Source of the DNA: a virus
Length of the DNA stretch: 30,901 nt
Direction: 5' to 3' (one strand)
IMG/VR virus record: IMGVR_UViG_3300008117_000324
Location: 1 to 30,901 of that record
Shown here: piece after piece, positions 1-30,901 of the stretch
How the letters are laid out: the number at the start of each line of letters is the position of its first letter
How positions within the stretch are numbered: position 1 is the first letter of the stretch
Program-made: the position numbers and the translations under genes
The notes under the pieces: model-generated
Told to the model about the DNA's origin: nothing
What the model saw: the letters and a program-made list of their open reading frames with translations, nothing else
Databases searched by the model: none

Positions 1-465
1 GAGCAGAAGATGAAATTTAGTGTAATAAATGAGGAAGAGCGTATCGTTGTAGGCCCTGCAATGGTGCCGGATTTACCCATATATAGACGGGATGAAACAG
101 GCGAATATTATGTATTCTTTGACAAAAAGACTATTGAAACAATCGCATTAAAGTTTTATCAAAAGGGCTTCCAACAGAATGCAAATGAAATGCACGCTAA
201 GGCTATCGATGGCATTACATTCTTTCAATCATGGATAGCAGATGAAAGTAAGGGTATCCCGAAAATGAAGCAGTTTGAAAACCTACCAGATGGCACATGG
301 TTTTTAGGTGCAAAGGTTAATAATGATGAAACATGGGCAAAGGTTAAGGATGGCACATTTAAAGGTTTTAGTGTGGAGGGAATGTTCGATATGACTGAGA
401 TTAAGATGCGTCAAAGTGCTGATATGATTATTGCTAAATTAAAAGAACTGCTTGCAGATATTTAA
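1..465 (+). CDS. XkdF-like prohead protease domain, 5'-truncated
   Basis: C-terminal part of a protein cut by the left window edge; the frame is open to base 1 (E-Q-K before the first ATG at 10), so that ATG is probably internal. The sequence follows the XkdF-type phage serine protease domain: VGPAMVPDLPIYR, then a central MHAKAIDG stretch carrying a candidate catalytic His, then WFLGAKVNNDETW and FKGFSVEGMF, where the Ser of GFSVEG is the likely nucleophile. Proteases of this family cleave scaffold and capsid precursors during prohead maturation. The position about 2 kb upstream of the scaffold-like and capsid genes fits that role. The true start and any N-terminal domain lie outside the window. 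Confidence 0.8.
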   Translation, partial: EQKMKFSVINEEERIVVGPAMVPDLPIYRRDETGEYYVFFDKKTIETIALKFYQKGFQQNANEMHAKAIDGITFFQSWIADESKGIPKMKQFENLPDGTWFLGAKVNNDETWAKVKDGTFKGFSVEGMFDMTEIKMRQSADMIIAKLKELLADI

Positions 466-504
466 GTTTGTGGTTTGGTTTTTCATAGGTTTGGTTTAAG
501 TGTT

Positions 505-537
505 CCCCGGCTGTTTCTACGGCTGGGGTTTCTTTTT
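505..537 (+). terminator. Rho-independent terminator after protease gene
   Basis: A 9-bp stem (CCCCGGCTG at 505-513 with CGGCTGGGG at 520-528, two G-T wobbles) and a 6-nt loop are followed by TTTCTTTTT. It separates the protease gene from the gene at 551 and is followed at once by an AT box. Confidence 0.75.
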
Positions 538-538
538 C

Positions 539-550
539 GTATATATAAAT
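539..550 (+). promoter_or_regulatory. AT box abutting start codon (copy A)
   Basis: GTATATATAAAT lies directly against the ATG at 551 and directly after an intrinsic terminator. Related boxes sit before the genes at 1890, 3436, 4028 and 28095. It could be a phage late promoter giving nearly leaderless messages or an AU-rich translation signal; the sequence alone does not decide. Confidence 0.4.
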
Positions 551-835
551 ATGAGTACAAATCTGCAGCCGATACCAATGGGGCTGATAGCAATACAGCC
601 ATACTTAGATTTTGAAACCGTAGAAGGTTCATTTACTAATGATGAATCTGGTACTATTAGCGTATTGCAGGATGATAATTTTGAGAATCCTCCATCGGTA
701 TTTATTGATGGATTGTTGATTACTTACAATGTTACAACAGATAGAAGATATGTTGAATATGTTTCAGAAACAAGAACAATCGCTATTAAAAACGGCAAAG
801 TACAATTAGGAGAGTACGTTCAAATCTTTTTATAA
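551..835 (+). CDS. Small protein with the shared VFIDGL virion module
   Basis: A 94-residue protein of unknown function. I chose the ATG at 551, because an upstream GTG in the same frame would run through the terminator hairpin. Residues 47-94 (PPSVFIDGLLITY, DRRY, ending VQIFL) match the last 47 residues of the protein encoded at 6981-7703 at roughly half of positions, including VFIDGL, DRRY and the terminal VQI-aromatic-L. It looks like a free-standing copy of a domain that elsewhere is fused to a tail-completion-like protein, so a virion role is likely. There is no signal peptide or membrane segment. The predicted character is a short beta-rich domain. Confidence 0.7.
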   Translation: MSTNLQPIPMGLIAIQPYLDFETVEGSFTNDESGTISVLQDDNFENPPSVFIDGLLITYNVTTDRRYVEYVSETRTIAIKNGKVQLGEYVQIFL

Positions 836-845
836 ACCAAACACA

Positions 846-1850
846 ATGAAAATATTAACACTTACCCAAAAGTTTAGCGGATGCGGCTATCATAGGCTCA
901 TGCTTCCTGTCTCATTTATGCCAAAAGAATATGGCAGGATTACCGATACAATAACAGAAGAGGAACTGGCAGAAAAGAAATATGATATTGTTTTTATAAA
1001 CAGGGTATGGGATAAAGACAATCTTATTGAACTGCGTAAAAAGTATGGTTTTAAATTAGTCGTTGATGTTGACGATTACTGGATATTGAATCATGATCAT
1101 TTGATGTTCGATTCGTTTAATGCTACTGGCTTTGCTTCAAAGCTTATCCATCACATGAGGGAGGCCGACTTAATTACCTGCACTCATGAAAGACTTGCAG
1201 AAGCTATTGCCGTTCACAATCCTAATGTTTTAATAGTACCTAATGCGATCCCTTATAATGAGGGGCAATTTAATGGAGAAAGATATGCGACAGATGCCGT
1301 TAAGTTATTTTGGGCGGGTGGCATTACGCATGATCAGGATTTAAAGATATTGGAGGGGCCGATGAAAAAGGTTAGCGGCAATGTTCAAATGATATTGGGA
1401 GGGTTTTCCGATTCAAATGAAACGGAGCGATATTATTGGGGAAGGATGGCTAACTATTTCACAAATGATAAAAAGTTGCCGCATACTATATTTAGAGGGA
1501 TAGAGGTTTTTAAATATTACGATCTATTTAAGTATGCAGATGTAATGCTTATCCCTTTGGTCAAAAACAACTTTAATAAATACAAGTCTAATATAAAGAT
1601 TTTAGAGGCGGCTGGTAAGGCGGTGCCTGTTATCGTTAGTGCGGTGCATCCTTATTTGGGCTTCCCGGATGATGTAGTTAATTACGTACATGATCGGGCC
1701 GACTGGAATAAGCACATTGATAAGCTTGTAAATGATGAGGGGTTAAGGAATGAGCAGGGGCAAAAACTATTAGAATATTGCAACAAGCATTACAATTTTA
1801 ATGAGATAAATCAAACAAGGCAAAAGGCTTTTGAGCATTTGATTTCATAA
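846..1850 (+). CDS. Phage-encoded glycosyltransferase (GT4/GT-B-like)
   Basis: A 334-residue protein resembling phage-encoded family 4 (GT-B) glycosyltransferases. The N-terminal half has a Rossmann-like start (MKILTLTQKFSGCGYHR) and the DVDDYW motif (residues 74-79) seen in phage members. The C-terminal half carries KSNIKILEAAGKAVPVIVS (about 247-265), which corresponds to the nucleotide-sugar binding segment of GT4 enzymes, followed by PYLGFP. Expected reaction: transfer of a sugar from an activated donor; donor and acceptor are unknown. It sits between the protease and scaffold-like genes, inside the head module rather than in a host-modification region, so a capsid or tail protein acceptor is an attractive inference. 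DNA or host surface glycan remain alternatives. Confidence 0.8.
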   Translation: MKILTLTQKFSGCGYHRLMLPVSFMPKEYGRITDTITEEELAEKKYDIVFINRVWDKDNLIELRKKYGFKLVVDVDDYWILNHDHLMFDSFNATGFASKLIHHMREADLITCTHERLAEAIAVHNPNVLIVPNAIPYNEGQFNGERYATDAVKLFWAGGITHDQDLKILEGPMKKVSGNVQMILGGFSDSNETERYYWGRMANYFTNDKKLPHTIFRGIEVFKYYDLFKYADVMLIPLVKNNFNKYKSNIKILEAAGKAVPVIVSAVHPYLGFPDDVVNYVHDRADWNKHIDKLVNDEGLRNEQGQKLLEYCNKHYNFNEINQTRQKAFEHLIS

Positions 1851-1877
1851 TAAAATGTCTATTTTTTTTCACTAAAT

Positions 1878-1887
1878 GTATATAAGT
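1878..1887 (+). promoter_or_regulatory. AT box upstream of scaffold-like gene (copy B)
   Basis: GTATATAAGT lies two bases before the ATG at 1890, after a T8 run at 1862-1869. It resembles the boxes at 539, 3426, 4013 and 28081. No strong GC hairpin precedes this copy, unlike the other four. Confidence 0.35.
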
Positions 1888-1889
1888 AT

Positions 1890-2471
1890 ATGAAAAGTCC
1901 GATCGAATTATTGCAAGAAGTAAAAAAGCTGGTATTTCAGGAAGAAACTGCAGCTGCTCCTTCCTATTCTTTGGAAGATGGAACTAAGATAATGATTGAT
2001 AAATTAGAGGTTGGTGGAGTTGTTACACTTGAAGATGGCACCCCTGCACCTGCTGGGGAGCATACTTTATCCGATGGCACTAAAATCGTTTTAGGCGAAG
2101 GCGGTGTAATTGCTGAAATCATGCCTAAGGAAGTTGAAGAAGATAAAGTAGAGATCGAGATTGAAAGCGCTGAAGATGCAAAGAAAAAAGAGGAAGAGGA
2201 AATGAAAAAGAAGATCGCTGAGATGGAGGGTAAATTCTCTGCTTATGAATCTAATTTTTCAGCTTTAAAATCTGATTATGAAGGTTTAAAGGTTGCATTC
2301 GGTAAGCAATCAGAAGCTATGCAAGGTTTAATTCAGTTAGTAGATACTTTGGTTAATGTGCCTTCGCAAGCACCTACTGAAGTTCCTAATTCATTTAAAA
2401 AACATTCAGCTGAAACAAAAGCTGACAAAGTTCGTTCGTATTCTCAATTCGTTTCACAATTTAAAAAATAA
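1890..2471 (+). CDS. Probable scaffold or capsid-assembly protein
   Basis: A 193-residue acidic protein directly upstream of the capsid gene. Residues 28-64 contain three copies of an L(E/S)DGT motif (28-32, 47-51, 60-64) in a beta-rich segment. Residues about 80-160 are highly charged and heptad-like (runs of Glu and Lys), predicting a coiled coil. The C-terminus is basic (KKHSAETKADKVRSYSQFVSQFKK). Small size, coiled coil, basic tail and position between protease and major capsid protein are classic features of phage scaffolds, whose basic tail binds the coat protein. I infer the function from these traits, not from a recognised scaffold family. A capsid decoration protein is the alternative. 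Confidence 0.6.
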   Translation: MKSPIELLQEVKKLVFQEETAAAPSYSLEDGTKIMIDKLEVGGVVTLEDGTPAPAGEHTLSDGTKIVLGEGGVIAEIMPKEVEEDKVEIEIESAEDAKKKEEEEMKKKIAEMEGKFSAYESNFSALKSDYEGLKVAFGKQSEAMQGLIQLVDTLVNVPSQAPTEVPNSFKKHSAETKADKVRSYSQFVSQFKK

Positions 2472-2477
2472 AATCAA

Positions 2478-3155
2478 ATGGGATTTTTAGTTACAGGCCT
2501 TACGGCTTACACAGAACAAAATGAGCAGCAGCTCGTTAGTGCATCGCTGTTTGAGGCTCGTACTCAACAGTTGATTCTTTCAGAAGGTAATGTTATGACT
2601 GGTGTTAAATCAAGCCAGACAATTAACAGAATGGATACTGATGTATTCTTTCAAGATGATTCTTCATGTGGGTTTCTTTCAAGTGGCACCACAGAATGGT
2701 CACAGCGTACGCTTACAACGGGCAAAGTGAAGGTGCAAGAAACTTTATGTCCGAAAGATCTTGAGGCGGTTTACCTTCAAAAATCTTTGCCAGCTGGTGG
2801 AAATTATGATAGCATCGCATTTGCTGCTGAATATACTGCTCGCAAAGCTGGTAAGATTGCCGAAGCTTTGGAAACTGCTATCTGGACTGCAACTGGTTCA
2901 GGTTACGGTGGAACTAACGGTCTTTTAAATAAATTCAAAGGTATCAAACAACATATCTCTGAAGCAGGTGGAAGTGTTGTAAATGCTAACGTAACTGGAT
3001 TCTACGGAACTGGTGCGCCTATCACAGGTATCGATACAATGGAGAAAGCACAAAAGGCTGTTCTTGCAGTTATCAATGCTCTTCCTGCAGCCGTTAAAGG
3101 TAAAGCTGATGCAATCCAGGATCTACAAACAACGCTGCAAATTCTGAGTTCTTAG
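2478..3155 (+). CDS. Major capsid protein, N-terminal part (frame broken)
   Basis: A 225-residue product beginning MGFLVTGLTAYTEQNEQQLV. It resembles Bacteroidota phage major capsid proteins of HK97-like type, running well up to LPAAVKGKADAIQ near residue 213. The last residues (DLQTTLQILSS) look like out-of-frame sequence, and the frame stops at 3153-3155. The rest of the capsid protein continues in the -1 frame from about 3122. A strand-rich segment expected between GKADAI and PGTSYKV appears to be missing, so I favour a deletion or assembly collapse over a functional short protein. No classical -1 slippery heptamer lies between the frame-2 stop at 3107 and the end of this frame. Confidence 0.75.
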   Translation: MGFLVTGLTAYTEQNEQQLVSASLFEARTQQLILSEGNVMTGVKSSQTINRMDTDVFFQDDSSCGFLSSGTTEWSQRTLTTGKVKVQETLCPKDLEAVYLQKSLPAGGNYDSIAFAAEYTARKAGKIAEALETAIWTATGSGYGGTNGLLNKFKGIKQHISEAGGSVVNANVTGFYGTGAPITGIDTMEKAQKAVLAVINALPAAVKGKADAIQDLQTTLQILSS

Positions 3156-3382
3156 TACCCGGCACATCTTACAAAGTTGTTCCTGTTCATGGATTGAACG
3201 GTACTAATGATATCTATGCAATGAGAATGTCAAACATTTTCTTAGGTGTAGATTTGATCAGCGAAGAAGATCAGTTTGAACTTTGGTATTCTCAAGATGA
3301 CAGAAACGTTAAGTTCAGCGCAAATCTGAAAATCGGGGTACAAATAGCCTTCCCTGATGAAGTAGTAAAGTTCGAAGCGTAA
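3122..3382 (+). CDS. Major capsid protein, C-terminal fragment
   Basis: This frame is open from 3110 to 3382, and recognisable capsid sequence begins around 3122 (STNNAANSEFLVPGTSYKVV). It continues VHGLNGTNDIYAMRMSN, GVDLISEED and ends FPDEVVKFEA, the typical C-terminal end of this capsid family. The only start codons are non-ATG (TTG at 3194), there is no gene-like leader, and the preceding frame encodes the matching N-terminal half. I therefore read it as the second half of one disrupted gene rather than an independent protein. A precise -1 join would give about 300 residues. Confidence 0.6.
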   Translation, partial: STNNAANSEFLVPGTSYKVVPVHGLNGTNDIYAMRMSNIFLGVDLISEEDQFELWYSQDDRNVKFSANLKIGVQIAFPDEVVKFEA

Positions 3383-3396
3383 TTGATCAATAACAT

Positions 3397-3422
3397 AGGG
3401 CGGTCAATAGCCGCCCTTTTTA
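3397..3422 (+). terminator. Rho-independent terminator after capsid gene
   Basis: Perfect 7-bp stem AGGGCGG (3397-3403) and CCGCCCT (3411-3417) with a 7-nt loop, followed by a T run. It marks the end of the scaffold-capsid transcript and precedes another AT box. Confidence 0.8.
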
Positions 3423-3425
3423 AAA

Positions 3426-3435
3426 CATATATATC
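3426..3435 (+). promoter_or_regulatory. AT box abutting start codon (copy C)
   Basis: CATATATATC sits directly against the ATG at 3436 and just downstream of the terminator at 3397-3422. It is the weakest match to the GTATWTATAA-like pattern of the other copies. Confidence 0.3.
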
Positions 3436-3954
3436 ATGCCCTGCGCATTAACACAAGGATATACATTAGACTGTAAGGACTCAGCTGGCGGGATAACCGA
3501 AGTTTATTTTATTGAGAAAGGTAATTTAAGCGGCATCGTTTCTGCTTCAGGAGTTGTTACTGGTTTGACAAAAGCAAGCGGTAAAAGATTCTGGAAGTAT
3601 GAACTGCCAAAAGAAACTGGATCGTTCACTCACAATCCAACTGTATCAAATGAAAATGGTACTGTATTCTTTGAGCAAAACTTAACGATCGTAGTTAATA
3701 AGCTTTCTGCTGCTATCAATACTGAATTAAAATTACTTGCACAAAATATTGTAGTTGCAGTTGTAAAAGATAACAACAACAAGTTTTGGATGTTAGGTAA
3801 AGAAAGAGGTTTGGATATGAGTGGAAGTACAAGCGGTAGCGGAACTGCATTCGGAGATCGTTCGGGTTATAGCCTCGTATTTGTAGGTAAAGAGCCTGAT
3901 CAACTTTATGAAGTAAGCAGTGGTGTTGCTTCTGCTCTTGAAACTGCTGGTTAA
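3436..3954 (+). CDS. Probable tail tube or other virion structural protein
   Basis: A 172-residue protein of a type common in Bacteroidota phages (MPCALTQGYTLDCKDSAGGITEVYFIEKGN at the start). It has a strand-rich body and conserved-looking features GKRFWKYELPKETGSF, VVAVVKDNNNKFWMLG and FGDRSGYSLVFVGKEPD. Size, strand content and its own transcription unit after the capsid gene fit a tail tube protein, and I recall relatives annotated as structural or tail tube. There is no signal peptide. A terminator follows at 3977. The tail tube assignment is inference; a head decoration protein is possible. Confidence 0.6.
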   Translation: MPCALTQGYTLDCKDSAGGITEVYFIEKGNLSGIVSASGVVTGLTKASGKRFWKYELPKETGSFTHNPTVSNENGTVFFEQNLTIVVNKLSAAINTELKLLAQNIVVAVVKDNNNKFWMLGKERGLDMSGSTSGSGTAFGDRSGYSLVFVGKEPDQLYEVSSGVASALETAG

Positions 3955-3976
3955 GAATAGATGTTAAATGGTTAAG

Positions 3977-4008
3977 CGCCTGCCTGAAATAGGCGGGCGT
4001 TTTTGTTT
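3977..4008 (+). terminator. Rho-independent terminator after tail-tube-like gene
   Basis: 9-bp stem CGCCTGCCT (3977-3985) with AGGCGGGCG (3991-3999), one T-G wobble and a 5-nt loop, followed by TTTTTGTTT. It overlaps the upstream extension of the next open frame, which is why the later ATG at 4028 is taken as that gene's start. Confidence 0.8.
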
Positions 4009-4009
4009 A

Positions 4010-4025
4010 AAGGTATTTATAAAAG
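4010..4025 (+). promoter_or_regulatory. AT box, exact 16-nt repeat (copy D)
   Basis: AAGGTATTTATAAAAG lies immediately after a terminator T-run and two bases before the ATG at 4028. The same 16 nt occur at 28078-28093 in the same terminator-box-ATG arrangement. Two identical copies 24 kb apart in the same context argue for a functional signal. Confidence 0.55.
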
Positions 4026-4027
4026 GA

Positions 4028-4414
4028 ATGATAAAGCTTACAAAGGGAAATACTGAAACTGTTTACTTAACTTTGACTGAGAAGCAATCCATTTTGGATG
4101 CTAATTTTTTATGTGTATTTCAAAGCAGATCAACAAATGAGAAAGTTAAATTCGTATTGGTTAATTCTGCTGATCAAAGCAATTTTCCTGACAGGTATAA
4201 TGAGTTTGATATTGTTGTTAATACGTATTTTGCCAATAGGGAAGAGGGTTGGTATACTTATAAAATATATGAGCAGGCGAGTTCTTCCAATTTAATAGAG
4301 GCAAATGCCGGGGCTGTAGTGGAGACTGGTTTAATGTTTTTAAGTGATGGCGAAGATGTAACAACGACAAAATATAACAATCCAACAACTTACAAAGTAT
4401 ATGATGCGGAATAG
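4028..4414 (+). CDS. Hypothetical head/tail protein
   Basis: A 128-residue protein starting MIKLTKGNTETVYLTLTEKQ and ending TTTKYNNPTTYKVYDAE. I chose 4028 over an upstream GTG-type start because the terminator at 3977-4008 lies between them. The composition is beta-rich with no membrane segment. It overlaps the start of the portal gene by 14 bases, so translation is probably coupled. I do not recognise a named family; the context between tail-tube-like and portal genes suggests a small virion component. Confidence 0.7.
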   Translation: MIKLTKGNTETVYLTLTEKQSILDANFLCVFQSRSTNEKVKFVLVNSADQSNFPDRYNEFDIVVNTYFANREEGWYTYKIYEQASSSNLIEANAGAVVETGLMFLSDGEDVTTTKYNNPTTYKVYDAE

Positions 4415-6341
4415 CGTTTCTTTTATAAAGTTTGCCGATGTAAAGGTTCCTGTAATGAAGGAACTACCTAACAAGGGATGGGTATTATTTGGAGAGGATA
4501 ATAAGTTTCCGAATATGCTTTTAACCATGTTTAATAAAAGCAGCAAGCATAATGGTATTGTGTTGGGCAAAGTTAATTACATTGTAGGTAAGGGCTTTGA
4601 TCATGTAGTACAGGCAAACCCTTATGAGAATTGCAATGAAATACTTAAAAAGGCTTGTTTGGATATTGAAGTTTTTGGAGGCTGTTATTTGGAGGTGCAA
4701 TATAATGCTGCTGGAACGATAGGTGCATTTTATCATGTGCCTTATCAAAAAGTTAGGAGCAGCAAAGATAATACTCAGTTTTATGTAAAGGATTGGGAAA
4801 GCTATAAAAAGAATGATGAGCCTAAGGTATTTGCAGCTTACAATCCTAAGTTAGAAGTTAATCTACTTCGTAATCAAACGCAGATATTATACTATAAAGA
4901 ATATAGGCCCGGTGTTGAAACATACTCTTACCCTGGTTATATGGGTGCTTTAAATGCGATACAAACTGATATTGAGATCAGCAAGTATCATTTAAGTACA
5001 ATTACCAATGGTATGTTTGCATCAAAGATGATCAGTTTTTTTGAGGGTATACCTACGGAGGAGGAGAAAAGAGAGATTGAGAAAGGATTTAAAAGCAAGT
5101 TTACAGGTAGTGAAAATGCTGGAAATATTGTATTAAACTTCGGAAAAGATCCGAATAAGCGGCCACAACTTGACGATTTAAGCAGCACGGAATTAGACAA
5201 GCATTTTGATATACTTTCTAAAAGCGTACAACAAGAAATATTTTGCGGTCATCAGGTAGTCAGTCCCATGTTATTCGGAATACGTGTAGAAGGGCAATTA
5301 GGTGGCAGAAGTGAGATCAGGGATGCGTACGAAATAATGAAATCGACCTACGTTAATGACAAGCAACAAGCATTAGAATTATTGTTTGCAGAAGTTACAG
5401 GTCAGGAGCATAAGATCATACCTGTTGAGCCGATAGGCTTTGAGTTTAGTGAGCAAACATTATTGCAGATCGCTCCTAAAAAATGGTTACTTGAAAAGAT
5501 AGGTATTGATGCAAGTTTATATCCTGAAATTGCACAGCCTGAAACAGCACCGACTGTTAGCGCACCAGTTAATGAGAATCTGAAAAACTTATCCGGCCGC
5601 CAATGGCAAAGTTTAACACGAATCATTCGCAAGTTTGAGAAAGGTGAGATCAGTCAGGAACAGGCTAAATTGTTATTAAAAAGCAGTTTAGGATTGAATG
5701 ATGATGAAGTAAATACAATGTTATCTATTGATAATGAGGTGCAGGAATTTAGCAGCCATGAAAAGGATGAATTATTATTAGCTGAATTTGCAAAGTGTGG
5801 TGAGCCGAAAAGTGATTATGTAATTGTCAAAAGTTCAAAGTTTGTTTTTGGCAAAGAGCAATTTGCAGATGTAACGCAAATTGAAACGAATGCATTGGAT
5901 TTGATTCGTAAAGATAAAAGAATCACTCCTGAGGTTATTGCAGAAACATTGGATTTGGAAGTTGATAGCGTTAAAGAGATTTTAAAGCGTTTAGCTGATG
6001 AGGGCCGTATATCTATTAAGCCGACAAATGTAGGTCAGGATAAAGTTATCGAGCGTACTTTGACAGAACCTTTAAAGAAGCAAACAGATAAGAAACCTGA
6101 GACTTTAAACTTTAAGATTCTTTATTCTTATGAAGGGCCTGAAGCTAACAGTAACAGGGCTTTTTGTGCAAGATTATTAGAGATGAATAAATTATGGTCA
6201 CGCTCTGAAATTGAATCTATGTCGATGCGTATGGGTTATAGTGTATGGGATAGGCGTGGAGGATTTTGGAATAACAATGGGAAAATAGAGATGCATTGCA
6301 GACATGATTGGGTTAGCAATATTGTAATGAAGAAAAAATAA
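4401..6341 (+). CDS. Portal protein fused to winged helix and MuF-like C-terminal domain
   Basis: A 646-residue composite protein. Residues 1-370 look like a phage portal: opening SFIKFADVKVPVMKELPNKG, then VPYQKVR, then a helical stem-like section ending VSPMLFGIRVEGQLGGRSEI. Residues about 395-440 are helical. Residues 494-540 (ALDLIRKDKRITPEVIAETL, then VKEILKRLADEGRISI) read as a winged helix-turn-helix. Residues 570-643 (YSYEGPEANSNRAFC, GYSVWDRRGGFW, CRHDW) resemble the C-terminal end of MuF/SPP1 gp7-type head proteins. Portals form the dodecameric DNA gate; the added domains are unusual and may bind DNA or seal the head. ATG 4401 is followed by a second ATG at 4404; either could be the start. 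Confidence 0.8.
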   Translation: MMRNSVSFIKFADVKVPVMKELPNKGWVLFGEDNKFPNMLLTMFNKSSKHNGIVLGKVNYIVGKGFDHVVQANPYENCNEILKKACLDIEVFGGCYLEVQYNAAGTIGAFYHVPYQKVRSSKDNTQFYVKDWESYKKNDEPKVFAAYNPKLEVNLLRNQTQILYYKEYRPGVETYSYPGYMGALNAIQTDIEISKYHLSTITNGMFASKMISFFEGIPTEEEKREIEKGFKSKFTGSENAGNIVLNFGKDPNKRPQLDDLSSTELDKHFDILSKSVQQEIFCGHQVVSPMLFGIRVEGQLGGRSEIRDAYEIMKSTYVNDKQQALELLFAEVTGQEHKIIPVEPIGFEFSEQTLLQIAPKKWLLEKIGIDASLYPEIAQPETAPTVSAPVNENLKNLSGRQWQSLTRIIRKFEKGEISQEQAKLLLKSSLGLNDDEVNTMLSIDNEVQEFSSHEKDELLLAEFAKCGEPKSDYVIVKSSKFVFGKEQFADVTQIETNALDLIRKDKRITPEVIAETLDLEVDSVKEILKRLADEGRISIKPTNVGQDKVIERTLTEPLKKQTDKKPETLNFKILYSYEGPEANSNRAFCARLLEMNKLWSRSEIESMSMRMGYSVWDRRGGFWNNNGKIEMHCRHDWVSNIVMKKK

Positions 6342-6344
6342 AAC

Positions 6345-6929
6345 ATGAGAGATATTTTATTTGTCAGTCCTGAAAACATTTACGAGCGTAGTGCCGTACA
6401 TAAGAACATTGATAGCAAAATGATTGTGCCTGAAATTAAGGCGGTGCAAGAGATGTATTTACTGCCTGTTTTAGGAACGGCATTATATGAAAGATTGCAG
6501 GATGGAATAGATAATGATGATCTTACTGCAGATGAAGAAACGTTGTTAAAAGACTACATACGCGATCCGTTAGTGCATTACACTATAAGCGAACTGGCAC
6601 CTGCATTAAGCTTCCAATTGTGGAACAAGGGACTAACCAGAAAAACGACTGAGAATAGTGAGGCTGTAAGTAGTTCAGAGATAGATGATTTTACAGCTAA
6701 GTTTAAGAATCGTGCTGAATGGTATTTGGAAAGGCTTATAAGATATTTGATTGAGGAGGCTGGCAGCGGTTCAAAGTTTCAGGAATATATCAATCCAGGC
6801 AGCCGCGTTGATACTTTCGTGCCTAAGCGGACATCTTTTGAGATCGGTATTTATTTAGGGAATACTGATGTAAATCGTAAAGAGATGCCTAAGTGGTATA
6901 AATATGAGTTCTTATCTTGTTGCAGATGA
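6345..6929 (+). CDS. DUF6712-like head-tail connector
   Basis: A 194-residue, mostly helical protein directly behind the portal gene. The pattern SPENIYERSAVHKNIDSKMI, VQEMYLLPVLGTALYERLQD, PLVHYTISELAPALSFQLWNKG matches DUF6712, a gp6/adaptor-type family frequent in Bacteroidota phages. Connector proteins of this kind dock under the portal ring and link head to tail, and the position agrees. The C-terminus YKYEFLSCCR has two adjacent cysteines whose role is unclear. Confidence 0.7.
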   Translation: MRDILFVSPENIYERSAVHKNIDSKMIVPEIKAVQEMYLLPVLGTALYERLQDGIDNDDLTADEETLLKDYIRDPLVHYTISELAPALSFQLWNKGLTRKTTENSEAVSSSEIDDFTAKFKNRAEWYLERLIRYLIEEAGSGSKFQEYINPGSRVDTFVPKRTSFEIGIYLGNTDVNRKEMPKWYKYEFLSCCR

Positions 6930-6980
6930 GTCAATATACAAACAAAATTCAAAAGCTTTTAAAAGCTTATTTAAAGAAAC

Positions 6981-7703
6981 ATGAGTCTAACATTAAATCA
7001 AATAATCAAAAAGCTGATAGAGATAGCGTCAGGCCACAAAATGGTAAGGACTGCAAAGCATCTAAAAGCTGAAGATTTTTTAGTTTTTGATTATAAGGAT
7101 GTCGAATACCCTGCGGTGTGGTATACCTTAAATACATCATCCATCACAGGCAAGGAAAAGACATACCAAATATTGGTAACCGTTGCAGATATCCATCATG
7201 TTGAAAATATGGATGAACTTGAAATGCAGAGTGATTGTGAGCAGATAGGCCATGATCTTTTGGCGCAGATTGGATGGGATTTGCATGAATGGGTAATGGA
7301 TCGTTCATTCAATTTTGAATATTTTAGGCAAGGGCAAGAAGATGTTTTAGCAGGGGTAACTTTTGAGTTATCATTAAAGCTACCAATACTTTATAATAAT
7401 TGTCAGGTACCTACGGATTATGTTTTACCTGATTCACAGTATATAATTGTAGAAGATTATTTTGTAAGAAGAACTAATAAAGTAATTGATTTTATTGTAG
7501 GTAGTGGACAGCCTATGGTTCAAGGAAGTACACAATATCAAAATAATATGCTTACGGTGCCACCTTTGGTATTTATAGATGGATTGATATTAACGTATCA
7601 GGTGAGAAGTGATAGAAGATATATAACGCATAATGCAACAACAAAAACAATAACAATAAATGGCGGTGTCAATGAAGGCGAAAATGTACAAATATATCTT
7701 TAG
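6981..7703 (+). CDS. Tail completion-like protein with C-terminal VFIDGL module
   Basis: A 240-residue protein. Residues 1-150 (MSLTLNQIIKKLIEIASGHK, EDVLAGVTFELSLKLPILYN) resemble small tail terminator or completion proteins found after the connector. Residues about 180-240 are an added module almost half identical to the free-standing product at 551-835 (VFIDGL, SDRRY, terminal VQIYL). The module is followed directly by fibre genes, so it may be an attachment point in the virion. The start ATG at 6981 is preceded by an A-rich leader. The C-terminus overlaps the next gene's start by 32 bases. Confidence 0.65.
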   Translation: MSLTLNQIIKKLIEIASGHKMVRTAKHLKAEDFLVFDYKDVEYPAVWYTLNTSSITGKEKTYQILVTVADIHHVENMDELEMQSDCEQIGHDLLAQIGWDLHEWVMDRSFNFEYFRQGQEDVLAGVTFELSLKLPILYNNCQVPTDYVLPDSQYIIVEDYFVRRTNKVIDFIVGSGQPMVQGSTQYQNNMLTVPPLVFIDGLILTYQVRSDRRYITHNATTKTITINGGVNEGENVQIYL

Positions 7704-8823
7704 TATTTTATTTATTTGCATTTCTTTTGCAAGTAAAGGGCAAACTATTGATAATGTTCTTTATACGAACTTTAATAACTATTACAAATGGCGGGGCGGT
7801 GCATTTGATTCGACTTTACTTATTCCGCAAACATCAGCGACAAATGGCAAGCGTGCAGGTGCTTTGAGATATAGTACTGCGGATAGTTCTGTTTATTCAT
7901 GGACTGGGAATCAATGGGTAAAAATAGGAAGTGGCGATACAACTTCACTTAGCAATCGTATTGATGCTCGTGTAAAATATACCGATACGGCAGCTATGCT
8001 TAGCCCTTATTTGAGATCAAATGTGGCGGCTGCTACTTATCAGCCGATAGGTAATTATGATACCGCTACCGTTGTAAAAGCCTATGTTACAAATGCCGAA
8101 GCGGTTACAATAACAAAAGGGCAAGTGGTTTATATCTTTGGAGCGCAGGGCGATCGGGCAGCGGTAAAATTGGCAAAGAATACAAGCGATACGTTCAGCA
8201 GCAAAACTTTGGGTATTGTGAGGGCAGACATTGCAGCAGGTCAGGCGGGATGGGTTACAACGCAAGGGCAGGTGAGTGGTATCAATTTAGGTGCATATAC
8301 GGAGGGGGATATTCTTTGGTTAGATAGCGTGGCGGGTGGGTTTACAAAGGTTAAGCCTGTTGCACCGAAACATGGAGTTTTCATTGGAGTGGTAGAACGA
8401 GCTAACGCAGGAAACGGCATCATATATGTCAAGCCGCAAAACGCAGTGGAACTTGATGAAATTCATAATGTCCTTATAACTTCTCCAACAAATAATCAGG
8501 TGCTATCTTATACGGCATCTACTGGGATTTGGGAGAATAAGACGGTGAGTGCTTCCATCTTTGCATATACGGCAAAAACAACAACCTACACAGCCGGAGC
8601 GGATGATTATGTTATCCATTGCACAAGCGGCACTTTTAGCGTAAACCTGCCAACGGCGGTTGGTATTACCGGGAAGGTATATATCATAAAGAATAGCGGC
8701 AGCGGACTTATAACAATAGATCCGAACGGCTCGCAAACGATTGACGGAGTTACTACCTACACGATGGGACAAGCTGAAAGCGTGCAGGTTATTTCAACAG
8801 GCTCAAATTGGATAACATTATGA
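7672..8823 (+). CDS. Tail fibre/adhesin-like protein with N-terminal signal-like sequence
   Basis: A 383-residue protein taken from ATG 7672 (alternatives 7660 and 7684). The first 25 residues (KMYKYIFSILFICISFASKG, then QT) look like a Sec signal peptide, which is unexpected for a virion protein. The body has tail-fibre character: residues around 130-270 hold TKGQVVYIFGAQGDRAAVKL, YTEGDILWLD, APKHGVFIGVVERANAGNG and IYVKPQNAVELDEIHNV. The last 85 residues (DYVIHC, FSVNLPTAVGITGKVYIIKN, then ITIDPNGSQTIDG) form a beta-helix or knob-like repeat common in fibres. Its stop overlaps the next start in ATGA, indicating coupled translation. Likely role: receptor recognition at the tail tip, or an exported accessory protein. 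Confidence 0.7.
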   Translation: MKAKMYKYIFSILFICISFASKGQTIDNVLYTNFNNYYKWRGGAFDSTLLIPQTSATNGKRAGALRYSTADSSVYSWTGNQWVKIGSGDTTSLSNRIDARVKYTDTAAMLSPYLRSNVAAATYQPIGNYDTATVVKAYVTNAEAVTITKGQVVYIFGAQGDRAAVKLAKNTSDTFSSKTLGIVRADIAAGQAGWVTTQGQVSGINLGAYTEGDILWLDSVAGGFTKVKPVAPKHGVFIGVVERANAGNGIIYVKPQNAVELDEIHNVLITSPTNNQVLSYTASTGIWENKTVSASIFAYTAKTTTYTAGADDYVIHCTSGTFSVNLPTAVGITGKVYIIKNSGSGLITIDPNGSQTIDGVTTYTMGQAESVQVISTGSNWITL

Positions 8824-9002
8824 CATTAACAAAGATAAGATACGGAACAGGTGCGCCTAATGATACGGTAGGCGCGGATGGTGATTTATATTTAGATACC
8901 GTAAGCGGCGATTTATATCAGCGTGTTAGTGGTGTTTATTCACTTGCTGCATTAGGTGGCAGCGCAACAGGATCGGATTTATATTTATTTTATAGCTATT
9001 AA
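8820..9002 (+). CDS. Small tail-fibre-associated protein
   Basis: A 60-residue protein starting in the ATGA overlap with the preceding fibre gene. It has the fibre-linked motif GAPNDTVGADGDLYLDTVSG followed by DLYQRVSG, widespread at phage fibre joints and neck segments. The C-terminus is aromatic (SDLYLFYSY). Likely a small fibre component or oligomerisation piece. It is too short for a firm call. Confidence 0.6.
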   Translation: MTLTKIRYGTGAPNDTVGADGDLYLDTVSGDLYQRVSGVYSLAALGGSATGSDLYLFYSY

Positions 9003-9013
9003 AATTTAACATT

Positions 9014-9415
9014 ATGCCGGCAAATACAAAGCCCATTTTCGCATTAAGTCCAGAAACAAGACTGGCAGCAATTACAGGAACAACAACCGATAAAAGCGGT
9101 GCAACGACTGCGAACATCGTTGATTTAGTTACTGCAACAACTGACGGAACGAAAGTTACCCAGATAAAATACAAGCACGTAGGCAATAGCACGGCTGGTA
9201 TCTTTTTGGTTTGGGTTACAGATACATCAGGCGCAAATCCTCGTTTATTAGCTGAATCCACTTATGCAGCGATTACAAGTTCTGCAACGGTGGCAACTGC
9301 TGAAGGTACTTTGATTTTTAATGATTTGCAATTAAAGAGCGGACAAAAAATACAAGTAGGTGCAACGACTGCAACTACAAATATTCATGTTACTGCTCAA
9401 ATCGGAAACTTCTAA
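9014..9415 (+). CDS. Hypothetical beta-rich virion protein
   Basis: A 133-residue Thr/Ala-rich protein (MPANTKPIFALSPETRLAAI at the start; VTQIKYKHVGNSTAGIFLVW in the middle). Alternating hydrophobic strands suggest a beta-sandwich. It lies between fibre genes with a spacing of 2 bases to the next gene, and probably forms part of the tail tip or fibre. No named family is recognised. Confidence 0.6.
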   Translation: MPANTKPIFALSPETRLAAITGTTTDKSGATTANIVDLVTATTDGTKVTQIKYKHVGNSTAGIFLVWVTDTSGANPRLLAESTYAAITSSATVATAEGTLIFNDLQLKSGQKIQVGATTATTNIHVTAQIGNF

Positions 9416-9417
9416 TT

Positions 9418-10161
9418 ATGTTCAAATCATTTCAGGATACAAGTGCGCTTCAGCAATTTCACAGCTTCCCTAACCTTAATATGCAGCAAGCTACATCTGC
9501 TTATGGGTTTAGCGGTGTTACCTTTTGGCTGGATGCCGCCTATGGGTTGAATACGCAAACCAATTTAGGGGCGGTGAGTAGGTGGCAGGCACGTGTTGGC
9601 GGAGCTATATTTGAGCAGGCAACGGCAGCAGCGCAACCAAGATTAATTTTGAACGATGCTAATTATAATAATCTTCCAAGTGTGGAAGCTATAAGTAATG
9701 CAAGATTTATAGATTGTGATCCAAATTTAGGATTAAATTATAACGGCAATAATACCATAGCAATAATAAGCAAAGTAAATACTGCAAATCAATACAACGG
9801 CATTATTGGTAGAAATGAAGCAGCAATTTACGGACTTTTTGATGGAGGAACAAATGCTGGTTTAAATGGATATGGTCATGTTTATAATGGAACAACTGCT
9901 TTACAAGGAAATACTGAGACAAGTACATCAAGGATTAAAATAATAACTAATACAAATGTTATTGTTAATGGCTTATCTGAAACAACAGGAACTAACACTT
10001 TAAATACATCTGTATATTTTAGATTATTTAGAAATAATAGTTCAACAGCAACTAATTTAATTGGAACAATCGCGGAGATAATTTCTTACGGTTACTCAAT
10101 GACATCAGACGAAGCCATTGCATTATCTAACAACATCAATCAAAAATATGCGATATATTAA
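9418..10161 (+). CDS. LamG/concanavalin-like lectin tail protein
   Basis: A 247-residue protein. After about 30 residues it shows a pattern typical of LamG/ConA-like jelly-roll domains: VTFWLDAAYGLNTQTN, a Trp in VSRWQA, QPRLILNDANYNNLPSVEAI, then NTIAIISKVN, GTIAEIISYGYSMTSDEA and a closing NNINQKYAIY. Such domains bind carbohydrate. In this gene cluster it is probably the receptor-binding or adhesin protein recognising host surface glycans. It has no signal peptide. Its stop lies inside the next gene, whose ATG is at 10148. Confidence 0.65.
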   Translation: MFKSFQDTSALQQFHSFPNLNMQQATSAYGFSGVTFWLDAAYGLNTQTNLGAVSRWQARVGGAIFEQATAAAQPRLILNDANYNNLPSVEAISNARFIDCDPNLGLNYNGNNTIAIISKVNTANQYNGIIGRNEAAIYGLFDGGTNAGLNGYGHVYNGTTALQGNTETSTSRIKIITNTNVIVNGLSETTGTNTLNTSVYFRLFRNNSSTATNLIGTIAEIISYGYSMTSDEAIALSNNINQKYAIY

Positions 10162-10612
10162 ATTTAGAACATTTAGCGAAGCGTCAGCATTAAATGATAG
10201 GGTTACGGCTGAATGTTTGCGAGCATCGGTTTGGACTGATGGAACGAATAATTACTGCAATCCAGACCAAGACGCAAACGCAATGTGGAGAGTGCCTATT
10301 TTGGATGGTTACGAAATGTTTTTCACCACAGGCGAAATAGATAGGGCTTGGGATGATGCTAACCCGGTGCCGCGTGAAGTGCCTACATGGCGTTTGCGTG
10401 CGGTGCTTGCAATCGATGGGAAAGAAACAGATGTGCAGAACGCTATTGATACACTACCTGAGCCGAACAAGACCATCGCACAAAGGGCGTGGGATTTCGG
10501 GAGCAATACGGAAAGGACAAGTCAGACCGTTGCATTTATTAAAGGAGTTTTGAGTTTGACAGATGCGGAGGTGGATCAGTATTTTATCGATGCTGAAAAC
10601 CTGCAAGCGTGA
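10148..10612 (+). CDS. Tail-fibre-linked conserved protein
   Basis: A 154-residue protein starting MRYIKFRTFSEASALNDRVT. The later ATG at 10148 was chosen because it overlaps the previous stop by only 14 bases. The C-terminal half (WRLRAVLAIDGKETDVQNAI, AQRAWDFGSNTERTSQTVAF, LSLTDAEVDQYFIDAENL) matches a helical pattern found at the end of many tail-fibre operons, where a Leu-Ala-rich helix pair is followed by a lglt-hydrophilic-D-x-x-F ending. Exact function is unknown; a fibre base component or assembly factor is likely. Confidence 0.6.
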   Translation: MRYIKFRTFSEASALNDRVTAECLRASVWTDGTNNYCNPDQDANAMWRVPILDGYEMFFTTGEIDRAWDDANPVPREVPTWRLRAVLAIDGKETDVQNAIDTLPEPNKTIAQRAWDFGSNTERTSQTVAFIKGVLSLTDAEVDQYFIDAENLQA

Positions 10613-10965
10613 GGGGTTTGATATTACTGATAATTGCTTTGATCTTATCGGTAATGCTTATGCCGGTCGGGTTTGTGTTTCAGATAGTGGTTACTTTATT
10701 TCGGGCGGTTGATACCTATCTGTTTCACATAGCGAAGTCAATAGATCAGCATGGGAACGTAGTTTGTGCGGAGTTGTTTAACCTAACATTAATAAAGCGG
10801 AATGGTTACAAATTCGGGGATATGGACAAAACAATTAGTTACGTTTTGGGCATAAATGCTGAAAAAAAGAATTTGACGTATTTAGGTAGGAAGTTGGGTA
10901 ATTTATTAAATACTATTGAAAAAGATCATCTTATTAAAGCGGTGAATTATGAGCGCAAAGATTGA
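10609..10965 (+). CDS. Small membrane protein at head of lysis region
   Basis: A 118-residue protein using GTG at 10609, overlapping the preceding stop by 4 bases. Residues 3-35 are strongly hydrophobic (LILLIIALILSVMLMPVGFV onward), giving one or two membrane segments; the rest is a soluble basic tail (GYKFGDMDKTISYVLGINAE). It opens a run of small membrane proteins upstream of the endolysin, so a lysis or superinfection role is possible. No family is recognised. Confidence 0.6.
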   Translation: MRGLILLIIALILSVMLMPVGFVFQIVVTLFRAVDTYLFHIAKSIDQHGNVVCAELFNLTLIKRNGYKFGDMDKTISYVLGINAEKKNLTYLGRKLGNLLNTIEKDHLIKAVNYERKD

Positions 10966-11149
10966 GGTAATAAGCATTTGGATGTTGAGCATTATTGCAT
11001 TTGTGACGCAAAATAATGTGATGTTTACGCTAACGGTTATTGGTAACATCGTATGGATTGTAAGAAACCTACCGGGAGCTTGTAAAAATATCAAAGAATA
11101 TAAAAATAGAATCTATGCCAGAATGGTTAAAAAGACTGACAAAGACTGA
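10949..11149 (+). CDS. Small membrane protein, holin candidate
   Basis: A 66-residue protein. Residues 7-38 contain one long or two short membrane segments (VISIWMLSIIAFVTQNNV and FTLTVIGNIVWIV) followed by a basic tail (KEYKNRIYARMVKKTDKD). It overlaps both neighbours. The size, topology and proximity to spanin and endolysin genes fit a small holin or antiholin, but nothing in the sequence is diagnostic. Confidence 0.55.
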   Translation: MSAKIEVISIWMLSIIAFVTQNNVMFTLTVIGNIVWIVRNLPGACKNIKEYKNRIYARMVKKTDKD

Positions 11150-11351
11150 TATTAGAAATAGCATCGCAATCATTGTAGTTATAGGCTGTTTTTTGCTTAT
11201 GTACTTATTACAGGTAAGACCTATCCCGGAGCAGAATCATGATCTTGTGCTAACTGCAGGTGGCTTTATCTTTGGGGGTGCTTTGGCAGGTGTGATAGGT
11301 TATTATTTCGGTGCGACTAAATTAGATAAAAAAGGTGGATCAGAAGAATAA
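11115..11351 (+). CDS. Two-TM small membrane protein, holin candidate
   Basis: A 78-residue protein with two predicted membrane helices: residues 16-34 (SIAIIVVIGCFLLMYLLQV) and about 45-66 (LVLTAGGFIFGGALAGVIGY), Gly-rich in the second, and a charged tail (KLDKKGGSEE). This is a class II holin-like plan. It is the best holin candidate of the three small membrane proteins here, placed just before the spanin-like gene. The family is not recognised by name. Confidence 0.6.
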   Translation: MPEWLKRLTKTDIRNSIAIIVVIGCFLLMYLLQVRPIPEQNHDLVLTAGGFIFGGALAGVIGYYFGATKLDKKGGSEE

Positions 11352-11358
11352 TAATGAA

Positions 11359-11424
11359 ATGGCCGATTGGCTATTTTATTTATTCTGTTTATTAATACTT
11401 TATTTTTTATTACGCAATGCTTAG
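11359..11424 (+). CDS. Possible 21-residue single-TM peptide
   Basis: ATG 11359 opens a 21-codon frame encoding MADWLFYLFCLLILYFLLRN and a final Ala. It is almost entirely hydrophobic with an Arg near the end, and stops inside the next gene (8-base overlap). It fills an otherwise non-coding 65-base gap in a tightly packed lysis region. No family evidence; it could be chance in an AT-rich gap. Confidence 0.3.
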   Translation: MADWLFYLFCLLILYFLLRNA

Positions 11425-11953
11425 AATTTTATACTTATCATTATTCTTTTTGGTGTCATGTGCTAATCCAAAGAAACTGCATCGCATGATGGACAACCTA
11501 CCAGAAGCGACCGCAAAGGAATGTGCTGATAGGTTTCCAATTAAGGAAACAATTGAAACGATAACCGTTGCAGATTCTGCATTGCTTCATCAATATGAGA
11601 TTGAGTTTAATTACATGGCATCATTGATAGATAGTTTACTATCAGCAAACTGCGATACGGTACATATTGAAAAAATAAAGGAGGTTATCAAAAAGATACC
11701 CTGCAAACCTGAAACTAAGATAATAATTAAGACGCAAGAGAATACGGCTAAGAGTAAAGTAATTCTTGATAGTTGCCAAAAGGTGTCAAGTTTACTTAGC
11801 GAAAAACTGTCAAATTGTGACATAAAAGTGAACGAATTAACTACTAAATGTGACAAATATAAAGGTCAAAGAGATTGGTTGTTTTGGTTAATTATAGCTT
11901 TACTTATTTGGATTTTCCGCAAACAGATAGCTTTACTTTTTAAATTGTTTTAA
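11417..11953 (+). CDS. Unimolecular spanin-like lipoprotein (u-spanin)
   Basis: A 178-residue protein. The N-terminus MLRILYLSLFFLVSC is a lipoprotein signal with lipobox LVSC and acylation site Cys15. Residues about 70-150 are charged and helical with coiled-coil character. The C-terminus has a transmembrane segment (about 154-167, WLFWLIIALLIWIF) flanked by basic residues. An outer-membrane lipid anchor plus an inner-membrane C-terminal helix in one chain is the architecture of unimolecular spanins such as T1 gp11, which fuse the two membranes in the last step of lysis. Several Cys residues in the ectodomain may form disulfides. The location beside holin candidates and an endolysin supports the call. 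Confidence 0.65.
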   Translation: MLRILYLSLFFLVSCANPKKLHRMMDNLPEATAKECADRFPIKETIETITVADSALLHQYEIEFNYMASLIDSLLSANCDTVHIEKIKEVIKKIPCKPETKIIIKTQENTAKSKVILDSCQKVSSLLSEKLSNCDIKVNELTTKCDKYKGQRDWLFWLIIALLIWIFRKQIALLFKLF

Positions 11954-12939
11954 TGAAATTAACTGATATTGCAAGGCAATACAGGGTTAAATACGGTATG
12001 CAAATGCCTACGTTAGCACTTGCAAGAATCATGTACAATGAGAATAAAGAATTATTAACTAACCTTGATCATGCAAGATATAAATCAAGATACATTGAGG
12101 GGAAAAGCGGAAAGGCAAACAGGGATAAAATAAAAGATCATAAAGAATTTCTAATGACAGAAGATAGGCCCAAAAACCCATACAACCTTCCCGAATCAGA
12201 AGAGTCTAAATATGAACCTTACATTTTAAAAGCATCTAAGTTAGCGGTGCTTTCAGATATACACGTACCATATCATTCAATTGATGCATTAACAGCAGCA
12301 TTCGATAAGATTAGTGAAGAGAAGCCAGATGCGATACTTTTAAACGGAGATACTGTTGATTTCTATATGCTATCCAGATTCCAGAAGGATGCACGCAAGA
12401 GATCACTTGCACATGAATTAAAGGCTTTAAATGATTTATTAGATATATTGGGCGGCTTTGGTGCAAAGATTATTTATAAGTTAGGGAATCATGATGAACG
12501 ATATCAACACTATTTAATGCAAAAGGCACCTGAATTATTAGGCATTCCTGAGTTTGAATTTGAGCATCTTTTAAAGGCTAAGGATAGGGGAATGGTAGTT
12601 GTAGGTGATAAGCGGGTTATTAAGGCAAACAAGCTTAACATCATTCATGGTCATGAATACCCATCTGTATTTAGTCCTGTAAACATTGCAAGGGGCTTAT
12701 ATATGAAAGGTAAGGTTTCAGCTTTGCAGGGCCACAATCATCAAAGCAGTACACATACAGAAACGGATATGAACGGTGATATAGTTACAACATGGTCATC
12801 TGGATGTTTGTGTGAATTGAATCCTGACTATATGCCTTTAAATAAGTGGAATCATGGATTTGCAATGGTTGATCTAAATAGTAACGGTAAGGACTTTCAT
12901 GTACGGAATTATCGTATTTATAAGGGTAAAATCTTATGA
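11953..12939 (+). CDS. Calcineurin-like metallophosphoesterase
   Basis: A 328-residue protein. Residues 97-300 carry the metal-binding motifs of the metallophosphoesterase superfamily in order: SDIH (101-104), GDTVD (132-136), GNHDER (178-183), GHEY (233-236) and GHNH (260-263). All ligands expected for a dimetal phosphoesterase are present, so it should be active; the substrate may be a nucleotide, RNA/DNA end or phosphoprotein. Residues 1-60 are basic and helical and could be a nucleic-acid-binding extension. It lies inside the lysis region with one base overlap to the upstream gene and ATGA overlap to the downstream gene. Confidence 0.8.
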   Translation: MKLTDIARQYRVKYGMQMPTLALARIMYNENKELLTNLDHARYKSRYIEGKSGKANRDKIKDHKEFLMTEDRPKNPYNLPESEESKYEPYILKASKLAVLSDIHVPYHSIDALTAAFDKISEEKPDAILLNGDTVDFYMLSRFQKDARKRSLAHELKALNDLLDILGGFGAKIIYKLGNHDERYQHYLMQKAPELLGIPEFEFEHLLKAKDRGMVVVGDKRVIKANKLNIIHGHEYPSVFSPVNIARGLYMKGKVSALQGHNHQSSTHTETDMNGDIVTTWSSGCLCELNPDYMPLNKWNHGFAMVDLNSNGKDFHVRNYRIYKGKIL

Positions 12940-13193
12940 CAGAGGAAGCGCAAATACATCCTGAATTCATGCCAGTAGATAATGAACTATTGCAGATCAT
13001 TGAAGCTGAATGTATGCTTTTGGCTACGATTGCTGACATATGCGATTCTGAATTTAGGACTTATGAAGATGAGATTGAAGATATGAATGTTGTAAAGCGT
13101 AATGCTTATAAGGTAATATTTGCGGCTCAAAAGAAACTATTAAAATTCATTAAAGACTATGAACAAGGGAATTCCGATAATCAGAAAGTTTGA
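12936..13193 (+). CDS. Small acidic hypothetical protein
   Basis: An 85-residue acidic, helical protein (MTEEAQIHPEFMPVDNELLQ at the start; basic stretch AAQKKLLKFIKDYEQG near the end). It starts in the ATGA overlap with the phosphoesterase gene and overlaps the endolysin start by 35 bases, so the three are translated as a unit. No recognised domain or membrane segment. Confidence 0.55.
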   Translation: MTEEAQIHPEFMPVDNELLQIIEAECMLLATIADICDSEFRTYEDEIEDMNVVKRNAYKVIFAAQKKLLKFIKDYEQGNSDNQKV

Positions 13194-13599
13194 AGGGTTG
13201 AAACTACGCGCCTACTTATGTCCGGCTGGCATTCCAACTATAGCGTGGGGCAATACGTTTTATGAGAACGGTAGCAAAGTACAAATGGGTGATAAGATAA
13301 CGATCGATCGTGCTGATAAACTTTTATTCTTTATGGTAGGTAAGTTTGAAGCGGAGGTAAAGAAACTTGTAAAGTCTGCAATAAATGATAATCAACTGGG
13401 CGCGCTTACATCCTTTGCCTTTAATGTAGGTATCGGCGCATTAACAAAAAGTACAATATTAAAAAAAGTTAATAAAAATCCGAATGATGCAACCATTCGT
13501 GATGAGTTTAACAGATGGACAACTTCCAATGGCAAAGTCCTGAATGGTTTAGTTACAAGAAGAAAAGCAGAAGCTGATCTGTATTTTTTACCAGTTTAA
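13159..13599 (+). CDS. Endolysin, T4-type lysozyme (GH24)
   Basis: A 146-residue muramidase. The catalytic block FEGLKLRAYLCPAGIPTIAW matches GH24: Glu12 (catalytic), then eight residues to Cys21 in place of Asp, then five residues to Thr27, the E-8-(D/C)-5-T triad. Later motifs include NDNQLGALTSFAFNVGIGAL and the closing GLVTRRKAEADLYF, both typical. It cleaves the glycan strand of peptidoglycan. No signal peptide or SAR anchor is visible, so it should depend on a holin for release, consistent with the small membrane proteins upstream. Last rightward gene of this block. Confidence 0.9.
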   Translation: MNKGIPIIRKFEGLKLRAYLCPAGIPTIAWGNTFYENGSKVQMGDKITIDRADKLLFFMVGKFEAEVKKLVKSAINDNQLGALTSFAFNVGIGALTKSTILKKVNKNPNDATIRDEFNRWTTSNGKVLNGLVTRRKAEADLYFLPV

Positions 13600-13707
13600 A
13601 AAGTCCTCACCTTTATAGTTGGGATATTCTTTGTGCATGGTATCAATAGCATTTACCCATAGATAGCAGATAATTGCTGTCATTCCGAAGATAATTAATA
13701 ATGCCAT
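13588..13707 (-). CDS. 39-residue membrane protein at 3' end of early operon
   Basis: Reverse-strand frame from ATG at 13707 encoding MALLIIFGMTAIICYLWVNA, followed by IDTMHKEYPNYKGEDFLNW. It has one hydrophobic helix and then an acidic tail. The YPNYKGEDFLNW tail resembles small proteins I recall from other Bacteroidota phages. It overlaps the endolysin's 3' end by 12 bases in the opposite orientation. It would be the last gene of the leftward operon or have its own promoter, although the 13753-13773 hairpin lies between it and the helicase gene. Confidence 0.5.
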   Translation of the reverse strand: MALLIIFGMTAIICYLWVNAIDTMHKEYPNYKGEDFLNW

Positions 13708-13752
13708 AAAGTTTACTTTTTGAGTTATATCGGTACTATATGCACCAAAATA

Positions 13753-13773
13753 AGCCGGGAATTAAACCCGGCT
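13753..13773. terminator. Bidirectional terminator-like hairpin between convergent operons
   Basis: Perfect 7-bp stem AGCCGGG (13753-13759) and CCCGGCT (13767-13773) with a 7-nt AT loop, flanked by AT-rich sequence on both sides. It lies between the converging lysis and replication operons. A second, wide inverted repeat (ATTGCCG at 13779, CGGCAAT at 13832) follows. The rest of 13708-13842 shows nothing else. Confidence 0.6.
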
Positions 13774-13842
13774 ATTATATTGCCGCTCCCTTTAATAATT
13801 ACTAACTTACTAACAGTTTAATAATTATAATCGGCAATGAGG

Positions 13843-16026
13843 TTAAAACAAACTTACCTGAGCCTTTTCACTTATAGCTGCTTTTAAATTAGCTTTTGCC
13901 AAATCATAGTAACTTTCCTTTAATTCAAATCCGATTCCTTTCCTTTCCATTTTAATTGCCTGATAAACTTCACTACCTATACCCATAAAAGGTGTAAATA
14001 CCGTGTCTCCTTTATTTGAATAAAGTAAAATCAATCTTTCAATTGTATCCAATTGCAAAGGACAGATATGCTTTTCATCATTTTCTTCCCGGCCATTGCG
14101 ATAACCTTGCAAGGTATTTGAATAGTTAATATCCATCCATACAGGTGATGCTATCTTCTGCCAAAGATCAACACTTAAATTAGTATTTGTTACAGGATCA
14201 GTTCTTTCGCCATCTTTTCTAAATATCATAACATAGTCAGGAATACCTACTCGGCTCATTGTAGAATCTTTTTTTACTTGTTTATGTAATAGTCCGAGTG
14301 CCTTAGTCCTTTGCATTTCAACTACTGGATCTTTCCAAATAGTCACACGTGAGGCATAAATAAAACCTGCATCTTCAAAGGCTTTTAATATCATTCCTGA
14401 AAAGTCACGAAGTCCGATAAAACCTTCTTTGCCTTTTTGTATTGGAAGATCCATACAATGTACGCATACATTTCGGCCCTGCTTCATAATGCGATAAAGT
14501 TCTTTTATTAAATATCCAAATTGAATCAGGAATTCGTTATAATCTTTTGAATTTCCCATATCTTCAACATGGCTGCTGTATGTATAAAGTTCAGCAAATG
14601 GAGGAGAAAATACACTAAGGCCAACAGATTCAGATTCTATTTCAGATATCAATTGTACGCAATCACCTCGTTTAATTTTATACCATTCATTAGACTCTTC
14701 ATTAATATCATAATTTGCCATTGTCATTTTACTGCCATTAAGATTTTCATTAATAGCATTACTCATTTCATTTTGCATGATTTCAAATGCTTTTTGTTTT
14801 TGGTTTATAGATTCATTTACATTTTTCATTGTATCGGTAGTTATTAAAAAGATATTAACTTCATTCTTTTGCCCAAATCTATATGATCTGCGTATTGCCT
14901 GGTAAAGTCCTTCAAAGCTAAAATCCAATGATGCAAATATTTGATTGCGGCAATTTTGATAATTGAGTCCGAATTGTGCTATTTTGGTTTTTGTTATAAG
15001 TACGCGGAATTCATTATTAGCAAACCCTAATAGCATCTTTTCTTTGTATTCTGGTGAATCAGATCCTTTTACTTCTATTGCCTCAGGAATCAATTTTTTA
15101 AGTAATTCACCTTCCTCATTTTGCTTTATCCAAATAATAAAGTTTTCTTCTGATTCGTTTACAATCTTTGCAGCTTCATCTAATCTTTCAATCTTTGTTA
15201 ATCTTAATTCCTGATTAAAGTTAGTGGCCGATATTATGGCATCATTGAAAAGTAATCCATTATCCCGCTTTTTAGTTTTTATTTCCTTTTCAATAAGATT
15301 CAATGTTGGCAGATTATATCCATCCATTGCAAATCCAATATCGGAAGGTTTATTTAGCATAATTGCCCATGAACCTACAAACTGATAGAATAATTTAATA
15401 GCATGGCCTTTTAATCTCCATTTAGCTGTTTCACCTCCATCATGCACAAAGTACATAGCAAGCATTTCATTACGGCCCATTACATCTAAAAATTCAGAAT
15501 GGTTGCCTAATTCCATCGGATCGTTTGGAGAAGGTGTTGCGGTGCAGGCTAATTTATACGGAGTATCTTTAAACGAATCAATAATCAGTTTTTTTGTTTG
15601 GCCTTCAAAATTTTTAAGGATAGAAGATTCATCCAGAACAATACCTGAAAATATTGAACAATCTATATTTTCAAGTTGTTCATAATTTGATATTTGTATA
15701 GGGGATGTGGCATTATATTTTTCTACGTTAATACCAAACTTGTCGCCTTCCTTTATTGTCTGTCCGGCTACTGCCAAAGGTGCTAATATCAATACAGGCT
15801 TTTCAGTTTTAATAAAAACCTGCCTTGCCCATTCAAGTTGCATCAAAGTTTTACCGAGTCCGCAATCTGCAAATATTGCGTATTTGCCTGCTTTCAATGC
15901 ACGCTTTACAATAAACTTTTGGAAGTCAAATAGGTAGCCATTTAGGGCATCTTCTGAAATTTCGAATCCTGAATTAACATGGGTTTTTTGTTTCCTTTTT
16001 AGGAATTGTAGATAATCTTTGTTCAT
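13843..16026 (-). CDS. SNF2-like helicase fused to DNA methyltransferase
   Basis: A 727-residue two-enzyme protein. Residues 1-420 are a superfamily 2 SNF2-type ATPase: Walker A DCGLGKT (54-60), DESS Walker B (132-135), motif III TATPSPND (162-169) and motif VI QAIRRSYRFGQ (376-386). Residues 450-727 are an N4/N6 amino-methyltransferase: SPPF catalytic motif (474-477) and SAM-binding TPFMGIG (678-684) followed by GIGFELKESYYDLA. The motif order (catalytic before SAM-binding) is that of the beta class. No nuclease domain is seen, so it should modify rather than cut phage or host DNA, possibly with helicase-driven tracking. It is the last large gene of the leftward operon, with a promoter-like element just upstream at 16047-16078. 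Confidence 0.85.
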   Translation of the reverse strand: MNKDYLQFLKRKQKTHVNSGFEISEDALNGYLFDFQKFIVKRALKAGKYAIFADCGLGKTLMQLEWARQVFIKTEKPVLILAPLAVAGQTIKEGDKFGINVEKYNATSPIQISNYEQLENIDCSIFSGIVLDESSILKNFEGQTKKLIIDSFKDTPYKLACTATPSPNDPMELGNHSEFLDVMGRNEMLAMYFVHDGGETAKWRLKGHAIKLFYQFVGSWAIMLNKPSDIGFAMDGYNLPTLNLIEKEIKTKKRDNGLLFNDAIISATNFNQELRLTKIERLDEAAKIVNESEENFIIWIKQNEEGELLKKLIPEAIEVKGSDSPEYKEKMLLGFANNEFRVLITKTKIAQFGLNYQNCRNQIFASLDFSFEGLYQAIRRSYRFGQKNEVNIFLITTDTMKNVNESINQKQKAFEIMQNEMSNAINENLNGSKMTMANYDINEESNEWYKIKRGDCVQLISEIESESVGLSVFSPPFAELYTYSSHVEDMGNSKDYNEFLIQFGYLIKELYRIMKQGRNVCVHCMDLPIQKGKEGFIGLRDFSGMILKAFEDAGFIYASRVTIWKDPVVEMQRTKALGLLHKQVKKDSTMSRVGIPDYVMIFRKDGERTDPVTNTNLSVDLWQKIASPVWMDINYSNTLQGYRNGREENDEKHICPLQLDTIERLILLYSNKGDTVFTPFMGIGSEVYQAIKMERKGIGFELKESYYDLAKANLKAAISEKAQVSLF

Positions 16027-16046
16027 TGTTTTAGGTTTTTGGTTTA

Positions 16047-16078
16047 CAAATATATGGTTAAAAAGTTATATCGTCAAT
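16047..16078 (-). promoter_or_regulatory. Bacteroidota-type promoter for the helicase-methyltransferase gene
   Basis: On the reverse strand, TATATTTG (16047-16054) matches the Bacteroidota -7 consensus TAnnTTTG. ATTG (16075-16078) stands 20 nt upstream, one base off the -33 TTTG. The predicted start is about 10-20 bases before the ATG at 16026. It lies at the very end of the primase-helicase gene, so it could uncouple the methyltransferase from the operon. Confidence 0.4.
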
Positions 16079-17857
16079 CATACTATATTGAATGTTATTC
16101 TTAGAAAGCAAATTACCCAATACATCAGACCCATTAAAATAATATCTTCTATGCTTTCTATTGTATTCAAATTCAATCTCTCCTTTTTTGCCTACCTGCT
16201 TTTGCCTCCTTATCTTCTTTGAATGAAAACTACAAGTAGGACTGCTGGGATCTTTTTGGTGGTTCGGCCTATGATAAACAATAATATTATCCATTTTGTT
16301 ATTCCACATCGCACCATCTGCCAGATCGAACACATCAGGGCAGGGGTAGTTACCATCAGGCTCTTTTCTCATCTTATGAGGATGCGCTACAATGACAAAA
16401 TAAATACTATTAATTTGAGCAAACCTACTGCAATCGCTTAAAAATGTTTCTAAATACTTATCTGTTCGGCCTCCGCTACTTTGATAATCGTTTGATAATT
16501 GATTGAATGGGTCTATTATGCAGCCATTAACCTTTTCTTTTATTATCAATTCTAAAAATCTTTCTTTTATGTATTCAGGTGTAGGTGCTAATTCTTTTGG
16601 ATATACATAAAAAATATGTTTACTTATAAAGTCATAAGCGGCCTCATATTTCATTTCATTTACGTTAGGAAAGATACATTGTTGGCCTAAATATATCTCA
16701 GTAAGATCATGATAAAATTCTTCTGCCGGGTTATTTTCTGGGCTAAATAAGGCAAACTTTTCTCCGTACTTTATGGCCCTGACCATGATATACCACATGA
16801 GGAAACTGGACTTACCATAATTACCTATTCCAGTAAGGCAGGTAATCTCTCCATGCTTAAATTTAAAATAATCGTCTAATTCGCATTCTATACCCTTTAA
16901 TTTGGCAAATCCGTTGCGTAGTATATCTAAGGCCTGTTCTTTTACATCCTCGCCATAAATGACATCTTTGGGCCTTATGGATAGATCATAAATGGCAGGG
17001 TCTATTTCAACCTCTTTTTTAGTTTTAGTATCGATTAATATATCCCTTTCAAATATAGCAGTATTAAAGTTATTTGATTTGTATGCTGATCTTATTGCTC
17101 GATCTGCTTCATATTTGGCAAAGTTTGAATCAGTTTGGACAAAGTCATTATTTATATAAGTTTCTGTATCTGATTGATTTATACCAAAACGGCAGCATGC
17201 AGATGCAAGCTTAAATATAAATGTGTTTCTTTCTCCACTACGGAAAGCGTCTCCTTTATTTGATAGCCATGTCAATATCTTACGATAAATTTCAGACCTA
17301 TCGCTAATTTGTTCCTGAGCCTTTATTTTCTCATGCTTTACAGTTTTTTTAAAGACTATGGCATCTTTGTTTATATAAATTTCAGGATCATAAGATTCAT
17401 AACATACCCTACTTTCATTCTTTCCGCTTGGGTCTATTTCAGGCATGATCTCTTTTAAGGCTGCAAAGTGTTCTCTGTGATGCTTACCATCTGCAATCTT
17501 AATTAGTGCTTTGAGTCCATTTCCTGAAGGCGAAAGCCAACAAGAGTAAACATAAGGTAGGTTAATTATTTCGGTTTGTTTTTCACGCAAATCTTTTACT
17601 TCATCAAAATCCAATATCATAAATCCTGAATGCTGAATCAAAGATTTATCTTCTCTGTTTGTAAACTTACCTGAGAAACAGATGCACGGTAAATTGTTTT
17701 TCAAACTATTCTTACGGTCCTTATCTAATTGCTTTCTAATCTCTTCAACTGCATCTTTGCTGGTTCCATTCTTTATCCTTGCAAGTGCTTGGTCTACTGT
17801 TAAATAGTGTGCATCCTTTTCTTCTTTAGCCCATATATTACGATATGCTGTTACCAT
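16058..17857 (-). CDS. Replicative primase-helicase (BT4734-like N-terminus)
   Basis: A 599-residue protein. Residues about 50-170 match the BT4734/VirE N-terminal primase-like domain, with acidic motif ILDFDEV (81-87) and SPSGNGLKALIK (109-120). Residues about 185-265 are helical (TWLSNKGDAFRSGERNTFIF) like a primase C-terminal domain. Residues 300-590 are a DnaB/RecA-like helicase: Walker A GIGNYGKS (343-350), Walker B IIDPFNQL (447-454) and VAHPHKMRK (490-498). It should prime and unwind at the replication fork. It overlaps the upstream gene by 7 bases. Confidence 0.85.
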   Translation of the reverse strand: MVTAYRNIWAKEEKDAHYLTVDQALARIKNGTSKDAVEEIRKQLDKDRKNSLKNNLPCICFSGKFTNREDKSLIQHSGFMILDFDEVKDLREKQTEIINLPYVYSCWLSPSGNGLKALIKIADGKHHREHFAALKEIMPEIDPSGKNESRVCYESYDPEIYINKDAIVFKKTVKHEKIKAQEQISDRSEIYRKILTWLSNKGDAFRSGERNTFIFKLASACCRFGINQSDTETYINNDFVQTDSNFAKYEADRAIRSAYKSNNFNTAIFERDILIDTKTKKEVEIDPAIYDLSIRPKDVIYGEDVKEQALDILRNGFAKLKGIECELDDYFKFKHGEITCLTGIGNYGKSSFLMWYIMVRAIKYGEKFALFSPENNPAEEFYHDLTEIYLGQQCIFPNVNEMKYEAAYDFISKHIFYVYPKELAPTPEYIKERFLELIIKEKVNGCIIDPFNQLSNDYQSSGGRTDKYLETFLSDCSRFAQINSIYFVIVAHPHKMRKEPDGNYPCPDVFDLADGAMWNNKMDNIIVYHRPNHQKDPSSPTCSFHSKKIRRQKQVGKKGEIEFEYNRKHRRYYFNGSDVLGNLLSKNNIQYSMIDDITF

Positions 17858-18459
17858 GAGTCATCTCTTTTTAGGTTATTAATTTTGCTTAGTATTTCAG
17901 GTTTTTGTTTTTTCCAATTTACAAAATGTCTTTTATAGTCTATAGGTAATTTTTTATTCAAACCTATTAAAATTAAGTGATCATTGAAAGCATCAAGTTC
18001 GGTTTCATTTGCTTTTGCAAGCCTTACCCATTTGTCATCTTTTAAGGCTATTATCTTACATTTTTCTAATTCTATTATATTAACATCATTATCACTATCT
18101 TTTTTACTTTCACTATCACTAACACTATCACTATCATTCTTACTATCACTATCACTATCGGCTTTTTTGGGTTTCTCAAAAACCCACTGGGTTATTTGGG
18201 TTTCTTTGGGTTTTGTTGGCCTTCCTCCTTTTTGTCCGTTTATTTTATTACGTTCTGTTATTTCAGAATATTTATCAGCATCTCTTATAAATTGTTGTTT
18301 GAAATTGAAAAACAATAACTTAATCAATTTTTCTTCAGGCTCTGACCCATCCTTTTGGTAGTTTTTAATGGCATGAAATAACTTACCGCTTGTTTCAAAG
18401 TCTAACTCATCTAATATTTCAAGTGAGTCTTTATGTATTATGAATGATTTCCGTTCCAT
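17851..18459 (-). CDS. DUF6291-like replication-associated protein
   Basis: A 202-residue protein. Residues 1-75 (SFIIHKDSLEILDELDFETS, GKLFHAIKNYQKDG) resemble DUF6291, found next to phage replication genes. A GQKGGRPTKPKE turn follows. Residues about 100-125 are a low-complexity Ser-Asp run (SDSDSKNDSDSVSDSESKKD), a flexible acidic linker. The C-terminal helix bundle may contact the helicase encoded immediately downstream (7-base overlap). A helicase loader role is inference. Confidence 0.65.
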   Translation of the reverse strand: MERKSFIIHKDSLEILDELDFETSGKLFHAIKNYQKDGSEPEEKLIKLLFFNFKQQFIRDADKYSEITERNKINGQKGGRPTKPKETQITQWVFEKPKKADSDSDSKNDSDSVSDSESKKDSDNDVNIIELEKCKIIALKDDKWVRLAKANETELDAFNDHLILIGLNKKLPIDYKRHFVNWKKQKPEILSKINNLKRDDSW

Positions 18460-18462
18460 CAG

Positions 18463-18822
18463 TTATTTGCGATTTTTATAATGTGAGTAATATGTCCTAT
18501 CGTGATGACATTGTTTATGGCAGGCTGTACATAATATCAAAATATTATCTGGTTCCCTGGTTCCTCCATCTTTATATTCAATGATATGATGAGCCTCAAG
18601 TGTTCCTGGAGGTGGTATATCTTGCCTATTTCTTAAGCACCATTCACAATAATCAATACCTATTTTCTTTATAATGTCAGAATGTTTTGACTCCCTATTC
18701 TTTGTGCCTTCTTTAGGCTGCCATGTAAATTGTCCGCAATCTTTACATCTTGAAGCGTATTGCTGCCGATCTTCACGATATTCCAAATCAATATTTGGAC
18801 TTTGACATTTCCTACATATCAT
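18463..18822 (-). CDS. HNH endonuclease
   Basis: A 119-residue protein. The N-terminal zinc ribbon has two CxxC pairs (CRKC and CKDC). The HNH core reads LEAHHIIEYKDGG, DNILILCTACHKQCHH, with the His-His, Asn and His positions plus CxxC zinc ligands (CEWC, CTAC). It is a compact phage HNH nuclease; it may be a free-standing homing endonuclease or take part in replication or packaging. It lies 3 bases upstream of the DUF6291-like gene, so it is cotranscribed. A 99-base structured gap lies on its 5' side. Confidence 0.85.
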   Translation of the reverse strand: MICRKCQSPNIDLEYREDRQQYASRCKDCGQFTWQPKEGTKNRESKHSDIIKKIGIDYCEWCLRNRQDIPPPGTLEAHHIIEYKDGGTREPDNILILCTACHKQCHHDRTYYSHYKNRK

Positions 18823-18848
18823 AAAAAGATTAACCCCGCAGGAATAAA

Positions 18849-18909
18849 GCAGAGTAGCCGATCTGCTAAATCCCTTTGGGGCAAAAAGTTATAAATGATG
18901 CGGCTACTC
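18849..18909 (-). other. Structured intercistronic region with competing hairpins
   Basis: A perfect 9-bp inverted repeat GAGTAGCCG (18852-18860) and CGGCTACTC (18901-18909) encloses 40 nt. A second stem, GCAGA (18849-18853) with TCTGC (18862-18866), uses part of the same arm, so the two folds exclude each other. It lies in the 99-base gap of the leftward operon ahead of the HNH gene and could act on RNA stability, attenuation or translation. Confidence 0.45.
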
Positions 18910-18921
18910 ATCAAAACAAAA

Positions 18922-19233
18922 TTAAGGCTTTGCTTTCATTTTAACAACTTTTTTTTGAGTTGTTTTATTTTCAGATAGTGCCTCCTTCATGGCCTTAATA
19001 CCTTTGGCGTTTATACGGTTTGAAACTAACCTATATTCAAACCATTCACAATGGCTGCCGTACTTTGTTTTGCCTTCCATCTTTGTACGGGTTAAGATCA
19101 CTCCGAAAGGCTTTTCAACGAGCCGTATTACTTCGCGGCTGACATTACTGATTCCGAAATGCCGATAAGCATTCATGATGGACAGCTTCCCGCCGCCCAA
19201 TAGATACTGTGCAAGTGCAATTTTTCTTGTCAT
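18922..19233 (-). CDS. Helix-turn-helix DNA-binding protein
   Basis: A 102-residue protein starting MTRKIALAQYLLGGGKLSIM. The ATG at 19233 was chosen because an upstream extension would overlap the preceding gene by almost 100 bases and lacks the AAATCAAATG leader seen here. The pattern LLGGGKLSIMNAYRHFGISN followed by VSREVIRLVEKP is a winged helix-turn-helix typical of small phage DNA-binding proteins. The C-terminus is Lys-rich (TTQKKVVKMKAKP). It may regulate or participate in replication; the target is unknown. Confidence 0.6.
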   Translation of the reverse strand: MTRKIALAQYLLGGGKLSIMNAYRHFGISNVSREVIRLVEKPFGVILTRTKMEGKTKYGSHCEWFEYRLVSNRINAKGIKAMKEALSENKTTQKKVVKMKAKP

Positions 19234-19243
19234 TTGATTTGAT

Positions 19244-19513
19244 TTATTGGTTATAAAATTTATCGAATATCGCTTCAGCAAAAGCATCATAATCTTCTGT
19301 CGTTCTAATCGATCCATCTTTATTTTCGTAATGCATGACATACTTTAACATCTCAACCATTTGATACTTATGATAGATTTTAGCTAACTTAAATTCATCT
19401 TTAATTACGTTTTGTAAATCTTTATGTGTCATAAACTTAGGCATTTTACTATGTTCATAAATTAATCCTTCAATTTGCCTTTCTAAATAATCAATAATGT
19501 TTACTTCTCTCAT
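19244..19513 (-). CDS. Hypothetical early protein
   Basis: An 89-residue helical protein (MREVNIIDYLERQIEGLIYE; ends DAFAEAIFDKFYNQ). Its leader CCAAATCAAATG matches that of the downstream gene. It overlaps the upstream nuclease gene by 4 bases (ATGA type). No recognised domain. Confidence 0.6.
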   Translation of the reverse strand: MREVNIIDYLERQIEGLIYEHSKMPKFMTHKDLQNVIKDEFKLAKIYHKYQMVEMLKYVMHYENKDGSIRTTEDYDAFAEAIFDKFYNQ

Positions 19514-19902
19514 TTGATTTGGTTTTGTTTGTTAAAATATTCGTCAATTACTGATTTACAATGATCAAAGCCACATCCAAAGATCGCAGCATATCCCAAC
19601 CTTTCCAATTCTTTAAGCGTTTCATGTTGTTCCTGAATGTGCTTATTTTTTTTAAAAGTACCTGACTTAGTCAATATTTGAGACAGATCCTTTTTAATCT
19701 CAATAATCAATCCATGATAAAGCCTATTTGGGTGCATTATAATAAGGTCGGGTATCTTGTAACCTTTACAACGGATAGCCTTTAAAGCCTTTGCCATTCC
19801 GATACTTACACGAACGCCTGAAGAGTCGGAAGTGTAAATGACTTTTGGATATTGAATATCCAAGTACCTGCAAACTTGCGAATGTATCTGCTTTTCAGTC
19901 AT
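19510..19902 (-). CDS. VRR-NUC-like nuclease
   Basis: A 130-residue protein from ATG 19902, which overlaps the upstream stop by 8 bases; longer starts would run far into the DnaA-like gene. The sequence follows the VRR-NUC family of PD-(D/E)xK nucleases: KQIHSQVCRYLDIQYPKVIY, SSGVRVSIGMAKALK, PDLIIMHP, then GLIIEIKKD with the E-x-K catalytic pair, and the closing GYAAIFGCGFDHCKSVIDEY. Such phage nucleases usually act on branched or structured DNA in replication and recombination. The gene lies in the replication operon. Confidence 0.75.
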   Translation of the reverse strand: MTEKQIHSQVCRYLDIQYPKVIYTSDSSGVRVSIGMAKALKAIRCKGYKIPDLIIMHPNRLYHGLIIEIKKDLSQILTKSGTFKKNKHIQEQHETLKELERLGYAAIFGCGFDHCKSVIDEYFNKQNQIK

Positions 19903-20311
19903 TTTTGAATCTTGAATGTTCGGGTAAATTGTGTGAAATCTTATATCTTTTGACATAATGAAGTACGCTGGTATGATCTCGATTAAGATACTTAGCCATA
20001 GAAGTAAGTGTTGCATTATGCTCAAATCTCATGTATCTGCAAAAATGAACCCTTGCCATAACCAAGTTCCAATACCTTTCTTTGCCTTTAAACTTTTCGA
20101 GGGTTATGCCATAAAACTCACATATTGCTTTAGCATATTTATCGTATTCAGATTCACTAATTAATCTGCCTGCCTGGTAAGATTTAAGATTCGCTTTCAG
20201 GACTTCGGCTTCATATTCTTTTAGTTTATCAACGAGTACGTTATGAGTCAATGGCATAATCTCTACTTCAAGCGCACTACCGATAAAATCTATCAGTTCG
20301 TTTCTTTGCAT
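19895..20311 (-). CDS. DnaA domain IV-like replication protein
   Basis: A 138-residue protein. Residues about 85-130 (MARVHFCRYMRFEHNATLTS, MAKYLNRDHTSVLHYVKRYK) match the DNA-binding domain IV of DnaA, including the RDHTSVLH signature that reads DnaA-box DNA. The ATPase domain of DnaA is absent. The first 80 residues are helical and unrecognised. It probably recognises the phage origin or recruits host machinery; it overlaps the downstream nuclease by 8 bases. Confidence 0.75.
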   Translation of the reverse strand: MQRNELIDFIGSALEVEIMPLTHNVLVDKLKEYEAEVLKANLKSYQAGRLISESEYDKYAKAICEFYGITLEKFKGKERYWNLVMARVHFCRYMRFEHNATLTSMAKYLNRDHTSVLHYVKRYKISHNLPEHSRFKND

Positions 20312-20313
20312 GA

Positions 20314-20619
20314 TTAAAAGGGTAAATCGGTTTGATCAAATGATTCATTAAACATATTTGCTGCATCGCCATTCATTTTAGGCGGGTAAGTAGTAAATAC
20401 GGATTTGGGTTTGTTATCAAATACATTTCCATCCTTTGCACGAGGTTCGGACACTTTAATGCTAAGGAATTGACCAGTCTTACCTTCCCGAATCCATCCG
20501 GCAATCTCTAAGTCTTTTCCATTTACATTTACTTTCCCTTTGTAATCCGGTGCTTTCTCATTTCCTTTTTTGTCGTTTTTAAATAGAACTCCGCTGTTTG
20601 TGTTGTCGTAATTTGACAT
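20314..20619 (-). CDS. SSB/DUF736-like single-strand binding protein
   Basis: A 101-residue protein. NSGVLFKNDKKGNEKAPDYK, GKVNVNGKDLEIAGWIREGK and GQFLSIKVSEPR follow the OB-like DUF736 pattern common in phage and plasmid replication regions. The C-terminus SFDQTDLPF mimics the acidic DDDIPF tail through which bacterial SSB recruits partners. Likely a phage single-strand DNA-binding protein acting with the Erf recombinase encoded upstream. Confidence 0.65.
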   Translation of the reverse strand: MSNYDNTNSGVLFKNDKKGNEKAPDYKGKVNVNGKDLEIAGWIREGKTGQFLSIKVSEPRAKDGNVFDNKPKSVFTTYPPKMNGDAANMFNESFDQTDLPF

Positions 20620-20629
20620 GATTTAAATT

Positions 20630-21010
20630 TTAAGATTTATAAAAATTAATAGAACTCATTTCAGTTTTAAGGGCGGATAATATCGACCTAACTAAGTCCA
20701 GTTGATGTGTGGCCGCTGCGTTTGTACGGTCTGCCAGTTCAAAGGCATAATCTTCCTCAGATACGGATGCAGCAATATAATCTTTAAAAGCAGATGGTGA
20801 CATTTTGTAACCGACTGATAACATCTTATCCATCATTTCACGTTTTGCTGCTAACAGATCACGCTTTGCCTGAGCCTTTGCAAGTCCGGTATAAGCTATC
20901 CATCCGGCTAACTTAGATCCATATTCAGTACAGGCCGCAATGCTTTCCAATGTCTGAGGGCTTACGGCCTGAAGCTGCATATTGATTTCAATTATTGATA
21001 ACTTATTCAT
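20630..21010 (-). CDS. Hypothetical protein of the recombination cluster
   Basis: A 126-residue, Ala-rich, fully helical protein (QAVSPQTLESIAACTEYGSK, AKAQAKRDLLAAKREMMDKM, ATHQLDLVRSILSALKTEMS). It overlaps the Erf gene by 8 bases and precedes the SSB-like gene, so it probably assists recombination or replication. I recognise the pattern from similar loci but know no named function. Confidence 0.6.
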   Translation of the reverse strand: MNKLSIIEINMQLQAVSPQTLESIAACTEYGSKLAGWIAYTGLAKAQAKRDLLAAKREMMDKMLSVGYKMSPSAFKDYIAASVSEEDYAFELADRTNAAATHQLDLVRSILSALKTEMSSINFYKS

Positions 21011-21545
21011 TTATCAACTCTTTTAAACGTGATTCGATTCTGCTAAGTTGTTCGGATGTGGTGGCATCGGTAACTGATTTCAAAGCGGTGGCCTTCTTTA
21101 CAGGCTCTTCTATCTTTTCGATCATTGACCAAAGTTTCTTTTTTAACGGGCTTAAATCCTCTTTGCCATGTGTATTGGTAGCATCCGCATCTTTACTATC
21201 ATCTAACAAAAACAATCCACCGAGCGCATATTTCCTCGAATAGGAGCTGCTGCTTCCAAAGGATTGACTTATATCCATTCCTTTGCGGTTAGGATCGATC
21301 CCGGCTTGAGCGGTTACGCTTATGCAATCCCCTTCATGGCATAAAGTAGCAGTTGATTCGACATACATAATACTGCCAGCCGTTTTGATCTCATCGTTCA
21401 AAGTCAGGGTACATTCATGCTTTTTGAGTAAAGGTTTGAGGGCTTCCAGTATATCTTCAGCATTACGGTAATGATACTTGCCAAAGGAATTAAATTGGTT
21501 CTTTGGGGCCTTAAGTTCGGCCTGGATGTTAATTAACTGCTTCAT
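21003..21545 (-). CDS. erf: Erf family single-strand annealing recombinase
   Basis: A 180-residue protein from ATG 21545 (MKQLINIQAELKAPKNQFNS), chosen because an earlier ATG at 21584 would extend into the upstream gene with a Lys-rich stretch. The Erf signature is clear: FGKYHYRNAEDILEALKPLL, KKHECTLTLND, then GSSSSYSRKYALGGLFLLDD followed by KDADATN. Erf proteins anneal complementary single strands and support recombination-dependent replication and end joining. Neighbours (SSB-like protein, VRR-NUC, helicase) complete a recombination set. Confidence 0.85.
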   Translation of the reverse strand: MKQLINIQAELKAPKNQFNSFGKYHYRNAEDILEALKPLLKKHECTLTLNDEIKTAGSIMYVESTATLCHEGDCISVTAQAGIDPNRKGMDISQSFGSSSSYSRKYALGGLFLLDDSKDADATNTHGKEDLSPLKKKLWSMIEKIEEPVKKATALKSVTDATTSEQLSRIESRLKELINE

Positions 21546-21858
21546 TTGTTTGGTTTTTGATTTTCTTTTTGTAAAATATTTCACCCATAATTAAACCCAT
21601 ATTATATCCGCATTTATAACCTATCCGGGAAAATGCCCTAAATAAATGCTCGGTATAATTAGGATCGTATTCGATTTCAATATCTAAATAATCTTTATAA
21701 AGTAATGTCTTTTCATTATCAGTTACTTTATGAATCTTAAATAATGCCCGACCTCTTTGGATAAGATTACCCTTGTAATGCTTTTCTGCCTCTTCATAAT
21801 ATTTAAGATGCTGTTTGTGTATCAATCTTTTATAGATTTTATTATCTGGATGCGTCAT
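21529..21858 (-). CDS. Hypothetical early protein
   Basis: A 109-residue basic protein (MTHPDNKIYKRLIHKQHLKY; FRAFSRIGYKCGYNMGLIMG in the C-terminal half). It overlaps the Erf start by 17 bases. No recognised domain and no membrane segment beyond a short hydrophobic patch. Confidence 0.6.
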   Translation of the reverse strand: MTHPDNKIYKRLIHKQHLKYYEEAEKHYKGNLIQRGRALFKIHKVTDNEKTLLYKDYLDIEIEYDPNYTEHLFRAFSRIGYKCGYNMGLIMGEIFYKKKIKNQTNEAVN

Positions 21859-21870
21859 GATGGTATTGTT

Positions 21871-22110
21871 TTAATATTTGGAATATATTTTTTCAATGGC
21901 CTCTATGCCTAATCTTTTACCTTCCCAAAAAACATCTGACAATATAACACCTATCGCATGACTTTCTAATTCAATTTTTAATTTCAGATAGGTATCATTC
22001 AATTCATTTATGGATAAAATCTTAAAATAAGTTTGGTTTTGACTTATTCTTTCCCAAACATTAATATTTTCTTTATTTACAATAATTGAAGTTTTTACTG
22101 GATTTATCAT
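21871..22110 (-). CDS. Hypothetical early protein
   Basis: A 79-residue protein from ATG 22110 (MINPVKTSIIVNKENINVWE; ends VFWEGKRLGIEAIEKIYSKY). The ATG overlaps the stop of the upstream tiny membrane gene in an ATGA arrangement, which decides the start against an upstream in-frame ATG at 22185. Function unknown. Confidence 0.6.
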   Translation of the reverse strand: MINPVKTSIIVNKENINVWERISQNQTYFKILSINELNDTYLKLKIELESHAIGVILSDVFWEGKRLGIEAIEKIYSKY

Positions 22111-22223
22111 TTTGATAGTTTTTTGCGGTTTTTGTATTTGTTTGGCAGATTGTTGATGTAATGTTGGAATCCGATTTCCATCCATAAAAAGAAGCCAACA
22201 ATAAATAAGATAGTAAGTATCAT
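22107..22223 (-). CDS. 38-residue membrane protein
   Basis: ATG 22223 opens a frame encoding MILTILFIVGFFLWMEIGFQ, then HYINNLPNKYKNRKKLSK: one membrane helix and a basic tail. It starts in the stop of the upstream tiny gene (ATGA) and ends in the start of the downstream gene (ATGA). These two 4-base overlaps are strong evidence for translation as a unit. Function unknown. Confidence 0.55.
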   Translation of the reverse strand: MILTILFIVGFFLWMEIGFQHYINNLPNKYKNRKKLSK

Positions 22224-22297
22224 TTTGATTCTTTTAAGAGTCTGTAAATTGATATTAAAATAGATAATACCGATGCGATTAATATACCGATTAACAT
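22220..22297 (-). CDS. 25-residue membrane peptide
   Basis: ATG 22297 encodes MLIGILIASVLSILISIYRL followed by LKESK, a single hydrophobic helix with a short charged tail. It is coupled to the next gene by an ATGA overlap. Its size is at the limit of detection, but the chained overlaps support it. Confidence 0.5.
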   Translation of the reverse strand: MLIGILIASVLSILISIYRLLKESK

Positions 22298-22307
22298 TGT
22301 AATTTAT

Positions 22308-22400
22308 TTAAAGATTATCGGCAATAATGCCAAAGATTACAATTGCTAAGATGATAATGTAAGCGTAGCGGTTTGGGATGTCAGAAGATTTTTGATTCAT
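22308..22400 (-). CDS. 30-residue membrane peptide, first gene of early operon
   Basis: ATG 22400 encodes MNQKSSDIPNRYAYIIILAI then VIFGIIADNL, one membrane helix after a short polar head. It is the first frame downstream of the consensus promoter at 22431-22461 and begins about 25 bases after the predicted start site. A 10-base gap separates it from the next tiny gene. Function unknown; a very early membrane-acting peptide is plausible. Confidence 0.5.
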   Translation of the reverse strand: MNQKSSDIPNRYAYIIILAIVIFGIIADNL

Positions 22401-22430
22401 AATTTTAGGTTTGTGTGAATAATTATAGAG

Positions 22431-22461
22431 CAAATATAAACCTTTTTTTCACAATTCCAAA
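22431..22461 (-). promoter_or_regulatory. Bacteroidota consensus promoter of the leftward early operon
   Basis: On the reverse strand TTTG (22458-22461) and TATATTTG (22431-22438) are separated by 19 nt, an exact match to the Bacteroidota -33/-7 consensus (TTTG, TAnnTTTG). Transcription should start near 22424 and read the whole replication block leftward. It is therefore expected to be served by the host housekeeping sigma factor. Confidence 0.75.
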
Positions 22462-22502
22462 ACTTTTCTGAAATATTTTTTTTTAAGGCATAACTTACAT
22501 TC

Positions 22503-22730
22503 GTGTTATGCGGATCATGTAAATATTGGAAACAGAAAACACAAAAGAACACAGCCATTGCCGGGGGGTTAGTGCATCTGGTCAGCATCTTAGGGGTTTG
22601 TAAGAATTCTGCCACAATGGACAATATACACTTAGTACCAAACGATAATGCCATTAACGTCATTCCTCATGCCACAATTGAAACAGATCAATCCTTTGGA
22701 TGCATCTATTACGAGCCGTACCATAATTAG
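22503..22730 (+). CDS. Small zinc-ribbon-like protein
   Basis: A 75-residue protein with cysteines in CGSCKYW near the N-terminus, GVCKNSA in the middle and SFGCIYYEPYHN at the end, a spacing often seen in small phage zinc-binding proteins. The start is a GTG at 22503; the only ATG nearby in another frame stops quickly. It is the first rightward gene after the divergent promoter region, and overlaps the sigma-like gene by 62 bases. Role unknown. Confidence 0.5.
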   Translation: MLCGSCKYWKQKTQKNTAIAGGLVHLVSILGVCKNSATMDNIHLVPNDNAINVIPHATIETDQSFGCIYYEPYHN

Positions 22731-23412
22731 CCAGTTATGGGCCGATCCTAAGCTGAATGAAATGCTTGGCAAATTTCATGCAGGGGCCGGGCAGGATGAT
22801 CTTAAGTCTGAACTATTTGCCGTACTATGTGAAAAGGAAAATGACTTTATTTGTGATCTTTGGGCAAAGAATCAACTGCTATTCTATTGCACCGGAATAG
22901 TGCAAAGGATGATCTTCCAGCCTGGTAATAGGTTTCACAGAAGGTACCGGACACAATCTTATGAATTTACCGAATCGCTTTTAAATATTACTAACGAAGA
23001 TTATAATGCGGAAAAGGAAAGTAAGCTGCAAAACTTAGAAAAGGCAATTGATAATGATCTGCATTGGGTTGAACGTTCAATGGTAAAGCTTCATCAAGAT
23101 TTGGGAAGCATGGAACGGATAAGCAAAGCGACAAAGATAAGCATGAAGCAGGTCGATCGTATTTATAAAAAAGCAAAGGAAAAGATAAGGACTTCGCTAT
23201 CAGGTAAACTTATGGGTAATTACATTGTAGTTAATAGTGAATTTGTTTTAGACATTCCGCAGGATGTAACCCCTGATAATATTAATGACATATTAGAAGA
23301 AACATTGGAATATATGAAGATGCGACTTGAGGGCCGCATGATTCCATCCAAAGAAAAGACAAACGGGTACATCAAAGACTTTAAACCACTTAAAGCCAAA
23401 AAGATAATATGA
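22669..23412 (+). CDS. Sigma-70-like/ECF-like phage transcription factor
   Basis: A 247-residue protein from ATG 22669. Residues about 40-100 (DDLKSELFAVLCEKENDFIC, KNQLLFYCTGIVQRMIFQPG, NRFHRRYR) resemble sigma region 2, and residues about 135-185 (LHWVERSMVKLHQDLGSMER, ISKATKISMKQVDRIYKKAK) resemble region 4 with its helix-turn-helix. Such proteins occur upstream of the terminase in Bacteroidota phages. It could direct host RNA polymerase to late genes. I rate the fold assignment as moderate; a sigma-derived terminase or replication factor cannot be excluded. Confidence 0.6.
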   Translation: MPQLKQINPLDASITSRTIISQLWADPKLNEMLGKFHAGAGQDDLKSELFAVLCEKENDFICDLWAKNQLLFYCTGIVQRMIFQPGNRFHRRYRTQSYEFTESLLNITNEDYNAEKESKLQNLEKAIDNDLHWVERSMVKLHQDLGSMERISKATKISMKQVDRIYKKAKEKIRTSLSGKLMGNYIVVNSEFVLDIPQDVTPDNINDILEETLEYMKMRLEGRMIPSKEKTNGYIKDFKPLKAKKII

Positions 23413-23639
23413 TCTTACTCATTCCAATAACTGCAATACTTTGTGCATGGATATGGATAGATGTGTTCAGGATGCCTGAAAGGTATCTGTGGCTTAATAG
23501 AAAGCCTTTCAATTGTCCAATGTGCTTATCAATGTGGCTAAGTTTAATTATTTATCTTTGCCCTGTATTTATTCAGGAAATATTATTTGTAACCACAACA
23601 GCATCAGCATTAGGAGCATGGGCCGACCAAAAAAGATAG
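23409..23639 (+). CDS. Small membrane protein with CPMC motif
   Basis: A 76-residue protein with two membrane segments (ILLIPITAILCAWIWIDVF and MWLSLIIYLCPVFIQEILF) joined by a loop containing KPFNCPMCLS. The CPMC loop and the length match small phage membrane proteins of the DUF1360 type. It starts in the ATGA overlap with the sigma-like gene. Function unknown. Confidence 0.6.
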   Translation: MILLIPITAILCAWIWIDVFRMPERYLWLNRKPFNCPMCLSMWLSLIIYLCPVFIQEILFVTTTASALGAWADQKR

Positions 23640-23884
23640 TAACATTGGAAACGAATATCCCGGAAATTAGCCAATACGCTAAGAATCGAGAAAAGTTTAT
23701 CGCTTTGCAACAGTATTGGGCAACGGTTAAATTAGGGTATTTAAAGAGTTTAGATGCCTCAATTAAATTTGAGATTGAGCGTATTTATAGAGAGGAATTA
23801 GATCAAAAGTGGCTGCCGAATCGTTATTGCTCTGGTTGTTACTTTAAAGCTATTCAGGATTTAATATATCATTTCATTTTATGA
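23618..23884 (+). CDS. Hypothetical protein
   Basis: An 88-residue basic protein (MGRPKKIVTLETNIPEISQY; CSGCYFKAIQDLIYHFIL at the end). ATG 23618 was chosen because an upstream frame is only a shadow of the membrane gene. The N-terminal GRPKK is an AT-hook-like patch and the C-terminus has a CxxC pair. It overlaps the previous gene by 22 bases and the methyltransferase by 4. Function unknown. Confidence 0.6.
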   Translation: MGRPKKIVTLETNIPEISQYAKNREKFIALQQYWATVKLGYLKSLDASIKFEIERIYREELDQKWLPNRYCSGCYFKAIQDLIYHFIL

Positions 23885-24438
23885 GTTTACCAATACAGGA
23901 TACAATGATCAGCGAAGATCTGTTTTTGAAAACGGAACTTGATGCCGGTATACATCATGACAATGAAGCTTTTGTACATCTTTGTCATGCAACGGCTCAA
24001 GAGGTCAAAGGCTTAGATATTAAAACTGTAATGGACTACGGATGTGGAACAGGTGTTTATTCTTATGCTTTCATTAACGAAGGCTTTGACGTTGTAGCAT
24101 GGGAAAAGTTTAAAGCACATAAAGATTATTTATCCGAAAAATTGCCACAAATTAAGATAATAGACAAGCCTATCACTACCGATTTAATGTTATTTATCGA
24201 AGTGGCAGAACACATGACCGATAAAGAACTGGATAAGTTATTTAAAAGTATATCTCCAAAGTACATACTTTTTTCATCAACAAGCGAACGGACAGCGTGG
24301 GACTTAGCATGGGGGCATATCAATGTCAAAGAACAGAATGAATGGGTTACATTCTTTGAAAGTAAAGGATATAAGTTAGTGAAAGATATTAAAGTGCCGA
24401 CAGAGTGGTCAAAATTATTTCAATATGCCAACAGTTAA
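23881..24438 (+). CDS. Class I SAM-dependent methyltransferase
   Basis: A 185-residue protein. Residues about 50-62 carry SAM-binding motif I (VMDYGCGTGVYSYAF). An acidic residue ends the second strand (VVAWEKF), LMLFIEVAEHM follows as motif IV, and YILFSSTSERTAWD as a later strand. The family acts on small molecules, proteins or RNA; no DNA-type catalytic motif is seen. The closing GHINVKEQNEWVTFFESKGY pattern is usual for phage copies placed beside ParB-like genes. The substrate is unknown. Confidence 0.75.
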   Translation: MSLPIQDTMISEDLFLKTELDAGIHHDNEAFVHLCHATAQEVKGLDIKTVMDYGCGTGVYSYAFINEGFDVVAWEKFKAHKDYLSEKLPQIKIIDKPITTDLMLFIEVAEHMTDKELDKLFKSISPKYILFSSTSERTAWDLAWGHINVKEQNEWVTFFESKGYKLVKDIKVPTEWSKLFQYANS

Positions 24439-25030
24439 GATAAACCAAATTAAACCTAATCCTAAGAATCCACGAACGATTAAGGATGAACGTTTTGATA
24501 AACTTAAGAAAAGCATTCAGGATTTCCCGGATATGCTTAACAAACGCCCGCTGGTTTGCTTTACCGATACCGACGGCAAATTTGTTGTATTGGGTGGTAA
24601 TATGCGACTCAAAGCAGCGAAGGATTTAGGATTGAAAGAATTACCCATAATCCTTGCCGATGAATGGACTGAAGAACAAAAGGCGGAGTTTCTTATCAAA
24701 GATAACGTCGGCTTCGGTGAGTGGGATTGGAACGAATTAAATACCGATTGGGATACTGAACAGCTGGAGGGGTGGGGGTTGGAGGTGCCGGGGTTTAATA
24801 TGAATGCCGATGGTTTAGGAACTGATTTTACTTTGCCTGGTGGAGATAAAGCACCATTTCAGCAAATGACTTTTACTTTGGCAGATGAACAGGCGGAGCA
24901 GATTAAAAATGCTATTTCGGATATAAAGGAAACGCAAGAGTATAAGTATGCTGAAACAATGGGCAACGAGAACTCAAACGGAAACGCTTTATATTTAATT
25001 ATCATGCAATGGGTAGAGCAAAAGAAATAA
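24425..25030 (+). CDS. ParB/Srx-fold nuclease-like protein
   Basis: A 201-residue protein. Residues 1-90 match the ParB N-terminal domain: KINQIKPNPKNPRTIKDERF, LVCFTDTDGKFVVLGGNMRL and KAAKDLGLKELPI. Gly-Gly-Asn-Met-Arg is the nucleotide-binding motif. The C-terminal part (QMTFTLADEQAEQIKNAISD, MGNENSNGNALYLIIMQW) is an extension seen in phage members. Phage ParB-like proteins of this type accompany DNA modification and terminase genes and may be CTPases or nucleases. It overlaps neighbours by 14 and 22 bases, so coupling to the Mom-like gene is likely. Confidence 0.8.
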   Translation: MPTVKINQIKPNPKNPRTIKDERFDKLKKSIQDFPDMLNKRPLVCFTDTDGKFVVLGGNMRLKAAKDLGLKELPIILADEWTEEQKAEFLIKDNVGFGEWDWNELNTDWDTEQLEGWGLEVPGFNMNADGLGTDFTLPGGDKAPFQQMTFTLADEQAEQIKNAISDIKETQEYKYAETMGNENSNGNALYLIIMQWVEQKK

Positions 25031-25854
25031 TAGTAAAAGTTATTCCAGCAAAAATTGCAAATGAATTTGTAAAGCTTCATCATTATTCAGGTAAAGTTGT
25101 TCCAAATAGTAAACTTCATTTTGGATGTTTTTTAGATGATAAATTGCACGGAGTATTAAGCTATGGTTCAAGTTTAGATAAAAGTAAAACTATTGGGTTA
25201 GTTGAAAATACAAATTGGAACGATTATTTAGAATTAAATAGAATGGCATTTGATAATTATTTGCCAAAATATTCAGAAAGTAGATGTATTTCAATTTGTA
25301 TTAAATTAATCAAAAAAAATGCTCCAAATATAAAATGGATTTTGTCTTATTCTGATGGATGTGATTGTGGAGATGGAACAATTTATAGAGCAAGTGGATT
25401 TTATTTAACTTTAATTAAAGAAAATAGTGATTTATTTTTACTTCCAAATGGTAAAAAAATACACTCAATGACTATAAAATCAAGTAAAACATTAATGAAT
25501 AAATATGGTAACTGGAAAAAATATCTTGATACTGAACATATTGGATGGAAAAAAATAGTTGGTTTCCAATTAAGATATATTTATTTAATAGATAAAACTT
25601 GTAAAATAACAGTTCCAATTTTACCATTTAGCAAAATAGATGAAATGGGTGCAGGTATGTATAAAGGAAAAAAAGTAACTTTGAAAGAGCGTAAACATGC
25701 GGCAATAGCACAAGGTAGTGCGCCCGGCTTCCAGTCGGGAGATGGCGTTCGGAGCGACCTTGCCGCTCAATTAAACAGCGAAGTAACAGCGAAGCGGAAA
25801 CCCGAACGGGCGACCTCGCAAGATTGTATCTTTGCTGAAGGATCAGGGTTATAA
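25009..25854 (+). CDS. Mom-like DNA modification protein
   Basis: A 281-residue protein. Residues 1-225 resemble the Mu Mom family (GNAT-related, adds a bulky group to adenine in phage DNA): HHYSG (24-28), FGCFLDDKLHGVLSYG, ELNRMAFD (75-82), SRCISICIKLIKK, ILSYSDG (111-117) and GTIYRASGFYL (123-133). In Mu the modification blocks host restriction. The region up to base 25698 is AT-rich and has protein-like sequence throughout. The final 51 residues (from about 231) are read from a GC-rich tRNA-like element and its downstream spacer and do not look like a domain. The annotated end may therefore be a read-through. Strong neighbours are the ParB-like gene before it and terminase after it. Confidence 0.75.
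   Translation: MGRAKEIIVKVIPAKIANEFVKLHHYSGKVVPNSKLHFGCFLDDKLHGVLSYGSSLDKSKTIGLVENTNWNDYLELNRMAFDNYLPKYSESRCISICIKLIKKNAPNIKWILSYSDGCDCGDGTIYRASGFYLTLIKENSDLFLLPNGKKIHSMTIKSSKTLMNKYGNWKKYLDTEHIGWKKIVGFQLRYIYLIDKTCKITVPILPFSKIDEMGAGMYKGKKVTLKERKHAAIAQGSAPGFQSGDGVRSDLAAQLNSEVTAKRKPERATSQDCIFAEGSGL
25699..25767 (+). tRNA. tRNA-Gly(UCC)-like cloverleaf inside the Mom-like gene
   Basis: The segment folds as a tRNA. The 7-bp acceptor stem pairs GCGGCAA (25699-25705) with TTGCCGC (25760-25766). Bases 8-9 are TA. The D stem GCAC/GTGC (25708-25711, 25718-25721) encloses a short 6-nt loop containing GG. The 5-bp anticodon stem (25723-25727 with 25735-25739) carries loop CTTCCAG, which gives U33, anticodon UCC and A37. 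The T arm is poor: loop TTCGGAG at 25748-25754 has TTC but no A58, and the stem has a bulge. No CCA is encoded. The acceptor, D and anticodon arms are convincing; the T arm suggests a degenerate tRNA or a tRNA mimic. It lies in the Mom reading frame. Confidence 0.5.
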
Positions 25855-26125
25855 ACTTTCAGAGATTAACGATACTTTGATGGCTTTGCTGTCAATGGAT
25901 ATGAACGAGCTGAAGGAGGCTTTTGAGAATCCGAAGGCAACGGTATTGGAGAAGGCGGTGGCGGGTGCCATCAGGAAGTCGATCGAAAAGGGCAGCCTTT
26001 ACAATATCGAAACGATAATAACGAGGGCTATGGGTAAGCCGAAGGAGCAGACCGAACATTCAGGCGGTCAAACATTTAAAGTAATTTATGAGCGACCAAC
26101 TGATCAAACTGGTACAACCGACTAA
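25832..26125 (+). CDS. Terminase small subunit-like protein
   Basis: A 97-residue product if TTG 25832 is used (KDQGYKLSEINDTLMALLSM, then KATVLEKAVAGAIRKSIEKG and IITRAMGKPKEQTEHSG). The frame is open further upstream, from 25787, and there encodes SGNPNGRPRKIVSLL, a motif I recognise from DUF5681/TerS-type N-termini. No ATG lies in that stretch and a stop (TAA, 25784-25786) precedes it. The protein therefore either begins at a non-ATG codon or is joined to the Mom frame. TerS binds the packaging site and hands DNA to the large subunit, whose gene follows with 38 bases of overlap. Confidence 0.7.
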   Translation: MLKDQGYKLSEINDTLMALLSMDMNELKEAFENPKATVLEKAVAGAIRKSIEKGSLYNIETIITRAMGKPKEQTEHSGGQTFKVIYERPTDQTGTTD

Positions 26126-27263
26126 GCCACAACAAAAAGTTATTGCAGAGGCAAAGCGGTTTAATGTGTTGGACTGCGGTCGAAGATGGGGAAAGTCAAA
26201 GCTGGCAATGAACATAATGTCTGAGAACGCATTAGAAGGCTTTCCTTCGGCTTATTTTGCTCCGACGTACAAACTATTAGAAGGAACTTATAAAGAGGTT
26301 TTAACGCGCTTAGAACCTGCAATAAAGCGAAAGCACGATAATCAGTTTATAGAATTATACACAGGTGGTAATATAGATTTTTGGTCATTAGAAAATCCCC
26401 TTGCAGGTCGATCACGCAAATACAAAGTTGCAATAATAGACGAAGCGGCATTTAACCGTAACCTTTGGCAATCATGGACTGAGGCAATACGGCCAACGCT
26501 AACCGATCTAAAAGGTAGTGCGTGGTTTATGTCTACTCCAAAAGGAAAGAATGACTTTTATAAGCTATGGATGCGAGGTCAAACTGGGGAACCGGACTGG
26601 ATGAGTTGGCAGATGCCGACAATTACCAATCCTTTTATCGATGCTGCTGAGATTGAGGCAGCAAGGCGCGACCTTCCTGAATTAGCATTTAAACAAGAAT
26701 ACCTTGCTGAATTTAATGATAACGTAGCCAACCCATTCGGCTTAGATTACATCCGTATCTGCACAGGGCAAATGTCAAATGAGCCTGCCGTATGTTATGG
26801 GATCGACTTAGCTAAGTCATTCGACTGGACTGTCATAATAGGTTTGGATCGGTTCGGTAATGTTTGTCACTTCGATAGATTTCAACGGCCCTGGAATGAA
26901 ACAAAAGAGATCATCCGTAGGTTGCCACGTGCCGCGATAAAGATAGATAGCACAGGGGTTGGCGATCCGATTACAGAGGACATACAAAGGGATAGAGGCG
27001 ATGTGCATTCGTTTAAATACACATCCACATCAAAGCAGCAATTAATGGAAGGGTTAGCGGCTGCCATCCATCAAAGGCGGGTAATCTTTCCAGAAGGAGT
27101 TATAAAAGCAGAATTGGAATCATTCGAATATCAGATGACAGGAACCGGAGTAAAGTATACAGCACCTCCCGGACTGCATGATGATTGTGTAAATGCCTTA
27201 GCTTTGGCATGGTCAATGTACGTTCAGGATTCAGGCGGTCAAGTTAAATATAGTTTTTTATGA
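26088..27263 (+). CDS. terL: Terminase large subunit
   Basis: A 391-residue packaging motor. The ATPase domain has Walker A GRRWGKS (31-37), Walker B VAIIDEA (114-120) and STPKGKND (coupling motif, about 149-156). The RNase H-like nuclease domain has acidic residues in GIDLAKSFDWT (238-248), IDSTGVGD (286-293) and HDD (364-366). Both domains are complete, so it should cut and translocate DNA. The overlap with the TerS frame and an ATGA junction to the tail chaperone gene indicate one operon. Confidence 0.95.
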   Translation: MSDQLIKLVQPTKPQQKVIAEAKRFNVLDCGRRWGKSKLAMNIMSENALEGFPSAYFAPTYKLLEGTYKEVLTRLEPAIKRKHDNQFIELYTGGNIDFWSLENPLAGRSRKYKVAIIDEAAFNRNLWQSWTEAIRPTLTDLKGSAWFMSTPKGKNDFYKLWMRGQTGEPDWMSWQMPTITNPFIDAAEIEAARRDLPELAFKQEYLAEFNDNVANPFGLDYIRICTGQMSNEPAVCYGIDLAKSFDWTVIIGLDRFGNVCHFDRFQRPWNETKEIIRRLPRAAIKIDSTGVGDPITEDIQRDRGDVHSFKYTSTSKQQLMEGLAAAIHQRRVIFPEGVIKAELESFEYQMTGTGVKYTAPPGLHDDCVNALALAWSMYVQDSGGQVKYSFL

Positions 27264-27889
27264 ATTGGAATAAGATTACAGTTAGGCAATATCAGGATAT
27301 ACTGCCTATCATTACAGATGAAAAGCTAACCAATTTAGATAGGTTGGTAAAGGTTATTAGTATTTTAACTGGTAAAGATGAAGATATTATCGACAGTTGG
27401 CCTATTGATAAGCTTAATGATTACAAGCATCTTTTTGAATTTGACTTTAAAAAGGAAGCAAAAAAGAGGGTAAAGGTAAATGGCAGATATTATCGATTCA
27501 ACTGGGAAATCAATAAGCTGAAAGCTGCAAGATATATTGAAGCTAAAACCTTTGTAAATGGTGGGTTATTTCAGAATCTGCATAAGATCATGGCATCATG
27601 TGTTATCCCTGAAAGGAAGATATTAGGCTTTTACTTTGATAAAAAGTACAATGCAACTGATCATAGTAAGTATGCGGATGATCTACTGGATGCACCTTTC
27701 CCATTCGTTTACAATGCTTGTGTTTTTTTTTGTCGATTATTAATGAAGTGGATCGAAACTATCCTGTCCTCTTCGGAGGAACTAAAAGAGAAGATGACGG
27801 AGCAGAAGATGAAAGCATTGAAAGAATCTTTGGCAAATATTACGGATGGATTTATAGTACAACCCTTGTCGCAGATTTCGAAAGGATAA
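27260..27889 (+). CDS. Tail assembly chaperone (short form)
   Basis: A 209-residue protein starting MNWNKITVRQYQDILPIITD, with ILTGKDEDIIDSWPIDKLND and a helical body, resembling the phage lambda G-type tail assembly chaperones of Bacteroidota phages. A T9 run at 27723-27731 contains a -1 slippery heptamer in frame, after which ribosomes that slip continue to 28005 and make a longer form of 248 residues. Chaperones of this kind bind the tape measure protein and assist tail polymerisation. In the zero frame the protein ends IVQPLSQISKG at 27889. The gene follows terL with an ATGA overlap. Confidence 0.75.
   Translation: MNWNKITVRQYQDILPIITDEKLTNLDRLVKVISILTGKDEDIIDSWPIDKLNDYKHLFEFDFKKEAKKRVKVNGRYYRFNWEINKLKAARYIEAKTFVNGGLFQNLHKIMASCVIPERKILGFYFDKKYNATDHSKYADDLLDAPFPFVYNACVFFCRLLMKWIETILSSSEELKEKMTEQKMKALKESLANITDGFIVQPLSQISKG
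27724..27730 (+). other. Programmed -1 frameshift site (T TTT TTT)
   Basis: In the frame of the chaperone gene the codons are GTT TTT TTT TGT. The heptamer T TTT TTT permits the -1 slip that joins codons 1 to 157 to the overlapping frame. Such sites are conserved in tail assembly chaperone genes of phages. The zero-frame tail and the -1 tail overlap over 160 bases. Confidence 0.7.
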
Positions 27890-28005
27890 CATTAGATCAG
27901 GCTTTTGAACTTCCTGTAATGCAATATCTTAATGGGTTAGCATATTGTAAGATGAAAGATAAACTGGAAAGAAAACAAATTGAAGATATGCATAAAAAGA
28001 AGTAA
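27730..28005 (+). CDS. -1 frame extension of the tail assembly chaperone (long form)
   Basis: Frame entered after the -1 slip. The product continues LSIINEVDRNYPVLFGG, KREDDGAEDESIERIFGKYY and ends KLERKQIEDMHKKK, acidic then basic, like the T part of GT-type chaperones. There is no independent start of note (only TTG codons), so it is expressed through the frameshift. The long protein has 248 residues. Confidence 0.65.
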   Translation: MSIINEVDRNYPVLFGGTKREDDGAEDESIERIFGKYYGWIYSTTLVADFERITLDQAFELPVMQYLNGLAYCKMKDKLERKQIEDMHKKK

Positions 28006-28045
28006 CTTTGTGAGATCAAGATAGTTTTAGGTTCAAGCAATCACC

Positions 28046-28077
28046 CCCCGCCTTTTTAGGTAGGGGTTTTTTGTTTT
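28046..28077 (+). terminator. Rho-independent terminator after tail chaperone
   Basis: Stem CCCCGCC (28046-28052) with GGTAGGGG (28059-28066), one bulged A, one G-T wobble and a 6-nt loop, followed by T6-G-T4. A TAACTTTG promoter-like -7 lies upstream at 28003, so a short transcript of about 60 nt is possible. Confidence 0.7.
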
Positions 28078-28093
28078 AAGGTATTTATAAAAG
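28078..28093 (+). promoter_or_regulatory. AT box, exact 16-nt repeat (copy E)
   Basis: AAGGTATTTATAAAAG is identical to 4010-4025 and again follows a terminator, one base before the ATG at 28095. Same alternatives as for the other copies: phage promoter or translation signal. Confidence 0.55.
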
Positions 28094-28094
28094 T

Positions 28095-28787
28095 ATGGCG
28101 GTATCGATAGCACAGGCACAAGCAGCATTCTTGAAAGAGGGCGGCCCTATGGGTGGGGTGTTAAGGCCTGCACCTAATGAGCTGTCTGAGATGGAAAAGA
28201 TATTGGCAGAATACATTGAAAAGTTTTTAAATAAGGCGGCTGGCAATCTGAATAAAACGCAATCGGTCACAACTGGTAAGCTATTGGATAGTTTGGATTT
28301 TAATATTGTAAGCGATCGGGATGGATATACAATAAACTTTACGGCCTTAGATTATTTCAAATTTGTGGATAAGGGTGTGAGGGGTGCAGGAAGTAGCCTT
28401 AAAAATAGTACATCGCCATACAAATTTAAATATTTGATGGGGCAGGGCAAAGGCAAAAGCGGTAAAAAAAGTACATTAATTACGGCTATTGAAAAGTGGA
28501 TAATAAGGAATAGGTTAACGGCTACGGCAAAGGATGTAAATAAATATGGCAGAACGGGTAGGGAACGTAAAGCGATAGAGGCTACAATGGGCCGTAAGAC
28601 TTTGGCTTTTCTTATCGCTCGAAGTATTAAGCGGGACGGGTTATATGAAACAGGATTCTGGTCGGATGCCTTTGAGGAAACGTTTAGGGATTTCGGGGTA
28701 AAGATGAGTGAGGCATTAGGCAAAACAATAACGGTTAATCTTCAACAGATGGCAGAAGATATAAAAGGTAAAGGAGTTAAAATATAG
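28095..28787 (+). CDS. Tail completion or neck protein
   Basis: A 230-residue protein. The middle (LDYFKFVDKGVRGAGSS, SPYKFK) and the end (SIKRDGLYETGFWSDAFEET) are typical of Bacteroidota phage neck/tail completion proteins similar in plan to HK97 gp10, which seal the tail tube end. The N-terminal 50 residues are helical. The position after the chaperone and before large tail genes supports a tail role. Confidence 0.65.
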   Translation: MAVSIAQAQAAFLKEGGPMGGVLRPAPNELSEMEKILAEYIEKFLNKAAGNLNKTQSVTTGKLLDSLDFNIVSDRDGYTINFTALDYFKFVDKGVRGAGSSLKNSTSPYKFKYLMGQGKGKSGKKSTLITAIEKWIIRNRLTATAKDVNKYGRTGRERKAIEATMGRKTLAFLIARSIKRDGLYETGFWSDAFEETFRDFGVKMSEALGKTITVNLQQMAEDIKGKGVKI

Positions 28788-28789
28788 AT

Positions 28790-29908
28790 ATGGGAATAAC
28801 AGTACATCAGTCGCCAACAGGATACACTTCAGCACATGAAGAAGTATGGCACGTTGTGGAATCAACGGATAACGACATACCTGGGTTTAAATATGTTTAT
28901 GATATTTATAAGGGTGATCAATTACTCACAAGGGTAAAGAACAGCCCTTTGGGGGTTGATAAATTAGGGGTATTGGATGTGGGTAATATTGTAAGATCTT
29001 CGCTCGATTCTTACAACTTTCCGGCATTTAATCTGTCATCATTTGCAAATGAGGTTGTATTAGGTGCTGACATATTCTTTACAGATTATCGTGTTGAATA
29101 TGGTCAAATGAGTGGAACAGTAGATTTTAGCGGAAACATAGCATCTGGCAATTACAGGGTTTACAATAACTATAAACGATCTAAATGGGATAAAGCACAA
29201 AGCCAAATAAGTGCAGATTATTTTTTGACAAACAGACCGCGGCAAAGTACATATTATGCAGGAGAGCCGATCATTTCAAGTATGTTTGTTGAGAATGATA
29301 ATAGATCGAGAGTTTTAAATACTAATTACGGGAATACCACAAAGGTTTATAATACATCCGGCGTTTACAATTTAGGATATACATTCGGGGTATTGCCTAT
29401 AAGTGGGGCAATATCATACAATTTATTAAATGATGAAGATGCCATAATTGATACGATTTATTTTAATCAAAAGTGCGCTAAATATGATACGCATACTTTG
29501 ATCTTCCTGAATGCTTATGGGGCTTATGACTCTTTTACATTCGTACATGGTAAGCTTACTATGTCAAATGAAAAGAAAAAGTTTGAGCAGCAAAGATGGG
29601 TATTGTCAGGTACTCAAATGGTTGAAAAGTCAGGATCGGTTTACAATGAATCAATGAAAGCCTATGCAGTAAAGTATAAGCAAAAGATGACATTAACATC
29701 TGACATCCTAAGTACAGGTGAATATAACTGGTTGAGTGAACTGATAAACAGCCCACAAGTCTATTATTATTCAACTGAAAATGCGGAATATTATCCTGTT
29801 ATTATTACTGATTCAGATTACGAGTTTAAAGATGACCGGATAAATAAAGCGGAAACATTAAGCATTACGATAGAATTCAGCGAATCTAAAAACACACAAT
29901 ACCGTTAA
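28790..29908 (+). CDS. Large tail/baseplate structural protein
   Basis: A 372-residue beta-rich protein (MGITVHQSPTGYTSAHEEVW; SGAISYNLLNDEDAIIDTIY; ends ITIEFSESKNTQYR). The C-terminal 60 residues (LTSDILSTGEYNWLSELINS, YYYSTENAEYYPVIITDSDY) resemble a baseplate-type domain seen in Bacteroidota phage tail proteins. It is probably part of the distal tail. It begins 2 bases after the preceding stop. Confidence 0.6.
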   Translation: MGITVHQSPTGYTSAHEEVWHVVESTDNDIPGFKYVYDIYKGDQLLTRVKNSPLGVDKLGVLDVGNIVRSSLDSYNFPAFNLSSFANEVVLGADIFFTDYRVEYGQMSGTVDFSGNIASGNYRVYNNYKRSKWDKAQSQISADYFLTNRPRQSTYYAGEPIISSMFVENDNRSRVLNTNYGNTTKVYNTSGVYNLGYTFGVLPISGAISYNLLNDEDAIIDTIYFNQKCAKYDTHTLIFLNAYGAYDSFTFVHGKLTMSNEKKKFEQQRWVLSGTQMVEKSGSVYNESMKAYAVKYKQKMTLTSDILSTGEYNWLSELINSPQVYYYSTENAEYYPVIITDSDYEFKDDRINKAETLSITIEFSESKNTQYR

Positions 29909-29909
29909 A

Positions 29910-30901
29910 ATGTACGAATTATACATAGAAGGTTATAAGGTTGATATTGATCAAAAGCTTAGTATTGCTTTGACTTATGCGATTGATGATGTATCTGATT
30001 ATGGCAGCCGGGAAACATCCTTCAGTAAGCAGATAGTTATTCCGGGAACCGCAATCAATAATAAGATATTTGGGTTTATTTATGACTTAGCGAGTTTTAA
30101 TTATGAAGCACCAGGGGCAGTTAATATAGGATCAGTTTTTAATGTAGCGCAAACAAGTAGAGCTGAATTAAGATTAAACGGATTGCTTGTAATGAAGGGT
30201 GTATTCAGAATTATTAACATCGTTAAGGATGGAGATATTATAGAATACGAAGGTGCAATCTTTGGTGAGTTGAGTGGGTTTATTGCTCAGATAGGAAATA
30301 GCAAATTAGATGATTTAGATTTCAGCATTTATAATCATATCTATACGCGTGACAATATTGTAAATAGTTGGGGTGGGTTTGTGAAATATAAAACAAATAT
30401 TTTTTTAAGCAATGCCTTTTTAGGTCAAACTAATACTATAACAGTAATTGCTTATAATAATAGTCAAATACCTCCTGTTAATTTTAACATTGGTGATCAA
30501 ATTGTTATTAAAGGATCTGAATTTAATGAGGGGACTTATACGATAACTAATAGATTTTTATTCACTACTTTTTTCCCATATTATTATTTATATGTCGTAA
30601 GTAGTCCAATAGTAATTGAATCTATAAAATATATTGAAATAGCAGGAATCGATACTTCTGTAAATCCATCTTACGGTGTAGGTTATTTTTACCCTTTAAT
30701 AGATTATGGAACGAGATCAACTCCACAATTATATGGATCAAGAGCAAAAATAGATTATGATTATCGTACATTCAGGCCTGCATTATTTGTAAAAGAATAT
30801 ATCGATAAGATATTTCAAAATGCAGGATATACTTATGAAAGCAATTTTTTTAATAGTTCTTATTTCAAAAAATTAATTATACCAAATAATGCATATAAAT
30901 T
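29910..30901 (+). CDS. Baseplate/tail hub-like protein, 3'-truncated
   Basis: ATG 29910 opens a frame that stays open to the right window edge (at least 330 residues). It starts MYELYIEGYKVDIDQKLSIA and contains DVSDYGSRETSFSKQIVIPG, then NNKIFGFIYDLASFN, a pattern found in Bacteroidota phage distal tail or hub proteins, and later DYDYRTFRPALFVKEYIDKI. The C-terminal part is missing. It begins 1 base after the preceding stop. Confidence 0.65.
   Translation, partial: MYELYIEGYKVDIDQKLSIALTYAIDDVSDYGSRETSFSKQIVIPGTAINNKIFGFIYDLASFNYEAPGAVNIGSVFNVAQTSRAELRLNGLLVMKGVFRIINIVKDGDIIEYEGAIFGELSGFIAQIGNSKLDDLDFSIYNHIYTRDNIVNSWGGFVKYKTNIFLSNAFLGQTNTITVIAYNNSQIPPVNFNIGDQIVIKGSEFNEGTYTITNRFLFTTFFPYYYLYVVSSPIVIESIKYIEIAGIDTSVNPSYGVGYFYPLIDYGTRSTPQLYGSRAKIDYDYRTFRPALFVKEYIDKIFQNAGYTYESNFFNSSYFKKLIIPNNAYK

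Follow-up and report, generated by a model that had tools for sequence, protein, structure and literature searches.

The stretch of DNA analysed here (the window) comprises bases 1-30901 of a 34,393-base IMG/VR virus record. Pfam and PHROG searches of the window identify portal, large terminase, endolysin, Erf and SSB genes, which confirm a tailed phage. Its host is likely a member of the Bacteroidota, because the relatives of the helicase-methyltransferase described below that lie in genome contigs are mostly from this group. The gene in question occupies positions 13843-16026 of the minus strand, stop codon included, and consists of an open reading frame with an ATG start and zero internal stops encoding a chain of 727 amino acids. 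Three Pfam models match this chain above their curated cut-offs: SNF2-rel_dom (E=7e-6), Helicase_C (E=1.8e-7) and N6_N4_Mtase (E=2e-21). A preliminary description had proposed that an SNF2 ATPase and an amino-methyltransferase are joined in one polypeptide at this locus, and both the domains and their intact motifs, which we read directly from the translation and verified in window coordinates, bear this out.

The N-terminal part (residues 1-435; 14722-16026, minus strand) forms two RecA lobes and is assigned to the SNF2-type ATPases by Pfam, by a profile match to SNF2/Rad54 (1z63) and by an AlphaFold model (mean pLDDT 80.9), in which Foldseek relates the motor to SNF2 remodellers. It carries the SF2 motifs I, II, III and VI: the Walker A sequence GLGKT (residues 56-60; 15847-15861), DESS (132-135; 15622-15633), TATPSPND (162-169; 15520-15543) and QAIRRSYRFGQ with the arginine finger (376-386; 14869-14901), all on the minus strand. 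The C-terminal part (residues 448-720; 13867-14685, same strand) resembles the methylase TTHA0409 (2zie/2zig) in sequence and fold. It shows the features of a class-beta amino-methyltransferase (PF01555), with the order IV - TRD-like - X/I, an SPP[FY]-type motif IV (SPPF; residues 474-477; 14596-14607) and an FxGxG-type, SAM-binding motif I (PFMGIGSE; 679-686; 13969-13992). Pfam found no nuclease domain in the chain.

Promoter region and upstream gene

Twenty bases before the ATG lies a Bacteroidota-type -7 box, TATATTTG (16047-16054, minus strand), corresponding to the consensus TAnnTTTG (PMC9723704). The consensus alone means little, because the window contains 47 copies where 43 are expected, and the pattern TTG-N18-22-TAnnTTTG is likewise at about chance frequency (6 seen, about 6 expected). 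Support for the box comes instead from its conserved position, which is 20-23 bases from the ATG in each of nine close relatives, and from the presence of TAnnTTTG in the 80 bases that precede the gene in 20 of 77 relatives, which are not independent of one another, compared with 6% of random stretches. The upstream gene differs in these close relatives where it was checked, encoding a DnaB-type helicase where it was read; in the window it encodes a primase-helicase-like fusion (BT4734-like N-terminal part plus PriCT_1 by Pfam and PHROG; 16058-17857, minus strand). This exchange has left both the helicase-methyltransferase gene and the bases TATATTTGTAAACC in place. Bacteroidota sigma-A promoters combine the -7 box with a -33 TTTG or TTG, and the ATTG at 16075-16078 (minus strand), previously proposed to fill the latter role, is probably not such an element: it is unique to the window, and no conserved -33 box was found among the close relatives. 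The proposal that the gene has its own promoter is thus half supported, by a candidate -7 box.

Elsewhere in the window, the stretch 22406-22460, located between the two gene blocks of opposite direction (leftward and rightward), has candidate -7/-33 boxes on both strands (minus 22460/22438, plus 22406) and is possibly a divergent promoter region.

The helicase-methyltransferase family and related systems

The window protein matches phrog_16 ('DNA helicase') across both domains (residues 32-727 against profile positions 273-922 of 986, E=3.8e-77), and shares with this family its phage origin and its arrangement of N-terminal helicase and C-terminal methyltransferase. Matches were found in 446 phage records, 304 of them over at least 80% of its length, from phages of Flavobacterium, Mycobacterium, Arthrobacter, Synechococcus, Pseudomonas and others, as well as in hundreds of viral contigs; plasmids yield few matches (33 records, 8 of them over at least 80%). 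Some phage members are already annotated 'DNA helicase/methyltransferase', and the wide coupling of SWI2/SNF2 ATPases to phage methyltransferases, in one polypeptide or one neighbourhood, is in print together with the proposal of translocation-coupled methylation against restriction (Iyer et al. 2017, PMC5512222). The family is therefore phage-borne, large and already annotated, and the window protein is not the new kind of protein that the preliminary description had implied.

Two subfamilies can be distinguished. The A-type comprises the proteins of the window, FCV-3, S-CBS3, Pan4, Moonbeam and hattifnatt; the B-type, with those of RadFad, CF126a, Pan5, FCL-2 and Pacc40, has TSIPF at motif IV and a recognition region longer by about 70 residues. 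Most members have both domains in one chain; in Moonbeam, Pan4, hattifnatt and three further records (L261, L270, L272), two neighbouring genes encode them. Flavobacterium phage FCV-3 (ASD51632) and Synechococcus phage S-CBS3 (gp40, 'DNA methylase') encode single-chain A-type proteins, respectively 54% and 46% identical to the window protein end to end, which differ from it by sequence divergence only, although their neighbouring genes are different. RadFad gp80 (Arthrobacter), Pacc40 gp60 (Mycobacterium) and FCL-2 gp51 ('DNA methylase N-4') match it over the whole length with identical domain content and order, and likewise sit in replication modules and lack a nuclease in the chain; they are about 840 residues long and have the B-type motif IV and recognition region, and the Pacc40 protein carries an additional insertion. 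Pacc40 gp60 has been described as a helicase plus methylase (PMC11855218) and belongs to the window family by BLASTP; a common family with the ShiLan and Dorothy methylases (PMC9957025) is not supported, as gp60 sits in another pham (PMC11855218). An apparent insertion or intein in one relative (L252) proved to be a separate upstream methyltransferase. Among individual members, the B-type protein of Pan5 (L087:6001-8550), annotated 'EcoP15I modification subunit', has its Walker A altered to GLHKT, so that its motor may be inactive, and a Bacteroides sp. MAG (L269:8001-10189) shows an apparent frameshift near residue 90.

Other systems unite the same activities in different arrangements. DarB of phage P1 and the SWI2/SNF2-MTase-LPD36 polyvalent module (PMC5512222) likewise combine a phage SNF2-type ATPase with an amino-methyltransferase and have an anti-restriction role. 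DarB is needed for resistance to EcoB and EcoK (PMC5512222, PMC11109961), although its role has been questioned because plasmid effects did not require the protein (PMC11109961). DarB, however, is a virion protein of 2255 residues and adenine type, with the methyltransferase before the helicase and an LPD36 domain, whereas in the window protein Pfam places the helicase first and finds no extra domain, residues 1-447 holding only the motor. Type I, III and ISP restriction enzymes also pair an SF2 motor with a methyltransferase. Descent from such a system by loss of the nuclease, as suggested earlier, is rejected, because the chain has neither nuclease domain nor specificity subunit, no conserved nuclease partner accompanies it among the neighbour families listed, and its nearest relatives are phage orphan helicase-methyltransferases, with no nearer match among restriction enzymes. 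The eukaryotic DNMT5 of fungi and algae, too, is a single polypeptide with both methyltransferase and SNF2 ATPase, but its methyltransferase comes first and is a C5-cytosine enzyme, of another class than that of the window protein.

Selection, co-inheritance and predicted target base

Across 78 close sequences the motor motifs and methyltransferase motifs IV and I are completely or nearly conserved, with GLGKT, DESS, TATPSPND and SPPF invariant, and median dN/dS values (helicase 0.095, methyltransferase 0.094, recognition-like region 0.071, linker 0.283) reveal purifying selection. Given invariant catalytic residues and a dN/dS near 0.09, the enzyme is very probably functional. That it should be a relic devoid of activity, as the damaged copies in L269 and Pan5 might suggest, is scarcely credible in view of the same data, such damage being confined to single members. 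Helicase and methyltransferase distances are strongly correlated over 63 sequences (Mantel r=0.965), but the correlation falls to 0.28 among the 29 closest, where supported splits conflict; the two domains have thus been inherited together over the long term, in what appears to be an ancient partnership with local recombination within the gene.

Our literature search found no direct methylation assay or methylation activity for this family, and the target base can be approached through sequence and fold. The best named viral Foldseek matches of the methyltransferase part are the Pandoravirus dulcis N4-cytosine methyltransferases S4VS49 and S4VR68, and Pandoravirus SMRT methylomes are m4C (PMC7253447). 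Together with the motif IV sequence SPPF, which alone is no proof of m4C specificity, these matches indicate that the target is probably N4-cytosine rather than N6-adenine. No part of the protein is better conserved than the recognition-like region (residues 531-640), which shares 58-68% identity with its counterparts in a cyanophage, a Pseudanabaena phage and a Flavobacterium phage. Such conservation is surprising for an enzyme that would have to match, in every phage, the restriction specificity of the particular host. Since this region is nearly fixed across phages of Bacteroidota and cyanobacteria, A-type proteins might be ATP-driven methyltransferases of low specificity that mark replicated DNA processively, and not at the restriction site of one host, with A and B versions swapped according to host genotype; we regard this variant as unlikely.

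Genomic context, exchange between phages and probable role

In about 49 A-type representatives, the genes nearby encode proteins of replication and recombination (NinG, YqaJ and DnaB among them); the single most frequent neighbour, with 9 of 128, is a further orphan C5-cytosine methyltransferase, and VRR-NUC adjoins the gene in at least one case; 25 of the 41 neighbour families were listed. The earlier statement that no nuclease accompanies the protein is true of the chain and of the genes directly beside it, yet the same leftward operon of the window also contains genes for an HNH protein (18463-18822) and for a small protein with a weak endonuclease-family PHROG match (19510-20025, minus strand). 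The latter has a PDLIIMHPN...HGLIIEIKK pattern of PD-(D/E)XK nuclease-like look; an identity as VRR-NUC found no support from Pfam VRR_NUC or from BLAST against the phiSa2 VRR-NUC. With either of these proteins as the separately encoded nuclease, the helicase-methyltransferase could supply the modification function of a restriction or superinfection-exclusion system, a reading with precedents in Moonbeam and Pacc40, where an HNH gene directly precedes the helicase, and in staphylococcal phages, where VRR-NUC adjoins helicase-only SNF2 relatives. We consider it very unlikely. The window HNH protein shares with its actinophage counterparts only a match limited to a motif of 32-39 residues, for which it was rejected as a partner, its relatives occur at only four of the other loci compared, and among the 25 of 41 neighbour families listed the only nucleases that recur beside the gene are recombination enzymes.

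Linkage to replication genes could mean that the protein is mainly a replication or recombination motor, whose methyl mark would label new genomes for the timing of replication, packaging or recombination and not for protection. The gene follows a DnaB-type helicase or primase-helicase in the close group of the window, and sits among Erf, SSB, NinG, YqaJ and RusA-type genes, and both the helicase-only relatives of staphylococcal phages and the high conservation of the recognition region would suit such a function. Against it, the gene remains recognisably the same where adjacent replication genes have been exchanged, and two versions with only about 32% identity substitute for each other in nearly identical phages, so that it does not appear tightly fitted to one replisome; we judge this alternative rather unlikely.

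This substitution is seen at one locus in near-identical Flavobacterium columnare phages (Ficleduovirus) of different host groups (L001, L091, L276-L278). FCOV-F27 carries the A-type gene, and FCL-2 and FCOV-S1 carry the B-type gene, the two being 32% identical, while the flanking proteins are 97-98% identical (measured for FCV-3 against FCOV-F15). The phages infect host groups C (FCOV-F27), G (FCL-2) and A (FCOV-S1) (PMC8388691). At a level of at least 80% identity, 66 of the 75 FCOV-F27 genes are shared with FCOV-S1 and 61 with FCL-2, and the helicase-methyltransferase belongs to the small set divergent in both. Others that differ include genes for a PIF1-like helicase and for a hexapeptide transferase; an HNH gene differs in FCL-2 only. 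The association of version with host group is a correlation over three groups, and host range could depend on the 8-13 other differing genes. This host-linked exchange is the most useful addition of the present work: near-identical phages with different helicase-methyltransferases and host groups provide a ready natural test, making directly testable the function of a family that occurs in hundreds of sequenced phages.

The explanation we favour, and hold to be reasonably probable, is that an SNF2-type dsDNA translocase coupled to a class-beta amino-methyltransferase marks phage DNA against host restriction. The protein would be made together with the replication module, its motor would spend ATP to move along phage DNA or remodel access to it, the C-terminal domain would methylate that DNA, and the replicated, methylated genomes would resist host restriction enzymes. 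The preliminary description had named protection of phage DNA and remodelling of host methylation as possible functions, of which the former is the better supported. Methylation of the host chromosome with consequent changes in host gene expression seems highly doubtful; an active orphan methyltransferase would presumably also meet host DNA in the cell, but nothing found points to such a role, and in most relatives the gene lies in replication modules and not beside regulatory genes.

Supporting clues for protection come from the match between Ficleduovirus version and host group and from a Mom-family DNA modification protein (25009-25854, plus strand; PF25680, E=7.1e-51), encoded just upstream of the large terminase gene, which would be the second DNA-modification gene of this phage and is present also in the records of two relatives (L009 and L080). 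The window further encodes a Methyltransf_23-type methyltransferase near the Mom gene (23881-24438, plus strand) and, in the structural region, a glycosyltransferase (846-1850, plus strand; phrog_7162, E=7e-67).

What the first reader, a model, noticed from the sequence alone, without database searches (positions are those of the whole stretch)
25699..25767. tRNA-Gly(UCC)-like cloverleaf embedded in the 3' end of a Mom-like gene
A perfect 7-bp acceptor stem, 4-bp D stem, 5-bp anticodon stem and the expected U8, A9, A14, U33 and A37 with anticodon UCC fall in correct order and spacing. The T arm is degenerate. It is in the Mom reading frame, so one stretch of DNA would be both coding and tRNA-like. 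It might be a tRNA mimic controlling packaging or translation of the next gene, or the scar of a tRNA fused to the gene.
Basis: partly seen in the sequence, partly recalled or inferred. Interest (0 to 1): 0.85.

Follow-up and report, generated by a model that had tools for sequence, protein, structure and literature searches.

The report
Phage tRNA-Gly paired with Mom
Phages that carry the DNA-modifying enzyme Mom of this type also carry, right beside it, a small glycine transfer RNA whose conserved features fit charging with glycine but not protein synthesis, which suggests that the unknown glycine source for this DNA modification is a charged tRNA.

Summary
ARAGORN and Rfam both call tRNA-Gly(UCC) at 25699-25768, and all four stems covary across relatives. 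It is not a curiosity of one gene: all 80 closest IMG/VR relatives of this Mom protein have the same element (TLE) beside mom, and every confirmed TLE found by a DNA pattern alone lies at a mom gene or at a mom tail cut by the contig end. Related terminase loci without mom lack it. The TLE lies on either strand of mom, with many orientation switches on the Mom tree. The antisense copies checked have their own Bacteroidota promoter (18/19) and terminator (18/19). So it is a separate small-RNA gene. It is not a packaging or translation signal, and the coding overlap is incidental. Glycine-identity bases (G1-C72, C2-G71, C35, C36, U73) are almost invariant. Translation features are not: U33 and U8 vary, the 51-63 pair is replaced by a near-invariant bulged A, and some copies lack a D arm. 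Mom's known product is an adenine glycinamide. Best explanation: a dedicated non-proteinogenic tRNA-Gly that supplies glycine to Mom. The pairing is shown; the donor role is inferred. No paper in the searchable open library reports it; preprints could not be searched.

The parts
25009..25854 (+). mom gene (Mom DNA-modification protein, GNAT fold). The conserved protein ends about 25689; the frame then runs through the TLE to 25854, an extension that is not conserved
   Evidence: Pfam PF25680 Mom 7e-51; PHROG Mom-like 3e-47; PDB 8bv8 phage Mu Mom, sequence profile 1.6e-70 and fold 3e-18; stop position varies in relatives
25699..25768 (+). TLE: non-canonical tRNA-Gly(UCC) gene. Acceptor 25699-25705/25760-25766, D stem 25708-25711/25718-25721, anticodon stem 25723-25727/25735-25739, loop 25728-25734, U73 25767, C74 25768
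   Evidence: R1 model 79.3 bits
25730..25732 (+). anticodon UCC; C35 and C36 are glycine identity bases
   Evidence: C35/C36 in nearly all relatives; identity set from PMC9976931
25744..25759 (+). T arm with a 4-bp stem and a bulged A at 25757 in place of the 51-63 pair
   Evidence: bulged A in 57/57 distinct TLEs of L001-L080 and 45/46 further Mom-fetched TLEs
25676..25683 (+). TAACTTTG, possible Bacteroidota -7 box for the TLE, embedded in mom codons (V-T-L); no -33 TTTG box
   Evidence: box TAnnTTYG in 18/37 same-strand TLEs against 0.4 expected; no -33 TTG found for the same-strand set; partly constrained by coding
24425..25030 (+). ParB-N-domain gene upstream of mom (context)
   Evidence: PF02195 3e-8
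26088..27263 (+). terminase large subunit gene (context; used as control anchor)
   Evidence: PHROG terminase large subunit 4e-39

Best explanation
The element is a phage gene for a dedicated, non-proteinogenic glycine tRNA that works with Mom. Shown here: it is a structured RNA gene tied almost obligately to this type of Mom, it keeps glycine identity bases, and it does not keep several features needed for translation. Inferred: the host glycyl-tRNA synthetase charges it; the bulged T stem keeps the charged form away from EF-Tu; Mom, a GNAT-fold enzyme, takes the glycyl group from Gly-TLE and places it on N6 of adenine in phage DNA. A plausible chemistry is acyl transfer to give N6-glycyl-adenine, then an intramolecular (Smiles-type) shift in which the glycyl amine attacks C6, giving the known product N6-(carbamoylmethyl)adenine (adenine glycinamide). 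This blocks host restriction. Mu-type Moms, which have no TLE, would use host Gly-tRNA-Gly.
For: Linkage: model R1 (16 seeds) hits 80/80 viral Mom loci, 69/80 of a second, more distant set and most prophage loci from Bacteroidota and Clostridia. Terminase control: 5 of 5 loci with Mom have it, 74 loci without Mom lack it, 1 is cut by a contig end (Fisher p 4e-8). Reverse test with a T-arm DNA pattern: 115 of 120 contigs have Mom by tblastn; of the other five, three are true TLEs at contig ends with mom tails and two are not TLEs. Orientation: about 33 same/antisense switches on the Mom tree, at least 20 forced by supported branches, against 5 presence/absence changes. Own transcription unit: antisense TLEs have TAnnTTYG upstream in 18/19 (2.4 expected), TTTG exactly 19 nt before it in 9/18, and a hairpin plus T-run terminator in 18/19 against 0/37 same-strand; consensus from PMC2483708. 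Glycine identity (PMC9976931): among 46 further Mom-fetched TLEs G1 46, C2 46, C35 45, C36 44, U73 44. Translation features not kept: U33 41/57 and 19/46, U8 34/57 and 25/46, 8-nt anticodon loops 25/57, bulged A 57/57 and 45/46, D-arm-less copies. S. aureus cell-wall tRNA-Gly lose EF-Tu pairs 49-65 and 51-63 and G18-G19. Mom product is a glycinamide (Swinton 1983, cited in PMC3874153).
Against: No biochemical evidence: charging, Mom binding and donor use are inferred. Mu-type Mom loci have no TLE (0/32), and neither do other Mom phages examined, so Mom as a family does not need one. A few Moms inside the TLE clade lack it (L083/L084, L319, L323, L335, L346, L377). The published suggestion for the donor is glycyl-CoA (PMC7824862), and the nearest folds after Mu Mom are CoA-dependent acetyltransferases. 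Clostridial TLEs deviate (bulged U or no bulge; one copy with anticodon loop AUC). T-loop bases are kept in many copies, so some canonical tRNA contacts remain. That the window phage's Mom makes glycinamide is assumed from homology to Mu.
Confidence: 0.65

Rival explanations
1. Ordinary phage-encoded tRNA-Gly(UCC) that supplements host tRNA for translating GGA/GGG codons.
For: Anticodon UCC, glycine identity bases, detected by ARAGORN and Rfam in this window.
Against: Tied to mom and absent from sister terminase loci without mom. U33 and U8 not conserved, 8-nt anticodon loops in 25/57, the 51-63 pair replaced by a bulged A, D arm absent in some. Rfam's tRNA model recovers only 7 of 18 relatives tested and ARAGORN 12 of 40.
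Confidence: 0.07
2. A regulatory or scaffolding RNA for mom: uncharged TLE binds Mom or its mRNA, or senses charged tRNA-Gly, to control a toxic enzyme.
For: Constant position at the mom 3' end; in antisense loci its terminator is embedded in the mom 3' end. Mu mom is tightly regulated (PMC6483171 abstract).
Against: Glycine identity bases are the best-kept part. 17 of 41 aligned TLEs of the second Mom set encode U73-CCA, and the TLEs of the first set mostly keep U73-C74, as fetched Bacteroidota host tRNA genes do; a scaffold needs no aminoacylation-ready 3' end. The element works on either strand.
Confidence: 0.15
3. A decoy tRNA against host anti-phage tRNA nucleases, kept next to another anti-defence gene.
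For: Mom is itself an anti-restriction function; phage tRNAs are known to counter anticodon nucleases (general knowledge).
Against: A decoy would not be confined to mom neighbours; position 33 and loop length vary.
Confidence: 0.07
4. One reading: cis-acting tRNA mimic for packaging or translation of the next gene, or the scar of a tRNA fused to mom.
For: In this window it sits between mom and the terminase genes and inside the Mom frame.
Against: Antisense in 30/80 loci, own promoter and terminator in antisense copies, follows mom and not the terminase, strong covariation.
Confidence: 0.02
5. A tRNA gene kept as an integrase attachment site or remnant of one.
For: tRNA genes are common att sites (general knowledge).
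Against: Found in the late region, covarying as RNA, switching orientation and tied to mom; no integrase was seen beside it in the one gene table of a TLE phage that was read.
Confidence: 0.01

Closest known systems
Non-proteinogenic tRNA-Gly(UCC) of Staphylococcus (peptidoglycan glycine donor for FemXAB)
   Same: Glycine identity kept, EF-Tu contacts in the T stem (51-63 region) broken, G18-G19 lost in many copies, tied to a transferase that uses charged tRNA (PMC9976931, PMC4052509)
   Different: Phage-encoded, linked to a DNA-modifying enzyme; T stem broken by a bulged A rather than by A-U pairs; position 33 and the D arm also degenerate
Mom of phage Mu (methylcarbamoylase; PDB 8bv8)
   Same: Window Mom is a member (PF25680) with the conserved core; S91 here aligns with Mu S124 in 241-residue numbering, and 8bv8 is titled inactive mutant S124A
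   Different: Mu has com upstream and no TLE
TacT toxin (GNAT enzyme acting on Gly-tRNA-Gly, read through U73 and G71)
   Same: A GNAT fold that recognises charged tRNA-Gly at the two acceptor-end features that are also invariant here (PMC9976931)
   Different: TacT acetylates the glycine on the tRNA; here the glycyl group itself would be transferred to DNA
Plant virus tRNA-like structures (TLS)
   Same: Viral RNA that is tRNA-like and, in known cases, can be aminoacylated (general knowledge)
   Different: Those are 3' ends of RNA virus genomes acting in cis; this is a separate small-RNA gene of a dsDNA phage

Membership tests
Canonical elongator tRNA-Gly | Cloverleaf with 7/4/5-bp acceptor, D and anticodon stems | tested here: met
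   Window and nearly all relatives; some relatives lack the D arm
Canonical elongator tRNA-Gly | Glycine identity: G1-C72, C2-G71, C35, C36, U73 | tested here: met
   Nearly invariant in Mom-fetched sets; set of bases from PMC9976931
Canonical elongator tRNA-Gly | Regular 5-bp T stem with a 51-63 pair | tested here: not met
   Bulged A in 57/57 and 45/46 copies; in the window at 25757
Canonical elongator tRNA-Gly | U33 and a 7-nt anticodon loop across the family | tested here: not met
   Met in the window itself; in relatives U33 41/57 and 19/46, 8-nt loops 25/57
Non-proteinogenic tRNA-Gly (S. aureus type) | EF-Tu determinants in the T stem lost, glycine identity kept | tested here: met
   Sequence only
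Non-proteinogenic tRNA-Gly (S. aureus type) | G18-G19 replaced | tested here: inconclusive
   24 of 57 distinct copies lack GG in the D loop, 33 keep it; the window keeps it
Non-proteinogenic tRNA-Gly (S. aureus type) | Charged with glycine, escapes EF-Tu, used by a transferase | not testable with these tools
   Needs biochemistry
Mom (PF25680) | Sequence and fold of the Mom family | tested here: met
Mom (PF25680) | Makes N6-carbamoylmethyl-adenine in DNA | not testable with these tools
   Inferred from homology to Mu Mom
Cis-acting tRNA-like structure | Fixed orientation in the transcript it controls | tested here: not met
   Both strands in relatives; about 33 switches

The most novel reading that the evidence does not exclude
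A viral genome carries its own non-translating glycine tRNA as dedicated donor for DNA base modification: Mom uses Gly-tRNA, not a CoA thioester, to make adenine glycinamide. This would be a tRNA-dependent DNA modification and would answer the question of Mom's glycine source.
Probability: 0.62. Interest if true: 0.96.

Novelty: categorically new. Interest (0 to 1): 0.92.

Why it matters
The Mom product has been known since 1983, but I found no identified glycine donor in the literature I could search; the published suggestion is an acyl-CoA such as glycyl-CoA. A tRNA-Gly gene tied to mom in many phages points to charged tRNA as the donor and makes that directly testable with two components. 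If true it would extend aminoacyl-tRNA use to DNA modification and restriction evasion. It also shows a family of phage tRNA genes that standard tRNA finders largely miss: the Psychrobacter phage Y8A paper reports no tRNA genes (PMC10434257), while two such elements lie beside one of its Mom-like genes.

Tried and rejected
Folding energy alone was weak (z -2.1); covariation was used instead. DNA similarity to INPHARED phages gave nothing, so relatives came from protein searches. My first scripted scan found 75/80 copies; the covariance model found 80/80. MAFFT misaligned the T arm of copies with a 5-bp T stem, so these were left out of the model seeds. Pattern-fetched loci (L182-L301) have the bulged A and CGCTC end by construction, so they were not used for conservation counts. 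A simple rule 'TLE encodes CCA exactly when its host tRNAs do' was tested on six genomes: it fits the Bacteroidota and three clostridial genomes roughly, but L087 does not fit, so it is used only as weak support. L234 and L292 match the DNA pattern but are not TLEs. A tRNA near Mom in Methylophilales phage Melnitz-3 (L176) is called tRNA-Trp by ARAGORN and was not counted. A tRNA upstream of Mom in L083/L084 is tRNA-Gln. Paper searches for a Mom and glycyl-tRNA link found none; the 2020 NAR Mom paper is not held, and no preprints are held.

Full report
1. The observation. The window is 30,901 bases of a 34,393-base virus record. ARAGORN finds one tRNA in it, tRNA-Gly with anticodon tcc at 25699-25768 on the + strand. 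Rfam's tRNA model scores it 39.3 bits, above its gathering score of 29. The minimum-energy fold is the cloverleaf, but energy is only modestly better than shuffles (z -2.1). The gene it overlaps is a true Mom: Pfam PF25680 7e-51, PHROG Mom-like 3e-47, and the only clear solved relative is phage Mu Mom, 8bv8. Residue S91, which aligns with Mu S124 in the 241-residue numbering, is invariant in the alignment; 8bv8 is titled inactive mutant S124A (which numbering the entry uses was not checked).

2. Relatives. The best 80 IMG/VR loci encoding a relative of this Mom (67-93% identical) were fetched. Reading downstream of mom showed a tRNA-like element in nearly all, on either strand. 57 distinct copies were parsed: 7-bp acceptor stem, 4-bp D stem and 5-bp anticodon stem as in tRNA, then a T arm of 4 or 5 bp with an extra A on the 3' side, two bases before the acceptor stem, in 57/57; the parser was free to choose no bulge. 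A covariance model, R1, from 16 copies then matched all 80 loci, 50 on the mom strand and 30 antisense, with E from 4e-20 to 7e-5.

3. Covariation. On the sequence-only alignment of the 16 seeds all 320 cells pair, 15 of 20 pairs change on both sides, and no shuffle of 500 reaches any of the five measures. On 85 other copies, aligned to the model, 99.0% of cells pair and 18 of 20 pairs have double changes. The two T-stem pairs outside the bulge also change together (G-C to A-U), which supports the bulged register. In either register the 51-63 pair is missing.

4. Tie to Mom. As a control I fetched 80 relatives of the neighbouring terminase gene. R1 matches 6. Five of these also have Mom, the sixth (L130) is cut by the contig start, and 74 have neither (Fisher p 4e-8). 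R1 was run on 80 of the 120, including the five without Mom. L234 and L292 are not TLEs. L246, L284 and L297 are, and the few bases left at their contig ends encode mom tails. Starting from the Mom of Psychrobacter phage Y8A, 69 of 80 loci match R1. Of the other 11, five have a more degenerate copy (L303-L305, L317, L321), one contig ends too soon (L376), and five lack it. Prophage loci in Bacteroidota and Clostridia also have it; L083/L084 do not. Mu-type Moms have none (0/32), nor do Mu and most other Mom phages searched whole. A distant second Mom clade, about 30% identical to the window Mom (L099 type), has it too.

5. Its own gene. The element switches strand often. On a tree of 126 Mom proteins orientation changes about 33 times, at least 20 by supported branches, while presence changes 5 times. 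19 antisense copies that differ in their upstream sequence were examined: 18 have the Bacteroidota -7 box TAnnTTYG starting 12-20 nt upstream (2.4 expected), 9 of these have TTTG exactly 19 nt further up, and 18 of 19 are followed at once by a hairpin and T-run (0.2 expected); same-strand copies have this terminator in 0 of 37. The consensus TAnnTTTG/TTTG is from PMC2483708. Same-strand copies, including the window at 25676-25683, have a -7-like box in mom codons in 18/37 (0.4 expected) without a -33 box; these codons are under protein constraint, so this is weaker, and co-transcription with mom could make the RNA. The coding overlap is incidental: in same-strand loci mom stops before (7), inside (29) or after (14) the element.

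6. What is kept and what is lost. To avoid construction bias I counted only loci fetched through Mom or the terminase. In the 57 copies of the first set and 46 further copies, G1-C72, C2-G71, C35, C36 and U73 are nearly invariant. These are the bacterial glycine identity bases (PMC9976931). Position 34 varies (U, A, C, rarely G) but leaves a glycine anticodon where C35-C36 are present. U33, needed for decoding (general knowledge), is present in 41/57 and 19/46. U8 is present in 34/57 and 25/46. Anticodon loops have 8 nt in 25/57. 24/57 lack GG in the D loop. The bulged A is in 57/57 and 45/46. Psychrobacter phage Y8A has two copies between one Mom-like gene and its terminase gene, without a recognisable D arm but with the acceptor stem, C35-C36, bulged A and encoded U73-CCA; the paper on this phage reports no tRNA genes. 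Many copies of that group encode CCA (17 of 41 aligned), while Bacteroidota-type copies end U73-C74, as the host tRNAs of the two Bacteroidota genomes do. So the 3' end is kept fit for CCA and charging.

7. Mechanism. Shown: a structured RNA gene, linked to Mom, glycine identity kept, translation features not kept. Inferred: charging by GlyRS, escape from EF-Tu, use by Mom. The precedent for escape is S. aureus, where three tRNA-Gly used for the cell wall lost pairs 49-65 and 51-63 and G18-G19 (PMC9976931, PMC4052509). The precedent for a GNAT enzyme reading Gly-tRNA-Gly is TacT, through U73 and G71. The Mom product is alpha-N-(purin-6-yl)glycinamide (Swinton 1983, cited in PMC3874153). If N6 attacks the glycyl ester and the free glycyl amine then attacks C6 through a five-membered ring, the product is exactly N6-CH2-CO-NH2; this is my inference from the structures. 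The published suggestion for the donor is an acyl-CoA such as glycyl-CoA (PMC7824862).

8. Weak points. No biochemistry. Mu Mom works without a TLE, so if the mechanism is shared it must use host Gly-tRNA. Clostridial copies deviate: L086 has a bulged U, L088 a regular T stem, and one L088 copy has a loop with AUC. The closest folds beyond Mu Mom are CoA-dependent acetyltransferases. Prior art in preprints or subscription journals could not be checked; the ten paper searches in the open library found no link between Mom and tRNA.

9. Verdict. Observation confirmed and much broader than described. Best reading: a dedicated non-proteinogenic tRNA-Gly that serves Mom as glycyl donor, confidence 0.65; that it is a real RNA gene tied to Mom is close to certain.

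Noticed in passing
window 25797-26125: The small terminase frame has no start codon here: compared with the sibling L059 the window lacks about 50 bases between short direct repeats at the start of this gene, by mutation or misassembly; intact copies exist in relatives. The mom frame therefore runs on to 25854.
   Followed up: partly
L086, L087, L088, L089 (clostridial prophage loci): Two Mom genes in tandem, and in L088 two TLEs in a row; these TLEs are more divergent than the phage ones.
   Followed up: partly
L171:3662-3802 (Psychrobacter phage Y8A): Two unannotated TLEs without a recognisable D arm but with encoded CCA lie between a Mom-like gene annotated as hypothetical and the terminase gene; the paper names a different ORF as Mom, so this phage may have two.
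   Followed up: partly
window 25009-25690: The mom gene is much poorer in G+C (25%) than the window (36%) or the TLE region (53%), which hints at recent transfer of the mom coding part.
   Followed up: no
L297:4260-4327: A TLE next to a Mom tail that resembles Mu Mom (ending KPYPK), cut by the contig end: some Mu-like Moms may have a TLE as well.
   Followed up: no
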